Source of the DNA: Candidatus Hydrogenedentota bacterium
GTDB lineage: Bacteria > Hydrogenedentota > Hydrogenedentia > Hydrogenedentales > JAGMZX01
Length of the DNA stretch: 64,000 nucleotides
NCBI GenBank assembly: GCA_029556545.1
Contig: JAKQEQ010000153.1
Coordinates: 111,442-175,441, forward strand
Direction of reading: 5' to 3'
Made by a program: the position numbers and the translations under genes. Within the stretch, counting starts at the first letter, position 1; each line of letters opens with the position of its first letter. The notes beneath the pieces were generated by a model. That model saw only the letters and a program-made list of their open reading frames with translations. It did not search any database and had not been told where the DNA came from. Positions 1 to 64,000 of the stretch are shown one piece after another.

Positions 1-420
1 GGCGTCGAGCAGGTGCGAGGCGGCATCGAGAGCCTCCTTCGCGTTATCCAGGCGTGCTTGCGCCACGGTCTTCTCTTCCGGACTCAGGTCGCGGGTAGTC
101 TTTTCGCCACACTGCGGAGTATTCGTGGTCACGGAGCGGTAGAACGGCGTCGCGCGCATGAGCGGTTTCGCCCATTCTTCCTTTGTGTGAATTATTGTGG
201 ATATAAGTTCCCCGGATTCGAGTTCGAGACCATACAATGCGTCACGCAGACCGCCTTCGAGGTTCCGCGTCATTTCACGTTCCACTAACACCAGGAAATC
301 CCAATCCGAGTCGGGCTGGGCGTCGCCGCGGGCGCGCGATCCATAGAGGATGACCTGCGCGTTCGGGTCGAACCGCAGTACCGCGGCCTTCACGGCCTGT
401 ATGAGTTCCTGGTCGGTCAT
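1..420 (-). CDS. MNT-type nucleotidyltransferase continuing in frame into a HEPN domain (partial, cut by window edge)
   Basis: The frame is open from the ATG at 420 to the window edge, so only about 140 codons are visible. Residues 27-32 GSRARG and the acidic pair D39/D41 (SDWDFL) form the active site of an MNT minimal nucleotidyltransferase. That domain would normally end near residue 100 (FYRSVTTN). Here the same frame runs on into DLSPEEKTVAQARLDNAKEA, which resembles the first helix of a HEPN protein. In known HEPN-MNT pairs the MNT antitoxin modifies and silences the HEPN RNase, usually as two overlapping genes; a single chain is less usual. An in-frame ATG at 468 would add 16 residues. 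Neither start has a strong ribosome-binding site. The nucleotidyltransferase call is firm; the HEPN call rests on one helix. Confidence 0.72.
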   Translation of the reverse strand, partial: MTDQELIQAVKAAVLRFDPNAQVILYGSRARGDAQPDSDWDFLVLVEREMTRNLEGGLRDALYGLELESGELISTIIHTKEEWAKPLMRATPFYRSVTTNTPQCGEKTTRDLSPEEKTVAQARLDNAKEALDAASHLLDA

Positions 421-473
421 CGGGCCTTCGCTACTTTCCAATACGACACGCTTCACATTATACGGCATGCTGC

Positions 474-494
474 GGCACGGGCGTCTCGCCCGTG
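474..494. repeat. 21-bp GC palindrome, copy 1
   Basis: Read on the minus strand, this copy contains arms CACGGGCG and CGCCCGTG around a 3-base loop AGA, followed by CC. The identical 21 bases occur at 34692-34712 inside a coding sequence. It lies just upstream of the MNT-HEPN gene and next to a second hairpin element at 501-557. Confidence 0.75.
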
Positions 495-500
495 ATTCAG

Positions 501-557
501 GTTTGTAGTTCAACCTTCAGGTTGTCTTGAAGACAGGCTAAAGCCAGAACTACGAAC
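501..557. repeat. 57-bp imperfect inverted repeat
   Basis: The ends GTTTGTAGTTC (501-511) and GAACTACGAAC (547-557) are complementary at 10 of 11 positions, and the interior (AACCTTCAGG, CAGGCTAAAG) can extend the hairpin. It occupies the gap between the leuC stop and the MNT-HEPN gene. It could act as a bidirectional terminator, but its form suggests a dispersed palindromic repeat. Only one copy is seen in this window. Confidence 0.55.
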
Positions 558-561
558 GTGG

Positions 562-1971
562 TTACTTGTACTCCCATTCGCGGATGTCGACGAAGCGGCC
601 TTTGATCGCCGCGGCGACGGCCATGCCCGGGCTGACGAGGTGCGTGCGGCCGCCTTTGCCCTGGCGTCCCTCGAAATTGCGGTTCGAGGTCGAGGCGCAG
701 CGGTCGCCGGGGTTGAGCCGGTCCTCGTTCATGGCGAGGCGCATGCTGCACCCGGCCTCGCGCCACTCGAAGCCCGCTTCCCGGAACACCTTGTCCAGTC
801 CCTCGGCCTCGGCCTGTTCCTTCACGTGTTGCGAACCCGGCACAACGAGGGCCTGCTCGATGGCCGCGTGGACCTTGTAGCCCTTCGCGACGGCCGCCGC
901 CGCGCGCAAGTCCTCGATGCGCGCGTTCGTACACGAGCCCAGGAACATCTTGTTGATCGCAATCTCGGTGATCGGCGTTCCCTCGTCGAGGCCCATGTAT
1001 TGCAGCGCCTTTTCATAGGCGAGCCGCGTATTGGCGTCGGCCGTCTCCGCGAGCACGGGCGTACGGCCGCGGACACCCGTCACCATGCCGGGCGACGTGC
1101 CCCAGGTGACCTGGGGCTCGATATTCCGCGCGTCCAGTTCGACGACGCGGTCATACGCGCAGCCGGAATCGGACGCCCACGACAGCCACGACGCCGCGAG
1201 CTGCTTCCACGGCGTATCCTTCGGCAGGTAAGGACGGCCCTCGAGGTACGCCGCCGTCTTCTCGTCCGGCGAGATGAGCCCCGCGCGCGCGCCCGCCTCG
1301 ATGCTCATGTTGCACACGGTCATGCGCCCTTCCATCGACAACCCGCGGATCGCCTCGCCCGTGTACTCGATGACGTAGCCGGTGCCGCCCGCCGTGCCGA
1401 TCTCGCCGATGATCGCCAAAACGATGTCTTTCGCCGTAATGCCGCTGGGCAGCGCGCCGCCGACCCGCACCTCCATCGTCTTCGAGGGCTTCTGGAGCAG
1501 CGTCTGCGTCGCGAGCACGTGCTCGACCTCGCTGGTGCCGATGCCAAACGCCAGCGCGCCGAACGCGCCGTGCGTCGAGGTGTGCGAATCGCCGCAGACG
1601 ATGGTCATGCCCGGTTGCGTCAGCCCGAGTTCCGGCCCGATGACGTGGACGATGCCGTTGCGCCGGTCGTACATGTCGAAGAGCGCGATGCCGGACTCCT
1701 TGCAGTTGGCCGCGAGTTTCTCGACCTGCTGCTTTGACAGGGGGTCGGCGATGGGCCGTGCTCGGTCCGTCGTCGGGATGTTGTGGTCCATCGTCGCGAA
1801 GGTCAACTCGGGGCGCCGCACGGTGCGGCCCGCGAGGCGCAGCCCCTCGAACGCCTGCGGCGACGTTACCTCGTGGACGTAGTGCCGGTCGATGTACAGA
1901 ATCGCGTCTTGACCCTCGGGCGCATGGACCAGATGGGCCGCCCATATCTTCTCGTAGATGTTCTTCGGCAT
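562..1971 (-). CDS. leuC: 3-isopropylmalate dehydratase large subunit
   Basis: This is the aconitase-family large subunit that isomerises 2- to 3-isopropylmalate in leucine synthesis, acting with LeuD in the cytoplasm. The 469 residues match the usual LeuC length. Visible hallmarks are [20 protein letters not shown], the cluster-ligand stretch [14 protein letters not shown], and [16 protein letters not shown] near the C-terminus. The start at 1971 ([10 protein letters not shown]) has AGGA about 8 bases upstream; the longer frame to 2031 overlaps tag and is not needed. One feature is odd. The motif that carries two [4Fe-4S] ligands in LeuC (GCSMCLAMN in E. coli) reads GCSMRLAMN, so the third ligand, residue 411, is Arg (CGC for TGC). 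No leuD is adjacent. The gene follows tag by 26 bp and may be cotranscribed with it. Activity is doubtful unless the Arg is an assembly error. Confidence 0.93.
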
Positions 1972-1997
1972 GAAATCCTGCAACCTTTCCCGCGGCG

Positions 1998-2576
1998 TCA
2001 CCGCGCCGCCAGTTCCTTGAAACGAAAACAATCCGTCGTATGATCGTTTACCAGACCCGTGGCCTGGAGATGAGCGTAAATCACCGTGCTGCCCACGAAG
2101 CGAAAGCCGCGTCGTTTCAGGTCCTTGCTCACCGCGTCGGACAAGGGCGTTTTCGCGGGCAAGTCCCGCATCGACTTCCAGCGGTTGACGACGGGCGCGC
2201 CGTCGACGAAGCGCCAGATGTAGGCGTCGAAACTGCCGAACTCCTCTTGCACGCGCAGGAACATCCGCGCGTTGTTCACCGCCGACGTGATTTTGAGCCG
2301 ATTGCGGATCAGCCCTCGGTCAAGGAGGAGCGCTTCGATCTTCGCGTCCGTGAATCGCGCGATCTTATGCGCATCCCAGTTGCAGAACGCCTTGCGGTAG
2401 TTCTCGCGTTTGCGCAACACCGTCGCCCAACTCAAGCCCGCCTGCGCCGCTTCGAGCGTGAGGAACGCGAAGTGTTTCCGATCGTCATGTACCGGCACGC
2501 CCCACTCCTCGTCATGGTAGCGCACATAGAAGTCCGGTTGCCCCGCGGCCCAGGCACAGCGTGTCCGTTCCTTCAT
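1998..2576 (-). CDS. tag: DNA-3-methyladenine glycosylase I
   Basis: This base-excision repair enzyme removes 3-methyladenine from alkylated DNA. The 192 residues cover the whole Tag fold: an N-terminal RCAW segment, [33 protein letters not shown], and the C-terminal LVNDHTTDC. The early Cys and His together with the late His and Cys correspond to the zinc site of E. coli Tag. The start is the ATG at 2576, with GAGG about 12 bases upstream; a TTG lies one codon earlier. It lies between hypB and leuC on the same strand with short gaps, so it may be transcribed with either. Confidence 0.95.
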
Positions 2577-2663
2577 CAATCCATATCGCCTCTTGTGTTA
2601 TGTAACAAACCCGTATTCCGCCCGACCTTCGGACAGGCCGCGTGCGGTCCCTGTTCCCGAGGG

Positions 2664-3323
2664 TCAGCGGACGGCGTCCGCGGGGCCGAGCGCGCGGAGC
2701 CAGTCGGCCCAGGCGTCCACGCCTTCGCCGGTGCGGCACGAGACATCGAGCACGGGCACGCCCGGCTGTAGTTTCTCGACGTACTCGCGGAATCGGGCAA
2801 CGTCAAAATCGACGTGCGGCAGGAGGTCAATCTTGTTGAGGACCACGAGGTCCGCGCACCGGAAGAGCTTCGGGTACTTGGCGGGCTTGTCGTGGCCTTC
2901 GGTCACGCTGACGACGGCGACCCGCTTGTCTTCGCCGAGGTCGAACGAGACCGGACACACGAGATTGCCGACGTTCTCGATGACCAGGAGGTCGCCCGGG
3001 GCGAGGTCGAGTTGTTCGAGGGCGCGCAACACGAGGTTGGCCTCGAGGTGGCAGCCGCCCGCCGTGTTGATCTGCACCACCGGCGCGCCCGTTGCGGCGA
3101 TGCGTTCCGCGTCGAGCGTGGTGTCCGGGTCGCCTTCGATCACCTGGATGCGCCGCGCCGCGCCGAGCGCCTCGACGGCCCGCTCGATGAGCGTGGTCTT
3201 GCCGGAGCCCGGCGCGCTGATCATGTTGACGGTCGCCACGCCGAGGGGACGCAAGCGATCGCGCACCGCCTGCGCCAGTTCGTCATTGACTTTCAGCACC
3301 TTCTCAACGACCCGGATTTCCAC
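2664..3323 (-). CDS. hypB: Hydrogenase nickel-incorporation GTPase HypB
   Basis: HypB is the GTPase that, with HypA, loads nickel into the large subunit of [NiFe] hydrogenases. The SIMIBI-class motifs are clear: P-loop SAPGSGKTTL (residues 36-45), EGDPDT, the metal-site region NTAGGCHLEANL with the conserved Cys-His pair, NVGNLVCPVSFDLGE, and the guanine motif NKIDL. At 219 residues it lacks the His-rich N-terminal nickel store of some HypB proteins. The start is a GTG preceded by AGGAGA. It is the last gene of a compact cluster with hypA and a maturation protease; hypC, D, E and F are not in the window. It is intact and probably functional, so a nickel hydrogenase or urease client should exist somewhere in the genome. 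Confidence 0.96.
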   Translation of the reverse strand: MEIRVVEKVLKVNDELAQAVRDRLRPLGVATVNMISAPGSGKTTLIERAVEALGAARRIQVIEGDPDTTLDAERIAATGAPVVQINTAGGCHLEANLVLRALEQLDLAPGDLLVIENVGNLVCPVSFDLGEDKRVAVVSVTEGHDKPAKYPKLFRCADLVVLNKIDLLPHVDFDVARFREYVEKLQPGVPVLDVSCRTGEGVDAWADWLRALGPADAVR

Positions 3324-3343
3324 GGGATTCTCTCCTCATTGCG

Positions 3344-3691
3344 TTATGTCTCATCGAGCACGACCGATTCCAGCACCAGTTCGTCCCCGGCCAGAACGCG
3401 CCCGCCGGCGGCCGCGCACTCCGGGCAGACCCAGAACAGGTCCTCCGGCTCGAATTGCGCATCGCAGGCCGCGCAGGCGATCCGCGCGGGAACGGCGCGC
3501 CACTCGAACGCGGCGTCTTCCGCGAGCGTGCCTTGCACCGCGGCTTGAAAGGCGAATTCGAGGACCTCGGGCTCGACCTGCTGCAGCGCGCCGATGGCGA
3601 CACGGACCCGCGAGACCGGCAGATGGCCGTGCTCGACCGCGATGGCGAGGGCGCGCTCGAGAATGTTCTCGACTATGCTGAATTCGTGCAT
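3344..3691 (-). CDS. hypA: Hydrogenase nickel metallochaperone HypA
   Basis: HypA delivers nickel for [NiFe] hydrogenase maturation. The protein begins MHEFSIVENIL, with His2 being the nickel ligand of the family. It has 115 residues, the normal length. The zinc site is two CxxC pairs: CAAC (around residue 73) and CPEC (around residue 89). It starts 6 bp after the stop of the protease gene and is followed 20 bp later by hypB, so the three are one transcription unit. Confidence 0.96.
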   Translation of the reverse strand: MHEFSIVENILERALAIAVEHGHLPVSRVRVAIGALQQVEPEVLEFAFQAAVQGTLAEDAAFEWRAVPARIACAACDAQFEPEDLFWVCPECAAAGGRVLAGDELVLESVVLDET

Positions 3692-3697
3692 GGACCG

Positions 3698-4282
3698 TTA
3701 CTTCGCGGGCGCGCCGTTGCGGGCTTTCGTCGACAAGTGCTCGAACAGCGCGCGCTCCGCAAGGCTGCGGATTTCCGCGAGCGCCCGCGAGGTCAACTCC
3801 TGCAGGGCGCGCCGCGCGGGCGTCGAGAGGTCGTCGCCTTCGTTAAACGAAGCGCCCTCGAGACTGTACACGACCATGCGCGCCGGCAGCCGCCCGATGC
3901 GCCGCGCGGCCTCGATGGCCTCCGCGATGCCGAAGGGATGCCCGAACGAACGGAAGAACCGCCGTGGCACTTCTTCGACGGTGGCCTCGAACCGGTGGAG
4001 CGTTCCGGCCGGCGCGCCCGACCGGGACGCGCCGAAAAGAAAGACGCCGTCTCCGGGCGCCCATAGCTGCATCAGCGCCGCGCCCTCGCCGCTGTGCTCG
4101 AAGATACGAACCGCTTCGGGCCACCGCGCGCGCACGGCGCGGGCCACGTGCAGCCCCACGCTTTCGTCGCCGTGGTCGGCGCGCCCAACGCCAATCGTGA
4201 GAATCCGTTGCACCCGATCCGGCACGCGCGGGCGCGTGCGGGTGTTTGCGCCATTGACGGTGGATTCCGGTGACACGGCCAT
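3698..4282 (-). CDS. Hydrogenase maturation protease (peptidase M52 family)
   Basis: M52 endopeptidases clip the C-terminal tail of the [NiFe] large subunit after nickel insertion. After a 26-residue N-terminal extension the fold starts at RILTIGVGRADHGDESVGLH, matching the family signature GxGNxLxxDDGxG but with RADHGDE in place of NLLxxDD. The later VYSLEGASFNEGDDLS matches the loop that follows the core sheet in this family. At 194 residues it is slightly long because of the extension. It lies 30 bp downstream of the gamma-like subunit and 6 bp upstream of hypA. Family placement is good; the client large subunit that normally precedes it is missing here. Confidence 0.85.
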   Translation of the reverse strand: MAVSPESTVNGANTRTRPRVPDRVQRILTIGVGRADHGDESVGLHVARAVRARWPEAVRIFEHSGEGAALMQLWAPGDGVFLFGASRSGAPAGTLHRFEATVEEVPRRFFRSFGHPFGIAEAIEAARRIGRLPARMVVYSLEGASFNEGDDLSTPARRALQELTSRALAEIRSLAERALFEHLSTKARNGAPAK

Positions 4283-4312
4283 GCCGATATTTCCGCTTTG
4301 GCTCCTCGCGCG

Positions 4313-5143
4313 TTACTCGCGCGCGGCGAGAAACTGCTCGACCTCGTCGAAACGGAATACAGGGCCGGTAAGGCCGCTCTTTTCCGCGTCGCAGGTCGCA
4401 ATCTCGCGCACGCCGCGCTTCAGGTCGCGCTGCATGTAGACAAACTGCCAATCCTTGCGCACGCCGCGCCGGTGCAGCGCCTCGACGGCGTAAGTCATCA
4501 TCACCTCCGGGCCCGCGATGTACGCGACGGCGTAGTACGGGTCGAACGGGGCGCGCGGGATAAGGTTCGTGAACACGCCCACGGGGCCGTGCCAGTCGCG
4601 CGACGCGCGATCGACCGTGACGAGCACCTCCATGTCGAAGCGGCCCCGCCACCGCTCGAGTTCCTTGCGATAAAGGATGTCCTCGGGCGTGCGCGCGCCA
4701 TACAGGACCGTGGTGTGGCCGTAGCGCTCACGCTGCCGGATAAGGGCGTGCACCAGGGGACGCATGGGCGCCAGCCCGATGCCGCCCGCCACAATCACCA
4801 CGTCGTTTTCCTCCGCGGGTTCGAGGGGCCAGCCCGCGCCGAAGGGGCCGCTCACCGTGATCTCCGCGCCCGCGTCCAGCCCGCACAGCGCCTCGGTCAC
4901 GCGACCGACCGCGCGCACCGTGTGAAGGAGCACGTCCGGCGCGTCAGGATGCACGCAAATCGCCATGGCGGCGGCCCCCACGTTGTTTACGTGAACCATA
5001 TTGTACTGGCCCGGCGCGAAATCCGGGACCGCGCCGCCGTCCGCGCGGACCAACTCCAGCGTGGCGGTATCCGGCGTCTCGGGGACTACGGACCGGATGC
5101 GGTAGATTGTCTTGTTTGCCTTTTCCTGTTGCGGCGTACTCAT
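4313..5143 (-). CDS. Hydrogenase/sulfhydrogenase gamma-type FAD/NAD(P)-binding subunit with a degraded iron-sulfur tail
   Basis: This ferredoxin-reductase-like electron-transfer subunit belongs to group 3 [NiFe] hydrogenases. It has an N-terminal FAD barrel (PGQYNMVHV near residue 44), the nucleotide-binding motif VIVAGGIGLAPMRPL (around residues 116-130) and YGARTPEDILYRKEL. Relatives end with a four-Cys [2Fe-2S] segment of the pattern ERRMKCGxGxCGxC. The aligned segment here reads QRDLKRGVREIATCDAEK, so the first Cys is Arg, the second is lost and only one obvious Cys remains. The following GPVFRFDEVEQFL is conserved, so the frame is intact. It lies 20 bp downstream of a cNMP-binding gene, as in complete hydrogenase operons. 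The expected next genes, the small and large subunits, are absent. Confidence 0.86.
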   Translation of the reverse strand: MSTPQQEKANKTIYRIRSVVPETPDTATLELVRADGGAVPDFAPGQYNMVHVNNVGAAAMAICVHPDAPDVLLHTVRAVGRVTEALCGLDAGAEITVSGPFGAGWPLEPAEENDVVIVAGGIGLAPMRPLVHALIRQRERYGHTTVLYGARTPEDILYRKELERWRGRFDMEVLVTVDRASRDWHGPVGVFTNLIPRAPFDPYYAVAYIAGPEVMMTYAVEALHRRGVRKDWQFVYMQRDLKRGVREIATCDAEKSGLTGPVFRFDEVEQFLAARE

Positions 5144-5163
5144 GCTGTTGCCCTTTCAGGACG

Positions 5164-5628
5164 CTAGGCGTACATGTCGCTCATTTGGAGCAGGACCGCG
5201 GAGAGCCTTCCCGTGAAGACCGCCAGGAACCGCTTAATGATCTCGTAGCCGAACTCATGATCGGCCTCGAGGGCGTCGCGGAAGGCGGCGGCGTCAATCG
5301 CCAGCATGCGCGTTAACTGCGTGGCCCGGGCGTCGAAGCGCCACTGATACGGCGGCACCAGCCAGGAACACCCGAGGACACCGTGCCGGTCGATGGTGTG
5401 GAGGACAATGGACCCTCCCCGGTGGGGCTCGAAGACCTCGAGGGCAACCTGGCCCTGGCGGATCAGATAGCAGTGGGTCGCCTGACCGCCCGCCCGGAAT
5501 ACGTACTCGCCCGCCGGGAAACTCTCGAGGATAACGTGGGGCGTCAGCCGCGCCAGATACTCCGGTGGTATTCCCTTGAAGAACTCGTGTTCGGCCAACA
5601 GTTGTTTGATCTCGTCCACGGATGACAT
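5164..5628 (-). CDS. Cyclic nucleotide-binding domain protein of the hydrogenase cluster
   Basis: This 154-residue protein is a single CRP-like cNMP-binding domain without a DNA-binding helix-turn-helix. It opens LAEHEFFKGIPPEYLARL and has the barrel segments FPAGEYVFRAGG, CYLIRQGQVAL and LGCSWLVPPYQWRFDARA. The phosphate-binding cassette is not canonical: there is no GExxL..RxA, only a WxFDARA-like tail. Such proteins head many group 3 [NiFe] hydrogenase operons, directly before the gamma subunit, as here. The start has AGAGGGAA 9 bases upstream. It is the first gene of the minus-strand cluster and is divergent from the PAC2 gene. Its ligand and role are not evident. Confidence 0.88.
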   Translation of the reverse strand: MSSVDEIKQLLAEHEFFKGIPPEYLARLTPHVILESFPAGEYVFRAGGQATHCYLIRQGQVALEVFEPHRGGSIVLHTIDRHGVLGCSWLVPPYQWRFDARATQLTRMLAIDAAAFRDALEADHEFGYEIIKRFLAVFTGRLSAVLLQMSDMYA

Positions 5629-5941
5629 CGCGCGCGTTTCCCTCTACTGCCGGACCCGTTTCCCGTTCCCGCTTTCTCCGTTGCCCGGACACTCGACGGA
5701 GGCCGTCCGCAGGCTGAACTATAAACGGGACGGAACGCAAGTATACCCGCAATCGCCCGCGAAACGAAATACGTGCCCCGGTACCAGACACTCCCACAAA
5801 CGGCGGCCCGTCCCTCCGAGAAACCCGAAATACAGGGGGGTAAACCCGCCGCCGCTTGCAGGATTCGCGATTCTGCGTTACAGTTTAGGCAGACGATAAC
5901 AGGGCTGTGCCGCGGATGACATCGAGGCATAGCGTGGAATT
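5629..5941. other. Divergent intergenic region
   Basis: These 313 bp separate the divergent hydrogenase cluster and PAC2 gene and should hold both promoters. A weak plus-strand promoter is marked separately. On the minus strand the AT-richest part is around 5723-5755, with TATA-like hexamers but no convincing -35 element. No ORF here has a start site or homology I recognise. Confidence 0.6.
5856..5884 (+). promoter_or_regulatory. Possible sigma70-type promoter for the PAC2 gene
   Basis: TTGCAG (5856-5861) and TACAGT (5879-5884) are separated by 17 bases, about 58 bases before the ATG at 5942. Both hexamers are imperfect, so this is tentative. Confidence 0.3.
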
Positions 5942-6808
5942 ATGGCGCTCCCACTGACCATATATCGCGAACCGAGCTTCTCCGAGGCCCGGCTCGTGAT
6001 GGGATTCTCCGGCTGGATGGACGGCGGCGAGGTCTCGACGGGGACCGTCGAGTATCTCGTGTCGCGTTTTCAGACTGTCGAGTTCGCACAGATTCAGCCG
6101 CAGGACTTCTTCGTGTACAACGTTCCCGGCCCGATGGAGGTGGCCGCCCTGTTCCGGCCGCAGGCGCGCATCGAGAACGGGGTCGTCGCGGCGGTCGAGG
6201 AGCCGGCTAATGCGTTCCACGGTTGCCCCGAGCACAATCTTATCCTCTTCGCGGGCCGCGAGCCGAATGTTCGATGGAAGGCCTACGCGGACTGCATTCT
6301 CCACGTGGCCGCCACCTTCGGCGTAACGAAAATCTACTTCGTCGGCAGCGTCGCGGGGATCGCGCCGCATACCCGCATGCCCCGGTTCTTCTGTTCCGTC
6401 TCGGAGCCGTCCATGACGCCGCTCCTGCAGCAATACGGGCTCGAACCGTCGAACTACGCGGGGCCGGCCGGCTTCGTCACGTACCTGACCACGCGGTGCC
6501 CGCAGTACGGAATCGAGATGATGAACGTGGTGGCGGAAGTCCCGGCTTACGTTCAGGGGCGCAACGTGAAGTGCATCGAGGCGACGATTCACAAGCTGGG
6601 CGAGCTGCTCGACATCAGCATCCACACGGACGACCTGCACTTCATGAGCGTCGAATTCGAGAAACAACTGAGCAAGATCATTCGTAAGCGCCCGGAACTC
6701 GCGGAACTCATCGGCAAGATCGAGCACGACTACGACCGCCAGGTCGTCGATACGCAAATGGCCGACCTGAAAGCTTGGTTCGAGAAGCAGGACATCCGGC
6801 TCGACTGA
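5942..6808 (+). CDS. PAC2 family (proteasome-assembly-chaperone-like) protein
   Basis: This 288-residue cytoplasmic protein starts with a PAC2-type signature: a short strand, then LVMGFSGWMDGGEVSTGTVE (residues 19-38), followed by the segment VYNVPGPMEVAALFRP. The mid-region TKIYFVGSVAGIAPHTRMPRF and PAGFVTYLTTRCPQYGIEMM are typical of bacterial PAC2 proteins, whose role is unknown although the eukaryotic namesakes assemble proteasomes. The C-terminal third is a charged helical region (FEKQLSKIIRKRPELAELIG). It stands alone, 85 bp before the transporter gene on the same strand. Confidence 0.88.
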   Translation: MALPLTIYREPSFSEARLVMGFSGWMDGGEVSTGTVEYLVSRFQTVEFAQIQPQDFFVYNVPGPMEVAALFRPQARIENGVVAAVEEPANAFHGCPEHNLILFAGREPNVRWKAYADCILHVAATFGVTKIYFVGSVAGIAPHTRMPRFFCSVSEPSMTPLLQQYGLEPSNYAGPAGFVTYLTTRCPQYGIEMMNVVAEVPAYVQGRNVKCIEATIHKLGELLDISIHTDDLHFMSVEFEKQLSKIIRKRPELAELIGKIEHDYDRQVVDTQMADLKAWFEKQDIRLD

Positions 6809-6893
6809 GCGCGGCGACGCGCCCGCTCGCCGCGCGCCGTACCGATGCGCTATCATAGGCGTCGCGCACGGTTTCCACTACGCGGATGTACCC

Positions 6894-8591
6894 ATGAAGC
6901 TCTCCTTCCGAATCGCACTGTTCTCCCTCGCATGCGCCTGTTCCGCCGCGGCGCTCGCCGCGCAGGCGGACCCGGTGGCGGCGAACGCATCGCTGCCCCG
7001 GCTTATCCTCGATCATCCGATCACGTCCGTATTCGCGATTATCGGGATCGGGATGTTGCTGGGCAGCATCAAAATATACGGCGTATCTCTGGGCAGCAGC
7101 GGCGTGATCTTCGTCGCGATTGTCTTCGGCGCGCTTGGCTGCTCGCTGCCGAAGGAATTAGGCAATTTCGGCTTGGTGCTGTTTGTGTACTGTGTCGGCC
7201 TGAGCGCCGGACCGGGGTTCTTCCGAGCGTTCTTCCGCCACGGGACCGAGCTCGCCAAGATCAGCGTGACGGTGGTCGCCGCGGGCGCAACGGTCGCCGT
7301 CGCGTTCGCGTGGATGGCGGGCGTCCCGGCGCCATTGGCCGCCGGGGTCTTCGCGGGCGCGCTCACGAGCACGCCCGGCCTCGCCACGGCGCTCGCCGAC
7401 CTGCAGAACGACCCGATGGTGTCGATCGGCTACGGTATCGCCTACCCCTTCGGTGTCGTCGCCGTCGTATTATTCGTGCAACTGCTGCCGCGTCTCCTGG
7501 GCCACGACCTCGAGGCGGAGGGCCATAAGCACGCGGCGTCGGGGCCCGACAAGAACCGCATCCAGCGCATGCTCATCGAGGTGTGCAATCCGTCGATCAT
7601 GGGCCGCAAAATCCAGGACGTCCACTTCGTCGCCGCGTCGCGCTGCCAGATTTCTCGGGTCTTGCGGGGCGAACGCCTTGTCCCTATCACCTCCGAGACC
7701 GTCTTCGAGGACGGCCAGCATCTGCTCGCCGTCGGCCATGACGACCGTCTCCAGGACCTGGCCGACTTCCTCGGAAGGCGCAGCGACCGACCCTATTATC
7801 TCGACACGGCCTCGGAATTGATGCAGGTGGTCGCGACAGCGCCCGCCGTGGTCGGTAAGAGCCTGCGCGAATTGAACCTGATCAACAAGTTCGGCGTCAC
7901 GATCTCGCGCATCATCCGGCATGACGTGGGCTTCGTGCCCGACGCCGAAACCGTCGTGCAGCGCGCCGACGTGCTCTACGCCGTCGGCGAGCCGCAGGCG
8001 ATCAAACAGCTCGCGACGTTCGCGGGACATCGCACGCGCGTCCTCGATGAGACAGACCTCATCTCCCTGTCGGCAGGCATCATCGCCGGCGTGTTGCTCG
8101 GCATGACGCCCATCGCCTTTCCCGGCACGCAGGGGTTCACCCTCGGGTTGGCCGGCGGACCGCTGCTTGTGGCGTTGGTGCTCGGGCACTTCGGGGGCGT
8201 CGGCCGCATCCGCGGCCACATGCCGCGGGCGGCCCGGTTGCTCATGACCGAAGCGGGACTCGTCTTCTTCCTCGCGGCCGCGGGCGCCAAAGCGGGGGAG
8301 GGCTTCCTGCCCGTGCTGCGCAGCCAGGGAGTGCCGCTCGTCGTCATGGGCGCGCTGATCAGCACGCTTCCCATGCTTCTCGGCTATGGATTTGCGCGGC
8401 GCGTTCTTCGCCTGGGCCTGCTCGAAACCTATGGCGGCATTTGTGGCGGCATGACCTCGACCCCCGGGCTCGGCGCCCTGACGAGTCGCACCGACTCGGA
8501 AGTCCCCACCGTCAGCTATGCCACCGCCTACCCCGTCGCACTAATCCTGGTGACCGTCTTCGCGCAAATGATCATCGCCGTGCTCACCTGA
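6894..8591 (+). CDS. AspT/YidE/YbjL family transporter with two RCK_C domains
   Basis: This 565-residue inner-membrane protein has the duplicated architecture of the aspartate:alanine exchanger family. An N-terminal hydrophobic block (residues about 38-205) includes GPGFFRAFFRHG and ALTSTPGLATALADLQ. Two cytosolic TrkA-C/RCK_C regulatory domains follow (about 225-385). A second hydrophobic block (about 390-565) has the matching GPLLVALVLGHFG and GGMTSTPGLGALTSR. The repeated TSTPGL motif in both halves is diagnostic. The first 23 residues (KLSFRIALFSLACACSAAAL) look like a cleavable signal peptide, unusual for the family, whose members mostly start with the first membrane helix. The substrate cannot be read from sequence; relatives exchange amino or dicarboxylic acids. 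Confidence 0.88.
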   Translation: MKLSFRIALFSLACACSAAALAAQADPVAANASLPRLILDHPITSVFAIIGIGMLLGSIKIYGVSLGSSGVIFVAIVFGALGCSLPKELGNFGLVLFVYCVGLSAGPGFFRAFFRHGTELAKISVTVVAAGATVAVAFAWMAGVPAPLAAGVFAGALTSTPGLATALADLQNDPMVSIGYGIAYPFGVVAVVLFVQLLPRLLGHDLEAEGHKHAASGPDKNRIQRMLIEVCNPSIMGRKIQDVHFVAASRCQISRVLRGERLVPITSETVFEDGQHLLAVGHDDRLQDLADFLGRRSDRPYYLDTASELMQVVATAPAVVGKSLRELNLINKFGVTISRIIRHDVGFVPDAETVVQRADVLYAVGEPQAIKQLATFAGHRTRVLDETDLISLSAGIIAGVLLGMTPIAFPGTQGFTLGLAGGPLLVALVLGHFGGVGRIRGHMPRAARLLMTEAGLVFFLAAAGAKAGEGFLPVLRSQGVPLVVMGALISTLPMLLGYGFARRVLRLGLLETYGGICGGMTSTPGLGALTSRTDSEVPTVSYATAYPVALILVTVFAQMIIAVLT

Positions 8592-8782
8592 GCGCCTCCC
8601 GCCCGCCGTCTTCTTTCCCGCCGCGCCCGGAAGAAATCCACACCACGGGTTGTTCGTTTTGTACGGACGTGGTGGGCGAACCTCCGCCGGCTTGCAGGCT
8701 CAGTGCGCGGAGGTTCCCTCTCCGGTGCGGCGAAAACGCCACCGTGCAGGCGCGCGGCGACACACAAAGGAGGTTGCGCACG

Positions 8783-9898
8783 ATGACGATGGTTTACAGC
8801 CCCGGTTTGGATGGTGTCGTGGCCGGAGAAACCCGGGTTTCCTGCGTGGACCAGGGACGCCTCTTGTACCGCGGCTACGCGATTCAGGAACTTGCGGAAA
8901 AGACGAATTTCGAGGAAGTCCTGCATCTCATGCTCTACGGCGAACTGCCGGGCGAGGAGCGGCTCCAGTACATCATGGACCGGCTCGATGATTTCCGCGC
9001 CTTACCGGAACAGGTCTACCACGTGCTGCAACACATCCCCGCGACGGTCCCGATGATGGAGGTGGTCCGCACGATGGTCTCTTTCGCGGGGCACTTCGAT
9101 CCTGTCGAAGGCGATGACGACGAGGCGATCCGCCAGCGCGCGATCTGGCTGACGGCCCAGGTTCCAAGCATCATTGCGGCCCGGCACCGCCTGTTGAACG
9201 GCGACGAACCGGTCAAGCCGCGGCGGGGCATGTCCCACGCCGCCCAGATGCTCTATCTGCTGTTCGGCGAGGAGCCGGACGACATGACCGCCGACCTGCT
9301 GGACCTCACGCTGGTCTTGTACGCCGAACACGAATTCAACGCCAGCACGTTCACGTGCCGGGTCATCTGCTCGACGGAATCGGACCTCGTTTCGTCGGTC
9401 GCGGGCGCGATTGGCGCGCTCAAGGGGCCGCTACACGGCGGCGCGAACGAAGCCGCCATGAGAATGCTCCTGCGGTTCAAGTCGGCGGACGAAGCCGCGA
9501 AATGGGTCGTCGAGGCGCTGGAACGCAAGGAGAAGATCATGGGATTCGGCCACCGCGTCTACCGACACGGCGACCACCGGGCGCACATCCTCGAACAGAA
9601 GATGCGTAAACTGGCGCACAAGAAGGGGCAGGACCACTGGCTCGCCATTTACGACGCTGTCCGGGACCCCGTGCGACGGCTGAAGAACATCTACCCGAAT
9701 GTGGACTACCCCTGCGGCCTTACCTATCACTTGATGGGGCTGCCGCTTGACCTGTTCACGCCGATCTTTGTGTCCGCGCGCGTAAGCGGGTGGAGCGCCC
9801 ATTACCTCGAACAGTCCCGCGGCAACCGGCTTTACCGCCCGCTCAGCGAATACATCGGCCAGGCCGAGCGGACCGTCCCCCCCCTTGACGAACGGTAA
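8783..9898 (+). CDS. Citrate synthase or 2-methylcitrate synthase
   Basis: The enzyme condenses acetyl-CoA with oxaloacetate, or propionyl-CoA in the methylcitrate branch. The 371-residue protein is of the short hexamer/dimer type. It starts with the characteristic PGLDGVVAGETRVSCVDQGRLLYRGY. The catalytic residues are visible: His in GPLHGGANEA (about 217-226), His in GFGHRVYR (about 254-261) and Asp in NIYPNVDYPCG (about 302). The start at 8783 is set by a perfect AGGAGG 9 bases upstream; the open frame extends 114 codons further upstream but is noncoding there. The short type and context do not separate citrate from methylcitrate synthase; no prpB or prpD is nearby. Confidence 0.92.
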   Translation: MTMVYSPGLDGVVAGETRVSCVDQGRLLYRGYAIQELAEKTNFEEVLHLMLYGELPGEERLQYIMDRLDDFRALPEQVYHVLQHIPATVPMMEVVRTMVSFAGHFDPVEGDDDEAIRQRAIWLTAQVPSIIAARHRLLNGDEPVKPRRGMSHAAQMLYLLFGEEPDDMTADLLDLTLVLYAEHEFNASTFTCRVICSTESDLVSSVAGAIGALKGPLHGGANEAAMRMLLRFKSADEAAKWVVEALERKEKIMGFGHRVYRHGDHRAHILEQKMRKLAHKKGQDHWLAIYDAVRDPVRRLKNIYPNVDYPCGLTYHLMGLPLDLFTPIFVSARVSGWSAHYLEQSRGNRLYRPLSEYIGQAERTVPPLDER

Positions 9899-9955
9899 GG
9901 GCTTCGGGGACCGGTCGAACGGGAATCCGCGGGAATCGTTTCCCGGGTCGCGTCG

Positions 9956-10582
9956 TCACTCGGCAGGCAAGTAAGGCGCCGGATCCACCGCCTTGCCATC
10001 GATGCGGACCTCGTAATGCAGGTGGGGCGTCGTGGCGCGGCCGGTCCGACCGATCTTCCCGAGTTCGTCGCCCTTGCACACCTTGTCGCCCACCTTTACG
10101 TTCCGCGCGGAAAGGTGCGCGTAAGCCGTGGCGCAACCCTCGCCGTGATCGACCACCACGATATGGCCGTAGCCGTCCTGAACCGTCGACAACGTTACGG
10201 CCCCGTCCGCCGTCGCGACGACCGGAGCGCCGAACGGCGCCTTGATGTCAATACCGCGGTGCAGACGCGACTTGCCGCTGCCGCCGCTGGCGCGGCGCAC
10301 ACCGAAGGTCGAAATGACTTTACAGGCAGGATGGTCAATCGGCCACGATTCGGGGACCGCGGCGATGGGCGTCGGCGCGGGCTGTTCCGCCGGGCGTTCA
10401 AAAACGGGGGCGCGGACGGGGCGGGGCTCGATGCGATAGACGTAGGCGGCAAGCGGTCTGGTGGATGTTATCGTCGTGGGTTTCGCTGCTTCGCGGTGCC
10501 CCGCACACCCTAGAACCCCCGAAGCCATCGCCGCCATGATCAAGAACGCCGCTACTCCCCCGCACAACCCGCGACACACCAT
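9956..10582 (-). CDS. M23 (LytM) family metallopeptidase lipoprotein
   Basis: This is a murein-acting or murein-binding endopeptidase at the cell envelope. The start at 10582 has AGGAG about 9 bases upstream and gives a lipoprotein signal peptide ending VLGC (Cys near residue 25). A Pro-rich linker leads to the LytM domain: HRGIDIKAPFGAPV carries the first zinc His and Asp, and HLHYEVR carries the later catalytic and zinc His residues. The protein is 208 residues, short enough to lack coiled coils or LysM repeats. It is convergent with the citrate synthase gene. Since the zinc ligands are present it is probably active. Confidence 0.92.
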   Translation of the reverse strand: MVCRGLCGGVAAFLIMAAMASGVLGCAGHREAAKPTTITSTRPLAAYVYRIEPRPVRAPVFERPAEQPAPTPIAAVPESWPIDHPACKVISTFGVRRASGGSGKSRLHRGIDIKAPFGAPVVATADGAVTLSTVQDGYGHIVVVDHGEGCATAYAHLSARNVKVGDKVCKGDELGKIGRTGRATTPHLHYEVRIDGKAVDPAPYLPAE

Positions 10583-10809
10583 GCTCGCGCTCCTTCCGCA
10601 ATAATGCAATTTCACACCACCGCGAGGGGCCGCGACGCCACCATAGCCGTGGCGTAAGCAAACCCGCAGGCCGAGACCACCACGCATGAGGCCTTCCGAA
10701 TCCCTCCACGCGGAGCCATTATAGCAACTCAGGCGCTCCTGCGCCACCTTGATGCGGGGAGCCGCACGCGGGCTGCTTGCAGAAGGCTCATGCACCAAGT
10801 CACGAAGCG

Positions 10810-11295
10810 CTAATGCGTTTGTTGACGCGCGGGCGCGCCGCCCGTCCGCCGCAGCGCCTTGCGCAGTTCGACGTTCTCCGCGTTGGCTTTCTCAAGGCGC
10901 TCGCTGAGAATGTGGATCACGTTCAGGAGCAGCCGCACCGCAACGTGCTTCTCGAGAATGTTGTTGATGCTGCGCTCATCGAGCGTGAAGACTTTCGCGG
11001 GGGTGATGGCCGTAGCGCTGGCGATGCGCGGCCTGCGATTCAGCACCGCCATCTCTCCGAAAGCATCACCGACTTCGCATTTCGCAATGAGTTCGCTCTT
11101 GTTGTAGATGCCCACCTCGCCGCTCAAGACGATGAAGACATTCGTGCCCAGCATACCCTCGTGGAAGATGGTCTGGTTCTCGTGAAAGTGCAGCACGTTG
11201 CCGCAGTGAAGGATGAACTCCACCTCCTCCGGCGACAGTCCATGGAATATCTTCACCTTCTCCGCGTATTTCCTGTACTTGCTTTCGTCGCTCAT
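10810..11295 (-). CDS. Cyclic nucleotide-binding domain protein with C-terminal helix
   Basis: The 161-residue protein is a cNMP-binding beta barrel (about 15-130): KIFHGLSPEEVEFIL, FHENQTIFHEGMLGTNVFIV, LSGEVGIY, and the phosphate-binding cassette FGEMAVLNRRPRIASATA, which is near canonical. After the domain comes a helix rich in Leu, Glu and Asn (ILSERLEKANAENVELRKAL) that could form a coiled coil, and no helix-turn-helix. The start at 11295 has AGAGGA 8 bases upstream. It is divergent from pilB; an adapter or regulator role for the pilus ATPase is conceivable but is only suggested by position. Confidence 0.88.
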   Translation of the reverse strand: MSDESKYRKYAEKVKIFHGLSPEEVEFILHCGNVLHFHENQTIFHEGMLGTNVFIVLSGEVGIYNKSELIAKCEVGDAFGEMAVLNRRPRIASATAITPAKVFTLDERSINNILEKHVAVRLLLNVIHILSERLEKANAENVELRKALRRTGGAPARQQTH

Positions 11296-11491
11296 GGACA
11301 ATCCTCTCGGTCCGATAATTCGATGTCCTGCGCACCCGTAGACTTTCGCCATTATCTTACCTTAATCCGCTACGCTTCGCCACTCGCCGCGCCGAACAGA
11401 GAAATTATGCGCAATTTGCTTTGGCGTGTGGGGCGCATTTACCATCAGCGCGCGAAATCGCGTGGCGCCAGGACGGCGGGAGGGGCATTAG

Positions 11492-13438
11492 ATGAGCATG
11501 GACAACATCGAAGCCGGCGACCGGCTGGTCAAGCAGGACCTCATCACACAGGAAGAATTGGCAGAGGCGCGGGACCGCGCCACGCGCTCGGGCATCCCCT
11601 GGTATAAGCAGCTGATTCAGAGCGGCAAGGTGTCGTTCAGCGTTCTCGAGGATGCGCTACGCTACGAGTTCCACCTGCCTTCGACCCAGAGCAAGCAGAA
11701 GCAACTCGGCGACACGCTCGTCGAGATCAAGGCAATTACGCTGGAGCAGTTGCGTGAGGCCTTGGCGGAGCAGCAGCGGACAGGCCGCCTCCTCGGCAAC
11801 ATCCTCCTCGAGCATGAGTACGTTACCGAGGAGATGATGGCGCGCGCCCTCAGCCGTCAGCAGGGACTCGAGTTCACCGCTATCGAGGACGCGTCCAGCA
11901 GTCGCGACGCCTTAGAGGCGGTCCCCGAGAGCATCGCCCGAAGCTACCAATTCATACCCGTCGCCATCGAAAGGGACAAGGTGGCCGTTCTCATAGCGGA
12001 CCCGTCCCTGCGCGAGCGGCTGGGCGATGCCGGGGTGCTTCTTTCGAAGCGCTTCTATCCGATGATGACGGCAGCGCATGACCTCGAGGCGGAAATCGAG
12101 CGTCGTTATGCGGCGCTGCGCCAGGGCGACGCGCCGAAGGCAGCACCCAGGCAGCAGACCGCACCCGCAAAACAAGCAACCAAGGCCGGCAAGGCCGGTG
12201 AACGCGCAAAGGGAACGCACGCAATGCAGGAACCATCCACGACCAAGACCGCAGCGGAGCCTTCGCGTTTCGAGGAAATCGCGAAGAAGGCGTCCGGCAG
12301 CACGGTTATCAAGCTGGTGTCCACCATTCTCGAGGGCGCCGTGAATTCCGGCGCCACGGATGTCCATCTCGATCCGCAGGAGCCGGAGATGCGTGTGCGC
12401 TACAGGATCGACGGCGTGCTCCACGATATCATGAGCATTCCGCAGAACACGGAGTTGGCCGTGATTTCGCGAATAAAAATACTCGCCGACCTGGACATCA
12501 CCGAGACGCGCCACCCACAGGACGGGCACATCAGCATGGAGGTGGCTGGCCGTGCATTCGACGTCCGCGTCGCGACGCTTCCCACTTTCCTCGGTGAGCG
12601 CGTGGTGCTTCGACTCCTCGATCAAACGTCCATCTTGTCTGGAATCAAGGACTTGGGACTTGAATCGGACGACGAGAAGAAGCTCACCGGCCTGATCAAT
12701 CAGCCCTACGGCATGATCCTGGTCACGGGGCCGACCGGGAGCGGCAAGACCACGACGTTGTATGCGGCGCTGAACCAGAAGAACGTGCTGACCGACAGTA
12801 TCGTCACGCTGGAAGACCCGGTCGAATATCAACTCTCCGGCATCAATCAGGTCCAGATTGATACGCATTTCGGCATAACTTTCGCCGCGACGCTGCGGGC
12901 GGCGATGCGACAGGATATTGACGTGCTGTTGGTCGGTGAGATTCGTGACGCGGAGACGGCGCATATCGCCATCCGCGCCGCCATGACGGGACACTTGGTC
13001 TTCAGCACGCTCCATACGAATGACGCACCGGAAGCCATCAGCACCCTGCGCAACATGGGGGTTCCCTCCTACCTCATATGCGGTGCGCTGAGCGCTGTCG
13101 TTGCACAACGGTTAGTCCGAAAAATCTGCGAAAACTGCCGTCAGCCGTTCAAACCTACGCCGGAAACACTGCGCGCCATCGGTCTACCCGCCACCGTTAA
13201 GAAACTCTACGGTGGGAAGGGGTGCGCCGCGTGCTATCACACGGGCAATCATGGACGAACCGGAATATTCGAAATTCTTGAAATAACCGGTGATATTCGG
13301 CACTCTATCGCATCCGAGGCTGGCACGCACGAGATTGCGAAGCAGGCAAAGCTCGTTACCATGGCTGAGCGTTGTCGGCAAAAAGTCCGCAGCGGAATCG
13401 TGGAACCAAAGGAATACCTGCGGGTTATACGGCAGTAG
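11492..13438 (+). CDS. pilB: Type IV pilus / type II secretion assembly ATPase (PilB/GspE family)
   Basis: This hexameric ATPase drives pilin polymerisation at the inner membrane. Two N-terminal MshEN-type domains cover about residues 1-200, followed by a Lys/Ala/Gln-rich linker (about 212-250). The catalytic part has VSTILEGAVNSGATDVHLDP, Walker A GPTGSGKTTTLYAA (about 414), the Asp box DSIVTLEDPVEYQL, Walker B region DIDVLLVGEIRDAETA and the His box TGHLVFSTLHTNDA. The zinc tetracysteine is CENC and CAAC near residues 547 and 575. The start has GGAGGGG upstream. It is not followed by pilT or pilC here; the candidate origin and dnaN follow. Confidence 0.93.
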   Translation: MSMDNIEAGDRLVKQDLITQEELAEARDRATRSGIPWYKQLIQSGKVSFSVLEDALRYEFHLPSTQSKQKQLGDTLVEIKAITLEQLREALAEQQRTGRLLGNILLEHEYVTEEMMARALSRQQGLEFTAIEDASSSRDALEAVPESIARSYQFIPVAIERDKVAVLIADPSLRERLGDAGVLLSKRFYPMMTAAHDLEAEIERRYAALRQGDAPKAAPRQQTAPAKQATKAGKAGERAKGTHAMQEPSTTKTAAEPSRFEEIAKKASGSTVIKLVSTILEGAVNSGATDVHLDPQEPEMRVRYRIDGVLHDIMSIPQNTELAVISRIKILADLDITETRHPQDGHISMEVAGRAFDVRVATLPTFLGERVVLRLLDQTSILSGIKDLGLESDDEKKLTGLINQPYGMILVTGPTGSGKTTTLYAALNQKNVLTDSIVTLEDPVEYQLSGINQVQIDTHFGITFAATLRAAMRQDIDVLLVGEIRDAETAHIAIRAAMTGHLVFSTLHTNDAPEAISTLRNMGVPSYLICGALSAVVAQRLVRKICENCRQPFKPTPETLRAIGLPATVKKLYGGKGCAACYHTGNHGRTGIFEILEITGDIRHSIASEAGTHEIAKQAKLVTMAERCRQKVRSGIVEPKEYLRVIRQ

Positions 13439-14236
13439 AACCGGAGGATGCCGGGTGGTTGAGTCATCCATGTGGAGAACTTGTGCATAAGCGACGGCTT
13501 ACCTCGTCAGGCAGCCCTTTACATTCTGGGATCCACCACTTCTAAATATCGTATGCACGGACACTTACGACATTTGACGCTAGTTCCACGCAAGATATGT
13601 TATGATTTATAACTCCTTTATTTACAATAACTTAGTACTCTTCAGATCACCACAACCTTCCGATGGAAACACGGCGATTATCCGTTCCATGCGCTACGGG
13701 ATAACTCGTCGCACAAGCGCTGTAAGTCCTTGTCACACACGCCACAACAGGTGTGGATAACCTTCCATGAGAACGTGGAACCAACAACGAAAACCAGCCT
13801 GTGAAAAAGACTTGACGGACCAGGGGAAAAGAGAGTATGAAGTCCCCAACCTGGACGACCGACTGGACATGACGACCGCAATGGAGATCCAATTGCCAAC
13901 ACAGTGTGGAAAAAGAGACAGGCCTTATCCTCAGCACCATCAACAGACGAACAGCCTGTTACGGATGCACTTACGGCTAAAATTCACAAGTAAACACCCC
14001 TTATGACTATATACGACTAAAAATATATCTTACGGAATAGAAAGGAAAGGAAAACTTTTCTCGGACATCAAGACGCATCGAACAGGATGTGATGAATCGC
14101 CCGTTTATAGACGGATACGAACAGAATCGGCTATTTGGAAAGGCTCTTGGTGAAATATGCGCACTTGGTAACCGTAAGGACTTGCAAAGCGCGTACGGTT
14201 AACGGTACCTTGGTGTCGCGGTAGGGAGATGCTCGC
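13439..14236. other. Candidate chromosomal replication origin (oriC) upstream of dnaN
   Basis: These 798 bp carry no credible gene and are clearly more AT-rich than the surroundings. One perfect DnaA box, TGTGGATAA (reverse of TTATCCACA), lies at 13752-13760. One-mismatch or close sites are TGTGGAGAA (13471-13479), TGTGCATAA (13482-13490), TGTGGAAAA (13905-13913) and TTATCCTCA (13925-13933); TGTGAAAAA (13800-13808) is weaker. AT-rich stretches that could unwind lie at about 13585-13640 and 13980-14060. The position next to dnaN supports an origin, since oriC often lies in the dnaA-dnaN neighbourhood. dnaA itself is not in the window. Confidence 0.65.
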
Positions 14237-15340
14237 ATGAAGATTGCAATTGCTCGACAGGACCTCTTAGATGCGGTCAATAAAGTCAAGACGGTTGTTC
14301 CGTCGAAGTCCGCGTTGCCTATCCTCTCTCATCTGCTGATTGAGACGGTGGATACGGGTATTCGGGTTAGCGCTACAGACTTGAAGGTAAGCATTCAGTG
14401 CGTCGTTGATTGCGACGTGCGGCAGCCCGGCGGGCTCACCGTATCATGCCAACGCTTGGCTTCGATTTTGAGTGAGCTTCCGGACAAGGAGATAACGCTG
14501 ACGTTGGGGGAGAGCAACGTTGTCGAGCTTACTTGTGGCCGTATTCATACGAAGCTGTTCAGTATGCCGTCTGATCAGTTCCCGCCGATCCGCGAATTTG
14601 ACGTGAAGCCGGTGTCGTTCAAGCAGGGTGTGTTGAGGTCGCTGTTCTTAAAGACGTCTTTTGCTATCTGTACGGATCAGGCACGATACAACCTGACTGG
14701 ACTCTTGTACGAGATAGTCGGCGGGCGACTTACGGTGGTGGCGACCGATGGCCGGCGTATGAGCCTGTGCTGTGAAGAGGAAGGCGTCCCGGATGATCTG
14801 GATGTCAAGGTCATTATCCCGGCCAAGATGGTAAATGAGTTGCAGCGTCTACTTGGCGAGGATGATCCAGTCGAGGTCTTTATCGACCAGAGTCAGGCGG
14901 CGTTTACATTCAATTCGATTCGTCTTGTAACGGCCCTTATCGAGGGGAATTTCCCGAACTATGACATGGTGATCCCGAAGAAGCATGACAAGGAAGCAAT
15001 ACTGGATACAGTGCGTTTCAGCGAAGCCATGCGTCGAACGCGGACGATGACTAATGAGAAGTTCAACTCTGTTCGCTTCAAGCTGGGCGGCAGCATGTTG
15101 ACGCTGAAGGTGGTGACGCCGGAAGTCGGCGAGTACGAAGAAGATATGGAAATCCAGTACGACGGCGAGAATGTTGAGATAGCGTTCAACCCAGATTTTA
15201 TTCTTGACATACTTCGCCACGTCAACTCGGAAAAGGTATGCCTCGTATTGCGCGACGCGATGAGTCCGGGCGTGCTTAAGCCGTATACGGAAGCGCCGGT
15301 TGATAACTACATCAACGTAATCATGCCGATTCGGATCTGA
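14237..15340 (+). CDS. dnaN: DNA polymerase III beta subunit (sliding clamp)
   Basis: The clamp is a ring-shaped dimer that tethers Pol III to DNA. All three clamp domains are present in 367 residues. The start MKIAIARQDLLDAVNKVKTVVPSK is typical, followed by LPILSHLLIE, the domain 2 segment TDGRRMSLC and the terminal VDNYINVIMPIRI with the usual M-P-hydrophobic end. The start has GGGAG upstream. The coding sequence has lower GC than the metabolic genes on either side, as the adjacent origin region does. It directly follows the candidate oriC. Confidence 0.97.
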   Translation: MKIAIARQDLLDAVNKVKTVVPSKSALPILSHLLIETVDTGIRVSATDLKVSIQCVVDCDVRQPGGLTVSCQRLASILSELPDKEITLTLGESNVVELTCGRIHTKLFSMPSDQFPPIREFDVKPVSFKQGVLRSLFLKTSFAICTDQARYNLTGLLYEIVGGRLTVVATDGRRMSLCCEEEGVPDDLDVKVIIPAKMVNELQRLLGEDDPVEVFIDQSQAAFTFNSIRLVTALIEGNFPNYDMVIPKKHDKEAILDTVRFSEAMRRTRTMTNEKFNSVRFKLGGSMLTLKVVTPEVGEYEEDMEIQYDGENVEIAFNPDFILDILRHVNSEKVCLVLRDAMSPGVLKPYTEAPVDNYINVIMPIRI

Positions 15341-15343
15341 TAC

Positions 15344-15364
15344 CGGCGCGACGCCCGCCGTTTT
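15344..15364 (+). terminator. Weak possible terminator after dnaN
   Basis: CGGCG (15344-15348) pairs with CGCCG (15356-15360), followed by TTTT. The stem is only five pairs, so termination efficiency is uncertain. Confidence 0.3.
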
Positions 15365-15394
15365 ATGCGTATATTAACGCAATAGTGGCAATCT

Positions 15395-16129
15395 ATGAGT
15401 GACGAACAAATCCTCCCGCTGTTCGGATTTACTCATTGCACCATCTTAATGGTCATTGTCGTCTTGAACGCAATTATTCTTCTGCTGCCAAAATGGATGG
15501 CGTCCGCGAAAGCAGTGTCTCACGTCGCTCTCGCTCTGGCCATGTTCATGATTATTCAGGAGATTGCCGACAGGACAGGACATCATGTTCTGCGCGACGT
15601 GTCGCTGACCCAGATTCTGCCGTTGCATCTATGCGGCGTGGCCGTGTTTCTCGTGCCCGTTATGCTTGTCTCGCAGAGCTACACACTTTTTGAGGTGCTC
15701 TATTTCTGGGGCATAGGCGGAGCATCGGTCTCGCTGCTTACTCCCGATCTCGCATTCCCGTTTCCGCACCCGCTTACCATTACCTTCTTCACCAGCCATG
15801 CGTTCATCATCACCGGCGTGCTTTATGCCATGATTTACTATGGCTTTCGCCCGCGGGCATCTTCCTTGCTGAAGGCGATCATCATGACGGTCGCGTACGC
15901 GGCGGCGGTCGCGCCTGTAAATATCCTTCTCGGAACCAACTACCTATACATCTGTGAGAAGCCGCGCGGGTTCTCCGTCCTTGATTTCCTTGGACCGTGG
16001 CCGTGGTACCTTCCCGGCATGGCGGCGATAGCCCTTGCAGTCTTTGCCCTCCTATATACTCCCTTCCCATTGCTGCACCGGTTCTTCGCCAATCACCGCA
16101 CGGGCGACAGCCAGGAAACCGCCGAGTAG
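15395..16129 (+). CDS. YwaF/TIGR02206-type integral membrane protein
   Basis: The 244-residue protein has about seven hydrophobic helices starting at residue 15. Features shared with the YwaF family are the early FGFTHC segment, the conserved LPLHLCGVAVFLVPV (about 76-90), the Asn-containing VAPVNILLGTNYLYICEKP (about 172-190) and the terminal LGPWPWYLPGMAAIAL. The family function is unknown. It follows dnaN by 54 bp on the same strand and may be cotranscribed. It ends with a short hydrophilic cytosolic tail. Confidence 0.82.
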   Translation: MSDEQILPLFGFTHCTILMVIVVLNAIILLLPKWMASAKAVSHVALALAMFMIIQEIADRTGHHVLRDVSLTQILPLHLCGVAVFLVPVMLVSQSYTLFEVLYFWGIGGASVSLLTPDLAFPFPHPLTITFFTSHAFIITGVLYAMIYYGFRPRASSLLKAIIMTVAYAAAVAPVNILLGTNYLYICEKPRGFSVLDFLGPWPWYLPGMAAIALAVFALLYTPFPLLHRFFANHRTGDSQETAE

Positions 16130-16206
16130 CAACGACTCTTGGGCTCGCCGGCGAACCGTGATTGGAAGATTGCAGCGCCGCAAGGTATATTTCGCTTATC
16201 GAACCA

Positions 16207-16223
16207 CGTACCATTATGGTACG
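16207..16223. promoter_or_regulatory. 17-bp perfect palindrome upstream of the Tat-secreted protein gene
   Basis: CGTACCAT (16207-16214) and ATGGTACG (16216-16223) are perfect inverted arms around one T. It ends about 7 bases before the GGGAG ribosome-binding site, so it could be an operator or a hairpin affecting translation. No regulator is identified. Confidence 0.35.
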
Positions 16224-16243
16224 CCCCACGGGAGACAACCGTT

Positions 16244-17203
16244 ATGTTCGACATGATCAGTCGCCGGACTTTCCTGCATGGCGCGATGGCGGCCTCGACA
16301 GGCGCGGCAATGGGTTTCGGCTTCGAGGACCGTATCCTGCTTGCGCGCGCCGGCGACACGTCAGCGGAGCGTCCGGTGGGGCCGGAAACGTCCGCCATGC
16401 CACGAGGCAAGATCGGCGATCTCGAAGTGAGCCGCCTCATCTGCGGCGGCAACCTGATCAGCGGCTTCGCGCACAGCCGCGACCTGATTTACGTGTCCAA
16501 ACTCCTGCGAGAGTACTTCACCGACGACAAGGTCCTCGAAACCTTCCAGCGCTGTGAGGAAAGCGGGATCAACACGGCCTTGCTGCGCTTGGACAACGAC
16601 ACGCTGCGCATTCTCGACAAGCATTGGAAGGAGCGCGGCGGCCGGCTGCAATGGATCGCGCAAGTCAAGCCGCGCGAACGAGACCTCTTCACGGACATCG
16701 ACCGCGCGGTGGACCACGGGGCCGCGGCCGTCTACATCCAGGGGGAAACAGGCGACCGCTTCGTTGAACAGGGGTGGACCGACAAACTCGGCGAAACGCT
16801 CGCGCGGATCAAGTCGCACGGCGTGCCCGCCGGGATGGGCGCGCACAAGATCGACGTGCTGCACGCCTGCGTGAACACGGGGATTGCGCCCGATTTCTAC
16901 ATGAAGACCTTCAACGCGAAGAGTTATTGGTCCGCCGGGCCGATGCCGCGCAACGACAGCGTGTGGGAGGAGACGCCCGAGGAAACGACGGCGTTCTTCC
17001 AGGGCTCCAAGGCCCCCTGGATCGCGTTCAAGGTGCTTGGCGCCGGCGCGATTCACCCGCGCGAAGGGTTCCAATACGCCTTCGAGCACGGCGCGGACTT
17101 CATCTGCGTCGGCATGTTCGATTTCCAGGTGCGCGAGGACGCCGCCATCGCCGTCGAGACGCTGGCGTTGCTTGCCGGGCGCGAACGCCCCTGGTGCGCA
17201 TGA
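16244..17203 (+). CDS. Tat-exported aldo/keto reductase-like TIM-barrel protein
   Basis: The N-terminus MFDMISRRTFLHGAMAASTG is a twin-arginine signal (SRRTFL), so the 319-residue protein is exported folded. The mature part starts IGDLEVSRLICGGNLISGFAH, close to the opening of aldo/keto reductases (G-x-x-x-S-x-L-x-x-G-x), and continues as an alternating TIM barrel with CEESGINTALLR and PAGMGAHKIDVLHACVNTG. The catalytic Asp-Tyr-Lys-His set of true reductases is not obvious, so I make no reaction call. The start at 16244 is set by GGGAG 9 bases upstream and by the signal peptide. A four-Cys mini-ORF follows after 3 bp. Confidence 0.72.
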   Translation: MFDMISRRTFLHGAMAASTGAAMGFGFEDRILLARAGDTSAERPVGPETSAMPRGKIGDLEVSRLICGGNLISGFAHSRDLIYVSKLLREYFTDDKVLETFQRCEESGINTALLRLDNDTLRILDKHWKERGGRLQWIAQVKPRERDLFTDIDRAVDHGAAAVYIQGETGDRFVEQGWTDKLGETLARIKSHGVPAGMGAHKIDVLHACVNTGIAPDFYMKTFNAKSYWSAGPMPRNDSVWEETPEETTAFFQGSKAPWIAFKVLGAGAIHPREGFQYAFEHGADFICVGMFDFQVREDAAIAVETLALLAGRERPWCA

Positions 17204-17206
17204 AGC

Positions 17207-17380
17207 ATGAGCACGCCGAACCCTTACGAAGACCGCACCGAGTGCGTGGGCACGTGCATCGTGTGCGACCCGAACTGCCCGGTGCACGAACTCCGCGCGC
17301 GGGAGCGCGCGGCGGGCGAGGCGGCGTTCTCATCTCCGCGACTCAACTGGATTCACGAACCAGACTCCGAGTTGTCCTGA
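17207..17380 (+). CDS. Small four-cysteine protein (57 aa, hypothetical)
   Basis: ATG at 17207, three bases after the stop of the Tat-protein gene, opens a 57-codon frame: MSTPNPYEDRTECVGTCIVC, then DPNCPVHELRARERAAGE and an acidic tail ending SELS. Four cysteines in CxxxCxxCxxxC (residues 13-24) suggest a small zinc or iron-sulfur knuckle. The ORF is too short for length-based gene finding, but the tight spacing suggests translational coupling with the upstream gene. Its last 28 bases overlap the convergent hsp20 gene. I do not recognise a family. Confidence 0.5.
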   Translation: MSTPNPYEDRTECVGTCIVCDPNCPVHELRARERAAGEAAFSSPRLNWIHEPDSELS

Positions 17381-18066
17381 GTCGCGCCCGCCTTCTCGAC
17401 CGTGATGGTGAAGACGCCGTCCTTGTAGCTGGTATCGAGGCTTTCCGGCGCGACCGGGCCCGGCAGCGGGAAACTGCGGCGGAATGTGCCGATGCGCCGC
17501 TCCTGACGCAGATACTCGCCGCGCCGTGACTCCTCCTTCTCCTGCTTGCGCGTGCCCTCGATGGTCAGTGTGTTGTTCTCGATCGATGCTTTGAGGTCCG
17601 TCACGTCCGCGCCCGGCACATCCAGCCGGATGACGTAGCGTCCGTCTTCCTCCTTCACGTCCATCGTGGGTTCGAACGAGAACTCCGTGGCCAGGTCGCC
17701 GAAGCGCGCGCTCTTGCCGAAGCGACCGAAGGCGTCCTCGAACAGCGCGTCGATCCGCTTGCGCATCTCGGACATCTCCTGGAACGGGTCCCACGTGTGC
17801 GGGTCGAACGGCCGCATGTAGAACGGACGCCGCGGCCCGATGCGCGTATCGTCTGGATCTTCCGCCTCGCGGCCTTCCGGTTTGGCGTGGCTTCGCGGGG
17901 TTGTTTGATCGCGGTCGCCGGACGCCTCCTGGTCGGCGGCCTGTCCGACGAGCGCATGCACCCGTTCGTTTAGCCCGAGCAGAAAGAACATCTGCGCCGC
18001 CGCCACGAGCGCAAGCGCCACGACCAGGGCCACCAGGACTTTCTGTGTGCGATTGCTCGATTCCAT
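17353..18066 (-). CDS. Membrane-anchored Hsp20/alpha-crystallin chaperone
   Basis: The C-terminal 110 residues form an alpha-crystallin domain: FEPTMDVKEEDGRYVIRLDV, PGADVTDLKASIENNTLTIE, and SFPLPGPVAPESLDTSYKDG followed by VFTITVEK. The start at 18066 has a perfect AAGGAGG 8 bases upstream. Unlike typical soluble 16-20 kDa family members, this 237-residue protein begins with a single membrane helix (VLVALVVALALVAAAQMFFLL, about 10-30) and an 80-residue hydrophilic linker, so the chaperone domain should be tethered to the membrane, probably on the periplasmic side. No C-terminal IxI/V motif is evident. The gene is convergent with the four-Cys ORF. Confidence 0.9.
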   Translation of the reverse strand: MESSNRTQKVLVALVVALALVAAAQMFFLLGLNERVHALVGQAADQEASGDRDQTTPRSHAKPEGREAEDPDDTRIGPRRPFYMRPFDPHTWDPFQEMSEMRKRIDALFEDAFGRFGKSARFGDLATEFSFEPTMDVKEEDGRYVIRLDVPGADVTDLKASIENNTLTIEGTRKQEKEESRRGEYLRQERRIGTFRRSFPLPGPVAPESLDTSYKDGVFTITVEKAGATQDNSESGS

Positions 18067-18232
18067 AGCGCAAACCTCCTTGCCATTACCTTTTCTTGCC
18101 ATGGATGAAGCAAAATTCGTGCCTCCAATAGCAGATAACTCCGCGAGTCACGAGTCGCTTTGCAGAGTATTCAATCACAGGCACTTGCGCAACGGACTGC
18201 CCCGCGGGACCACCCCGCGCCGCAGCCGGCGT

Positions 18233-18269
18233 ACTGTCGCAAATCGGGCAACTGTCGCAAGACGGGGCA
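18233..18269. repeat. Two-copy tandem repeat
   Basis: ACTGTCGCAAATCGGGCA (18233-18250) is followed directly by ACTGTCGCAAGACGGGGCA (18251-18269). The copies differ at a few positions near their centre. No function is evident. Confidence 0.6.
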
Positions 18270-18354
18270 ACTCTTGTCGTGGCCGGTAATCCCGCTCCAC
18301 GTTCACGGGGGCAGGATGCGCCCGCTCCTATGTCGTCAGGGCGAGGGGATGGGA

Positions 18355-18384
18355 AAGCGCCCCAAGGCCGACCCTGGGGCGCTT
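18355..18384 (-). terminator. Rho-independent-type terminator of the hydrogenase operon
   Basis: Perfect 10-bp arms AAGCGCCCCA (18355-18364) and TGGGGCGCTT (18375-18384) flank a 10-base loop. On the minus strand the stem is followed by TTTCCC, about 25 bases after the hndD stop. The T-tract is short, so confidence is moderate. Confidence 0.6.
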
Positions 18385-18409
18385 GCAGGTGATATGCGTT
18401 TGCGCGCGG

Positions 18410-20182
18410 TCAGACTTTGGCGCGCTCGTGGTAGTGGGTGTGCAGGAGTTCGTGAGACTTCTTGCTGTTGGGCTTTCCGAGAAACTCCTCGTAGATGTGT
18501 TTGATCTCGGGGTTCTCGTGGGACTTGCGGAGCGTCTTGCCCTCGTCTTCCTTGTAGATGGCCTGGATGCGCGCGAGCCGCGTTTCGTTGGTGGTGAAGC
18601 GCGGCTGGCCGCCGCCGCCGATACAGCCGCCGGGGCAGGTCATGATCTCGATGAAGTGGTAGGTCGAGAGCCCTTCGCGGACGCGCTCGATGAGTTGGCG
18701 CGCGTTGCCGAGGCCGTGCGCGACGGCGGTGCGCACCGTGACGCCTTTGAGGAAGGCCCACTCCGGCGTGGTTTCCTCGATAGTGACGGCGGCCTCCTTG
18801 ATGCCTTCAAGCCCGGCGATGGGCTTGACGTGCAGGTCTTCGAAGGGGAACGGCTTGCCGGTCACGATCTCGTAGACGGTGCGCAGGGCCGCCTCCATGA
18901 CGCCGCCGGTGTTCGCGAAGATGTCGGCTGCGCCGGAGGACATGCCGATAGGCGAATCCATCGTATCGTCGGGCAGGCGGTCGAAGTCGATGCCGGCCTG
19001 TTTGATCATGCGGCCGAGTTCGCGCGTGGTGAGGACGTAATCGACGTCCTGGACGCCGCTGGCGTTCATCTCGGGGCGCTGCGCCTCGAATTTCTTCGCG
19101 GTGCAGGGCATGACCGAGACGACGATCATGTCCTCGGGCTTCTTGCCGATCTTCTCGGCGTAGTAGGTCTTGGCGATGGCGCCGAACATCTGCTGCGGGG
19201 ATTTGCACGTCGAGACGTTCGCCAGCATGTCCGGGTAGAAGTACTCGATGAACTTGATCCACCCGGGCGAGCAACTGGTGAACATGGGCAGCGCCACGGG
19301 CTTGCCGTCGACCAGGGCGTTCTTCAGGCGCGTCAACAGCTCGGTGCCTTCTTCGAGAATGGTCAGGTCTGCCGCGAAGTTCGTGTCGAACACGGCGTCG
19401 AAGCCGATTCGGCGCAGGGCCGAGACCATCTTGCCGGTGACGAGCGTGCCGGGCGGATAGCCGAAGCATTCGCCGAGCGCGGCGCGGATGGCGGGGGCCG
19501 TCTGCACGACGACGGTCTTCGTCGGGTCGTCGAGCGCTTCCCACACGTCCTGGATGTGGTCGCGCTCGGTGATCGCGCCGACGGGGCACACTGCGGCGCA
19601 CTGGCCGCACTGGACGCAAACGATGTCGTGCAGGTTCAGGTCAAAGGCCGGGCCGACGACGGTGGCGAAACCGCGATTCTGGGGGAAGATGCCGCCGACG
19701 CCCTGAACCTCGCCGCAGACGGTGACGCAGCGGCGGCAGAGCACGCACTTGCCCGTGTCGCGGATCAGCGCGGGCGTGGAGTCGTCGACGTAGCGCGTGC
19801 TCTTGGCGCCCACGTAAGTGATGTCGTTGATGCCGAGATCGCGGGCGAGCGCCTGGAGTTCGCAGTCGTCGTTGCGCTCGCAGGTCTGGCAGTCGCCCTG
19901 GTGGTCCGACAGGAGCAGTTCGACGACGGTGCGGCGTGCGCCGCGGGCGCGCTTGGTGTTCGTGTGGACGACCATGCCGTCGGCGACCGGCGTGACGCAG
20001 GAGGCGACGAGCGTGCGCGCGCCCTGCACCTCGACGAGGCACACGCGGCACGCGCCGATGGCTTGCACGTCTTTCAGGTAGCATAAGGTCGGCACTTTGA
20101 CGCCCGCCTGTTTTGCGGCGTCGAGAATGGTCGTTCCGGCGGGGACTTCCACCCGGACGTTATCTATGGTTACGGTGGGCAT
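18410..20182 (-). CDS. hndD: [FeFe] hydrogenase catalytic subunit, HndD/HydA type
   Basis: This cytoplasmic hydrogenase oxidises or evolves H2 and exchanges electrons with the HndA-B-C flavin subunits. Its N-terminal modules are a [2Fe-2S] domain (LCYLKDVQAIGACRVCLVEV), a His-ligated [4Fe-4S] site (HQGDCQTCERNDDC), and two [4Fe-4S] sites (CVLCRRCVTVC, CVQCGQCAAVCPV). The H-cluster domain has L1 TSCSPGW (about 303-309), L2 MPCTAKKFE (about 355) and L3 MTCPGGCIGGGGQP (about 510-525). The small-subunit-like tail ends near KHIYEEFLGKPNSKKSHELL. At 590 residues it matches HndD-type enzymes. L1 has Ser where the common TSCCPxW has its second Cys. It is the last gene of the rex-hnd operon. Confidence 0.95.
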   Translation of the reverse strand: MPTVTIDNVRVEVPAGTTILDAAKQAGVKVPTLCYLKDVQAIGACRVCLVEVQGARTLVASCVTPVADGMVVHTNTKRARGARRTVVELLLSDHQGDCQTCERNDDCELQALARDLGINDITYVGAKSTRYVDDSTPALIRDTGKCVLCRRCVTVCGEVQGVGGIFPQNRGFATVVGPAFDLNLHDIVCVQCGQCAAVCPVGAITERDHIQDVWEALDDPTKTVVVQTAPAIRAALGECFGYPPGTLVTGKMVSALRRIGFDAVFDTNFAADLTILEEGTELLTRLKNALVDGKPVALPMFTSCSPGWIKFIEYFYPDMLANVSTCKSPQQMFGAIAKTYYAEKIGKKPEDMIVVSVMPCTAKKFEAQRPEMNASGVQDVDYVLTTRELGRMIKQAGIDFDRLPDDTMDSPIGMSSGAADIFANTGGVMEAALRTVYEIVTGKPFPFEDLHVKPIAGLEGIKEAAVTIEETTPEWAFLKGVTVRTAVAHGLGNARQLIERVREGLSTYHFIEIMTCPGGCIGGGGQPRFTTNETRLARIQAIYKEDEGKTLRKSHENPEIKHIYEEFLGKPNSKKSHELLHTHYHERAKV

Positions 20183-20218
20183 AATTCTCTGTCTCCTCTT
20201 GATACGGTTCGAGCGCGT

Positions 20219-23200
20219 CTAGCGCGCACTCGGGACCATTTCCTCGCGGTAATCGCAACGGAGGCAGCGGCGCGCCTCGCGGACCGCCGTCTCTTCGACA
20301 AAGGCCACTTCGACCTCGTCGAAGTTCATCGCGCGCGCGTCCACGGGGATGAGATTCATGGCGGCGCGCGGCGCTTCCGAGGGATCGGCGTCCGGGTCGA
20401 ACGCGGTGTCGACCTGATAGAGTTCCCGCCAGAAGGCGTGCTCCTCCCCGGTCAGGTACTGGTCGATGCCCACGGCGGCCCGTTCGCCCGCGCCGATGGC
20501 CTGCACGACGGAAGACGGCCCGTCCGAGGCGTCGCCGCCGGCGAACAACCACTCGAGGGAGGTCTGGGCAGTGACTGCGTCGGCCCAGATGTAATTTTTC
20601 GCGTTCAACTTGACCTGCAGGCCGTCCAGGAGCGGCTTCGTCTCCAGCTTCTGGCCGATGGCCGCGATGACCTGGTCCGCGGGCTCGACGAACGTGGCGT
20701 CGCCGCAGACTTCGGGGCGGCGACGTCCGCTGCTGTCGAATTCGCCGAGGGACATGTGGTTGCAGGACACGCCTGCGACCTTGCCCTTTTCGAGCACGAC
20801 CTCCTGCGGCGCGATCAGCGTCTTCAGAAAGACGCCTTCTTTCTCGGCCTCCTCGATTTCCTCGGCCCAGGCGGGCATTTCGGCGCGGGTGCGGCGGTAG
20901 AGGACTGTGACGGTTTCCGCGCCGAGCCGCACGGCCGTGCGCGCGGCGTCGATGGCCGCGTTGCCGCCGCCGATGACGACGACGCGCTTGCCGACCTTCG
21001 CCGTGCCTTGCAGGTTGTACGCGCGCAGGAACTCGATGGCGTCGGTCACGCCGTCCGCTTCTTCGTTCTTGATGCGCAGTCCCGAGCCCTTGGGCGCGCC
21101 CACGCCGAGGAACACGGCTTCGTAGCCCTCGTCGCGGAGTCCCTGAAGCGTGAAATCGCGCCCGAGCGCGCTATTGCACTCGATATCGACGCCCATGCGC
21201 TCGATCATCGTGATTTCGCGTTCGATCTCGGGCCGCGGCAACCGGTAGGACGGGATGGTCTGCACGAGCATGCCACCGGGCTTCGGCGCGGCCTCGAAAA
21301 CCTTCGGCTTGTAGCCCAGCCGCGCGAGGAAGAACGCACAGGACAGGCCCGCGGGACCCGCGCCGACAATCGCCACCTTGCGCTTTGCGTTGTCCGCGTT
21401 CTCGCGGACCTCCGGCAGTTGGACGGTGTCTTCCTGCTCGACCATGAAGCGCTTGATGCCGCGGATGGCCACGGGCGCATCGAGGTTGCAGCGGCGGCAC
21501 TTGGCCTCGCAGGGATGGAAGCATACCCGCGCGCATATGGATGCGAAGGGATTGCGGTCGCGATGGACGCGCAGCGCTTCGGCGAAGCGCTTCTCGCCGA
21601 CGAGCGAGACGAAGCCCGGCACGTAGACGCCCGCGGGGCACGCGCTCATGCACGGCGCGCGCACCAGCGCGGCGCACACGCCCGCCGGGCACCGCTTTTC
21701 GCGGATGTGTACGTCGAACTCGTCGCGGAAGTGGCGGATGGCGGACAGTACCGGGTTCGGCGCGGTCTGGCCGAGCCCACACAGGGAGGCGGCCTTGATC
21801 TGCTCGCCGAGTTCGATGAGCCGCTCGACGTCGCCCTCGACGCCGCGGCCTTCGCAGATGCGCTCGACGATTTCGAGCATGCGCTTGGTGCCGATGCGGC
21901 AGGGGATGCACTTGCCGCACGATTCATCCTGGACGAAATCGAGGAAGAAGCGGGCCATATCGACCATGCAGGTGTCGTCGTCCATGACGATCAGCCCGCC
22001 GGAGCCCATGATGGCGCCGAGTTCCTGTAGGGACTCGTAATCGACGGGGACGTTCAGGTGCTGCTTCGGGATGCAGCCGCCCGAGGGGCCGCCGATTTGG
22101 GCGGCTTTGTATTCCTTGTTGTTCGGAATGCCGCCGCCGATGTCGAAGATGATCTCGCCGAGCGGCGTGCCGACGGGCACCTCGACGAGCCCGGTGTTGT
22201 TCACCGCGCCGGCCAGGGCGAAGACCTTCGTGCCCTTGCTCTTCTCGGTGCCGATCGCGGCGAACCAGGCCGCGCCCTTGAGGATGATCATGGGGATGTT
22301 CGCGTAGGTTTCGACGTTGTTCAGGAGCGTGGGCTTCTCCCAGAGGCCCGCGATGGCGGGGAACGGCGGCCTCGGGCGGGGCTCGCCGCGCTTGCCCTCG
22401 ATGGACCGCATGAGCGCGGTCTCTTCGCCGCAGACGAACGCGCCGGAGCCCATGCGAATTTCGAGGTCGAACGAGAAATCCGTGCCCATGATGTTCTTGC
22501 CGATGAGCCCCAACTCGCGGGCCTGCTCGATCGCGAGGCCGAGGCGCTCGACGGCGAGCGGATACTCGGCGCGCACGTAGACGTAGCCCTCGTCGGAGCC
22601 GATGGCGTAGGCCGCGATGGCCATCGCCTCGATCACGCTGTGGGGGTCGCCTTCGAGCACGCTGCGGTCCATGAACGCGCCGGGGTCGCCCTCGTCCGCG
22701 TTGCACAGCACGTATTTCTTGTCGCCGGGGGCCTTGCGCGTGAAGGACCACTTCATGCCCGTCGAGAACCCGGCGCCGCCACGGCCGCGCAGGCCGGACT
22801 GCTTCACCTCCTCGACGACCTGATCGGCGGTCATCTCGGAGAGCGCCTTGGCCAGCGCCTGGTAGCCGTCCCGCGCGATGTACTCCTCGATGTTTGTCGG
22901 GTCGATGGCCCCGCAATTGCGCAGCACGATCTTTTGTTGCTGCTGGAAGAACTCGATCTCCTGCAGCGCGGGGATGACCTGCTCGGTGGTCGCGGTCTTG
23001 AAATTCAGCCGCTCGACGACGCGCCCCTTGAGCAGGTGCTCCTCGACCAGGTGGTCCGCATCGGCAGGCTTCACGCCTTGGTAGAAGACACCGTCGGGGT
23101 ACACCACGATGACCGGGCCGATGGCGCAGGGGCCGAGACACCCGGTGTGCACGATGTTGATTTCCTTATCCAGACCGTGCTTGCGCAGGGCCTGCTGAAT

Positions 23201-23281
23201 AGCCTCGCTGAGTTCGAGGGCACCGGAGGCCACGCACCCCGCGCCCGCACAAACCAGCACATGGGATCGCACGTAATTCAT
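20219..23281 (-). CDS. hndC: HndC/NuoF-type flavin subunit fused to a GltD/NfnB-like FAD-NAD(P) oxidoreductase
   Basis: This 1020-residue fusion is the NAD(H)-handling flavin subunit of the hydrogenase. In order: a thioredoxin-like [2Fe-2S] domain (Cys 11, 16, 48, 52), the NuoF FMN/NADH domain (GLRGRGGAGFSTGMKW about 163; GAFVCGEETALMRSIEGKRG) and the [4Fe-4S] SLBB tail (SCGKCIPCR about 452). A GltD-like segment follows: cysteine-rich CPAGVCAALVRAPCMSACPA (about 530), FAD-binding VAIVGAGPAGLSCAFFLARL (about 635) and NAD(P)-binding VVVIGGGNAAIDAARTAV (about 763), ending with a Cys pair CLRCDY. Ordinary HndC or HydB ends after the SLBB/ferredoxin part. The added module could offer a second pyridine-nucleotide or ferredoxin site, as in NfnB. 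It is preceded by hndB and followed by hndD. Confidence 0.93.
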   Translation of the reverse strand: MNYVRSHVLVCAGAGCVASGALELSEAIQQALRKHGLDKEINIVHTGCLGPCAIGPVIVVYPDGVFYQGVKPADADHLVEEHLLKGRVVERLNFKTATTEQVIPALQEIEFFQQQQKIVLRNCGAIDPTNIEEYIARDGYQALAKALSEMTADQVVEEVKQSGLRGRGGAGFSTGMKWSFTRKAPGDKKYVLCNADEGDPGAFMDRSVLEGDPHSVIEAMAIAAYAIGSDEGYVYVRAEYPLAVERLGLAIEQARELGLIGKNIMGTDFSFDLEIRMGSGAFVCGEETALMRSIEGKRGEPRPRPPFPAIAGLWEKPTLLNNVETYANIPMIILKGAAWFAAIGTEKSKGTKVFALAGAVNNTGLVEVPVGTPLGEIIFDIGGGIPNNKEYKAAQIGGPSGGCIPKQHLNVPVDYESLQELGAIMGSGGLIVMDDDTCMVDMARFFLDFVQDESCGKCIPCRIGTKRMLEIVERICEGRGVEGDVERLIELGEQIKAASLCGLGQTAPNPVLSAIRHFRDEFDVHIREKRCPAGVCAALVRAPCMSACPAGVYVPGFVSLVGEKRFAEALRVHRDRNPFASICARVCFHPCEAKCRRCNLDAPVAIRGIKRFMVEQEDTVQLPEVRENADNAKRKVAIVGAGPAGLSCAFFLARLGYKPKVFEAAPKPGGMLVQTIPSYRLPRPEIEREITMIERMGVDIECNSALGRDFTLQGLRDEGYEAVFLGVGAPKGSGLRIKNEEADGVTDAIEFLRAYNLQGTAKVGKRVVVIGGGNAAIDAARTAVRLGAETVTVLYRRTRAEMPAWAEEIEEAEKEGVFLKTLIAPQEVVLEKGKVAGVSCNHMSLGEFDSSGRRRPEVCGDATFVEPADQVIAAIGQKLETKPLLDGLQVKLNAKNYIWADAVTAQTSLEWLFAGGDASDGPSSVVQAIGAGERAAVGIDQYLTGEEHAFWRELYQVDTAFDPDADPSEAPRAAMNLIPVDARAMNFDEVEVAFVEETAVREARRCLRCDYREEMVPSAR

Positions 23282-23336
23282 GACTGCTTCGTCTCCTTTA
23301 TCGGTTCGAGCCGCGCCCGGCCCGCCGCCGCCTTGC

Positions 23337-23702
23337 CTAGATCAGGTAGTCCATCACCGGATTGCCCGCCACCACGTGCTGCCGCACGATGGCCCGCACC
23401 CGTTCCTGGTCCAATTTGCCGTACCGGTATTCCTTGCCGTTCTTGTCCGCAATCGTGAGCATGGGCTCGCGGTCGCACAGGCCCGCGCAACCCGCCTGGC
23501 GCAGCGTGGCGTTCTTGACGCTCGCCGCCTCGAGTTCCGCGGCCATGGCGGCGAGAATCTCCCGCGCGCCCGCCGCGATGCCGCACGTGCCCATGTGCAC
23601 CGTGATTTGGATTTCCTTCGGCCCGCCGCGGAGGTCCAGGTTTTCCCGGGCCTTCCCCCGCAACGCGAGCAGGTCCTGAGGGCTTTTGATTTTTTGCAGC
23701 AT
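23337..23702 (-). CDS. hndB: HndB-type [2Fe-2S] ferredoxin-like hydrogenase subunit
   Basis: The 121-residue protein has the thioredoxin-like [2Fe-2S] fold of HndB. The pattern HMGTCGIAAGAREI (Cys about 40) and RQAGCAGLCDREPML (Cys about 72 and 76) supplies cluster ligands, and the protein ends with GNPVMDYLI. The start at 23702 (MLQKIKSPQDL) has GGGAG 8 bases upstream, which is preferred over the GTG at 23717. It sits between hndA and hndC in the same operon. Confidence 0.92.
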   Translation of the reverse strand: MLQKIKSPQDLLALRGKARENLDLRGGPKEIQITVHMGTCGIAAGAREILAAMAAELEAASVKNATLRQAGCAGLCDREPMLTIADKNGKEYRYGKLDQERVRAIVRQHVVAGNPVMDYLI

Positions 23703-23731
23703 GGTTCTTACTCCCACTGTAGGCCGCCCGC

Positions 23732-24256
23732 TCAGCGGGCCGCCGCCTCCGCGTTACGATACTGGTCGAGAATGGCCTGGACGCGCGTGGGCTTGACGCG
23801 CTGGTACACCTGATCGTCGATCATGATGGCCGGCGCCAGGCCGCACGCGCCGAAGCACCGCGCTACTTCGAGGGAGAACTGCCGGTCCTCCGTCGTGCCG
23901 CCCACGTCGACGCCGAGCTTGTCCTTCAGCGCTTCGAGCACGTTCTTGCCGCCCCGCACATAGCAGGCGGTGCCCAGACACACGCGCACCATGTGCTTCC
24001 CCCGTGGCTGGGTCGAGAAGAACGAATAGAATCCCACTACACCGGCGACTTCGCTGTAGGGCTTGCCCAGACCCAGGCTGATCTTCTTCAGCGCGCTCTC
24101 GGGCAGATAGCCGAAGATGGCCTGCGCCATCTGCAGCACCGGGATAAGCGCCCCCGGCTTGTCCTTGTAGTCCGCGATCACGTCGTCGAGACGCGCGAGC
24201 AGTTCCTCCTCGCTCGCCTCTTCCGCGCACGTGCATCCGCATGCCTTGTCGTTCAT
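23732..24256 (-). CDS. hndA: HndA/NuoE-type [2Fe-2S] subunit of the NADH-linked hydrogenase
   Basis: This 174-residue NuoE-like subunit passes electrons between the flavin subunit and the rest of the complex. The [2Fe-2S] ligands are in CLGTACYVRGG (about 92-97) and CFGACGLAP (about 134-138). The helical N-terminal part (LIPVLQMAQAIFGYLPESAL) is canonical. The first residues also carry a CGCTC cluster that is not a usual NuoE feature. The start at 24256 has AAGGAGG 6 bases upstream. It is 84 bp downstream of rex. Confidence 0.95.
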   Translation of the reverse strand: MNDKACGCTCAEEASEEELLARLDDVIADYKDKPGALIPVLQMAQAIFGYLPESALKKISLGLGKPYSEVAGVVGFYSFFSTQPRGKHMVRVCLGTACYVRGGKNVLEALKDKLGVDVGGTTEDRQFSLEVARCFGACGLAPAIMIDDQVYQRVKPTRVQAILDQYRNAEAAAR

Positions 24257-24340
24257 GTACAACCTCCTTGACTTCTCTCCCGGGCGGTCCGGGGACCGCC
24301 CAGTTACGGCCTGACGCCCTTACGGCGCCTGGCCAAGGCT

Positions 24341-25003
24341 CTATCGCGTCCCGCCGGCGCCGCTCGCCAGCGCTTCGCGCTCGCATTGGCGGGCGAAGAA
24401 GGCGACCTTGTCCAGCGCCGAAGTCAGGTCCACGTTCTCGATGTATACGTGCGTCGGGCCGGGCAGTCGCACGGGCGCGAAGTTCAGCAACCCCCGTACC
24501 CCCGCGTCACACAAGAGCTCCGCCACGTTCTCGGCCTGCGCCGCCGGCGTCGCGATGATGCCGATGGAAATCCCGAGTTCCGAGACGACGCGCGGCAGGG
24601 CCTCGACGGCGTGGCACGGACAGCCCGAGAACTCGCGGCCGACCTTCGCGGGGTCCTTGTCGAACGCCGCCCGGACGCTCAGACGCCTCCACCTGCCCGC
24701 GAAATGCGCCAGGAGCGCCCGCCCCAGGTTTCCGACGCCCACCAGCGCGACCTTCTGAAAGGTGGGCGGGTAAAGGAATTCATCGATGCTGTCCAGCAGG
24801 TCGCCGGCATCGTAACCCCCGTTCGGCACGCCCACACAGCCGAGTTGCATGATATCCCGGCGGACCTGCGCAGCGTTCACGCGCGCCATCGCGGCCAGTT
24901 GATGGGAGAAGATCATGGCGGCGCCTTCGGCGCGGACTTGGAGGAGGATGCGCCGGTAGAGGCTGAGCCGCTCGATCGTTTTTTCAGGCACCATGGGTTG
25001 CAT
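24341..25003 (-). CDS. rex: Redox-sensing transcriptional repressor Rex
   Basis: Rex binds DNA when NADH/NAD+ is low and releases it when NADH rises. The 220-residue protein has the winged-helix N-terminus (IERLSLYRRILLQV, NAAQVRRDIMQLG) and a Rossmann domain with VALVGVGNLGRALL (about 86-99), AAFDKDPAKVG and GIIATPAAQAENVAELL. It heads the hnd operon, 84 bp upstream of hndA, so it probably regulates an NADH-dependent hydrogenase. Two perfect palindromes in its upstream region are candidate operators and would imply autoregulation. The start at 25003 or 24994 is unclear because neither has a good ribosome-binding site. Confidence 0.95.
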   Translation of the reverse strand: MQPMVPEKTIERLSLYRRILLQVRAEGAAMIFSHQLAAMARVNAAQVRRDIMQLGCVGVPNGGYDAGDLLDSIDEFLYPPTFQKVALVGVGNLGRALLAHFAGRWRRLSVRAAFDKDPAKVGREFSGCPCHAVEALPRVVSELGISIGIIATPAAQAENVAELLCDAGVRGLLNFAPVRLPGPTHVYIENVDLTSALDKVAFFARQCEREALASGAGGTR

Positions 25004-25014
25004 CTAGGATTTCG

Positions 25015-25032
25015 TGTTTAACGGACTAAACA
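25015..25032. promoter_or_regulatory. Palindromic operator candidate 1 upstream of rex
   Basis: TGTTTA and TAAACA are perfect inverted arms around ACGGAC, starting 12 bases upstream of the rex start codon. The site resembles Rex operators, which are also 18-bp TTGT(G/T)AA-type palindromes, but the spacing and edges differ. Confidence 0.5.
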
Positions 25033-25047
25033 TTCGTTAAGGTTTCA

Positions 25048-25065
25048 ATACCTACCGTTAGGTAT
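25048..25065. promoter_or_regulatory. Palindromic operator candidate 2 upstream of rex
   Basis: ATACCTA and TAGGTAT are perfect 7-bp arms around CCGT. The 7-4-7 geometry equals that of known Rex sites, though the arm sequence is not the usual TTGTGAA type. It could bind Rex or another dimeric regulator. Confidence 0.45.
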
Positions 25066-25355
25066 ATGCTCATTCCTTAAGTAAACAGCGTATTCGTGAA
25101 TCCATGCACAACTGAAGGATATCACAAAGCAATTCCGATTGCAAGCACGAATTTCCACGAATTCAAGGAAACCCGAGCGGCGGTCTCGTCAGACGGCGAC
25201 AGCGCCAGGATGCCTGGGTGTGCGGATGGCGTGGGAGACGGGCTCGCAGGGGCGGGGCGGTCTCACGAACCTGGGCCGCGTCGGCGGCGCGCAGTTGTGT
25301 TTTCCGTATCGGCCCAGTATGATCCGCGCCTCGTGGAATGCGGTTGGAGGCCCGT

Positions 25356-26315
25356 ATGGGTGTGGCGACGCCAGACAAAGTGCCTATTGCCGTCGATTGT
25401 CATTACATGGGGATTGCCCGGCGTGCGGCGGCGTATCTTCTCATCGAGGACGGGCGCGCAGCCCTCGTGGACAACAACACGAACCGGGCGGTGCCCTTGC
25501 TGCTTGACGCGCTCGCGGCGTCGGATCTCGCGCCGGACGCGGTCGAATACGTCATCGTAACGCATGTCCATCTTGATCATGCCGGTGGCACGGCGGCGCT
25601 GTTGAAGCATTGCCCGAACGCGACCGTTCTGGCGCATCCCCGGGCGGCGCGCCACTTGGTTGATCCGTCGCGGCTCGTGGCGGGGGCGAAGGGGGTCTAC
25701 GGCGAGGAGACGTTCGCGAAGCTGTACGGCGTCATCGAGGGCGTCCCGGAGGCGCGGGTACGGACCTTCGACGACGGCGAAAGCCTTGCGTGGGGAACGC
25801 GCACGCTGCGATTCCTGCATACGCGCGGTCATGCGAACCACCACTTCTGCATCCATGACAGCGGCGCGAACTGCGTACTGGCGGGCGATGCTTTCGGAAT
25901 CGGAAGGTCGAGTTGCGAGCGGCAGGGTCCGTCGTTCCTCATTGCGGCGACGGCGCCGACGGATTTTGACCCGGCGTTGGCGCGGGATGCGGTGCGGCGG
26001 ATCGTGGAGACCGGCGCGGCATCGGTCTACGTGACGCATTACGGCCGCTTTGACGAGGTGGGGGAGGACGCGGAGAAGTTGATCCGCTGCATCGATCTGC
26101 ATGAGGCAATCGTGGACGCGGCGGTTGAGCAGCGCCTCGAGGGGGGCGACTTATATGCGTTTTGTCTGGAGCAAACGTCGGCGGCGCTGGATGAGCACCT
26201 GCGTTGGTGCGGCGTGCTGGATTTCGAGGGGGATCGTTGTTTTGTCGAGGGGGATATAGCGTTGAACGCGATGGGTCTCGCGCATGTTGCGCGGAAGCGC
26301 ATCGAGACGGGATAG
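25356..26315 (+). CDS. MBL-fold metallo-hydrolase
   Basis: The 319-residue cytoplasmic protein has the metallo-beta-lactamase metal motif THVHLDHAGG (about residue 70), followed by the later His in TRGHANHHFCIHD and Asp in VLAGDAFG, which complete a binuclear metal site. The C-terminal third ends in helices without a recognised extra domain. The start at 25356 (MGVATPDKVP) has GGAGG 5 bases upstream; an ATG six codons earlier lacks one. Substrate is unknown: the family includes glyoxalases, lactonases and RNases, and nothing nearby narrows this. Confidence 0.9.
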   Translation: MGVATPDKVPIAVDCHYMGIARRAAAYLLIEDGRAALVDNNTNRAVPLLLDALAASDLAPDAVEYVIVTHVHLDHAGGTAALLKHCPNATVLAHPRAARHLVDPSRLVAGAKGVYGEETFAKLYGVIEGVPEARVRTFDDGESLAWGTRTLRFLHTRGHANHHFCIHDSGANCVLAGDAFGIGRSSCERQGPSFLIAATAPTDFDPALARDAVRRIVETGAASVYVTHYGRFDEVGEDAEKLIRCIDLHEAIVDAAVEQRLEGGDLYAFCLEQTSAALDEHLRWCGVLDFEGDRCFVEGDIALNAMGLAHVARKRIETG

Positions 26316-26383
26316 AGACGAGATGTCGGCGGGGGCTGTGTTTTTCGGTAGAATACGGGTACGAACAGGAGAGGAACGGCGTT

Positions 26384-27565
26384 ATGTATTCGGGAATCAC
26401 GCGGTTGAGCGGCGGCAGGACGCGGCGGGCGTCTTCGTATGACGTGTCGGGACGGAACGCGGACTGCTGGTTCATCGAGCCGGGCGAGACGCGGGTGCTG
26501 GCGGATATCCGGGGTCCGGGGCGGATCACGCACATCTGGATGACCCAGCCGCGGCATTATCGCAGCGTGCTGCTGAAGATGACTTGGGACGATGCGAAGT
26601 ACCCGAGCGTGCTTGTTCCGCTGGGCGATTTCTTCTGCCTGGGCCACACGATCGTGAACAGTTTTCAGAACGCGCTGTTTTGCGCGTCCACGTTCCACAA
26701 CAACAAGATGGAGAACGGCTGCGCGCTGAACTGCTATGTTGCAATGCCGTTCCGCGAGGGCGCGCGCATCGAACTCGTCAACGAATCCGGCGAGCGGCAT
26801 CCGCAGTACTTCTACATCGACTACGAGACTTACGATAGGCCGCTGCCCGAGGACGAGGGGTACTTCCATGCCGAATTCCGGCGTCAGAACCCGTTCGGGG
26901 GCTGGGCGCACGAGATCATCGTGAACACGCCCGAGGCGAACGTGGTGAACAAGAGTCGCCTCGCGTATAACAACAATTACGTGATCCTCGACACGAAAGG
27001 CCGGGGCCACTACATCGGCTGCAACATGAGCATCACGAACTTCCAGAACACGTGGTGGGGCGAAGGCGACGACATGATCTGGGTGGACGGCTACCACTGG
27101 CCGCCGGACCTGCACGGCACGGGCAGCGAAGATTACTTCAACCACGCATGGGGAATGCAGAAGAACACGTTCCTGCGCAACGGGTCGTCGATTCACGAAT
27201 CCGACACCGGCGGGTATCAGACGAGTTACGTGCTGCACCTCGAAAACCCCGTGCGGTTCCGCAAGGAGATCAAGGTCACCATCGAGCACGGGCACGCGAA
27301 CCACCTGTGCAACGAGGTGAGCAGCGTCGCGTACTGGTACGCGGCCGAGCCCACGCGGATTATCGCGCCGCCGCCCGCGAGCAAGCGCGCGCCCGTGATG
27401 CGGGAGTCGGCGCACGTCTGGGCGCAAGACGCCAAGTCGCAGGTGACGACGCAGCGCGTGAAACTTACGCCCGAGATGCGGCGCATGAAGGCGTTGTGGC
27501 GGAAACTGCGCGTGCAGCCGTATGAGGCCCTTGAGAAGGAGCGCAAGAAGGCGGACAAGTCTTGA
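26384..27565 (+). CDS. DUF2961 / GH172-type protein
   Basis: The 393-residue protein matches the DUF2961 family, part of which is glycoside hydrolase family 172 acting on fructofuranose or arabinofuranose polymers. Recognisable segments are RGPGRITHIWMTQ (about 44), the core YFYIDYETY (about 144), NMSITNFQNTWWGEGDDMIW (about 212-231) with its acidic pair, and HGTGSEDYFNHAWG (about 244-257), which supplies conserved acidic residues. There is no signal peptide. It precedes a secreted alpha/beta hydrolase by 26 bp, suggesting an operon for polysaccharide or ester breakdown. Confidence 0.85.
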   Translation: MYSGITRLSGGRTRRASSYDVSGRNADCWFIEPGETRVLADIRGPGRITHIWMTQPRHYRSVLLKMTWDDAKYPSVLVPLGDFFCLGHTIVNSFQNALFCASTFHNNKMENGCALNCYVAMPFREGARIELVNESGERHPQYFYIDYETYDRPLPEDEGYFHAEFRRQNPFGGWAHEIIVNTPEANVVNKSRLAYNNNYVILDTKGRGHYIGCNMSITNFQNTWWGEGDDMIWVDGYHWPPDLHGTGSEDYFNHAWGMQKNTFLRNGSSIHESDTGGYQTSYVLHLENPVRFRKEIKVTIEHGHANHLCNEVSSVAYWYAAEPTRIIAPPPASKRAPVMRESAHVWAQDAKSQVTTQRVKLTPEMRRMKALWRKLRVQPYEALEKERKKADKS

Positions 27566-27591
27566 GGCACGCAAATCGGGGAGAGAAGAAC

Positions 27592-28524
27592 ATGTTTCGT
27601 CGCGTCATGTTTCGAGTTTCATTGGTTCTGCTTGTTGGCCTGACAGTGACGGCCATCGCGCAGGAGAAGCCCTACGATCAGGTCGTCGACCACGTTTACG
27701 CGACCATCGACGGCGCGGATTTCCACATGGATGTCTTTGTCCCGAACGGGAAGGCGCGCAAGGATTTCTACGCGCCCAACGACAACGGGTTCGGCCTCGG
27801 GATCGTGGATGTGGCCAGCGGCGCGTGGCACTCGGACCGCGGCAAGATCAGGGACCACGAACAGTCGCAGGTCTATGCGATATTCTGCGCGCGCGGTTAC
27901 ACGGTGTTCGCGGTGCGGCCCGGCACGCGGCCCCGCTATACCGCGAAGGAGATGGTCGCTCACATCAAGCATGCGATCCGCGATATCAAAGCGAACGCGG
28001 ACCAGTGGAGGATCGACCCGGACCGTCTGGGCATCGTGGGCGCGTCCGCGGGCGGGCACCTGGCGTTGCTCACCGTGCTGACGGCCGAGGAGGGGGACCC
28101 GAGCGCCGCGGACGCCCTGTTGCGGCAGGATACGCGAGTGAAGGCGGCGGCGGTATTCTTCCCGCCAACGGATTTTCTGGACTGGCCGGGGAAGGACCTG
28201 AACGGCGTGGCGGAGTTGGTGGGCGACATTCTGTTCAAGGGCGGCGCGGCGGGGCGCAGCCTCGAAGAAGTGCGCGTCGAGGCCGAGGCCATCTCGCCGC
28301 GGCGGCTCGTGCGCGGCAAGACCCCGCCGATGCTGTTCGCTCACGGGGACGCGGACCCGCTCGTGCCGCTGCAGCAGTCGAAGATCATGGTCGAGGCGCT
28401 GCGCCAGGCCGGCAACGAAGCCGATCTAATCGTCAAGGAAGGCGGCGGCCATCCCTGGATCACTATTCCCTTCGAGGTCATCCAGTTCGCCGACTTTATG
28501 GACAAGCACCTGGCCGGCAAGTGA
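27592..28524 (+). CDS. Secreted alpha/beta hydrolase (esterase-like)
   Basis: This 310-residue protein has a signal peptide (MFRRVMFRVSLVLLVGLTVT, cleavage probably after AIA-Q). The alpha/beta hydrolase nucleophile elbow is GASAGG (about 150-155), the acid is in HGDADPLVP (about 261) and the His in GGGHPWI (about 286). The C-terminus ends EVIQFADFMDKHLAGK. The start is set by a GGGGAGAG site. A diverged copy of the last 46 residues and of 30 downstream bases occurs at 29445-29620, with a NYN gene between them. Likely substrates are acyl or feruloyl esters, by family only. Confidence 0.87.
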   Translation: MFRRVMFRVSLVLLVGLTVTAIAQEKPYDQVVDHVYATIDGADFHMDVFVPNGKARKDFYAPNDNGFGLGIVDVASGAWHSDRGKIRDHEQSQVYAIFCARGYTVFAVRPGTRPRYTAKEMVAHIKHAIRDIKANADQWRIDPDRLGIVGASAGGHLALLTVLTAEEGDPSAADALLRQDTRVKAAAVFFPPTDFLDWPGKDLNGVAELVGDILFKGGAAGRSLEEVRVEAEAISPRRLVRGKTPPMLFAHGDADPLVPLQQSKIMVEALRQAGNEADLIVKEGGGHPWITIPFEVIQFADFMDKHLAGK

Positions 28525-28617
28525 CACCGGCGCGGCTTGCATCACGCGCGCGACTCGCCTGCGCATTCGTTGTATTGGAGGGGCGCGTCGTGCGGTGAAT
28601 TCAGTCGCGAGGGTCAT

Positions 28618-28646
28618 TTGACAGGGCCGTGTTGTTGGGGTATACT
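28618..28646 (+). promoter_or_regulatory. Sigma70-type promoter upstream of the NYN pseudogene
   Basis: TTGACA (28618-28623), a 17-base spacer and TATACT (28641-28646) are near consensus, about 95 bases before the ATG at 28741. Confidence 0.65.
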
Positions 28647-28740
28647 GACGTTACCATCTACTCCCCGCGGGACTTGCCGAAAGGCCTCTTGCGGGGTTAT
28701 CAATTTAGCGGGCAATGAGATCGATTTCCGGGGAGGGACC

Positions 28741-29373
28741 ATGCTCACTGAGCCCAGTGTGAAGCGGGCCTACGCATTTGTTGACGGTCAGAATCTCTTC
28801 TACGCGGCCAAGAAGGCCTTCGGTTACTCGTATCCGAACTACGACCCGAGTGCGCTCGCCCGCGCTGTCTGCATCTGAAAAGGCTGGCGTCTGGACGGCA
28901 TCTATTTCTATACGGGCATACCACGCATTCGGGACGACGCGCACTGGAACCATTTCTGGACGGCCAAATTGCGCAGTATGGGTAAGCGCGGGATTCATAC
29001 GTTCACACGGCATTTGCATTATCGCAATCAGAGCATAGTTCTCCCGGACGGCAGGGAATCCACGGTTCTTGTCGGCCAGGAGAAGGGCATTGACATTCGA
29101 ATCGCCCTTGATGTAGTGCGCATGGCCCGTGAAGATCGCTTTGACGTGGCCATCTTGTTCAGTCAGGACCAAGACCTGTCAGAGGTCGCCACGGAAGTTC
29201 GCAGGATTGCCAAGGCACAGGACCGCTGGATCAAGATAGCCTGCGCGTTTCCGGTCAGTCCGACCTACGCCAATGAGCGTGGCATCGACCGCACGGATTG
29301 GATATCCATTGATCGCGCGACGTACAACGCGTGCCTCGATCCGAATGACTACAGATTGAAATCAAGAGGCTGA
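28741..29373 (+). pseudogene. NYN-domain protein interrupted by an in-frame TGA
   Basis: The frame from ATG 28741 encodes a NYN/PIN-like ribonuclease domain of the type found with YFYTG and FSQDQDLSEV motifs. It begins AYAFVDGQNLFYAAKKAFGY (first acidic residue in FVDGQN) and continues after a TGA at 28876-28878 (codon 46, after ARAVCI) with KGWRLDGIYFYTGIPRIRDD, then WNHFWTAKLRSMGKRGIHTF, GQEKGIDIRIALDVV and FSQDQDLSEVATEVRRIA. Without the TGA it would be a normal protein of about 210 residues. The TGA could be a mutation or a sequence error. Nothing supports recoding, since neighbours use TGA as stop. It has a good promoter. Confidence 0.85.
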
Positions 29374-29444
29374 ATAGACGAATTCCGGGTGCCTCAAGTG
29401 GACGAGGAAGACGCGGAATCGCGTCGTGGGGGCATTGTGGTGTC

Positions 29445-29591
29445 TTGAAGATGATGGTGACGGCGCTGCGTCAGGGGGGCAACGACGCTGACCCAATCGT
29501 AAAGGAAGGCGGCGGTCATCCCTGGATCACGGTATCCTTCGAGGTTATCCAGTTCGCGGATTTTATGGACAAGCACTTGGTCGGAAAATAA
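29445..29591 (+). pseudogene. Fragment duplicating the 3' end of the 27592-28524 hydrolase gene
   Basis: The 46 residues before the TAA at 29589 match the last 46 of the intact hydrolase at 38 positions, including the catalytic-His segment GGGHPWIT and EVIQFADFMDKHL. The following bases also match (GGCGCGGCTTGCATC after each stop). The nucleophile region is absent, so this is a remnant of a second gene or of a duplication. The gap 29374-29698 holds nothing else. Confidence 0.85.
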
Positions 29592-29698
29592 CAGCGGCGC
29601 GGCTTGCATCGCGCGCGCGGCGCGTCTACACTAAAGTTTCACGCGGGGAAGAAGTGTAGTCCGTCGTTTCTCTCGTGGTTTGGAAGAGGGATTCCGTA

Positions 29699-31258
29699 AT
29701 GCTTGCTCGATTGGCGCCATGGACGGCCTTTATGCTTGCGGCGGTTTTCGCGGTTGGCCATAACTATTACATCCAGCAGACGTTCTGGATGCCCGACGAT
29801 GCCTACATCTCGATGCGGTACGCGGAGAATTTCGCGGCGGGCAAGGGGCTGGTTTACAACGAGGGCGAGCGGGTCGAGGGTTACACGACATTCCTCTGGG
29901 TGGTGCTGTTAGGCGGAGGCGCCTTCGTCGGGCTGGACCTCGAGGCCCTCGCGCAGGCGATCGGCATCACCTTTAGTCTTGGCGCGCTGTTCCTCGTTTC
30001 GCGGGCGCACCGTTTCGCACCGGGGCTGTCGCCCTGGAGTTCCGCGCTCGCCGTACTGATGATGGGCACGTGCGGCGTATTCACGACCTGGCTCATGGCG
30101 GGTATGGAGACGCCGCTCGTGGCGTTCTGGTGCGTTCTGGCGGTGCTGCTCAACGAGCAGGTGCGGGCACAACCGCGCGCGCCGGGGCTGCTCGTGCTGT
30201 TGGGCGTGTGTTGCGCGCTTGCGGCGATGACGCGGCCCAACATGGGACTGGTCTTCGTCGTGCTGCTGCTTGACCGGTTCATCGACGCGGTGCGGACGCG
30301 CAACGCCTCATTTCTCTTGTTCCCGCTTACATTCGGCGCATTATTCGGCGCCTATTTCCTCTGGCGGTATACGTATTACGGCTTTCTCTTGCCGAATACG
30401 TTCTACGTGAAGGTGGGCGGCACCTGGGCGCAGGCGATGCGCGGCATGGATTACACGGGCCGTTTCCTTGGGGCGACGTTCTTCATCGCGGCCTCGGCGC
30501 TAGCCGCATACCTCATTCCGAAACGGGCGTTTGGGGCGCCGGGTCTGCGGCGCGTGCTGCTGACGCTACTCACGGTCCACGCCGCCTACGTCGTGATCGT
30601 CGGCGGAGATTTCATGCCGTCGTTTCGCTTCTTCGCATCGGTGTTCCCGCTCCTGGCCCTGCTCGCGGCGATGAGCGTGGCGGCGATGCGCCCGCATGCC
30701 GCGGTGGCGCTCATTTTCGTCGCGCTCGCGCATAACGGCATGATGCTGGTCAGTCATCGCGACATCGGCGACCGCGCGGGCAAGGGCAACGTCGGCCGGT
30801 ACGGGAAGCGCGTTGGGCTGTGGCTGCGGGAGCACGCGCCGCCGGACGCGCTGCTCGCCACGAATACGGCGGGCAGCATCCCCTTCTTTTCGAAATTGCC
30901 CGCGATCGACATGTTGGGGCTCTGCGACGCCGTCATCGCCCATCGAGACTTGCCGGTGGGCCGCGGCACGCCGGGACACGAAAAGGGCGACGGGCGCTAT
31001 GTGCTGTCGCGCAAACCGGACTACATCCAGTTCGGGTCCGCATCGGGCTCGGTGCGGCCCGTGTTCCGCGGCGACCGGGAAATCTTTCAGGCGGCGGAAT
31101 TCAAGCGCGACTATGTGTCGCGGACCTACGCGATCGGCGGCGGCGGGGTGGTGCGGCTGTACGTGCGCAAGCCGGCGGCGGGCGGCAAACCGTTGAGCGC
31201 GGTCTCTTCCGAAGAGACCGCAGCGCGGAAAAAAGAAGTGTGGAAGCCGTCCGGCTAG
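29699..31258 (+). CDS. Polytopic membrane protein, GT-C glycosyltransferase-like
   Basis: This 519-residue inner-membrane protein has about ten hydrophobic helices. The first loop carries MPDDAYISMRYAENFAAGKG (about 33-52), an Asp-Asp pair in a periplasmic loop typical of lipid-linked-sugar GT-C enzymes, followed by VEGYTTFLWV. A second soluble part after about residue 365 (YGKRVGLWLREHAPPDALLA, AIDMLGLCDAVIAHRDLPVG) resembles the C-terminal domain of bacterial relatives that add sugars to envelope polymers. The start at 29699 has GAGGG 9 bases upstream. Donor and acceptor are unknown, and the family call is moderately sure. Confidence 0.72.
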   Translation: MLARLAPWTAFMLAAVFAVGHNYYIQQTFWMPDDAYISMRYAENFAAGKGLVYNEGERVEGYTTFLWVVLLGGGAFVGLDLEALAQAIGITFSLGALFLVSRAHRFAPGLSPWSSALAVLMMGTCGVFTTWLMAGMETPLVAFWCVLAVLLNEQVRAQPRAPGLLVLLGVCCALAAMTRPNMGLVFVVLLLDRFIDAVRTRNASFLLFPLTFGALFGAYFLWRYTYYGFLLPNTFYVKVGGTWAQAMRGMDYTGRFLGATFFIAASALAAYLIPKRAFGAPGLRRVLLTLLTVHAAYVVIVGGDFMPSFRFFASVFPLLALLAAMSVAAMRPHAAVALIFVALAHNGMMLVSHRDIGDRAGKGNVGRYGKRVGLWLREHAPPDALLATNTAGSIPFFSKLPAIDMLGLCDAVIAHRDLPVGRGTPGHEKGDGRYVLSRKPDYIQFGSASGSVRPVFRGDREIFQAAEFKRDYVSRTYAIGGGGVVRLYVRKPAAGGKPLSAVSSEETAARKKEVWKPSG

Positions 31259-31360
31259 GAGTGGGCGGATAAGTCCTGGAAGTGGCGGGCCATGTGGTTT
31301 GTTGTGCTACACTCGCCGTATCTCGCATGAAACTTGTGACAAGACGTGGAGGACGCAACC

Positions 31361-31966
31361 ATGAGTCAGAAAACCTGCTCAGGAATCTTTTTGTGCGCGT
31401 TGCTAGTCGCGGGGACGGCGTTGTCGGGGTGTGGCGGCCAGAAGGCCGAAGCGCCCGCGGCGCCCGCGCCGGCTGGGGCGGCGACGGCGAGCGATGCCGT
31501 CGGCGCGAAGGTCGCAGAGACGATCATCGAGCAATCGGCGAAGGCGCAGGGCGAAGATGTGGACGTGCAGATAGGGTCGTCCGGCGACGCGATGAGTATC
31601 AGTGTGAAGGGGGCGCAGGGAGACTACCAGATGACGACGGGGGCGTTCAGCAGCCTGCCGCAGGGGTTCCCGGAGGATGTGCCGGTGTATCCCGGCCTGA
31701 AACTCCAGATGACGAACGTGCTGCCGGGGGAGCAAACGTTCAGCGTCGTCGGCCAGACGGACGCGAAGCACGATGTCGTCTTCGCGTATTACCAGAAGGA
31801 ATTGCCGGCGCGTGGCTGGACGCAGCAGTCGGTGATGCAGCAGACGGCGGAATCTCAGCCGATGTCCATGCTGCAATGCACGAAGGACTCGCGGACGGTG
31901 CACGTGCTGGTGATGACGGACGACGAGGCCACCACGGTGAGCCTCACGACGGGCGTAGAGGAATAG
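31361..31966 (+). CDS. Lipoprotein of unknown function
   Basis: The 201-residue protein has a lipoprotein signal (LVAGTALSGC, lipid Cys about residue 24) followed by an Ala/Pro linker. The C-terminal 95 residues (PQGFPEDVPVYPGLKLQMTN, VVFAYYQKELPARGW, LQCTKDSRTVHVLVM) form one small domain. A similar layout (a patterned PDIP-LP start and a FYIRELPASDW segment) occurs in the lipoprotein at 61481, so the two may be paralogues. GGAGG 8 bases upstream sets the start. Its stop abuts the stop of the convergent hydrolase gene. Confidence 0.8.
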   Translation: MSQKTCSGIFLCALLVAGTALSGCGGQKAEAPAAPAPAGAATASDAVGAKVAETIIEQSAKAQGEDVDVQIGSSGDAMSISVKGAQGDYQMTTGAFSSLPQGFPEDVPVYPGLKLQMTNVLPGEQTFSVVGQTDAKHDVVFAYYQKELPARGWTQQSVMQQTAESQPMSMLQCTKDSRTVHVLVMTDDEATTVSLTTGVEE

Positions 31967-32956
31967 TCACTCGGGCCGGGGCGCGCCGAGGTGTTTCTCT
32001 ACGAAATCGGTAAGCGCCTCGATGTCAATCTCGTGGCCGCCGTCGTGGACGTGGAGGGTGACGTTGTCTTCCGCGTTCAGGTCCCGATAAATGGGTCGAA
32101 TCTCCGCGAGGGCCTGCTTGGCCAGAGAGACGGTGAACTGGGTCTCGGGTTCTTGGCGTCCATTCTGGCATTGGAGCGGGCGCGGCGCGACGAGGGCGTA
32201 GATATCCGCGAAATCGACGCGTTCGCGCAGCCCGTCGAACTTCCAGCACATGCAGTGGTTCTGTTCCATCTGGTCCATTACGGTGAGGAAGCCGCAACTC
32301 GACGTCGCCGTGACGCGCGGGTCCATTGCGCCGAGCCACATGGCCATCTCGCCGCCGAGCGACAGTCCCGCGCAGCCGATGCGCCGCGCGTCCACCTCGG
32401 GCAGCGTGTGGAGGTAGTCGACGCACCTTATCAGGTCCCATAGCCGCTCGCCCATGAGCGTACGGCCCGGTTCGTACACTTCGTGTTGCCCCACGTCCGT
32501 GCTGATTACGACGTAGCCGCGTCGGGCCAGGACCTCGCCGAACAGTCTGTATTCCTTTTTCGCGGGGTCGAACGGCGTCATGCGGTTCCCGCCGTGGCCG
32601 TGAATACACACGACTGCCGCGAGCGGCGCCTCGACCCGCTCCGGGCGGACAACGACCGCGGTGAAGGTGCGCCCCGGCGTCGCGCGCAGGCTCACCGTCT
32701 CGAGCGCATAGCCGTCGCGCCCTTCCCGGGTCCGCGTCTCGGGTTCGAGGGGGACGGCGTCGCGTTTGCCCGCCAGGTCATCGATGTGCAGCAACGTCGC
32801 GAGTTCCGCGCGGACGCGCTCCTGCCATGCGCGCGCGGCCTCGGGCGTACCCGGTTCGTAGCGCATGGCGCGCAGCGGATCCGCGGGGGCCGTCGCCGCC
32901 CCAACGAGCAGCGCGGCGGCCACGGTCATAATCACGAAGGGGTCTTCTTTCCTCAT
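31967..32956 (-). CDS. Exported alpha/beta hydrolase (dienelactone hydrolase/acetyl-xylan-esterase-like)
   Basis: This 329-residue protein starts with a hydrophobic signal segment (FVIMTVAAALLVGAATAPA). The hydrolase core has VVCIHGHGGNR (oxyanion side), the nucleophile elbow GLSLGGE (about 200) and a final His in HVHDGGHEID. The longer open frame up to 33844 is a shadow over the ZIP gene and is not part of it; the start at 32956 has GGGAG 12 bases upstream. It could act on acetylated plant or algal polysaccharides, by family only. Confidence 0.86.
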   Translation of the reverse strand: MRKEDPFVIMTVAAALLVGAATAPADPLRAMRYEPGTPEAARAWQERVRAELATLLHIDDLAGKRDAVPLEPETRTREGRDGYALETVSLRATPGRTFTAVVVRPERVEAPLAAVVCIHGHGGNRMTPFDPAKKEYRLFGEVLARRGYVVISTDVGQHEVYEPGRTLMGERLWDLIRCVDYLHTLPEVDARRIGCAGLSLGGEMAMWLGAMDPRVTATSSCGFLTVMDQMEQNHCMCWKFDGLRERVDFADIYALVAPRPLQCQNGRQEPETQFTVSLAKQALAEIRPIYRDLNAEDNVTLHVHDGGHEIDIEALTDFVEKHLGAPRPE

Positions 32957-33003
32957 CGCCGCATTCTCCCTTCCGTCGGTCCCATTCGGCGGATCCCGTT
33001 CGC

Positions 33004-33819
33004 CTACCCGAGCGCCACGTCGAGCATCATCATCGTCGCGAAGCCGATGAGCGCGCCCGCGGTTACCTCGTGCGTGTTCTTCCCGAGTTGGGCCTCGGGG
33101 ATCAACTCCTCGACGACGACGTAGATCATGGCCCCGGCGGCGAAGGCGAGGGCGTAAGGGAGCATGGGCCGCATCAGGAGCACCGCCGCCGCGCCCAATA
33201 CGCCGGCCACCGGCTCGACCATACCCGAGGCCTGGCCGTATTGAAAGCTTTTCCAGCGGCTCATGCCCTCGCGTCGCAACGGCACAGCCACGGCGGCGCC
33301 TTCCGGGAAGTTCTGGATGCCGATGCCGAGCGCCAGCGCGATCGCGCCCGCCAACGACGCGGTGGGCAGCCCCGCACCCACCGCGCCAAACGCCACGCCG
33401 ACCGCCAGCCCTTCGGGGATGTTGTGCAACGTGATGGCCAGCACGAGCAGTACGCTCCGCCGCCACGTGGTCTGGATGCCCTCCGCCTCCTCGCGCGGGA
33501 AGCCGAGGTGCAAGTGGGGAACGACGCTGTCCGCCGCCCACAGAAAGACGCCGCCGATCAGGAAGCCGATGACCGCGGGAATCCACGCGGGCAGGGGACC
33601 GTCCTCGGCCATCGCGATGGCCGGGGCGAGCAACGACCAGAAACTCGCCGCGATCATGACCCCTGCGGCGAAGCCGAGCATCGTGTCCAGCGTGCGCCGG
33701 TGAATCGTCTTGAAGACGAATACGGCCGCCGCGCCGAGGGCTGTCATGCCCCATGTGAAGCACGTCGCCAGAAACGCCTGCCCGACAGGGTGCAGTTCGG
33801 TGAACCAGGATATCGCCAT
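33004..33819 (-). CDS. ZIP family divalent metal transporter
   Basis: The 271-residue protein has eight predicted membrane helices. The metal-binding motifs of ZIP transporters are clear in helices IV and [15 protein letters not shown] (about 131) and [16 protein letters not shown] (about 169). A short histidine segment VPHLHLGFP lies in the loop between helices III and IV. The family imports zinc, iron or manganese into the cytoplasm. The start at 33819 has GAGGT upstream. It precedes the esterase gene by 47 bp on the same strand. Confidence 0.92.
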
Positions 33820-34005
33820 ATGACCTACCTCGTGTTTGGGGCAACCCCGCTCCCCTGACGGACCGGCGGCATTCTACCGACCCGCCGTATCGCGCGCAAT
33901 GCTTGAAATCATGGTGCGGGGCGTGTAGGCTTCCGGGCGCTGCTCCCGGCGGCGCGGTATGCCGCGGGGGCGGGAATCCAACACAAGCAGAGCCGGTCCA
34001 ATTTC

Positions 34006-35151
34006 ATGTCTTCTGAAACACGTTCCCCCCTCGATGTCTTTGAAGCGGTCTGTTCCGATTTCTATGCGGCGGCGCGGGAGGCGGCGGCGCACGGCCGGAA
34101 GATCGCCGGATTTCTCTGCTCGTATGCGCCGCAGGAGCTGGCGCATGCGGCGGGGTATATGCCCGTGCGCGTGCTCGGGCGGCCCGGGGGCACGCCGCGG
34201 GCCGACGAATTGATCCAGCCTTTCGCGTGCAGCTTCGCGCGGAGCAGCTTCGACAGCGCCCTGGCGGATGAGTTGGATTTCCTCGATCTGGTCGTGTTCT
34301 CGCACACGTGCGACACGATGCAGAACGTGGCGGACCTCTGGAGGCGCAAGAAGCCGGAACACAACGCGTTAATCGTGTCGTTGCCGACTCATACGCAAGG
34401 GACCGCCGCGCGCGCGTATTTTCGCGCCGAGTTGCAGCGGGTGCGCGAGCGCATCGAGGCGCTGGCGGGCGCGATCGACGACGAGACCCTCCGTTCAAGC
34501 ATCGGTCTCTACCAGCGCCACCGGAATGCGATGAATCGGCTGTATGCGGTGCGCCGCGAGCATCCCGACCACCTGAACGGGCGGCAGGTGTTGTCCGCCG
34601 TCGTATCGTCACTGTTGATGCCGAAGGAAGAACACCTGCCGTTGCTCGAAACGCTCGTTGCTCACGTCGAGACCACGCCAGCGGGCGATGACACGGGCGA
34701 GACGCCCGTGCCACGTGTCTTCGTAGCCGGTAGCGTGTGCCAGAACATGGGATTCATCGCGGCCATCGAGGAAGCGGGCTGCGCGGTGGTGGACGACGAC
34801 CTCTGCATGGGCTCGCGCCAGTTCTGCATGGAATATGCGGACGCGGCGGACCCGCTCGATGCGCTGGCTGAGATGTACCTGTCGCGTAGACCCTGCCCGG
34901 CGTTCCACGCGCCGGGATTCGACCCCGGGCGGCATCTCGTCGAAAAGGCCCGGACCGCCCGCGCGGACGGAGTCGTGTTCCTCCTGACCAAGTTCTGCGA
35001 TCCGTGGTTCTTCGACTATCCCCACGTGAACCAGGCCCTCGAGGATGCCGGCATCCCGACGCTGCTTGTCGAGGTCGAACAGCATTTGCCTGTGCCGGAG
35101 CAGTTCCGCACGCGCATCCAAGCCTTTTTCGAAATGCTCGCGGCGAGATAG
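34006..35151 (+). CDS. 2-hydroxyacyl-CoA dehydratase subunit (HgdB/FldB family)
   Basis: Dehydratases of this family eliminate water from 2-hydroxyacyl-CoA through a ketyl radical after ATP-driven activation. The 381-residue protein shows the family core: GFLCSYAPQELAHAAGYMP (about 36-54), VFSHTCDTMQNVADLW with a cluster Cys, the mid segment LCMGSRQFCME, and a late Cys in LTKFCDPWFFDYP. An insertion at about 225-236 (TPAGDDTGETPVPR) is encoded by a GC palindrome identical to the one at 474-494. The activator and partner subunit are 3 kb away at 38291-40326. Confidence 0.88.
   Translation: MSSETRSPLDVFEAVCSDFYAAAREAAAHGRKIAGFLCSYAPQELAHAAGYMPVRVLGRPGGTPRADELIQPFACSFARSSFDSALADELDFLDLVVFSHTCDTMQNVADLWRRKKPEHNALIVSLPTHTQGTAARAYFRAELQRVRERIEALAGAIDDETLRSSIGLYQRHRNAMNRLYAVRREHPDHLNGRQVLSAVVSSLLMPKEEHLPLLETLVAHVETTPAGDDTGETPVPRVFVAGSVCQNMGFIAAIEEAGCAVVDDDLCMGSRQFCMEYADAADPLDALAEMYLSRRPCPAFHAPGFDPGRHLVEKARTARADGVVFLLTKFCDPWFFDYPHVNQALEDAGIPTLLVEVEQHLPVPEQFRTRIQAFFEMLAAR
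34692..34712 (+). repeat. 21-bp GC palindrome, copy 2, inside a coding sequence
   Basis: Arms CACGGGCG and CGCCCGTG with loop AGA, followed by CC, exactly match the copy at 474-494. Here it is read through as TGETPVP in the dehydratase subunit without breaking the frame. Confidence 0.8.
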
Positions 35152-35345
35152 GCACTTTCCCATTCGTTGCCACGACAAGCAGCCTCCAGGTCCCGCTGGC
35201 GGTGCGGCTCTTCGCGAAAGCGCATCCAGACGTTTGCACGGAGTGCGGCTCCATCCTGTTTCCTACGCCCTGAAACGCGTGCCATATGTCGTGGCCAGTC
35301 GGTCGGCGATATCCGAGGGGCGGCGGGAAATCATTAGTATCTTGA

Positions 35346-35374
35346 TTGACAAATGGTGAATTCTGTGAAATAAT
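35346..35374 (+). promoter_or_regulatory. Sigma70-type promoter of the surface beta-propeller gene
   Basis: TTGACA (35346-35351) and AATAAT (35369-35374) are 17 bases apart, 56 bases before the ATG at 35431. The gap 35152-35345 shows no gene. Confidence 0.6.
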
Positions 35375-35430
35375 CCCTTGTGGCGATGGGCTGCAAGCGC
35401 CACAGGCGCGAAGATGAGGAGGGATTTGAG

Positions 35431-38013
35431 ATGAAAGTCTCTTGCAGCGGACTGGTAGTTGCTTTCGCAGCCACCTTCCTAACGGCGACTGCGTCCGCTG
35501 GCGATACCGCGACTATCCTCCGTAGCGGGCAATTCCGTGAAATCACGGACGGGGAGAATGCGGGCTATCGCGTCACGTATCTTCGCATGAGCGCCGACGG
35601 GAGCCGTATAGTCTTCACCACCCACCCGAGTCTGGCCAATTTTCACGACACACTGCGCATCATTGACGCGGACGGTTCGAACGAGCGCGTCATCTTTCAA
35701 GACGCGGGACCCGAGCTGGGCGATTTCCCGAAAGTGACCACGGCCTTCGCCATCAGCGCCGACGGATCGAAGGTCGTATATGCGCGTCGAAACGCCAACG
35801 CCTTGTATGACATCTACGTCTATGACGCGGAGACGAGTCAGAGCGCGCCGCTATTGACGCATACACCGTTTTTGAGCTCGAATGAGACGTCGAGTCGACC
35901 GTTGGAAGCGTACGCTTTCATGGAGTACTTCACCCTGTCCGGGAACGGGGAGTGGCTCTTCTTCATCAATCGCTTCGGTCCCATCGGATATTTCAACACG
36001 GAACCGGAACTGGCACCGGACGGGATGACCTTGTACCGGGTCCACGTGCCCACCGGCGCGGCCCAGCGCGTGTATTCGCAGGCTGACCTTCGTTCCACGC
36101 CCGGAGTCCCCGAGAACGCCGTGGACGTACTGACCGCGAACGGTCTGGTCGCGACCAATCACACCGGCAGTATCCTCATGTTGCCCGTTGGGGGTTCGGG
36201 CGCTTCGGCCCATCCGCCGCGCAGCCTCTTGCGCATTGACCCGGCGGCCGGGGCATCGAGCGCGACGGTGGTGCTCGATTTGCGGAACACGGTGTTTCAC
36301 GGGCCGAGTCTCAACGCCGACGGCGACCGAATGGTCGCTACATGGTCCGGCGAAGACCTCGAGGATCGGGGCCTGTTCGTCATGGACACCGACGGGCAGA
36401 ACCGATTCCTGCTGGACGACGGGGTGTCAAGTAACTTTCCGCTCCGTCCGGAACTGAGCGCGGACGGGTCGGCGGTTGCGTTTCAGGCGGGCAGCCAATC
36501 CGACGTGTACTGGGCGCCGACGGACCGTTTCGGGCCGCTTCCCGTCGGGACGCAAGTCATGAACGGCATCGGGCGGCGCTTGTCCATCAGCGCGGACGGG
36601 CGGCGTATTGCGTTCATCGCGGGGGTGCGGTACGACAGCCGGGCGCTTATCACGGGATTTCACCACGAGGTTGTGCTTTTTGACTGGAGTGCGGGACCGG
36701 CTAAGGAAGGCATCCCGGGGATTGCGGAAGTCGTGGGCGTTCCCGATTTCGAGTTGGTTCCGACGCCGACATTGCAGGCTCAGCCGAAATTCTCGCGCAC
36801 GTGGCAGTATTTCATCTCCGGGGAGAATCTGGGCGACCTATGGAGTCAGGGCTTTGGCAGCAACGGCAGGCCGATCAACGGATTCTTCGGTATGGGCGCT
36901 GCTTATGGTCTGCGCGATGATGGTGAATGGGACGATCAAACGGCGGGCGACGGCCATATCGACGACGTGAACATCTGGGCAAGCGTTGACCTCCCCCCCG
37001 GCGAGTACACGGGCCGCGGCGGACTGACGACGGAAGACGGCAAGGCGGCCATTGTCGATTTCGCCGTGCCGGTGCGCGCGCCGGTATCGCCGGCAGCCGA
37101 TTTCACGGCATCCCCGATGGGCGGCGGAGCGCCCCTGAGCGTGACCTTCACGAACACGTCGAGCGGCGATTTCACGACGGGCCGATGGGACATCGATAAT
37201 AATGGGTCCTTCAATATCACCTCCGCCGAAGACCCGGTGAATTACGTCTACAATACGCCCGGGGTGTATAGCGTCCGGCTGGAAGTGGAGTTCTTCGGCG
37301 ATAAGAGCGAGACCGTCAAGACCGGTCTGATTATTGTCACGGAACCTGGCACGGAGGGCGAAGGGGAAGGAGAGGGGGAAGGCGAGGGCGAAGGCGAGGG
37401 CGAACTGCCGGAACCGCTCAGTATCGTCACGCATCCAAGCAGTACCGCGCTGTACGAAGGCGCTTCTCATGCGTTCAGAATCGTGGTTGCAGGTGGGGTA
37501 GGCGCGATTCAGTACGACTGGAAGAAGGGCGGCGTAAGTCTTGGTGCGCCAAGCCAGTCCACCTATGCGATTGTTTCCGCGACGCAGGACCACCAAGGCG
37601 ACTATTGGTGCACCGTTTCTGATGACTTAACATTGCTCGATTCGAACGAAGCCGTTCTGGCGGTATATTCGCGACCGGAGGAAGGAAGTCACGGGGCGGA
37701 CCAGGATGCGGATTTCCTAATCAGCGTGACCGAACTCCTCCGAGTTATCCAGTTCTACAACTCGGGCGGCTTCCACTGCGCCGTGAACCCCGGCGACACG
37801 GAAGACGGATACGTGCCGGGTCCGGGCGCGAATCAATCGTGCGCGCCGCACGCGAGCGACTTTGCGCCACCCAATTGGATCGTCGAACTTGCCGAATTGC
37901 TCCGCCTCATCCAGTTCTACAATTCCAACGGCTACCATCCCAACTGTGGCACGGAGGACGATTTCGCGCCGGCTCCAGGCATCGCTCAGCCATGTGACGC
38001 TGAGGGGGAATAG
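35431..38013 (+). CDS. Secreted beta-propeller/PKD/Ig protein with Glu-Gly linker and dockerin-like tail
   Basis: The 860-residue exported protein has a signal peptide (LVVAFAATFLTATASA), then a WD40/TolB-like propeller with repeats such as YLRMSADGSRIVFTTH and FAISADGSKVVYARR (about 30-420). A PKD-type domain follows (PAADFTASPMGGGAPLSVTF), then a Glu-Gly linker (about 643-658), an Ig-like domain (PSSTALYEGASHAFRIVVAG), and a tail with two repeats: DADFLISVTELLRVIQFYNS and WIVELAELLRLIQFYNSNGY, each followed by an EDG/EDD...PGP/PAPG...C segment. The tail resembles tandem EF-hand-like dockerin halves, although the second repeat lacks the DxD. The start has AGGAGG 9 bases upstream. Its job at the surface, carbohydrate or protein binding, cannot be decided. 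Confidence 0.82.
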   Translation: MKVSCSGLVVAFAATFLTATASAGDTATILRSGQFREITDGENAGYRVTYLRMSADGSRIVFTTHPSLANFHDTLRIIDADGSNERVIFQDAGPELGDFPKVTTAFAISADGSKVVYARRNANALYDIYVYDAETSQSAPLLTHTPFLSSNETSSRPLEAYAFMEYFTLSGNGEWLFFINRFGPIGYFNTEPELAPDGMTLYRVHVPTGAAQRVYSQADLRSTPGVPENAVDVLTANGLVATNHTGSILMLPVGGSGASAHPPRSLLRIDPAAGASSATVVLDLRNTVFHGPSLNADGDRMVATWSGEDLEDRGLFVMDTDGQNRFLLDDGVSSNFPLRPELSADGSAVAFQAGSQSDVYWAPTDRFGPLPVGTQVMNGIGRRLSISADGRRIAFIAGVRYDSRALITGFHHEVVLFDWSAGPAKEGIPGIAEVVGVPDFELVPTPTLQAQPKFSRTWQYFISGENLGDLWSQGFGSNGRPINGFFGMGAAYGLRDDGEWDDQTAGDGHIDDVNIWASVDLPPGEYTGRGGLTTEDGKAAIVDFAVPVRAPVSPAADFTASPMGGGAPLSVTFTNTSSGDFTTGRWDIDNNGSFNITSAEDPVNYVYNTPGVYSVRLEVEFFGDKSETVKTGLIIVTEPGTEGEGEGEGEGEGEGEGELPEPLSIVTHPSSTALYEGASHAFRIVVAGGVGAIQYDWKKGGVSLGAPSQSTYAIVSATQDHQGDYWCTVSDDLTLLDSNEAVLAVYSRPEEGSHGADQDADFLISVTELLRVIQFYNSGGFHCAVNPGDTEDGYVPGPGANQSCAPHASDFAPPNWIVELAELLRLIQFYNSNGYHPNCGTEDDFAPAPGIAQPCDAEGE
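37354..37405 (+). repeat. GAGGGC/GAAGGC hexanucleotide repeat coding the Glu-Gly linker
   Basis: Imperfect 6-bp units (GAGGGCGAAGGGGAAGGAGA and onwards) encode alternating Glu-Gly. Such repeats can change length by slippage without losing frame. Confidence 0.75.
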
Positions 38014-38290
38014 ACGTCTCCGACTCCTGGCCGCGCGATGTGCGTGGCGGGTTGTCGCTTGCGCGGGAGTAATGGAGGGACTGGCTAAGCCGGTCCAACC
38101 TGCCGTCAGGGATTTTCCCGCCACCCATCCGGTTGAAATAGGGCGGGGCGGCGTGTAGGCTTTGGGCGGGCGCGGTCTTGACGGACCTTGCAGGGCGCTC
38201 GCCGTGTAGTCATCACCCGGGAATCAGTAGTCGGATGTCCGTGAATCTCAATCTTCCCAACGAAACGCTAGATGCCGTGAGGGCCGCGCG

Positions 38291-39100
38291 GTGAGCGGGG
38301 TGTTACTATTCGCGGGGGTGGACGTCGGGTCGGCGACGACGAAGGCCGTACTGGTGGACGTCGAGGGCCGGGTCGTGGCGCACACGGTGATCCCGAGCGG
38401 GGGGAAACTGGCGGCGGCGGCGACCGTCGTCCTCGAGCGCGTGCTGGGGGAGGCGCGCGTGACGATGGAAAACGTTGCGGCGCTGGTCTCTACGGGTTAC
38501 GGACGCGAGAGCGTGTCGGGGCGAACGAAGGCGGTCACGGAAATTACCTGCCACGCGCGGGGCGCGCACACGTTGAATCCGGCGGTGCGATCGGTGATCG
38601 ACATCGGCGGGCAGGATTCGAAGGCGATCGCGCTGGACGAGCGCGGCGGCGTGCGGCGTTTCGAGATGAACGACAAGTGCGCGGCGGGCACGGGCCGCTT
38701 TCTCGAGGTCATGGCGCGGACGCTGCAAGTCGGCCTCGACGAGATCGGGCCGTTGGCGCTGAGCGCGGAGTCGCCCGCGCGGATTTCCTCGACTTGCACC
38801 GTCTTCGCGGAGAGCGAGGTCATCTCGCTGCTTGCGCAGGACGAGAGCATCCCGAGCATCCTCGCGGGGTTATGCACGGCCATCGCGCAGCGGGTGAATT
38901 CGCTGGCGGCGCGGGTGGGCATGATGCCCGAGGTCATGATGACCGGGGGGGTTGCGAAGAACGTTGGGGTGGTCCGGGGCCTCGAACAGGCGGTTGGATT
39001 GCCGTTGATAACGCCGGAGGAACCGCAGATTGTGGGCGCGCTGGGCGCGGCTTTGATCGCGCGCGACCTCGGCGCGAGAAGACAGGACGCAACAGCATGA
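38291..39100 (+). CDS. 2-hydroxyacyl-CoA dehydratase activase (HgdC/BcrA-D family ATPase)
   Basis: This 269-residue [4Fe-4S] ATPase delivers a low-potential electron to the dehydratase. The ASKHA motif appears in GVDVGSATTKAVLVD (about 9) and in VIDIGGQDSKAIAL (about 103). The dimer-bridging cluster cysteines are in NDKCAAGTGRFLEVM (about 129) and SSTCTVFAESEV (about 168). The GTG start at 38291 is preceded by a GAGGG-like site. Its TGA overlaps the ATG of the next gene in ATGA, indicating translational coupling. Confidence 0.93.
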   Translation: MSGVLLFAGVDVGSATTKAVLVDVEGRVVAHTVIPSGGKLAAAATVVLERVLGEARVTMENVAALVSTGYGRESVSGRTKAVTEITCHARGAHTLNPAVRSVIDIGGQDSKAIALDERGGVRRFEMNDKCAAGTGRFLEVMARTLQVGLDEIGPLALSAESPARISSTCTVFAESEVISLLAQDESIPSILAGLCTAIAQRVNSLAARVGMMPEVMMTGGVAKNVGVVRGLEQAVGLPLITPEEPQIVGALGAALIARDLGARRQDATA

Positions 39101-40326
39101 GTGAAAAGCGCGTGAGGATTCGGTCGGCGGAGAAGATGAAGGAGATGATGACGCTTTATTACATGACAGCCAAGATGGCCGAGCAGGAGAAGAGCCCGAA
39201 GATCGCGTGGATTACCAGCGGGGGACCGGTCGAAATCCTGCACGCCGCGGGCGTCATCCCGATCTACCCTGAGAACCACGCGGCCATGTGCGGGACGGTC
39301 CGCATGGCGGACCGGCTTTGTGGCGTGGCCGAGGACCGGGGCTACTCGCGCGACCTGTGCTCGTACGCGCGATCGGACATTGGTTCGATCCTGAGCGGCG
39401 AGAGCCCGATAGGCGGGTCGCCGAAGCCGGACTTTCTGGTGTGCTGTAACAACATCTGCGGCACGGTGACCAAGTGGTACCAAGCGCTCCAGCGCATGTT
39501 CAATGTGCCGCTCATTTTCATCGACGCGCCGTACCAGTACGAGGCGGATCGGCCCGAGGCGCTGGCGTATATGAAGGCGCAACTCGAAGAAATGATTCAG
39601 ACCGTGGGTGAGATCACGGGCAAGCCGATCAAACCGGATACGCTCACGGAGACCCTGCTGCGGTCTGAAGAGGCGGTGCAATTGTGGCGGGACATCCAGG
39701 ATTTGCTGCGCCACCGGCCCGCGCCGATGAACTCGTTCGATACGTTTATTCATCTAGCGCCCATCGTGACCCTGCGCGGCACGCCCGAGTGCATCGATTA
39801 CTACAAGGAACTCAAGGCCGAGATGGAGGAGCGGGTTCGCGACGGTGTCGCCGCGGTCCCGGGCGAGCAATTCCGGCTCGGTTGGGACAATCTGGCCATC
39901 TGGTACAAGGTGAAGTTTCTTGCGGACAAGTTCGCCGAGCACCACGCGGCCCTGGTGGTCTCCACGTACACGGAGAACTTCTGTTACCAGGCGCCCGACC
40001 GCCGGGAAGACGACCTGCTCTGGACCATGGCCGCGAATTACCTTGGCGGTTATATCAATCATGGACTGGACTACCGCGAGCGCGAATTGACGGAGATGGC
40101 GGAGAACTTCCACCTGGACGGGTTCGTGATGCACTCGAACCGCAGTTGCCGCGCCTACTCGTTCGGCCAATATGAACTTGCGCAGAGCCTGGAGCGGAAA
40201 CGCGGCATCCCTACGCTCATGATCGAGGCCGACCAGAGCGATACGCGCGCCTGGTCCGACGAACAGGTTGCCACGCGCATCGACGCCTTCATGGAGTCGC
40301 TTGCCGCGCGCCGCGTGGCGGTCTGA
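39097..40326 (+). CDS. 2-hydroxyacyl-CoA dehydratase subunit (HgdA/FldC-like, partner of the activase)
   Basis: The 409-residue protein belongs to the dehydratase D-component family. It has KIAWITSGGPVEILHAAGVI (about 36), SRDLCSYARSDIGS with a ligand Cys, LVCCNNICGT, the central DNLAIWYKVKFL and the late VMHSNRSCRAYSFGQ with another Cys. It overlaps the activase by 4 bp. The other subunit is probably the gene at 34006. The substrate (glutaryl, phenyllactyl, lactyl or benzoyl type) cannot be read from sequence. Confidence 0.9.
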   Translation: MSEKRVRIRSAEKMKEMMTLYYMTAKMAEQEKSPKIAWITSGGPVEILHAAGVIPIYPENHAAMCGTVRMADRLCGVAEDRGYSRDLCSYARSDIGSILSGESPIGGSPKPDFLVCCNNICGTVTKWYQALQRMFNVPLIFIDAPYQYEADRPEALAYMKAQLEEMIQTVGEITGKPIKPDTLTETLLRSEEAVQLWRDIQDLLRHRPAPMNSFDTFIHLAPIVTLRGTPECIDYYKELKAEMEERVRDGVAAVPGEQFRLGWDNLAIWYKVKFLADKFAEHHAALVVSTYTENFCYQAPDRREDDLLWTMAANYLGGYINHGLDYRERELTEMAENFHLDGFVMHSNRSCRAYSFGQYELAQSLERKRGIPTLMIEADQSDTRAWSDEQVATRIDAFMESLAARRVAV

Positions 40327-40342
40327 AGGAGAGGGGCGGGTA

Positions 40343-40386
40343 GGTCGGACGGGTCGGACGGGTCGGACAGGTCGGACGGGTCGGCG
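40343..40386. repeat. 9-bp tandem repeat GGTCGGACG
   Basis: Four copies (the third ends ACA instead of ACG) plus a partial fifth copy lie between the dehydratase gene and the membrane-protein gene. It is a minisatellite-like array with no coding role. Confidence 0.8.
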
Positions 40387-40502
40387 TTTCTTGCGTGCAT
40401 GGGGGCCATGCGCTATAGTGGCGTGACCGCATCCTCCGCGCAGGGCCGCGCCGTGGGGTTGCGGGCTGCGGGCGGCACGGGAGGGTAAGGAGCGTGGAAG
40501 GC

Positions 40503-41465
40503 ATGGAGACTACCGCGGGCGCTGGGGCGGAGCCTGAAGGGCGCGTGACGCGAATCCCCGGGACCTACTCGATGGCCGCCTATGTCCTGGTGGCGATAGT
40601 GCTGATTCTCGGAGCGGTGACGCCGCTGCTCGAACGCACTGATTTCGGCGAATACCGCCCCTTTTTCGCGAACCTGCGCCTCCTCGATGACGAATCCGTG
40701 CCGACGCTGGTAAAGGTATTGCTGGTGTATCCCGCCGCGGCGGGCGTGGCCGTGATTATCGCCGCGGCGTGCGCGGGCGGCGCGGTGCGGGCCGTGATCA
40801 TTCATCTGCTTGGCGTGGCGCCGTTCCTGGCTTACTATTCAGATGAGGCGGTGCGCCGCAGCTTCGGCGCGCCCTTCGACATGCCCGTGTTCCTGAACCT
40901 GTTTCTGCCTTTCGGCGGTGCGTTCGCGCTCATCGGCGTGGCGGGGCTGTACGCGGGCGGGCGCATCCGCCGGGCGTTTCCCGAGCACCGGGCCGGTGCG
41001 ATTGCGGGGGGCATCGGCGGGGCCTACTTCCTGCTGTCGTTGATTGTGCCGCTCGAGGCACCTGAGACCGGCGCCTACCCGTTGATCGCGCCGTTCAAGT
41101 TGATGTTCGAGGACCAGGGCCTCTGGTCGATGCAACTGATCGGTGTCTCGCGCCTGTTCATTATGCTGCTCCTGGCGACGGCGTCGATCCTGGCGCTGCA
41201 ATCCGCGCCCGCGTGTCCGGATGCCGCCGTGCGCGCGCGTCTGCTGAATCGGCTGTGGAACGGGCACCTGATCCTCTTGCTGCTCGCGCCCGCGGTGGTG
41301 CTGTTGTTCGTGGGCTTCGGCAAGGCCGGCGACGGCGACCTTCTGGCGCATCTCTCTTACGTGCTTAAGACGGCGCTGACTACGCTGGGGCTGCTGTTCC
41401 TGTTGTTGATGGGCGCGGTGGACCTGATCGTCATCGGCGCGGATGTGAAGCAGTCGGGAGGCTGA
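40503..41465 (+). CDS. Polytopic membrane protein, unknown function
   Basis: The 320-residue protein has about eight hydrophobic helices (for example AYVLVAIVLILGAV, AVIIHLLGVAPFLAYY, LILLLLAPAVVLLFVGFG and TLGLLFLLLMGAVDLIVIG) and small loops, ending ADVKQSGG. No family motif is recognised. The ATG at 40503 has AAGGAG 10 bases upstream; a GTG at 40494 in the same frame is an alternative. It is convergent with the kinase gene. Confidence 0.7.
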   Translation: METTAGAGAEPEGRVTRIPGTYSMAAYVLVAIVLILGAVTPLLERTDFGEYRPFFANLRLLDDESVPTLVKVLLVYPAAAGVAVIIAAACAGGAVRAVIIHLLGVAPFLAYYSDEAVRRSFGAPFDMPVFLNLFLPFGGAFALIGVAGLYAGGRIRRAFPEHRAGAIAGGIGGAYFLLSLIVPLEAPETGAYPLIAPFKLMFEDQGLWSMQLIGVSRLFIMLLLATASILALQSAPACPDAAVRARLLNRLWNGHLILLLLAPAVVLLFVGFGKAGDGDLLAHLSYVLKTALTTLGLLFLLLMGAVDLIVIGADVKQSGG

Positions 41466-41511
41466 GGTCGCGAATCGGGTCGTTCTTGGCGAAGCCTGCG
41501 CCCGGAATGCC

Positions 41512-43191
41512 TTACTTGCCTCGCCGCAGGGGGATGACGCCGCGGAATCCGACGGTGGCCAGGCGCGACTCGGGAAACAGGCCTTTCCGTGCGGTGCAGG
41601 CGAGTTCCTCCGGTTTCGAACTCCAGCAACCGCCGCGTACGGCTCTCCTGGGGGCGTTCGGCGGTCCGTTGCCGCCAGGGCGCCGCGCCACGGGGTAGGG
41701 CACAAACGGGTCCTTCGTCCATTCCATGACGTTGCCGGCCATGTCCTGAATGCCTTCGGGGGTGGCGCCGGATTCGTGCATCGCGATAATCGAGGGCATC
41801 CCGAGGTTCTCGCCGAAGTTGCAGCGCGTCGGGTCGGGGGGAAGGCTGCCCCAGGGATAGCGCCGGTTTTCCTTGCCGCGCGCGGCGAACTCCCATTGCG
41901 CCTCCGTGGGGAGGTCCTTACCCAGCCACTGCGCGTAGGCGAAGGCCTCGGCCCACGTGACGCCGACGACGGGCTGATCGGGCCCGTTGTATTGCGGGTC
42001 GCGCCAGTATTTCGGTTCGGGACGGCCGGTGGCCTCAAGAAACCGGGCGAACTCGGCGACAGTCACCGGATGCACGTCCATCCAGAATGGCGCGACATAT
42101 ACTTCCTCTTCCGGAGCTTCGTCGCGGACCTCGTTGTTTCCCATGAGGAAATTGCCGCCCTCGATATAGACCATACCGTCCGTCGAAGGCTGTTTGTCAC
42201 CGTTGGGCGTCAGTACCTGGACCGTGGTCACCCCGTATGCCGTCTCGAACGCTTCCTCGAGGGCGACGCGGAACTCCGTGGCGGACTGCCAACGTCGCTC
42301 TTTCTCCTCGGCGACGGCGCGGTCCAGCACGGCCAAGAGTCCGGGCGACACGTCCTCGCGCACTTGCGGGGTCGGCACGTAGTCGTCCAACGGCGTGCGA
42401 AGGGTCAGCAGTTCATAGAATAGCAGCCCCACCGAGTACAGGTCCGCGCGGAGGTCCACCGCGCGTCGGAGGCGTTGCTCGGGGGCGGAGTATCCGAGGG
42501 TGCCTACCGGGTGCCCGGAGGCGGCTGCGTCAGCGGTCGCGGTCAGGAGCTCTTCGTGCACCACTTTGGCCAGGCCGAAATCGAGGACCTTGATACGCTC
42601 GCCCGCGAGGAGGAAGACGTTTTCGGGCTTGATGTCGCGGTGAATCACCGTGCGGTGGGCGTATTCGAGGGCGGCAAGCACCTGTTTGAGCAGTGTGACG
42701 CCGAGCCGCACTTCGACGAGACGGCGGTCGGTGCGCTTCTTGCGCAAGAAGGCGCGCAGCGATTGCCCGCTCAGGAATTCCATGGAGAGGTAGAGGATGC
42801 CCTCGCTGGTCCAGGCCACGTCGTGGACGGCGACGATGTTCTCGTGACGGAGGCGCCGGGCGATCTGCGCCTCCTGGATGAACATTTGGCGGCCTTTCTC
42901 GGTGCGGAGCATCTCCGGGTGCATGAATTTGAGGGCCACCGGCTCTTTTACCAGCGCATCCAGGGCACGGTACACCACGCCCATGCCGCCCTTGCCTATG
43001 CGTTCCTCGATGATGTAGCGGTCACTCACGCGGTCGCCGCGCTCGAAGGCGAGATTGAGGTGCGTCTCGCGCAACGCGGCGCTCGGTACGCGGAGCGGCG
43101 CGCGGCAATTGAAACACACCCCCTCCTTCCCTTGTACCGTGGGCGGCGCGAGAATGCGGAGCCCGCACTGTGAACAAACGACCTCGATCAT
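41512..43191 (-). CDS. Ser/Thr protein kinase fused to a formylglycine-generating-enzyme (FGE/SUMF1) domain
   Basis: This 559-residue protein begins with a zinc-ribbon-like element (CSQCGLRI...CFNC, about 6-29). A Hanks-type kinase follows: P-loop IGKGGMGVVYRA (about 65), Lys in EPVALKFM, HRDIKPENVF and DFGLAKV. The C-terminal 210 residues form an FGE-like fold (MVYIEGGNFLMGNNEVRDEA, TEAQWEFAARG, VRGGCWSSKPEELACTARKG, VGFRGVIPLRR). Such fusions are seen in planctomycetes and related groups; the FGE-like part usually binds rather than oxidises. No transmembrane segment separates the two domains, so the whole protein is cytoplasmic. Confidence 0.93.
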   Translation of the reverse strand: MIEVVCSQCGLRILAPPTVQGKEGVCFNCRAPLRVPSAALRETHLNLAFERGDRVSDRYIIEERIGKGGMGVVYRALDALVKEPVALKFMHPEMLRTEKGRQMFIQEAQIARRLRHENIVAVHDVAWTSEGILYLSMEFLSGQSLRAFLRKKRTDRRLVEVRLGVTLLKQVLAALEYAHRTVIHRDIKPENVFLLAGERIKVLDFGLAKVVHEELLTATADAAASGHPVGTLGYSAPEQRLRRAVDLRADLYSVGLLFYELLTLRTPLDDYVPTPQVREDVSPGLLAVLDRAVAEEKERRWQSATEFRVALEEAFETAYGVTTVQVLTPNGDKQPSTDGMVYIEGGNFLMGNNEVRDEAPEEEVYVAPFWMDVHPVTVAEFARFLEATGRPEPKYWRDPQYNGPDQPVVGVTWAEAFAYAQWLGKDLPTEAQWEFAARGKENRRYPWGSLPPDPTRCNFGENLGMPSIIAMHESGATPEGIQDMAGNVMEWTKDPFVPYPVARRPGGNGPPNAPRRAVRGGCWSSKPEELACTARKGLFPESRLATVGFRGVIPLRRGK

Positions 43192-43233
43192 GCCTCATGT
43201 TCCGCCAAGCCGGGGCCAAGAAGTGTTATGTAT

Positions 43234-43262
43234 AGTGTAACACCGACGCGGGGTTTGGACAA
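43234..43262 (-). promoter_or_regulatory. Possible promoter of the kinase gene
   Basis: On the minus strand TTGTCC (43262-43257) and TACACT (43239-43234) are 17 bases apart, about 43 bases upstream of the start. Each hexamer matches consensus at four positions. Confidence 0.35.
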
Positions 43263-43278
43263 GGGACGGGAACGGGGA

Positions 43279-43303
43279 GGGACCAGGGACCAGGGACCAG
43301 GGA
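43279..43303. repeat. 7-bp tandem repeat GGGACCA
   Basis: Three perfect copies followed by GGGA, between the divergent kinase and cohesin-like genes. Confidence 0.7.
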
Positions 43304-43489
43304 GTGCGGGACTACGGATCAACGACCGGGCGGTGCGGCGGAATGGGGGCGGCCGCGCTTTCGTCGTGCGGGTCCGCTTTGTCCGGCGTAATGCACGGGT
43401 TCTCGAAACGTGTTGACATGCCGCCGACCGGTCCGATAGGGTTGGGCTCGGTATCGTGCGCTATCCTGTGCAAAGGAGTTTTTCGTCCC

Positions 43490-44566
43490 GTGAGTTCCCT
43501 GAAGGCATTCTCGACAGCCGGTCGCCGGTCCGTGGTGCGGTCCCTGCCGGCCGGGCTGGCGATCGCGTTAGCGGTCGTTGCCTCCGCGCAGCCGCCGGTC
43601 ACGTTCATCGTTGGCGAGGGCACGGGCAATCCGGGGGATGTTGCCGAATTGCCGGTGTCGCTTGAGAGCGGTGGAACGCGCCCGGCCGCGCTCACGCTCA
43701 TCCTCGAGTACGACCCCGAGAAGGTGTCGCCCGAGGAGACCTATTACCAGTTCGTGCAGGAAGACCTTGAGGGCGAGCCGACCGTTGCGACGGCGCCGGT
43801 GCGTCCCGATCAGACGCTCTTGGACGCGCAAAAGCTGGTCTCCCACAACATTCCTTTTCCTGGCCAGTTACGGCTGGTAATTGTGGGTCTAAACACCCTC
43901 GAGATCGGGGATGGGCCCCTGGTGACCGCGGCTTTCAGGCTCGTGAGCGGCGGATCGGGCGAATTTGTCGCGGTGGTCGGCGGCGATGAGAGCAGCGCCA
44001 CCTCCGCGGGCGCGGCCGAGATCCCCGTCGCCTTTGTGGACGGCGGCATTCTGGTTGGCTGCGACCCCGCGGAAGCGCCGAGCGCGGTCCAGGCAACGCA
44101 GGGATTGAAGGATCGGGTCGAGGTGACATGGGACCCCGTTGCCACGCCGGGCGCGCAATACCGCGTATATCGGAGCGACGATGCGGATCCGGCGCACGCC
44201 GTACCGCTGGGCATGGGATGGGAGAGCGCCACGCGGTTCAGCGACGTGACGGCGCGGCCCGCCCAGACTTCCGGCGGGTTCGCCTGCTGCCCGCCCGGAG
44301 AAGTGATTGTGTTCCAGTACTATTATTGGGTGAAGGCGCGAACCGCGTCGGGGTGCGAAAGCGCGTTCAGCGCCGCGCCCGCTCTCGGGTATCGCGGCGC
44401 GGCCAAGTCGCGTCCAGGCGAGGAAGCGGGCGTGATCGGGGACGGTGTCTTCCTCGGCGGCGCGATGGCGTTGCTCTTGTGCGCGCATGTGATGCGGGCG
44501 TCGGGCCGTGTCCGGCGGCCTGAAGGCCGCACTTCTCACGATAGCGGTGTGCAGTGCGGGCTCTAA
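43490..44566 (+). CDS. Surface protein with cohesin-like and fibronectin-III-like domains and a C-terminal anchor
   Basis: The 358-residue protein starts at a GTG (43490) with AAAGGAG upstream and a signal peptide (RRSVVRSLPAGLAIALAVVA). Residues about 33-200 look like a cohesin domain: VTFIVGEGTGNPGDVAELPV, ALTLILEYDPEKVSPEE, and GPLVTAAFRLVSGGSGEFVA. Residues about 205-295 resemble a fibronectin type III module (APSAVQATQGLKDRVEVTWD). The C-terminus has a hydrophobic helix (GVFLGGAMALLLCAHVM) then Arg-rich residues, which fits a sorting or anchoring tail. The exported location, rather than binding activity, is well supported. Confidence 0.72.
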   Translation: MSSLKAFSTAGRRSVVRSLPAGLAIALAVVASAQPPVTFIVGEGTGNPGDVAELPVSLESGGTRPAALTLILEYDPEKVSPEETYYQFVQEDLEGEPTVATAPVRPDQTLLDAQKLVSHNIPFPGQLRLVIVGLNTLEIGDGPLVTAAFRLVSGGSGEFVAVVGGDESSATSAGAAEIPVAFVDGGILVGCDPAEAPSAVQATQGLKDRVEVTWDPVATPGAQYRVYRSDDADPAHAVPLGMGWESATRFSDVTARPAQTSGGFACCPPGEVIVFQYYYWVKARTASGCESAFSAAPALGYRGAAKSRPGEEAGVIGDGVFLGGAMALLLCAHVMRASGRVRRPEGRTSHDSGVQCGL

Positions 44567-44614
44567 CCCGCCTTCAAGGGTTCAGGCGAAAGATCGGAAG
44601 GGTAAGAAGCGCTC

Positions 44615-45451
44615 ATGTATCCGGTGCTGTTCAAGTTCTGGGTATTCGAGTTCCACACGTATACCGTGTTGATGGCCGGCGCCTTCCTGCTGGGGGTGTA
44701 TCTTTTTTTCCGCCACAACGAACGGTTGGCGGAGCCCTTTCCGGTCACTCCGATCGGTGCGCTCTGGCTGTTCCTCGGGATTCTGGTCGGGTCCAAGGTC
44801 TATTACATTCTAGAGTATCGCGATGCGCGCGAACTCTTGAGCCTCGTGCGCATCTGGGAAGGGGGACTGGTGTCCTACGGGGGCATCATCGGCGGGGCGG
44901 CGGCGGTCATCTACTTACGTGTCAAGGGGGTCCCGATACTGCCGATCGGCGACCTCGTGGTGAGTTACGTGCCGCTGTGTCACGCCATCGGGCGGCTGGG
45001 TTGTTTCTTTAACGGCTGTTGCTGGGGGAGGCCGACGGACCTGCCGTGGGGCGTAGTGTATCCGGAGGGAAGCGCCCTGCATGGTTACTTGCTCCATGAG
45101 CATATCCGGCAAGGCGCGGCGCCGGGGGATGCCGGGCACCCGCACCCGGTGCACCCGACGCAACTGTATGAAAGTCTGGGCCTGTTTGTCATTTATCTTC
45201 TCTTCTGTTATGTGTACCCGCGGCGCACCCGCCAAGGCGGCTTGCTGCTCTTGTACCCAGTGTTTTACGGGGTCTTGCGCTTCCTTGTGGAGTTTTTCCG
45301 GGCGGATCCGACGCATGAGGTTCCTCTGGTGCACTTGCGGCTCTCGCAGGCGATCAGTCTTGGACTTGTAATTGCCGGTTTGCTTGTGTACATTACGGTG
45401 CGTTCCCGGTTGCCGGAGCGAGGGGCGGAGGAGGCCCCGCCGCGGGCTTGA
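44615..45451 (+). CDS. lgt: Prolipoprotein diacylglyceryl transferase
   Basis: Lgt transfers diacylglycerol to the lipobox Cys of prolipoproteins in the inner membrane. The 278-residue protein has the conserved helices and the signature HAIGRLGCFFNGCCWGRP (about 127-144), with GGLVSYGGIIGG (about 86) and HPTQLYESLGLFVI (about 186). The C-terminal helix and soluble tail are typical. Several predicted lipoproteins in this window are its substrates. It follows the cohesin-like gene by 48 bp. Confidence 0.97.
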   Translation: MYPVLFKFWVFEFHTYTVLMAGAFLLGVYLFFRHNERLAEPFPVTPIGALWLFLGILVGSKVYYILEYRDARELLSLVRIWEGGLVSYGGIIGGAAAVIYLRVKGVPILPIGDLVVSYVPLCHAIGRLGCFFNGCCWGRPTDLPWGVVYPEGSALHGYLLHEHIRQGAAPGDAGHPHPVHPTQLYESLGLFVIYLLFCYVYPRRTRQGGLLLLYPVFYGVLRFLVEFFRADPTHEVPLVHLRLSQAISLGLVIAGLLVYITVRSRLPERGAEEAPPRA

Positions 45452-45465
45452 CCCGCAGGGTTTTT
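45442..45465 (+). terminator. Weak possible terminator after lgt
   Basis: GCGGG (45442-45446) pairs with CCCGC (45452-45456), followed by AGGGTTTTT. The stem is short and overlaps the lgt stop codon. Confidence 0.3.
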
Positions 45466-45476
45466 AGTGCTAAGAT
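45448..45476 (+). promoter_or_regulatory. Possible distal promoter P1 of the large surface-protein gene
   Basis: TTGACC (45448-45453) and TAAGAT (45471-45476) with a 17-base spacer lie about 390 bases upstream of the start codon, before a hairpin-rich leader. Confidence 0.45.
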
Positions 45477-45540
45477 GGTTGAGGCAGACATAGGGGAAGG
45501 CAGTAATGCGAATGAGGCAGTCCATGAGTGTTGCCGAGAA

Positions 45541-45575
45541 CGGCAAGCCCCGCGAGGCGCGGGGCTGCGTTGCCG
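45541..45575 (+). promoter_or_regulatory. Strong GC hairpin in the leader
   Basis: Inner arms AGCCCCGCG / CGCGGGGCT around AGG are perfect, and the flanks CGGCAA / TTGCCG can extend the stem with a 3- to 4-base bulge. It could be a transcription attenuator or part of a small RNA. Confidence 0.45.
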
Positions 45576-45656
45576 TGCACGGTCGCGGCAGTCTATCCCC
45601 ATTTCCTCCGGCAGGGGTAGCCCGCCAAAAATGCAGGGCTTTGCCCAAATAAAGTG

Positions 45657-45686
45657 TTGACAAGCGTGAAGAAACCGCTTTATAAT
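45657..45686 (+). promoter_or_regulatory. Near-consensus sigma70 promoter P2 of the surface-protein gene
   Basis: TTGACA (45657-45662), an 18-base spacer and TATAAT (45681-45686) are both exact consensus hexamers, about 175 bases upstream of the ATG. Confidence 0.8.
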
Positions 45687-45864
45687 ACGGGACCAGGAAG
45701 TTTGGAGTGGCAGTATGGCTCTCCTCGGAGGGCATTCCTACCCCCAACGCCGGCCAATTTTGAGGGGTAGCGGAAGGATGAATGGAATGACGTGACGACC
45801 AGAGGGGCCGTTGCGGTTTTTTGAGTGTACTGTGTAGAGGAAAGGCGTAAAGGAGACTATTGTC

Positions 45865-48800
45865 ATGGGGACCAGCAAAAAGTTAGTACTGGCGTTACTC
45901 GTCAGCCTGATGATGGTGTTAGCGCTGGGCATTGGCTTGGTACCCTCGCGTCCCGTGGATACCGCGGGCGCGGCGGACCAAAGTGGGCGGATCGACATGG
46001 TCGACCTGCTGAATCAGATTCTGGGTATTCAGCAAGTGGGCGACATCACCCTGCTATCCGCACTGGAGGGCGCGACGGTCAAGACGCCTTCGGATAATGC
46101 GGCGACTCCGCCGATCATCATTCCGGTGCAGGCGGCGCTCGCCGGCGGCGATGGCACGGAAACGGTCCACTTCGCCGCGCAGACCACGGACCAGAGCCCG
46201 TGGACCCCGCCTGACCTGTGGGTCGGCGATGATTCCCAGGTGAGTGGTGTCGTGGGCGCCGCGGAGGGATATGCGGGCCTGCTGGACATCGGGCCGGGGT
46301 TTTACCAGGCCGGCTTGGCGAACATCCAGAAGAGCATCCTTGTCTACGCCTTGGTGAACGCTTCGCAGGTGAAGGCGCAGGTCAGCCTCCAGTACGAGGC
46401 CACCAACTCCGAGGCTGAAGCAGTCGGCCTCACCCTTGCGCAGACCGAGGCTTCAGTAGACGTGGATGACAACGCACTTCCCGACGACTTGTTCAACGAT
46501 GTGGCGCCGGGAGAACTCTGGGTGTCCACGCAGAACAAGGACGGCCGGGCGCGGACGATCCTCGTCGCGAATCTCGATGACACGGGCCTGGGCGGAAAAG
46601 CGGCGGGCACGTACTCCGTGCAACTCGGTTCGGACATCAAGGTTACTGCTCCGAACACGGACGCCTTGGTGGGCGAAGGTCTTGTGGACAGCGGCGAGTC
46701 CACCTTGCTCCTGGTCGAGGTTGTGGGCGACTTGGCCGCGTTGTTGGACCGCATCGACGGCGTGGACTCGCCGGTAGACCGCCAGGCATGGGCGGATGCT
46801 GTAAACGGCATTGCCCCGGCCGCCGCGCTGGCCTCGTATGTCCAGATCAGCCTCCTCTACACTTACAATAGTGGCCTGAATTACAACGAACTGAAAGACC
46901 TGACGGGTACGAGTCTTTCCGTGGGGCTCGCGCTGAGCGGGCTTGATCTTGCCGGCACGAATGCCGTGCAGTTGTGGTCGTACCCGACGATGGTGGACGA
47001 CCTCGAGGGTGTTGTCTACCTGGCGAACGACCCCGACGCACAGGGTTGGCGTTTGATCGACCCGAACGCGGTGGCGGTGGACGTCGGCGCGGGCACGCTC
47101 GATGCCTCGCTCCAGACGCTGTCCGTGTTTACGCCGTTTGACTCGGGTCTCGCAATTTCGAGCATTGCGCCGTCCCGCATTCCGAGCAATTTCGCGGGCG
47201 CGGACGTGACGCTTACCGGCGTCTTCCCGACCGAGACCGGCCTTGACTTGGCCGGGGCGGCGGCCGCCTACTCCGTGACGATTGCGGGCGCGGCGGCTGA
47301 CTTCCGGCTCGGACCGGCGAAGCAGGACTTCGCGGTGACCCCGTATGACGGCGTCAATCAGAACACCATGTACATCTCCTCGCCCGCGGTTGCCACGACG
47401 GGTGTGGTCGATGTTACCGTAGTCGACTTGGCCAATCCGGCCAACCAGGTTACCAGCCAACAGTTGTCCGTACAGAACGTGTACTCCGTGACGGTGGAGA
47501 CGCGCGATAGCGTATCCGCCATTAGCACGCCGGGCGGTGTGGCGCTCAGTCCCGGTCAGTCCGCGGACCTGCCCGGCAACTACCCGGATCCGGCGGGCAA
47601 GTTCTTCGACGGCGACGCCATCAGCGCGAGCCTGGCCCTGGTCGGTGTCTCGCTGGTGAACTGGGAAGTCAATGGCGTCAACGCCGGCAGCAACGCCACG
47701 CTGAACCTGACCGTTACGCAAGACACGACCATTACGGCTGTGGTCCAGCCGCTGGTTGGTCTGTGCACACTGTCGGTCAGCACGATTGGTCTCGGCGTTG
47801 TCGAGCCTAACGGCGGCACGTTCCCGTGCGGTACCGGTGTGAGTTTGACGGCGATTCCGAGCTCCGGGTGGGAGTTCGTGCGGTGGGAAGGCGCCATCGG
47901 CGAAGCTGACCCGCAAGCGAACCCGATCACCGTCATCGTCAATGCCGACATCGAGGTGACGGCGGTGTTTGCGGAAGTGTCGCAGATTGACCTCGATGCC
48001 GATCCGCTCCAAGGCCCGTCCGGCGCCATCACCGAGGTTTGGCTCTTCGGCGGCGTGGTGGCGCAGGTAAGCGGTACGGGCGTGATTCCCGGAACCGTCC
48101 TTACCTTCAGCAATGCGGACGATCTCACGAATCCCGAGACCGCATCGGCCACGGTCTTCGAACGCACCGCCGGCGGTCCCCCCGAAATCGTTATCCCCGT
48201 TGCGCCGGCGAGTTGGTTCGCGGGCGGTCAGGCGGCGGTTATGACTAACCTCACCGCTACGCGCCCGGACAGCGGGACTGACACAGCGAACAATGCCTTG
48301 ACGTTCAAGCAGTATGACATCGGCGCGGACGGCGTGGCGACCACGGCGTTCGTGATCAATCCGACTGTTGGCAACACGATCGGCGTGTGGGACGGCGCGT
48401 CGCCGGACAACATCACGCTCGAATTGCCGGCGCTGGGCGCGTCCGCGGGCAATGAAGTATACGGTATCGCGCGCACGGTGCAGATTCCGAATGCGAAATC
48501 GACCACCGAAGCGCTCGGCACCAGTGCGTTCGACGCGCTGCTCACCGCTCAACAGAGCGGGGCGCTGATCCCGGCGGCCTACGACTTCAGCATGCACCTC
48601 TATGGGCCGCTGCAGGTCAGCAAGACCACGCCGCCGGTCGGATCGGGCGTGTACAACAACGCGAGCGCTCTGACGACCTTCGACCGCACTGTGGACGTGA
48701 ACGGCAACCCGGTCCAGACCGGCGCCGCGCTGCTCACGTTCCCGGTTACGGGTTCCGGCCTGACCGCCGCCGACGTGCGCAAGGGCCTGACCATGTGGGG

Positions 48801-49752
48801 CGTCGAGTTGAACTATGACTACGCGGCCGAGCAAATCGTGCCGGTCATCCCGCAAGCGGTGGCCTACCAGAGCACGCTCGTGCGGAGCGAAGTCAGCCCG
48901 GCGCTGGCCTTGGATACGCCTGACGCGACGACCATCAACCTCGTGGATCAGGCGCGCCTGTACAGCCTGAACGGCTTCAGCCTGCGCCAGAACGCCGTGT
49001 TCGACGCCGAAGTGGCCGCGGGCATCCGTCTCGCCACGGCGAGCGGCACCTTCACCGCCTCGAACACCAACGGCGGCGATGCGTTGCGCATCGTGTCCGC
49101 GTTGGGCGGCCTGGCGTGGGTGGACCGCGTCGCGTTCGTCGGCACCGCCGGGAAGATCGGCGGCGTCGTGAGCACGTTCCCGGCCGGTTCGGCTGACGGT
49201 ACGACCGAGTTCGAGTTGAGCTTGCAGTCGCCCCCGAGTTCCGGCGGCGAAGCGGGCATTGTCGACCTGGTTATCTACCTGAAGTCGGCGCCGACGGTCG
49301 AGGCGGCGCGTCTCTCTCGCGTGTTCGAGTACAGGGCTGCGCCGCAGCTCAACCTGAACCTGTTGCTCCTGCTGCTTGGCCTGCTTATCGCGATCCTTGG
49401 CCTCGCGGCCGGCGGCGACAGCGGCGGCGGCGGCGGCCCGTGCTTCATCGCGACCGCGGCCTACGGCACGCCCATGGCGGCTGAGATCGACGTGCTGCGC
49501 GACCTGCGCGATCAGGTCTTCCTGAACAGCGCGGCCGGCTCGGCCTTCGTGGACACGTACTACGCCTTCAGCCCGGCCATCGCCCAGTTCGTGGCGGACA
49601 GCCCGGTCCTGGCGTCGATCATCCGTGTGGCCCTCGTGCCCGTGGTGGTCGTCAGCCGAGTCGTGCTGGCCCTGCCGATGCTGAGCGCGGCCCTCGCGCT
49701 GCTGTTCAGCGGCTGGATCGTGGCGCGCCGCATGCGCCGCGCCACGCGGTAA
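45865..49752 (+). CDS. Very large secreted CFI-box-CTERM surface protein
   Basis: The 1295-residue protein has an N-terminal signal/anchor helix (KKLVLALLVSLMMVLALGIG) and then a short half-dockerin-like element (DQSGRIDMVDLLNQILG, about 39-55). Most of the rest is beta-rich and of no recognised family. One InlB/Listeria-Bacteroides-type repeat lies near 640-705 (WEFVRWEGAIGEADPQ, VNADIEVTAVF). The C-terminal 105 residues carry the CFI-box (CFIATAAYGTPMAAEIDVLR, DLRDQVFLNSAAGSAFVDTY) and end in hydrophobic helices and RRMRRATR, characteristic of a C-terminal sorting domain. A strong promoter, AAGGAG start site and terminator suggest high expression, as for an S-layer-like protein. No function is claimed. 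Confidence 0.85.
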   Translation: MGTSKKLVLALLVSLMMVLALGIGLVPSRPVDTAGAADQSGRIDMVDLLNQILGIQQVGDITLLSALEGATVKTPSDNAATPPIIIPVQAALAGGDGTETVHFAAQTTDQSPWTPPDLWVGDDSQVSGVVGAAEGYAGLLDIGPGFYQAGLANIQKSILVYALVNASQVKAQVSLQYEATNSEAEAVGLTLAQTEASVDVDDNALPDDLFNDVAPGELWVSTQNKDGRARTILVANLDDTGLGGKAAGTYSVQLGSDIKVTAPNTDALVGEGLVDSGESTLLLVEVVGDLAALLDRIDGVDSPVDRQAWADAVNGIAPAAALASYVQISLLYTYNSGLNYNELKDLTGTSLSVGLALSGLDLAGTNAVQLWSYPTMVDDLEGVVYLANDPDAQGWRLIDPNAVAVDVGAGTLDASLQTLSVFTPFDSGLAISSIAPSRIPSNFAGADVTLTGVFPTETGLDLAGAAAAYSVTIAGAAADFRLGPAKQDFAVTPYDGVNQNTMYISSPAVATTGVVDVTVVDLANPANQVTSQQLSVQNVYSVTVETRDSVSAISTPGGVALSPGQSADLPGNYPDPAGKFFDGDAISASLALVGVSLVNWEVNGVNAGSNATLNLTVTQDTTITAVVQPLVGLCTLSVSTIGLGVVEPNGGTFPCGTGVSLTAIPSSGWEFVRWEGAIGEADPQANPITVIVNADIEVTAVFAEVSQIDLDADPLQGPSGAITEVWLFGGVVAQVSGTGVIPGTVLTFSNADDLTNPETASATVFERTAGGPPEIVIPVAPASWFAGGQAAVMTNLTATRPDSGTDTANNALTFKQYDIGADGVATTAFVINPTVGNTIGVWDGASPDNITLELPALGASAGNEVYGIARTVQIPNAKSTTEALGTSAFDALLTAQQSGALIPAAYDFSMHLYGPLQVSKTTPPVGSGVYNNASALTTFDRTVDVNGNPVQTGAALLTFPVTGSGLTAADVRKGLTMWGVELNYDYAAEQIVPVIPQAVAYQSTLVRSEVSPALALDTPDATTINLVDQARLYSLNGFSLRQNAVFDAEVAAGIRLATASGTFTASNTNGGDALRIVSALGGLAWVDRVAFVGTAGKIGGVVSTFPAGSADGTTEFELSLQSPPSSGGEAGIVDLVIYLKSAPTVEAARLSRVFEYRAAPQLNLNLLLLLLGLLIAILGLAAGGDSGGGGGPCFIATAAYGTPMAAEIDVLRDLRDQVFLNSAAGSAFVDTYYAFSPAIAQFVADSPVLASIIRVALVPVVVVSRVVLALPMLSAALALLFSGWIVARRMRRATR

Positions 49753-49770
49753 GCGCATCCTGACCTGTCG

Positions 49771-49812
49771 CTCCGGCGGGACGCCCGAGAGGGCCTCCCG
49801 CCGGAGTTTTTT
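49771..49812 (+). terminator. Strong intrinsic terminator of the surface-protein gene
   Basis: Perfect 11-bp arms CTCCGGCGGGA (49771-49781) and TCCCGCCGGAG (49796-49806) are followed by TTTTTT. Confidence 0.9.
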
Positions 49813-49961
49813 GTCTGGCTGGACGCGGCGTATGAGATGTCTCCGGCGCGGGGCTGTTTGTTGGCATCGAGTTGCGCTTCCAGTTATCCTTTGGTAGGGA
49901 CAAGGAAGCGTACTGGGCATCAATAGTCGGCAAAGTACGCGCAATTGAGGAAACGGCGACG

Positions 49962-51125
49962 GTGAAACGTGTCCTGTTCGGCATAGTGGGCGGGTTGGTG
50001 TCGCTGGCGGCGGCCGGGAACCCCGCAACCGGCGATGGCTACCTTGGATATGGTATGGAAGAGCGATTGCCCGCCTTCGCCGAGGCGCAGATCGCGCGGA
50101 TGACGTTTCCGCTCGCGTATGACCCTTCGGGGGAGACGCCGTTCTCGGTCTGGCGGGAACAGGCTCGCGCGAAACTGATCGAATGCCTCCTTGAACCACC
50201 GCCCGAGGCGTCCTTCGACGCCGTCGTCGTGGACCGAAAAGACCGGGGGACCTACGAGGCGCGCAAGATCGTGTTCAACGTGTCCGGTTTCTGCCGTATC
50301 CCGGCGTACCTGCTTGTGCCCAAGGGGACCGGCCCGTTCCCGGCGATGATCGCGCTGCACGACCACGGCGCGCGGTTCTCGATCGGCAAGGAGAAAGTGG
50401 TGCGGCCCTTCGGCGTCTCGCACGAGGTCAAGCGCGACGCGCAAGAGTGGGTGGACGCCTGTTACGGCGGGCGTTGGATCGGCGACGCGCTTGCCGCGCG
50501 CGGCTACGTCGTCTTCGCGGCGGACGCACTCTTCTGGGGCGAACGGGGCCGGCGTGAAGGCGTCGCCTACGAGGAACAACAGACCCTCGCCGCGAACCTG
50601 CTGCAAGTCGGCATGACGTGGTCCGGCGTCATCACGTGGGACGACGTCCGCTGCGCCGAATTTGTCGCGACCTTGCCCGAAGTCGAACCCGCGCGCATCG
50701 GGGCCGTGGGGCTGTCGATGGGCTGCCACCGGACGTGGATGCTGAGCGCTGCCACGGACCGCATTGCGGCGGGCGCGGCCATCTGCTGGATGGGCACGAC
50801 GGAGGCCCTCATGGCGCCCGGCAACAACCAGACCAAGGGCCAGTCCGCCTTCTCGATGCTGGTCCCGAACCTGCGCAACTACCTCGACTACCCCGATGTG
50901 GCCGCCATCGCGTGCCCGAAACCGACGCTGTACTACAACGGCGAGCAGGACCCCTTATTTCCCGTGCCGGGCGTCGAGGCCGCCTACGCCCGCATCCGCC
51001 GCGTCTACGAGAGCCAGGGCGCGGGCGACCGGCTCGTGACGAAACTCTGGCCGGTCCCCCACGTGTTCAACCTCGAAATGCAGGAAGAAACCTTCACGTG
51101 GCTCGACCGGCAACTCACGCCGTAG
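49962..51125 (+). CDS. Secreted alpha/beta hydrolase (Abhydrolase_7/acetyl-xylan-esterase-like)
   Basis: The 387-residue protein starts at GTG 49962 with GAGGAAA upstream and a signal peptide (KRVLFGIVGGLVSLAAAG). The hydrolase core has IPAYLLVPKGTGPFPAMIAL, HDHGARFSIGKEK, the nucleophile elbow GLSMGCHRTW (about 252) and a late YYNGEQDPLFPV; His is in WPVPHVFN. The sequence ends WLDRQLTP. That end is repeated 1.09 kb downstream after a toxin-antitoxin pair. Substrates are probably acetylated sugars, by family. Confidence 0.86.
   Translation: MKRVLFGIVGGLVSLAAAGNPATGDGYLGYGMEERLPAFAEAQIARMTFPLAYDPSGETPFSVWREQARAKLIECLLEPPPEASFDAVVVDRKDRGTYEARKIVFNVSGFCRIPAYLLVPKGTGPFPAMIALHDHGARFSIGKEKVVRPFGVSHEVKRDAQEWVDACYGGRWIGDALAARGYVVFAADALFWGERGRREGVAYEEQQTLAANLLQVGMTWSGVITWDDVRCAEFVATLPEVEPARIGAVGLSMGCHRTWMLSAATDRIAAGAAICWMGTTEALMAPGNNQTKGQSAFSMLVPNLRNYLDYPDVAAIACPKPTLYYNGEQDPLFPVPGVEAAYARIRRVYESQGAGDRLVTKLWPVPHVFNLEMQEETFTWLDRQLTP
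51105..51121 (+). repeat. Left copy of a 17-bp direct repeat flanking the toxin-antitoxin segment
   Basis: GACCGGCAACTCACGCC (51105-51121) in the hydrolase C-terminal codons recurs at 52193-52209, followed in both by GTAG or ATAG. The second copy keeps the reading LDRQLTP-stop. Confidence 0.8.
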
Positions 51126-51238
51126 CCGCAGCGGCGGGGAGGTGGGATGGCCCAATTCCGCGTGACTTCTGGTTCTTGAATGGGAAGCGCACCGCTATGG
51201 CGGACTGCTTCGTCCTGCATCCCATCGTATACGATGCC

Positions 51239-51625
51239 TCACTTTCCGAAGTCCGGCAAATTATGCGGCAGCTTCGGGATCGGACGCAGCCTGATCCTCG
51301 CCTCATCGGCCACCGCGAAGTGGCCTTGCCAATCATCCCGGCTTTGGAGTACGGCGACTGTGCGTTCCGCGACGTATGTCGGCGAGGAGGGTACGAGGCG
51401 AAACAAGATCACACCACATGCAGCGGGTTTCCCCGACCTGTACGCGAGTTCGCCGAAGTCCTTGTCAAACGTGACCATGACACGCGACTCAAGCCGCGCC
51501 CGCGCAAGGACTTCCTCATCGGAGCTTCCAGCCATTTCGGTGCGTGCCCACAGTACATCGTATCCGGCCGCGCGCAGAGCGTTCACCGCCGCCAACGGAA
51601 AATTCTCGTTCGCCAACAAGTTCAC
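51239..51625 (-). CDS. DUF5615 PIN-like toxin
   Basis: The 128-residue protein has the DUF5615/Mut7-C PIN-like layout: NLLANENFPLAAVNALRAAG (first acidic Asn-Glu pair), VMVTFDKDFGELAYRSGKPA (D-K-D-F) and GVILFRL. PIN-type proteins are candidate ribonucleases. The likely GTG start at 51625 overlaps the antitoxin stop in GTGA, so the two are translationally coupled. An N-terminal extension to 51682 lies in the antitoxin gene. Confidence 0.87.
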   Translation of the reverse strand: MNLLANENFPLAAVNALRAAGYDVLWARTEMAGSSDEEVLARARLESRVMVTFDKDFGELAYRSGKPAACGVILFRLVPSSPTYVAERTVAVLQSRDDWQGHFAVADEARIRLRPIPKLPHNLPDFGK

Positions 51626-51852
51626 TGGTGCACCAGGTATACTTTTTCCGACTTCAGCACTTCGCTTGCGTACCGCAGGCAAGCGAGTATGTCATCGTGA
51701 GTAAGACCGGGATAGTTCTCGGCCACCTGCTGTTCGGTCCAGCCCTCCGCAAGAAGCTCGACTACGAACTCGACGGCGATCCTGGTTCCGCGGATTACCG
51801 GTTTGCCGACCAGCACCTTCGGATCGATGGTGATTCTGTCTTCCCAATTCAT
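51622..51852 (-). CDS. DUF433 antitoxin
   Basis: The 76-residue protein is a DUF433 winged-helix-type antitoxin: WEDRITIDPKVLVGKPVIRG, TRIAVEFVVELLAEGWTEQQ, VAENYPGLTHDDILACLRYA. DUF433/DUF5615 pairs are a common type II arrangement. The start at 51852 has AAGGGA 8 bases upstream; an ATG at 51858 lies two codons earlier. Confidence 0.9.
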   Translation of the reverse strand: MNWEDRITIDPKVLVGKPVIRGTRIAVEFVVELLAEGWTEQQVAENYPGLTHDDILACLRYASEVLKSEKVYLVHQ

Positions 51853-52202
51853 GATCATTTCCCTTCATGCATATCGTCAAGACGCGCTCAACCGACTTCA
51901 AGACGCGAAGGGCCTTCCTTCCATCACTTCTTGCTCGGCATCGTGGTTACGGCAAGATTCGTTCTCTATCCATGCTAATCCCGACGAGCTCTTGATAGGG
52001 CTGACAGGCAACTCTTTCATAGCGTCAAACGTCACGCTTCCAGCCTTGTCCTTCACCGGGGCTCTTGCCTTTTTCCATCTGGAGTTGTGTCAACATGCAT
52101 CCGAGAAAGCTGGGACAGCATCACTTTCTCTGTTCTTGGGCAATTTGAGGATAGTCGCTGTCCGGATGCGGATCAAGTGGTCCGCGCGGCTGGACCGGCA
52201 AC
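51853..52202. other. Upstream and flanking region of the toxin-antitoxin insert
   Basis: These 350 bp contain no credible gene. The antitoxin promoter should lie in the right-hand part on the minus strand; TTGACA at about 52089-52094 (minus strand) has no clear -10 element. The second copy of the 17-bp direct repeat begins at 52193. Confidence 0.5.
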
Positions 52203-52209
52203 TCACGCC
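52193..52209 (+). repeat. Right copy of the 17-bp direct repeat
   Basis: GACCGGCAACTCACGCC, identical to 51105-51121; the frame reads ...RLDRQLTP then TAG. It overlaps the aguA stop codon. Confidence 0.8.
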
Positions 52210-53264
52210 ATAGGGGCGGCGGGGACTTCGTGGGTGAGGCAGTGGATGGTGCCGAGGCCCCAGACGAGGTCGAGGGCGTGGATGCCGAGGACGCGGCGGT
52301 CGGGGAAGAGTTCGGCGAGGATGCCGAGGGCGATGCGGTCGTTGGCGTCGTTGAAGGTGGGGACGAGCACGACGCCGTTGCCGATGTAGAAGTTCGCGTA
52401 GCTTGCGGGGAGGCGGTGGCCGTCGAAGGTGAGGGGCGCGGGCATGGGTAGGTGCGCGACGTGGAGCCCCGCGCGACGCGGGGCGAGGCGCGCGCCCTCG
52501 AGACGCCCGCGGTTTTCGGCGAGGGCGCGGTGGTTGGCGTCTCGGGAGTTTGTCTCCTGGCAGAGGACGACGGTGTCGGGCTTGACGAAGCGGCACAGGT
52601 CGTCCACGTGGCCGTGGGTGTCGTCGCCGGCGATGCCGGCCCCGAGCCAGATGACCGTTTCGATTCCCAGGTATTGGCGGAAAATGGCTTCGTAGTCGGC
52701 GCGGGTGAATCCGGGGTTACGCACCTGGACTGCGGGATCGAGCAGGCATTCTTCCGTGGTCAGGAGCGCGCCGCAGCCGTTCCCGTCGATGGCCCCGCCC
52801 TCAAGCACGACTTTGCGTCCCTCGTGCGCGGCGTCGATCACGGGCGTGCCCAGCATGCGCGCGATGCGCACGGCCCACGAGGCGTCGCGCGCGTAGTTGC
52901 GATATTTGGCCCAACCGTTGAAGCCGAAGCGCACGGCGGTCAGGGGCGCGTCGGGGCCGTGGACGAAACACGGCGAGATGTCGCGCATCCAACCGCGGTC
53001 GAGCAGGACGTGCACGAAGGTGATCAAGTCGCTGTCGACGCCCGCGCGCCGCAAGACGCGCCGGGCGCGCGCCTCGTGCGCCGGCGACTGCACGGCGAGG
53101 TACACGCGCTCGTCCGGCAGGAGGCCCCGCACGATCTCCGCGAAGACCCACGGGATCGGCTGGAACTTGCCCGGCCAGTCGCGCGTGTTCGCGGGCCACG
53201 CGAGGAGGGTTGCGGCGTGGGGCTCCCACTCCGCAGGCATCCGCGGCGCCGTGGATGCGGTCAT
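52203..53264 (-). CDS. aguA: Agmatine deiminase
   Basis: AguA converts agmatine to N-carbamoylputrescine. The 353-residue PAD-porph family protein has the WEPHAATLLAWPANTRDWPG opening (about 12-31), RGWMRDISPCFV (canonical WxRDxGP), GGAIDGNG, GDDTHGHVDDLCRF with the catalytic His, and GTIHCLTHEVP with the nucleophile Cys near the C-terminus. It starts 3 bp after aguB stops. Its last codons overlap the right direct repeat of the toxin-antitoxin insert. Confidence 0.95.
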   Translation of the reverse strand: MTASTAPRMPAEWEPHAATLLAWPANTRDWPGKFQPIPWVFAEIVRGLLPDERVYLAVQSPAHEARARRVLRRAGVDSDLITFVHVLLDRGWMRDISPCFVHGPDAPLTAVRFGFNGWAKYRNYARDASWAVRIARMLGTPVIDAAHEGRKVVLEGGAIDGNGCGALLTTEECLLDPAVQVRNPGFTRADYEAIFRQYLGIETVIWLGAGIAGDDTHGHVDDLCRFVKPDTVVLCQETNSRDANHRALAENRGRLEGARLAPRRAGLHVAHLPMPAPLTFDGHRLPASYANFYIGNGVVLVPTFNDANDRIALGILAELFPDRRVLGIHALDLVWGLGTIHCLTHEVPAAPMA

Positions 53265-53266
53265 GA

Positions 53267-54172
53267 TCAGGCGTCCTCGAGGAAACGCCGCTCGATGCCG
53301 TGGTAGGCGTCGATGCGGCGGTCGCGCAGGAACGGCCAGTTGCGGCGGATGGTTTCGAGATGTTCGAGATCGACCTCGGCGGTGAGCACGTCTTCCCGGT
53401 CCTCCGGCGCTTGCGCAATGATCACGCCCTGCGGGTCCGCCACGAAGGACATTCCCCAGAATTCGATGCCCGCCTGCTCGGGCACGGGCCGTTCGAAGCC
53501 GACCCGGTTCACCGCCGCGACATAGACGCCGTTCGCGATGGCGTGGCCGCGTTGTACGGTCGTCCAGGCGTCGCGCTGGGCCGCGCCGTACTGCGCCTTT
53601 TCATGCGGGTGCCAGCCGATGGCCGTCGGATAGAAGAGCATCGTCGCGCCCCGCAGCGCGGTCAGGCGCGCGGCCTCCGGGTACCACTGGTCCCAGCAGA
53701 TGAGCACGCCGACGCGCCCGAATGCCGTGTCGAAGACGCGGAAGCCGAGGTCGCCGGGGGCGAAATAGAACTTCTCGTAATAGGCCGGGTCGTCCGGGAC
53801 GTGCATCTTGCGGTAGAGGCCGAGCAACGCGCCGTCGGCGTCGATGACCGCCGCGCTGTTGTGGTGCACGCCGGGGGCGCGCTTCTCGAAGACCGGCACG
53901 ATGATCACGGCCCGGAGTTCCGCGGCCAGCGCCTGGAACGCTTCCGTTGATGGCCCGGGCACGGGTTCCGCCAGGTCGAAGAGCCGCGCGTCCTCCTTCT
54001 GGCAGAAATACTGCGACCGGTACAACTCGGGCAGGCAGATGATCCGCGCGCCCGCCGCCGCTGCCCGCCGCGTTGCGTCTTGCGCCGCGCGCAGGTTCGC
54101 CGCGCAGTCCGGCCCCATCGTCATTTGCACGAGGCCAATGGTCACGCGCGATGGATGAGTCGTTTCCGCCAT
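53267..54172 (-). CDS. aguB: N-carbamoylputrescine amidase
   Basis: AguB hydrolyses N-carbamoylputrescine to putrescine, ammonia and CO2. The nitrilase-fold Glu-Lys-Cys triad is in CLPELYRSQYFC (about 46), LYRKMHVPDD (about 120) and VLICWDQWYPEAARLTALRG (about 158). The 301-residue length and IGWHPHEKAQYG match the AguB branch. Downstream of proB by 19 bp, upstream of aguA. Confidence 0.96.
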   Translation of the reverse strand: MAETTHPSRVTIGLVQMTMGPDCAANLRAAQDATRRAAAAGARIICLPELYRSQYFCQKEDARLFDLAEPVPGPSTEAFQALAAELRAVIIVPVFEKRAPGVHHNSAAVIDADGALLGLYRKMHVPDDPAYYEKFYFAPGDLGFRVFDTAFGRVGVLICWDQWYPEAARLTALRGATMLFYPTAIGWHPHEKAQYGAAQRDAWTTVQRGHAIANGVYVAAVNRVGFERPVPEQAGIEFWGMSFVADPQGVIIAQAPEDREDVLTAEVDLEHLETIRRNWPFLRDRRIDAYHGIERRFLEDA

Positions 54173-54191
54173 GCCGTTCTCCCGCCGCGAT

Positions 54192-55319
54192 TCACAAGAG
54201 CACCAGGTTGTCCCGGTGGATGACCTCGTCGAAATCCTTGTGGCCGAGGATGCCCGCGATTTCGACGGTCTTCTTGCCGCGGATACGGGCCACGTCGCGG
54301 CTTGAATAGTTTACCAGACCGCGCGCGAGGTCATGCCCCGCCGCATCGCGCACGAGCACCGCCGCGCCCACGTCAAACTCGCCCCGGACCTCGACAACAC
54401 CCGCCGGAAGCAGGCTCTTGCCCTGGTTCACGAGCGCCTTGCGCGCGCCGTCGTCGACGATGAGCTGTCCCTGCATGACGCGCCCGAACGCGATCCACCG
54501 CTTGCGGTGCGACAGGCTCTCCCGGGCTGGCGCGAACACCGTACACGGGACCGTGCCCTCGAGCACGCCCCGAACCACGCCCTGGCGGTTGCCGTTTGCG
54601 ATGATCACGGGCACGCCCGCCGCCGCCGCGATACGCGCCGCCTCGAGTTTCGTGCGCATGCCGCCCGTCGCGGCGACGCTTCCCGCGCCGCCGGCGCACG
54701 CCGCGATCTCGTCCGTGACGCGCTCGACATAAGGGATGATTTTCGCGTCCGCGCGTTGCGCGGGATTCCCGTCGTACAGGCCGTCCACATCGCTCAGGAT
54801 AATCAGGAGTCCCGCGTTGATCTTCGCGGCGATCTTCGCGGCCAAGGTGTCGTTATCGCCGAAGCGCAACTCCTCGACCGCGGTCGAGTCGTTTTCGTTC
54901 ACAATGGGCACCACGGTCTTGAGGCTGAAGAGGGTGTTGAGCGTATTGCGCACATTCAAGTAACTCTGGCGCTTGTCCAAGTCCGACCACGTGAGCAGCA
55001 CCTGCGCGCTGCGGAGCCCCTCGCCGTAGGTTTTCAGCAGGGTCTCATAGTAGTGCATCAATGTCGCCTGGCCCACGGCGGCGACGGCCTGTTTGTTGCG
55101 CAGGTCCGCGGGGCGTTTGGTGAGGCCGAGGGCGTTCATGCCGCAGCCGACCGCGCCCGAACTGACGATGAGCACGTTCAGGTCGTGCCGCCGCTTCAGG
55201 GCGGCGATCTCCTTCACCACCGCCTCCATGACCATGCCCTCGAAGGCCCGGCGTCCGCTGAGCAACTGCGTGCCGATCTTCACGACCAGCGTCCGTATCG
55301 TATCAGGATCGAACTTCAC
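54192..55319 (-). CDS. proB: Glutamate 5-kinase
   Basis: ProB performs the first step of proline synthesis, phosphorylating glutamate. The amino-acid kinase domain has LVVKIGTQLLSG (about 11), VLIVSSGAVGCGMNALGL (about 49-66), PIVNENDSTAVEEL and GTGGMRTKL-type loop (VAATGGMRTKLEAARIAA). A C-terminal PUA domain begins near residue 280 (GQLIVDDGARKAL). Start is GTG at 55319 with only a weak RBS. It is first in the proB-aguB-aguA series. Confidence 0.96.
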   Translation of the reverse strand: MKFDPDTIRTLVVKIGTQLLSGRRAFEGMVMEAVVKEIAALKRRHDLNVLIVSSGAVGCGMNALGLTKRPADLRNKQAVAAVGQATLMHYYETLLKTYGEGLRSAQVLLTWSDLDKRQSYLNVRNTLNTLFSLKTVVPIVNENDSTAVEELRFGDNDTLAAKIAAKINAGLLIILSDVDGLYDGNPAQRADAKIIPYVERVTDEIAACAGGAGSVAATGGMRTKLEAARIAAAAGVPVIIANGNRQGVVRGVLEGTVPCTVFAPARESLSHRKRWIAFGRVMQGQLIVDDGARKALVNQGKSLLPAGVVEVRGEFDVGAAVLVRDAAGHDLARGLVNYSSRDVARIRGKKTVEIAGILGHKDFDEVIHRDNLVLL

Positions 55320-55723
55320 GACAATCCGTCCAGGTGTTGCCCCCCAGCGCGCACAGCTTACCGCGCGCCCCCCACGCGGCGCAAGCGCTTACGCCGGCCC
55401 GGCGTTAGGCTTTTCCCATGAGTCTCGGGACTCCACAAAGACAACCGAGCCGCGTGGATATGTACGGCCCTGCATTCAGATTCCAAGTGCAACATTCTTT
55501 TCGCCAACTGGGCTTTCGTTTGGAGGGGCGTGTCTCTCACCCAATTCGGAGACACGGCACTCCAAAAGAAAGCCTCTTGCGGAAGTGTCCGTAATCTGAG
55601 AACTTAGCGTGTTGCACTTGGACCTTGAATCCAGCGGCGTATCCCCCCTTGCGCGAAAGGCGAAAATGCCTTACCATGGATGCGACGTCAGGAAGCGCGG
55701 TTTGGGAAAAGGGGGTAAGAACG
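55320..55723. other. Intergenic region with nested palindromes
   Basis: This 404-bp divergent region between proB and the histidine kinase gene contains the nested inverted repeat at 55483-55621. No gene is supported. Confidence 0.6.
55483..55621. repeat. Nested palindromic element (about 139 bp)
   Basis: Outer perfect arms CCAAGTGCAACA (55483-55494) and TGTTGCACTTGG (55610-55621) enclose inner 26-bp arms (55511-55536 and 55549-55574) that are complementary with three mismatches around a 12-base loop. The form resembles a MITE or REPIN-like repeat. Confidence 0.75.
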
Positions 55724-57793
55724 ATGGCCGAAGCCGATATCCGCCGCCGGATGTGGGCCGTGTTCGCGATGATGGCGTGCGGCATCGCGACAGTGTTTGT
55801 AACTTTCCTGGTCTGGCGCCAGGAATTGCTTGCGGAGTCCGTAGCGAGCGCGTTCTTCTTCGGGGCGGCGCTGCTGATCGGCGGCAGCGCCATGTTGGTG
55901 GCACTTGAGACGCCGTACATTCCGAAAGTGACGCCCGCCGTATTCACTGGCGCGGCACTTGTCATCTTCTCCCAATTCATGAACGCGATAGACGAATTAT
56001 CGCCTGTGCGGCGCGTGCCGTTTTTCGGGCGGGACGGCGCGCTCTACATGCCATATCTGGATGACGTCTTGCTCTTCCTGGGAATGGGTATCCTGTTCGC
56101 GAGCGCGTATCTGGCGATTCTTGACGCGTTGCTTGCGCGGGCACGGCTCATGGCGGAGAGCGAGAAACGGCAACTGGCGCTAAAGTCCGCCGAACAGTAC
56201 TCTCACGCGCTGGCGTTGAGCGAGGCCCGTGCCTGGCAACAACTCGCTGAACTGGAAAACCTTTATGATACGGCGCCGGCGGGGTTATGCCTGGTGTCGC
56301 CCGAGGGACGCTTCCAACGGGTCAACCGGCGCATGGCCGAAATGGACGGTCTGTCCCCGGAAGACCACATTGGTCGGCGGGTCGAGGACTGGCTCCCCGA
56401 GACGGGCCGCACGCTGGCGCAAATCTGCAATGAAGTGACGCGCAACGGACACGCCCGCCCTAATTTTGAGTTGTCCGTGACCTCGGTCGCGAAAGGGGCC
56501 GGGCCGCGGGTGTGGCTGGCCAGTTGTTTTCCGATTTCCAGTCCGGACGGCGTAGTGGTGGGCGTGCAGATGGTGGTGCAGGATATCAGCGAACTCAAGC
56601 ATGCCGAGGCCGGGCGGCGTCACCTTGAACAGCAGATGCAGCAGAGCCAGAAGCTCGAGAGCCTCGGCGTGTTGGCTGGCGGCATCGCCCACGATTTTAA
56701 TAATCTGCTCACGGGAATTCTCGGCAATACGAGCCTGGCGCTCGAACGTGGTGAAGTGGATGATAAGACCCGCGCCCTACTTGAAGCCGCGGTAGAGGCC
56801 GCGCGCCGCGCGGCCGAACTGACGCAACAGATGTTGGCCTATGCCGGACAGAGCGCCATTAAACCGAGGTTTCTTGACGTGTCGCGCTTGATTCAGGACA
56901 ATCTGCCGCTCCTGCGCGCCTCGGTGACCAAGCGTGCGGCACTGACGCTGGCGTGCGCGGAGGAGCTTTCTCCAATCGTGGCCGATCCGATTCAAGTCCA
57001 GCAGCTAGTCATGAATCTGGCGACCAACGCTTCGGAAGCACTTGGCGAAGACAGCGGACGCATCACTATATGCACGGGCGAGAAGGACTATAGCGAAGAC
57101 GAACTGGCCCAGTGCGTTGTCTGCGAAGACCCGTGGCCAGGGCGCTATGTTTACATCGAGGTGGCTGATTCGGGGTGTGGGATCGACCCCGAGGCGCTGC
57201 CGCGCATTTTCGAGCCTTTCTATTCCACGAAATTTGCCGGGCGCGGGCTCGGCCTATCCGTCGCCGTCGGGATAGTACGCCGTCACCGCGGGGCGCTCGG
57301 CGTGGAATCGACGCCCGGCGGCGGGACCGTATTCCGCGTGTTGTTTCCCGCGGCACGGGGCCAGGTTTCCGGCGCCCCGGCGCCGGCGTCCGCGGAGACC
57401 GTCTCTTGGCGCGGTCAGGGGCTTGTGCTCGTGGTCGACGACGAAGAGATGGTCCGTATCACGGCCCAGGAAATCCTCGAAGACTTGGGCTTCGAGGTGA
57501 TTTGCGCCGAGGACGGTGTCGTGGCCGAGGGACTCTTCCGCCAACACCGTGACCGGCTGGTGGCGGTCTTGCTGGACCTCACGATGCCTGGCAGGAGCGG
57601 GGCGGACACCTATCGCGCGTTTGCGTCCTACGGCGCGGCCGTACCGGTCGTTGTCTGTTCCGGGTTCTCCGAAGACCACGCGCTCCAGCAGTTTGAGGGA
57701 GAGCGTCGGGTTCGGTTCATGCACAAGCCTTACGCGTATGACACCGTCATGCGCCTCATGCGGAAATTGACGCCGAGCGCCGCGGACGCCTGA
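55724..57793 (+). CDS. Hybrid histidine kinase with PAS and C-terminal receiver
   Basis: The 689-residue membrane sensor starts at 55724 (GGGGG upstream). The N-terminus has four hydrophobic helices (about 7-135), then a PAS domain (LYDTAPAGLCLVSPEGRF, about 183-300), HisKA with the phospho-His in GGIAHDFNNLLTGIL (about 325), HATPase (NLATNASEALGED, DSGCGIDPEALPRIFEPFY, GRGLGLSVAVGIVRRH) and a receiver (VVDDEEMVRITAQEI, Asp in LLDLTMPG, Lys in MHKPY). No separate response regulator is adjacent. The ligand is unknown. Confidence 0.93.
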   Translation: MAEADIRRRMWAVFAMMACGIATVFVTFLVWRQELLAESVASAFFFGAALLIGGSAMLVALETPYIPKVTPAVFTGAALVIFSQFMNAIDELSPVRRVPFFGRDGALYMPYLDDVLLFLGMGILFASAYLAILDALLARARLMAESEKRQLALKSAEQYSHALALSEARAWQQLAELENLYDTAPAGLCLVSPEGRFQRVNRRMAEMDGLSPEDHIGRRVEDWLPETGRTLAQICNEVTRNGHARPNFELSVTSVAKGAGPRVWLASCFPISSPDGVVVGVQMVVQDISELKHAEAGRRHLEQQMQQSQKLESLGVLAGGIAHDFNNLLTGILGNTSLALERGEVDDKTRALLEAAVEAARRAAELTQQMLAYAGQSAIKPRFLDVSRLIQDNLPLLRASVTKRAALTLACAEELSPIVADPIQVQQLVMNLATNASEALGEDSGRITICTGEKDYSEDELAQCVVCEDPWPGRYVYIEVADSGCGIDPEALPRIFEPFYSTKFAGRGLGLSVAVGIVRRHRGALGVESTPGGGTVFRVLFPAARGQVSGAPAPASAETVSWRGQGLVLVVDDEEMVRITAQEILEDLGFEVICAEDGVVAEGLFRQHRDRLVAVLLDLTMPGRSGADTYRAFASYGAAVPVVVCSGFSEDHALQQFEGERRVRFMHKPYAYDTVMRLMRKLTPSAADA

Positions 57794-57813
57794 AATCGGC
57801 GGCGCCTCCCGGA

Positions 57814-59418
57814 TCATTGGAAAGGATGCGCCGCATACATCCGCGCGAGCAGGTCTTTCGCCACGCCGTGCCACGTCGCCGCGACATCCGGCCCCGGTGA
57901 GTTTTCCTCGCCATACTGCGATTTGCCGTTATGCACAAACGGGGGGTTCGTGTCCCATTGACTTTTCGGAATGATGTAGCCGATCTCGTCGTTCGCCAGG
58001 CCGACGACGAGGTTCTGGCGACCGGCCATCAGGGAACGCAACGGCGGCGTTTCCACCGGCGCGACCTCGAAGTCGCGGCCCGGTAGCGCCTCGATACCAC
58101 CCTCGACGATTTCGGGATAAACCTCGCCCGGTACGGTGAGTACGAGCACGTCGCCGATGCGGAGAAGGTTCGCCTCGCTCTTTGCGCGCCCGCCCCGGTA
58201 ATAGCCTTCGTGGATCGCACCAAGCATGATGCCCCACTTAAACTTGCCGCTCATCGGGGCCAGGAACGTCTTCGCCGTAACGGCGACAAGCGGGTTCTCA
58301 TTCTTCCACACCAGCGCCGGCTCGCGCAGCGCCTTGCAGGCCGCGATCGCGACATTCTCGCCGAGGGCCTCGGTCTTTTCGAAGCCGTCCTCTTTGAACT
58401 TGCGGATGCCGTCGCGATGGGGCACTTCGATGCGCAATTGCGTCATCAGGCCGCCGATCATGCCCTGAACGTAAACACATGTGCCGCCGAGACCCGCGAC
58501 CCCGTTCGGATCGGGCACGCCGTTTTCGACGCCTTCACGGAGGTAGTGGCAGAAGTCGGAGGAAACGATGCAATTCCTGCCGCCGAGCGTCTCGGGATGG
58601 TTGCCCCAACTGACGAGCGTGGCGATGGTTTCGTCCGCGTCCGGCTTCGTGAAACGCCACAGATACATGTTCAGATCGAGCACATGGGGCTTGCGCGTGT
58701 CCTGCACGAAGCCTTCCTTGGGCAGCGCGACGGTCGCGCAGTACATGTCGCAATGTTCGAGCTTGCGTACGGCCTCCTCGACGGCCGCCGCGGCCTCCCG
58801 CTGCAAGTTCTCGAGATACCGGGAATCAAACCCGATAAGGGGGATATCCAGCCCCTTGATCCGCCTCCAGAAACTCCAGATCTTCATCGTGTCCGGCACT
58901 TCGTGGCAATGGGTCGAGGAAATGATGACGTGGTCGATGTCCAGCGACGGATCCACCAGTTCTCGGATGCGGATACACTCGTTGTGGAAGAGCCCGATGG
59001 CGTCCACGGACACAATGACGACCGTTACCCCGTTGTTGCGCAGCGCCAGCGCGCGGGCCCATTGCGGATCGTTGATGCCTTTGGCCGGGCGGTTTGTGCC
59101 GAAGCCGGCAATCCAGATGCCGTCGAATTTGCCGTTGCCGTTGTGGTCCGTGTAGGTGTCCACGTCGGGGTCGTACTTGCCGTTGTCATTGACGTCTACC
59201 CACGGGTCGTAGTCGTCCATGTTGACGGTGATGTCTCGCTTCGCGACACCCACTTCGAGGCGGCCCGGCGCCGGTTTCGTTCCGGGCTCCGGTTTGAGGA
59301 GGTCGCGTTCGTAGTCGTGGTACGGCCCGCGCATGCGGGAGAAGAAACAGCCGCCGCACAGCAGCGCAATCACGAGCAAGGCGGTCAGAATCTTATGACG
59401 ACGCAGGAACCCGAACAC
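57814..59418 (-). CDS. Neutral/alkaline ceramidase-like membrane-anchored protein
   Basis: This 534-residue protein has an N-terminal membrane or lipoprotein-type segment (ILTALLVIALLCGGC). The ceramidase-like core begins VGVAKRDITVNMDDYDPWVD and has conserved ISSTHCHEVPDT (metal-binding His), SWGNHPETLGG (His/Glu) and VPGEVYPEIVEGG. An unusual Asp/Asn-rich stretch (DVNDNGKYDPDVDTYTDHNG, about 75-94) resembles a pair of EF-hand-like calcium loops. The start at 59418 (GTG) has AGGAG 9 bases upstream. Sphingolipid activity is not established for bacterial relatives of this branch. Confidence 0.82.
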   Translation of the reverse strand: MFGFLRRHKILTALLVIALLCGGCFFSRMRGPYHDYERDLLKPEPGTKPAPGRLEVGVAKRDITVNMDDYDPWVDVNDNGKYDPDVDTYTDHNGNGKFDGIWIAGFGTNRPAKGINDPQWARALALRNNGVTVVIVSVDAIGLFHNECIRIRELVDPSLDIDHVIISSTHCHEVPDTMKIWSFWRRIKGLDIPLIGFDSRYLENLQREAAAAVEEAVRKLEHCDMYCATVALPKEGFVQDTRKPHVLDLNMYLWRFTKPDADETIATLVSWGNHPETLGGRNCIVSSDFCHYLREGVENGVPDPNGVAGLGGTCVYVQGMIGGLMTQLRIEVPHRDGIRKFKEDGFEKTEALGENVAIAACKALREPALVWKNENPLVAVTAKTFLAPMSGKFKWGIMLGAIHEGYYRGGRAKSEANLLRIGDVLVLTVPGEVYPEIVEGGIEALPGRDFEVAPVETPPLRSLMAGRQNLVVGLANDEIGYIIPKSQWDTNPPFVHNGKSQYGEENSPGPDVAATWHGVAKDLLARMYAAHPFQ

Positions 59419-59511
59419 GGCGTGGTTCTCCTCTTGGCTGATGGGAAGACACGAAGCTTCTTGTTGACCACCCTTCCGGCGCGAAAGTTTCACGTGTGAT
59501 GCACTTCAAAC

Positions 59512-59660
59512 GACGTAAGGGACGAAAGTGACGTAAGGGCCCGGGACAGGCAGTAGACTACGGGACAACCACCTGTTTCCGCCGGCATTCCCCGGAAGAC
59601 CAGCGTCGGCTTCCGTCATTTAGGTCGCTCGCGTCCCTTTGGTCCCTTCCGCCCCTTCTC
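59512..59660. repeat. Imperfect inverted repeat arms rich in GACGTAAGGG / GTCCCTT
   Basis: GACGTAAGGGACGAAAGTGA followed by CGTAAGGG (59513-59540) and GTCCCTTTGGTCCCTTCCGC followed by CCCTT near 59635-59658 are roughly inverted. The region 59419-59680 otherwise has no gene. Confidence 0.35.
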
Positions 59661-59680
59661 TTGCCGCCGCCCTTGTGCCC

Positions 59681-61243
59681 CTACCGCAACATGCGGCCCA
59701 ACTCAACGAACGGCGCCGCGGACGCCAGGAACAGCCCGCGCGCGCGCGGTGAGGTGTTCACCAACGCCGCCATGCGCGGCGCATGGCGGTAATAAGCCGC
59801 GATTAAGCGACGGCCCCCCGGCGTCGCGGCCAGCGCCTTGTCCCGGAATGCGCGGAGGGCCGCCAACGCCTCCTCATTGTCGCCGAACGCGGCCTTCGCC
59901 GGGCACAGCCCGCCCGAGCCGTTACCGTCTTCGCACTCGCGTCCGGTGAGCAGATGGCACTGAATTCGCGGGAAGAAACTGCGGAAAGAAGAGTAATTAT
60001 CGCGGTTTTGCGATGGGTTGGCGCAGTCGTGCGTCGGCCCATTGCTGAGCATGCCGAAGACGCGGTAATTGAGATTCGAGAACATCAGCGGGGAACCGGA
60101 CGAGCCTTGCTCCGTGATCCCCTCGTCCCAGTGCACCTCCGTCTGGTTCTTGCCCAGGAATGTCGAGACATCAAGCTTGGTGACTCTGCCGAAACACGCC
60201 TTCAACGGCTTGCCCATCGGGTGGTGCGTTCCCGCGATCGCGTCGTTCAGCGCCGGCGTCCGCGTGTCCCAACCAAGCCAGGCGCGGCCCCGTGCGCCGA
60301 CCGGCACGCTTTGCACCGAGAAGAACGCCCCGTCGTACACGTCGTCGCGCGCGAGCAACTGGCTGCCGACGCTGCGCGGGACTGTGTTGGGGTCGGGTAC
60401 GCCGCTTCCGTTGCAGGCGGCGGCCCGGTAGTCCCACAGCACTTCGATTCCCGTTGTGTTCACGCTGCCCCCGGAGAAGCAATGGTCCGCTGTAAGCACG
60501 AGGCCCTCGAGTTCCGGTGTGTCCGGGTTATTGAGCAAAGCGCCGCTGCATTGGGCCTGCTTGTAGCCTTTGTATGGGATGAAGAGCATGCCGATGCCGG
60601 TCGAGATTTCCTGGAATACGGTGTCGCTGACGCAGTCCGCCTCGACCGGGCACGGGTACAGCGTGGCCTTCGCCGGCTCCACGAAGAAGTGGGAAAGGCC
60701 CAGCAATTGCAGCGGCGGCGGCGTGTCGTAGCTCGTGCGGACGGCCAGCACCGCCGTGTCCCCGAAGACGGTGTGCAACCAGCGGCCGCCCTCGACGGCA
60801 TCCGCCGCGGTGAACGGACCGAAGGCCCGTGCCGCGTCCGGCGCGATTACCCAGAGTTCGTCTCCCGCTTCGAGCGCGCTGAGATCGACCAGCAAACGCA
60901 CGGCGATGGCGTCTAGGGACGTGACAGCGGCCAGGAACACTTGGGCATCGCCGTCGTCAAGCCCTTGGTCGAACAGCGCCGCCTCATCGAGTTCGAGGGA
61001 GAAGCCTTCCGCCACACACAGCGGGAGCGCGCCCGCGTGGAAGCTCTTCAGCACATCGTTCTGCTCGGCCAACGTGTCGAATACGAACCGCGGGCACGCC
61101 TGCGCGAGCCATCCCTCGACCACAGCCCGCGGCAAGGCCTCGGTTTCGGTCTTCGACGGCGGTACAAACACATAGTCGGCGAATTCTCCCGACGCTGTTG
61201 CGACAAGGCACCATGCGGCCAACAGGATCATACAGGTTCTCAT
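59681..61243 (-). CDS. Secreted trypsin-like serine protease with a CFI-box-like C-terminal domain
   Basis: The 520-residue exported protein has a signal peptide (ILLAAWCLVATASG). An N-terminal domain of unknown type (about 20-200) precedes a trypsin-like domain: His in VLTADHCFSGG (about 260), Asp in DDVYDGAFFS and the nucleophile in QGSSGSPLMF (about 390). The final 75 residues (CPAKAAFGDNEEALAALRAF, LAATPGGRRLIAAYYRHAPR, MAALVNTSPRARGLFLASAA) resemble the CFI-box domain of the 45865-49752 surface protein but lack a terminal membrane helix. The start at 61243 has AAAGGA 8 bases upstream. Protease activity is likely, location probably periplasmic or extracellular. Confidence 0.86.
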   Translation of the reverse strand: MRTCMILLAAWCLVATASGEFADYVFVPPSKTETEALPRAVVEGWLAQACPRFVFDTLAEQNDVLKSFHAGALPLCVAEGFSLELDEAALFDQGLDDGDAQVFLAAVTSLDAIAVRLLVDLSALEAGDELWVIAPDAARAFGPFTAADAVEGGRWLHTVFGDTAVLAVRTSYDTPPPLQLLGLSHFFVEPAKATLYPCPVEADCVSDTVFQEISTGIGMLFIPYKGYKQAQCSGALLNNPDTPELEGLVLTADHCFSGGSVNTTGIEVLWDYRAAACNGSGVPDPNTVPRSVGSQLLARDDVYDGAFFSVQSVPVGARGRAWLGWDTRTPALNDAIAGTHHPMGKPLKACFGRVTKLDVSTFLGKNQTEVHWDEGITEQGSSGSPLMFSNLNYRVFGMLSNGPTHDCANPSQNRDNYSSFRSFFPRIQCHLLTGRECEDGNGSGGLCPAKAAFGDNEEALAALRAFRDKALAATPGGRRLIAAYYRHAPRMAALVNTSPRARGLFLASAAPFVELGRMLR

Positions 61244-61480
61244 CGTGGCGTTCCTTTGTTGCTGCCTCACCGAGAATAGACAACGGGAGTGTACCATAGA
61301 CGCGAATATAGGAAAAGACATGACCCGGCTTGAAGCAACCGCATTTGAACAGTGCTCGACTAATTGACTGTCTCGGCGTCCTTTCGTTATGCTTGGGGTT
61401 CTATCTTGGCCGCAGCTTGGGTTCAAGAGACCGAGTGGTGGCGAGTCTAAGACTGCTCCTCGGAAGTGAGGGGAAGAGAC

Positions 61481-61963
61481 ATGGTTCGAATACTTATCAG
61501 CGCGATATTCACGGGCGTGGTCGTTTTCGGATGCGCCACTGGCGACGACGGGCCGCCGCTCGAAATGTTGGACGACGCCGCAGTCGGTGATCAGGCGTTA
61601 CCCCCCGCTGAGCCGGGACTGATGCTCGCCGCACAGCAGCGTTTTCCTGATATTCCCCTGCCGGCCAATGCGCGAGAGGACGTCGCGCGGACCTATGTCT
61701 ACGAGGCGCCGGGGCTTCAAATCGGGCGGATGGTCTACTCGTCGCGCGCCTCGGTGCAGGAACTCGCGCAGTTCTACATCCGCGAGTTGCCGGCCTCCGA
61801 TTGGCACCTCGAAAGCGTGACCCAGGCGGAAAGCAGTGCGGTGCTGGTGTTTACGAAGCTGGACAAGCGCCTTGAAGTCACGGTGAGCGCCCCCGGCGTC
61901 GCGCGGTCACGGGAACTCGTGCTGCATCTGGTGCCGGCGCCGCAGGCGGGCGGTCGGCCATGA
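61481..61963 (+). CDS. Small lipoprotein of unknown function
   Basis: The 160-residue protein has a lipoprotein signal (RILISAIFTGVVVFGC, Cys about 18). The mature part has RFPDIPLPANAREDVARTYV, YSSRASVQELAQFYIRELPA and SAVLVFTKLDKRLEVTVSAP, a layout also seen in the lipoprotein at 31361. It overlaps the next gene by 4 bp (ATGA). No family is recognised. Confidence 0.8.
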   Translation: MVRILISAIFTGVVVFGCATGDDGPPLEMLDDAAVGDQALPPAEPGLMLAAQQRFPDIPLPANAREDVARTYVYEAPGLQIGRMVYSSRASVQELAQFYIRELPASDWHLESVTQAESSAVLVFTKLDKRLEVTVSAPGVARSRELVLHLVPAPQAGGRP

Positions 61964-62412
61964 AACGCGCGTCTCTTGCCGTCGTACTCTTGACGGTCGC
62001 CGCGTGCCAGTCCACCCTGCCCATTCCGGGCCTCGGGGCCAAGGCCACCGACGAGGAAAAGATCGCCGTCGTGCTGGACGATGTGCAGCGGGGCGTCGAA
62101 ACCGGCAAGGTCTACAAGGTGCTGGCGCACGTATCCCCCCGTTATCACGATGCCCAGGGACGAGATTACGAGGATATCCGTGAGTACCTTGAGTTTATTC
62201 GCCGGTCGTATCGCAACGTTCGCATTACGCGAACGCGACCGCGCATAGTCGTGGAGGGCGATACAGCCCGTGCGCTGGAAGCGTTCGGCACGATTGCGGA
62301 GTCGCAAGACCCGGACGCCGCGCCGCCGGTGAATGTCCAGGGACAGGTGACGGTTCACCTCGTGCGTGAGGACGGCGAATGGAAGATTTGTGAATGGGGA
62401 GAACTGCAATAA
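61960..62412 (+). CDS. Lipoprotein with NTF2/SnoaL-like fold
   Basis: The 150-residue protein has a lipobox (LLTVAAC). The mature part, IAVVLDDVQRGVETGKVYKV, LAHVSPRYHDAQGRDYED and a terminal beta segment (VTVHLVREDGEWKICEWGEL), matches the small alpha-beta fold of NTF2-like proteins. It is translationally coupled to the previous lipoprotein gene. Confidence 0.75.
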   Translation: MKRASLAVVLLTVAACQSTLPIPGLGAKATDEEKIAVVLDDVQRGVETGKVYKVLAHVSPRYHDAQGRDYEDIREYLEFIRRSYRNVRITRTRPRIVVEGDTARALEAFGTIAESQDPDAAPPVNVQGQVTVHLVREDGEWKICEWGELQ

Positions 62413-62502
62413 CTCGCGCTCGCGCGTAATCAAGGCGTCGGACCGCGCGATTGCGTGAACGACGCGAAGCGACCACGAACGGAAAGGAGTACCGAGTATT
62501 CT

Positions 62503-63576
62503 ATGGCTGGAAGTCAGGTAGGAAAGAAATCGGCCGCGCGCGCAGCGGGTCCGGTGTCCGGGCGAGGCGCCCCCCGGACGGTGTCGGAAGACACCAAGGC
62601 CCTCATCGATCACGTGGCCGAGAACCCCCTGCTGTATGCCGCGGCCGCGGGGTTTGTTCTGGTCTGCATATTGGTGGCGGTCTATATCGGCGTGAGCCGA
62701 AAGGCGGCGGCTCAGGCCGAGATGACGCAACTGGCGAGCGCCGTCGAGAATGAAGACGCCGCCGCCCGCGCCGCGTTGCTCGACGGCCTGGCGAAAGAGG
62801 CCGCGGGCCGGCGGGCCGCAACAGCGGCGTATCTTGCGGGCGAAGCCGAGATTCGCGCCAGGAATTACGACAAGGCCGAGGAGCACTTCCTGCGCGTCGT
62901 CAATGAATTCCCCGAGTCGGAGCATGCCGCCGACGCCGCCGAGGCGTTGGGCTTTCTCGCTGAGAACCGGGGCGCTTACGAGGCCGCGGTCCAGCGCTAC
63001 CGGCAGGTGGCCGAGCAATGGCCGAACTCGTTCGCGGCGCGCTGTGTGCCTGTCAAGCTTGGGCGCGCCCTCGAAGCCCTCGAACGCGACGTGGAAGCCG
63101 TGGACGCCTATTGCGAACAGTTCCGCAAGTTTCCGCGGGCTTGGACTACTGCCGCCGCCATGAGCGGGGTGGATACCTTGGGCAAGTCGGAGGACACTGC
63201 CGTTGCCGAGGCGGCCAAAGCGGGCTTCAAGCGGCTCAGCGAGGAATTCCCCGCCCTTTTCATGGAACTGTATCCGCAGTACTTCGTGCCTGCCGAGGAA
63301 CCGGAAATCACGGTCTCGGAGACTATTCCGAGTGAGGCGTTGCCTGAGGAAGAAGCGTCTCCGGGCGAGACCACGGAACAAGCGGATGAGGCGGAAACGG
63401 AGCAGGCGACGGTCTCGCCGGAGAACGTTTCGGGTGAGACCCCTGCCGCTGAGGACACGGAAGAAACTCTCGATGGTGCGGTCGAGGAGACTTCGGAGGC
63501 TTTGGAAACGGAGGTTGCCGACGAGGCGCCCGAGGCCGTGGAAGAAGCCACCGAGACATCGGGAGATGAGGAATAG
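62503..63576 (+). CDS. TPR-containing membrane protein with acidic tail
   Basis: The 357-residue protein has one membrane helix (LLYAAAAGFVLVCILVAVYI, about 43-62) after a basic N-terminus. TPR-like repeats cover about 85-220 (YDKAEEHFLRVVNEFPESEH, GAYEAAVQRYRQVAEQWPNS), resembling YfgM/BepA-type periplasmic TPR proteins. The last 90 residues are a low-complexity Glu/Thr/Ala tail. The ATG at 62503 is assumed because of the helix position; AAGGAG is 13 bases away, and a GTG at 62455 in the same frame is an alternative. Function unknown. Confidence 0.78.
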   Translation: MAGSQVGKKSAARAAGPVSGRGAPRTVSEDTKALIDHVAENPLLYAAAAGFVLVCILVAVYIGVSRKAAAQAEMTQLASAVENEDAAARAALLDGLAKEAAGRRAATAAYLAGEAEIRARNYDKAEEHFLRVVNEFPESEHAADAAEALGFLAENRGAYEAAVQRYRQVAEQWPNSFAARCVPVKLGRALEALERDVEAVDAYCEQFRKFPRAWTTAAAMSGVDTLGKSEDTAVAEAAKAGFKRLSEEFPALFMELYPQYFVPAEEPEITVSETIPSEALPEEEASPGETTEQADEAETEQATVSPENVSGETPAAEDTEETLDGAVEETSEALETEVADEAPEAVEEATETSGDEE

Positions 63577-63714
63577 GCGGAATAGGCCCTTAAATTATTG
63601 GGTTTTGTCGGTGTACGAAGATCGAATCAGGAAGGGTCATTCGGTGCGAGGGTTCGCAATAGTGTACGGTGAGTCGCGGCGTTTACGGCTGGCGCGGACG
63701 CCGTTTTAAGGTAC

Positions 63715-63743
63715 TTGACGAAATAGCTCGTAACGCCTATAAT
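63715..63743 (+). promoter_or_regulatory. Sigma70-type promoter of the right-edge gene
   Basis: TTGACG (63715-63720), a 17-base spacer and TATAAT (63738-63743), 67 bases before the ATG at 63810. The gap 63577-63714 holds no gene. Confidence 0.75.
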
Positions 63744-63809
63744 TGTGCAGTCGGTTTCTAACAGATTGACGGGAATTGGCTTACGGCTGAACAGGGAAGG
63801 AAAGTTCGT

Positions 63810-64000
63810 ATGAGTAAGACAAGGGTGTTGTTTCTTCTAAGCTGCGTGACGCTGTGCTGCGCCGCGGCGCCGGTATGGGGCCAGATGGTGATGACGCGTG
63901 AGGTGGCTGGTTTGGACGCGAACGGGTGGTTGATCCCGGGGACGACGGAGTTGTCGTTCACGGTGACGTTCGACTACAGCGGCGCGGAGACGGTGACGGC
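63810..64000 (+). CDS. Secreted protein, N-terminal fragment (cut by window edge)
   Basis: ATG 63810 with GAAGGAAA upstream opens a signal peptide (VLFLLSCVTLCCAAAPVWG) and a beta-rich start (MTREVAGLDANGWLIPGTTE, LSFTVTFDYSG). It looks like the first domain of an adhesin- or surface-type protein. Only 63 codons are visible, so no family is assigned. Confidence 0.75.
   Translation, partial: MSKTRVLFLLSCVTLCCAAAPVWGQMVMTREVAGLDANGWLIPGTTELSFTVTFDYSGAETVT

What the first reader, a model, noticed from the sequence alone, without database searches (positions are those of the whole stretch)
34692..34712. Palindromic repeat inserted in frame in a dehydratase gene
The 21 bases match the intergenic copy at 474-494 exactly, and add about 12 residues (TPAGDDTGETPVPR region) without breaking the protein. 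Coding palindromic elements of this kind are known in Rickettsia; this would be a comparable case in another lineage.
Basis: partly seen in the sequence, partly recalled or inferred. Interest (0 to 1): 0.6.

Follow-up and report, generated by a model that had tools for sequence, protein, structure and literature searches.

The report
Palindromic mobile repeat inside dehydratase gene
A 23-base copy of a palindromic repeat that is scattered about 90 times through this Hydrogenedentota genome sits inside an enzyme gene and is translated as part of a flexible loop; the same repeat also interrupts roughly a dozen other genes without breaking them, a known but rarely documented way for tiny mobile DNA to add residues to proteins.

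Summary
The 21 bases at 34692-34712 match 474-494 exactly (chance expectation about 0.01). They belong to a 23-nt REP element (GTGG tag, 8-bp stem, 3-nt loop) present 91 times by a strict pattern in this Hydrogenedentota genome, often as 51-56-nt inverted doublets (REPINs). Here a single REP lies in frame, antisense, in a 2-hydroxyacyl-CoA dehydratase subunit gene (PF06050). It encodes about DTGETPVPR in a predicted loop between two domains. Net growth against most other families is about 3 residues, not 12. The only congeneric orthologue held carries a diverged copy at the same site (22/25 nt); 23 orthologues from elsewhere lack it. So the insertion predates the split of these two species. 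About 14 of 91 copies interrupt genes in frame; clean insertions of 12 and 18 residues are seen in an AddA-like helicase and a PIG-L protein against insert-free orthologues. RAYT-like transposase genes flanked by this REP or a close variant occur in the congener and two further relatives; none was found in this assembly. Intragenic REPs are already described (PMC3733652). This is a new member of a known kind.

The parts
34692..34714 (-). REP singlet GTGG-CACGGGCG-TCT-CGCCCGTG (tag, 8-bp stem, 3-nt loop), inside the coding sequence and antisense to it
   Evidence: exact match to the family consensus including the tag; hairpin z = -4.5 as ssDNA on the - strand
34006..35151 (+). host gene: 2-hydroxyacyl-CoA / 2-hydroxyglutaryl-CoA dehydratase D-component family protein, 381 aa
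   Evidence: PF06050 full length, E 3.5e-85; PDB relative 3o3m_B
34675..34716 (+). inter-domain linker region TPAGDDTGETPVPR; residues DTGETPVPR are REP-encoded
   Evidence: alignment with 24 orthologues; lower-confidence coil between helix 207-223 and strand 237-242 in the model
472..494 (+). second REP singlet of the same family in this window (GCGG tag), intergenic
   Evidence: lies between called genes 1-468(-) and 565-1971(-)

Best explanation
The 23 bases are one REP unit of a REP/REPIN family that spreads as non-autonomous mobile DNA, most likely through a RAYT (REP-associated HUH tyrosine transposase) acting in trans on single-stranded hairpins. A copy landed antisense in the linker of the dehydratase gene in an ancestor shared with at least one congener. 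It survived because the frame that reads TGETPVPR has no stop, the length change kept frame, and the linker is a tolerant loop. It is now translated as a near-neutral insert. Shown: the repeat family and its copies, an open frame through the copy, phylogenetic placement of the insert, REPIN doublets, and RAYT-like genes flanked by such REPs in relatives. Inferred: mobilisation by RAYT, translation in vivo, and functional neutrality.
For: 91 strict copies and 0 for the reversed control. YGTGG tag conserved across copies, with unrelated flanks outside it. 22 complete inverted doublets of 51-56 nt. 23 of 24 orthologues lack the residues; the congener has a 22/25-nt diverged copy at the same site, a score reached by 0 of 200 shuffles, whereas three outgroup linkers do not differ from shuffles. 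Clean in-frame insertions elsewhere: 12 aa in an AddA-like helicase against three orthologues and 18 aa in a PIG-L protein against one; MenD is also longer at its REPIN. Copies are depleted from coding sequence: about 14/91 against about 86% coding. The frame with a stop is seen only at gene ends. RAYT-like genes flanked by this REP in G001 and G029, and by a close variant in G052. The model places the insert in a loop.
Against: None of the five Y1_Tnp genes in this assembly is flanked by this REP. The congener RAYT scores below the NCBIfam cut-off (71.4 vs 80 bits). The window copy is a singlet, whereas doublets are thought to be the mobile unit (PMC3116915). Net length gain is only 3 residues, so insertion alone does not account for the linker; a later deletion must be assumed. 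Expression and neutrality are untested.
Confidence: 0.86

Rival explanations
1. The residues are an ancestral loop of the protein, and the DNA match to the repeat is coincidence.
For: The congener shares TPVPR at the same place.
Against: 23 other orthologues lack it. A 23-nt match including the tag to a 91-copy repeat is not expected by chance. The congener's version is itself REP-like, 22/25 nt.
Confidence: 0.03
2. The hairpin is kept in the gene for a nucleic-acid function, such as intragenic attenuation, mRNA stabilisation or gyrase binding.
For: Perfect 8-bp stem retained here, with stable ssDNA folding, z -4.5.
Against: The congener's copy at the same site is diverged and its palindrome is broken, so pairing is not conserved. 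Copies are strongly depleted from coding sequence.
Confidence: 0.06
3. The insert modifies the enzyme adaptively: a protein-level co-option of the repeat peptide.
For: G055 carries a different palindromic doublet, with one GTAG-tagged unit, in the same linker.
Against: The site is a flexible linker where many inserts are likely tolerated. Apart from TPVPR the linker residues differ between the two congeners.
Confidence: 0.05

Closest known systems
RAYT-associated REPs / REPINs, group 3 type (e.g. Stenotrophomonas REPtron Sm, PMC8266576; Pseudomonas REPINs, PMC3116915)
   Same: 23 nt: tetranucleotide tag, 8-bp perfect stem, 3-nt loop; inverted doublets; RAYT-like gene flanked by the repeats in relatives; mostly intergenic
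   Different: Tag is GTGG rather than GTAG (GTGG is known in Pseudomonas, PMC2817692); stem CACGGGCG; no adjacent RAYT found in this assembly; activity untested
Intragenic GTAG/CGTC REPs (Di Nocera 2013, PMC3733652)
   Same: REPs within coding regions in frame, encoding short peptides, including DNA repair genes; REP ends supplying stop codons
   Different: Different REP family and phylum; here several insertions are checked against insert-free orthologues
Rickettsia palindromic elements (RPE)
   Same: Palindromic repeats inserted in frame in genes of many functions
   Different: RPE-1 is longer; RPE-4 and RPE-6 are CGTC-tagged (PMC3733652). No sequence comparison with RPEs was run and common descent is not claimed

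Membership tests
REP (repetitive extragenic palindromic) element | short palindromic unit with conserved unpaired 5' tag, many dispersed copies | tested here: met
   91 copies; tag G/T/G/G conserved in 88/80/83/87 of 91; flanks unrelated
REP (repetitive extragenic palindromic) element | mostly extragenic | tested here: met
   about 14 of 91 internal to genes against about 86% coding
REPIN | two REPs in inverted orientation forming the replicating unit | tested here: met
   22 complete doublets of 51-56 nt in the genome, so the family meets it; the window copy itself is a singlet with no detectable second half
RAYT-associated REP | RAYT gene flanked by the same REP | tested here: inconclusive
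   seen in congener G001 and in G029, and in G052 with a close variant; not found in this assembly
RAYT-associated REP | REP hairpin recognised and cleaved by TnpA-REP | not testable with these tools
   needs biochemistry
CGTC REP superfamily (including Rickettsia RPE-4/6) | terminal CGTC/TGTC/CCTC motif | tested here: not met
   the conserved end is GTGG; definition read in PMC3733652
GTAG REP superfamily | GTAG tag | tested here: inconclusive
   tag is GTGG, a one-base variant known in Pseudomonas REPs

The most novel reading that the evidence does not exclude
In Hydrogenedentota, REPINs are a steady source of new protein linkers: unrelated REP families repeatedly enter the same tolerant loops, and lineages carry and remodel the inserts over long times, so mobile palindromes measurably shape the proteome of a phylum.
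Probability: 0.2. Interest if true: 0.6.

Novelty: new member of a known kind. Interest (0 to 1): 0.4.

Why it matters
It extends in-frame REP insertion to an uncultured phylum. It gives cases that can be placed in time: one shared by two congeners and diverged in one of them, and others with insert-free orthologues. It supplies a set of natural insertion-tolerant sites. It also warns that TGETPVPR / GTGVSPV / DHGQDAHAT peptides in proteins of such genomes are repeat-derived, not conserved motifs.

Tried and rejected
A second, decayed REP half beside the window copy was sought and not supported (shuffle fractions about 0.4-0.6). A cognate RAYT adjacent to this REP in the window's own genome was sought and not found. 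Plasmid records hold no similar REPIN. Three ORFs spanning REPs (L174 first copy, L082, L162) were set aside by eye as probable fusions of neighbouring frames rather than true intragenic insertions. The IcmF-like comparison was inconclusive because other linkers there are as long. A search of papers for GETPVPR found none. One family scan failed on wrong coordinates.

Full report
Observation. The 21-mer at 34692-34712 (- strand) is identical to 474-494 (+ strand); 0.01 matches are expected by shuffling. The genome holds 15 exact copies and 91 copies of CACGGGCNNYNNGCCCGTG, with none of the reversed control. The pattern is also present in 34 of 68 genomes of the order. Named relatives of the host gene are Candidatus Hydrogenedentes / Hydrogenedentota.

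Anatomy. Aligned with 40 bases on either side, the 91 copies agree from a YGTGG tag through an 8-bp stem and 3-nt loop. Outside the tag the flanks are unrelated; on the other side many copies run into a second, inverted unit. Complete doublets GTGG-REP-spacer-REP-CCAC number 22 here; across the genomes searched they are 51-56 nt long. This is the architecture of REPINs (PMC3116915). The single unit has the 23-nt layout of the Stenotrophomonas group 3 REP, with GTGG for GTAG (PMC8266576). The window copy 34692-34714 matches the consensus including the tag and folds stably as single-stranded DNA.

Host gene. ORF 34006-35151 encodes a full-length PF06050 protein. About 3 kb downstream lie a BadF-type ATPase and a second PF06050 gene, the usual partners of 2-hydroxyacyl-CoA dehydratases (general knowledge). 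Solved relatives include 3o3m_B. The AlphaFold model (mean pLDDT 91) places the insert in the coil between helix 207-223 and strand 237-242, where the block mean falls to 72.

Is it an insertion? Of 24 orthologues, 23 from outside the genus lack the residues, and their linkers are mostly shorter. The one congener held, 81% identical, has TPVPR and a site 22/25 nt identical to a genomic REPIN end, a score reached by none of 200 shuffles; three outgroup linkers score like shuffles. The insertion therefore predates the split of these two species. In the congener the palindrome is broken. Its linker is 8 residues longer than the 13-residue linkers of L046, L047 and L049, about the length of one 24-nt unit, while the window's is only 3 longer; I infer a later 15-nt deletion in the window lineage. 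L048 (G055) carries a different palindromic doublet, with one GTAG-tagged unit, in the same linker, so this loop has accepted palindromic repeats at least twice.

Not isolated. A home-made codon-usage gene caller (86% coding in the window) plus inspection puts about 14 of 91 copies inside genes in frame, far fewer than random placement would give. Against orthologues, an AddA-like helicase has a clean 12-residue insertion (three insert-free orthologues) and a PIG-L protein a clean 18-residue one, the length of a whole REPIN (one orthologue). MenD and a polyprenyl synthetase are also longer at the REP. A heparinase-like insert has a similar stretch in the congener but not in another family. The reading frame in which the REP contains TGA is seen only at gene ends, where it supplies the stop.

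Mobility. The genome has five Y1_Tnp genes, some flanked by other REP-like hairpins, none by this family. In the congener G001 a RAYT-like gene (PF01797 25 bits, cut-off 23; NF047646 71 bits, cut-off 80) is flanked on both sides by arrays of this REP. G029 has a homologue flanked by it, and G052 one flanked by a GTGG-CATGGGC variant. RAYT action in trans is the most likely mechanism but is inferred, not shown.

Novelty. Intragenic REPs, including in DNA repair genes and in Rickettsia, are published (PMC3733652). A search for papers joining Hydrogenedentota with REP or REPIN terms returned, in its list, no paper with both; the library is not complete. The finding is real and largely explained: a new member of a known kind.

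Noticed in passing
L048 (G055:C933), linker of the hgdD-like orthologue: A different palindromic doublet (GACAGGCG..CGCCTGTC and GACAGCCG..CGGCTGTC, one unit GTAG-tagged) sits in frame in the same loop, making about 14-20 extra residues.
   Followed up: partly
L217/L269 (G001:C80:1-1173): A RAYT-like gene whose reading frame runs through the flanking REP arrays on both sides, giving repeated GTGVPPV..GQDAH peptides.
   Followed up: partly
L139 about 2400-2560 (polyprenyl synthetase): A second repeat, CCCTCTCCCTCGGGGAGAGG-type (peptide CSLSPRERAGVRV), appears in frame next to the REP; similar sequence lies beside several intergenic REPs.
   Followed up: no
L144, L160, L171, L172, L176: REPs at the 3' ends of genes supply the stop codon, giving the shared C-terminus ARASRP.
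   Followed up: no
window 38291-40326: BadF-type activator ATPase followed by a second HGD-D gene, about 3 kb downstream of the host gene.
   Followed up: partly
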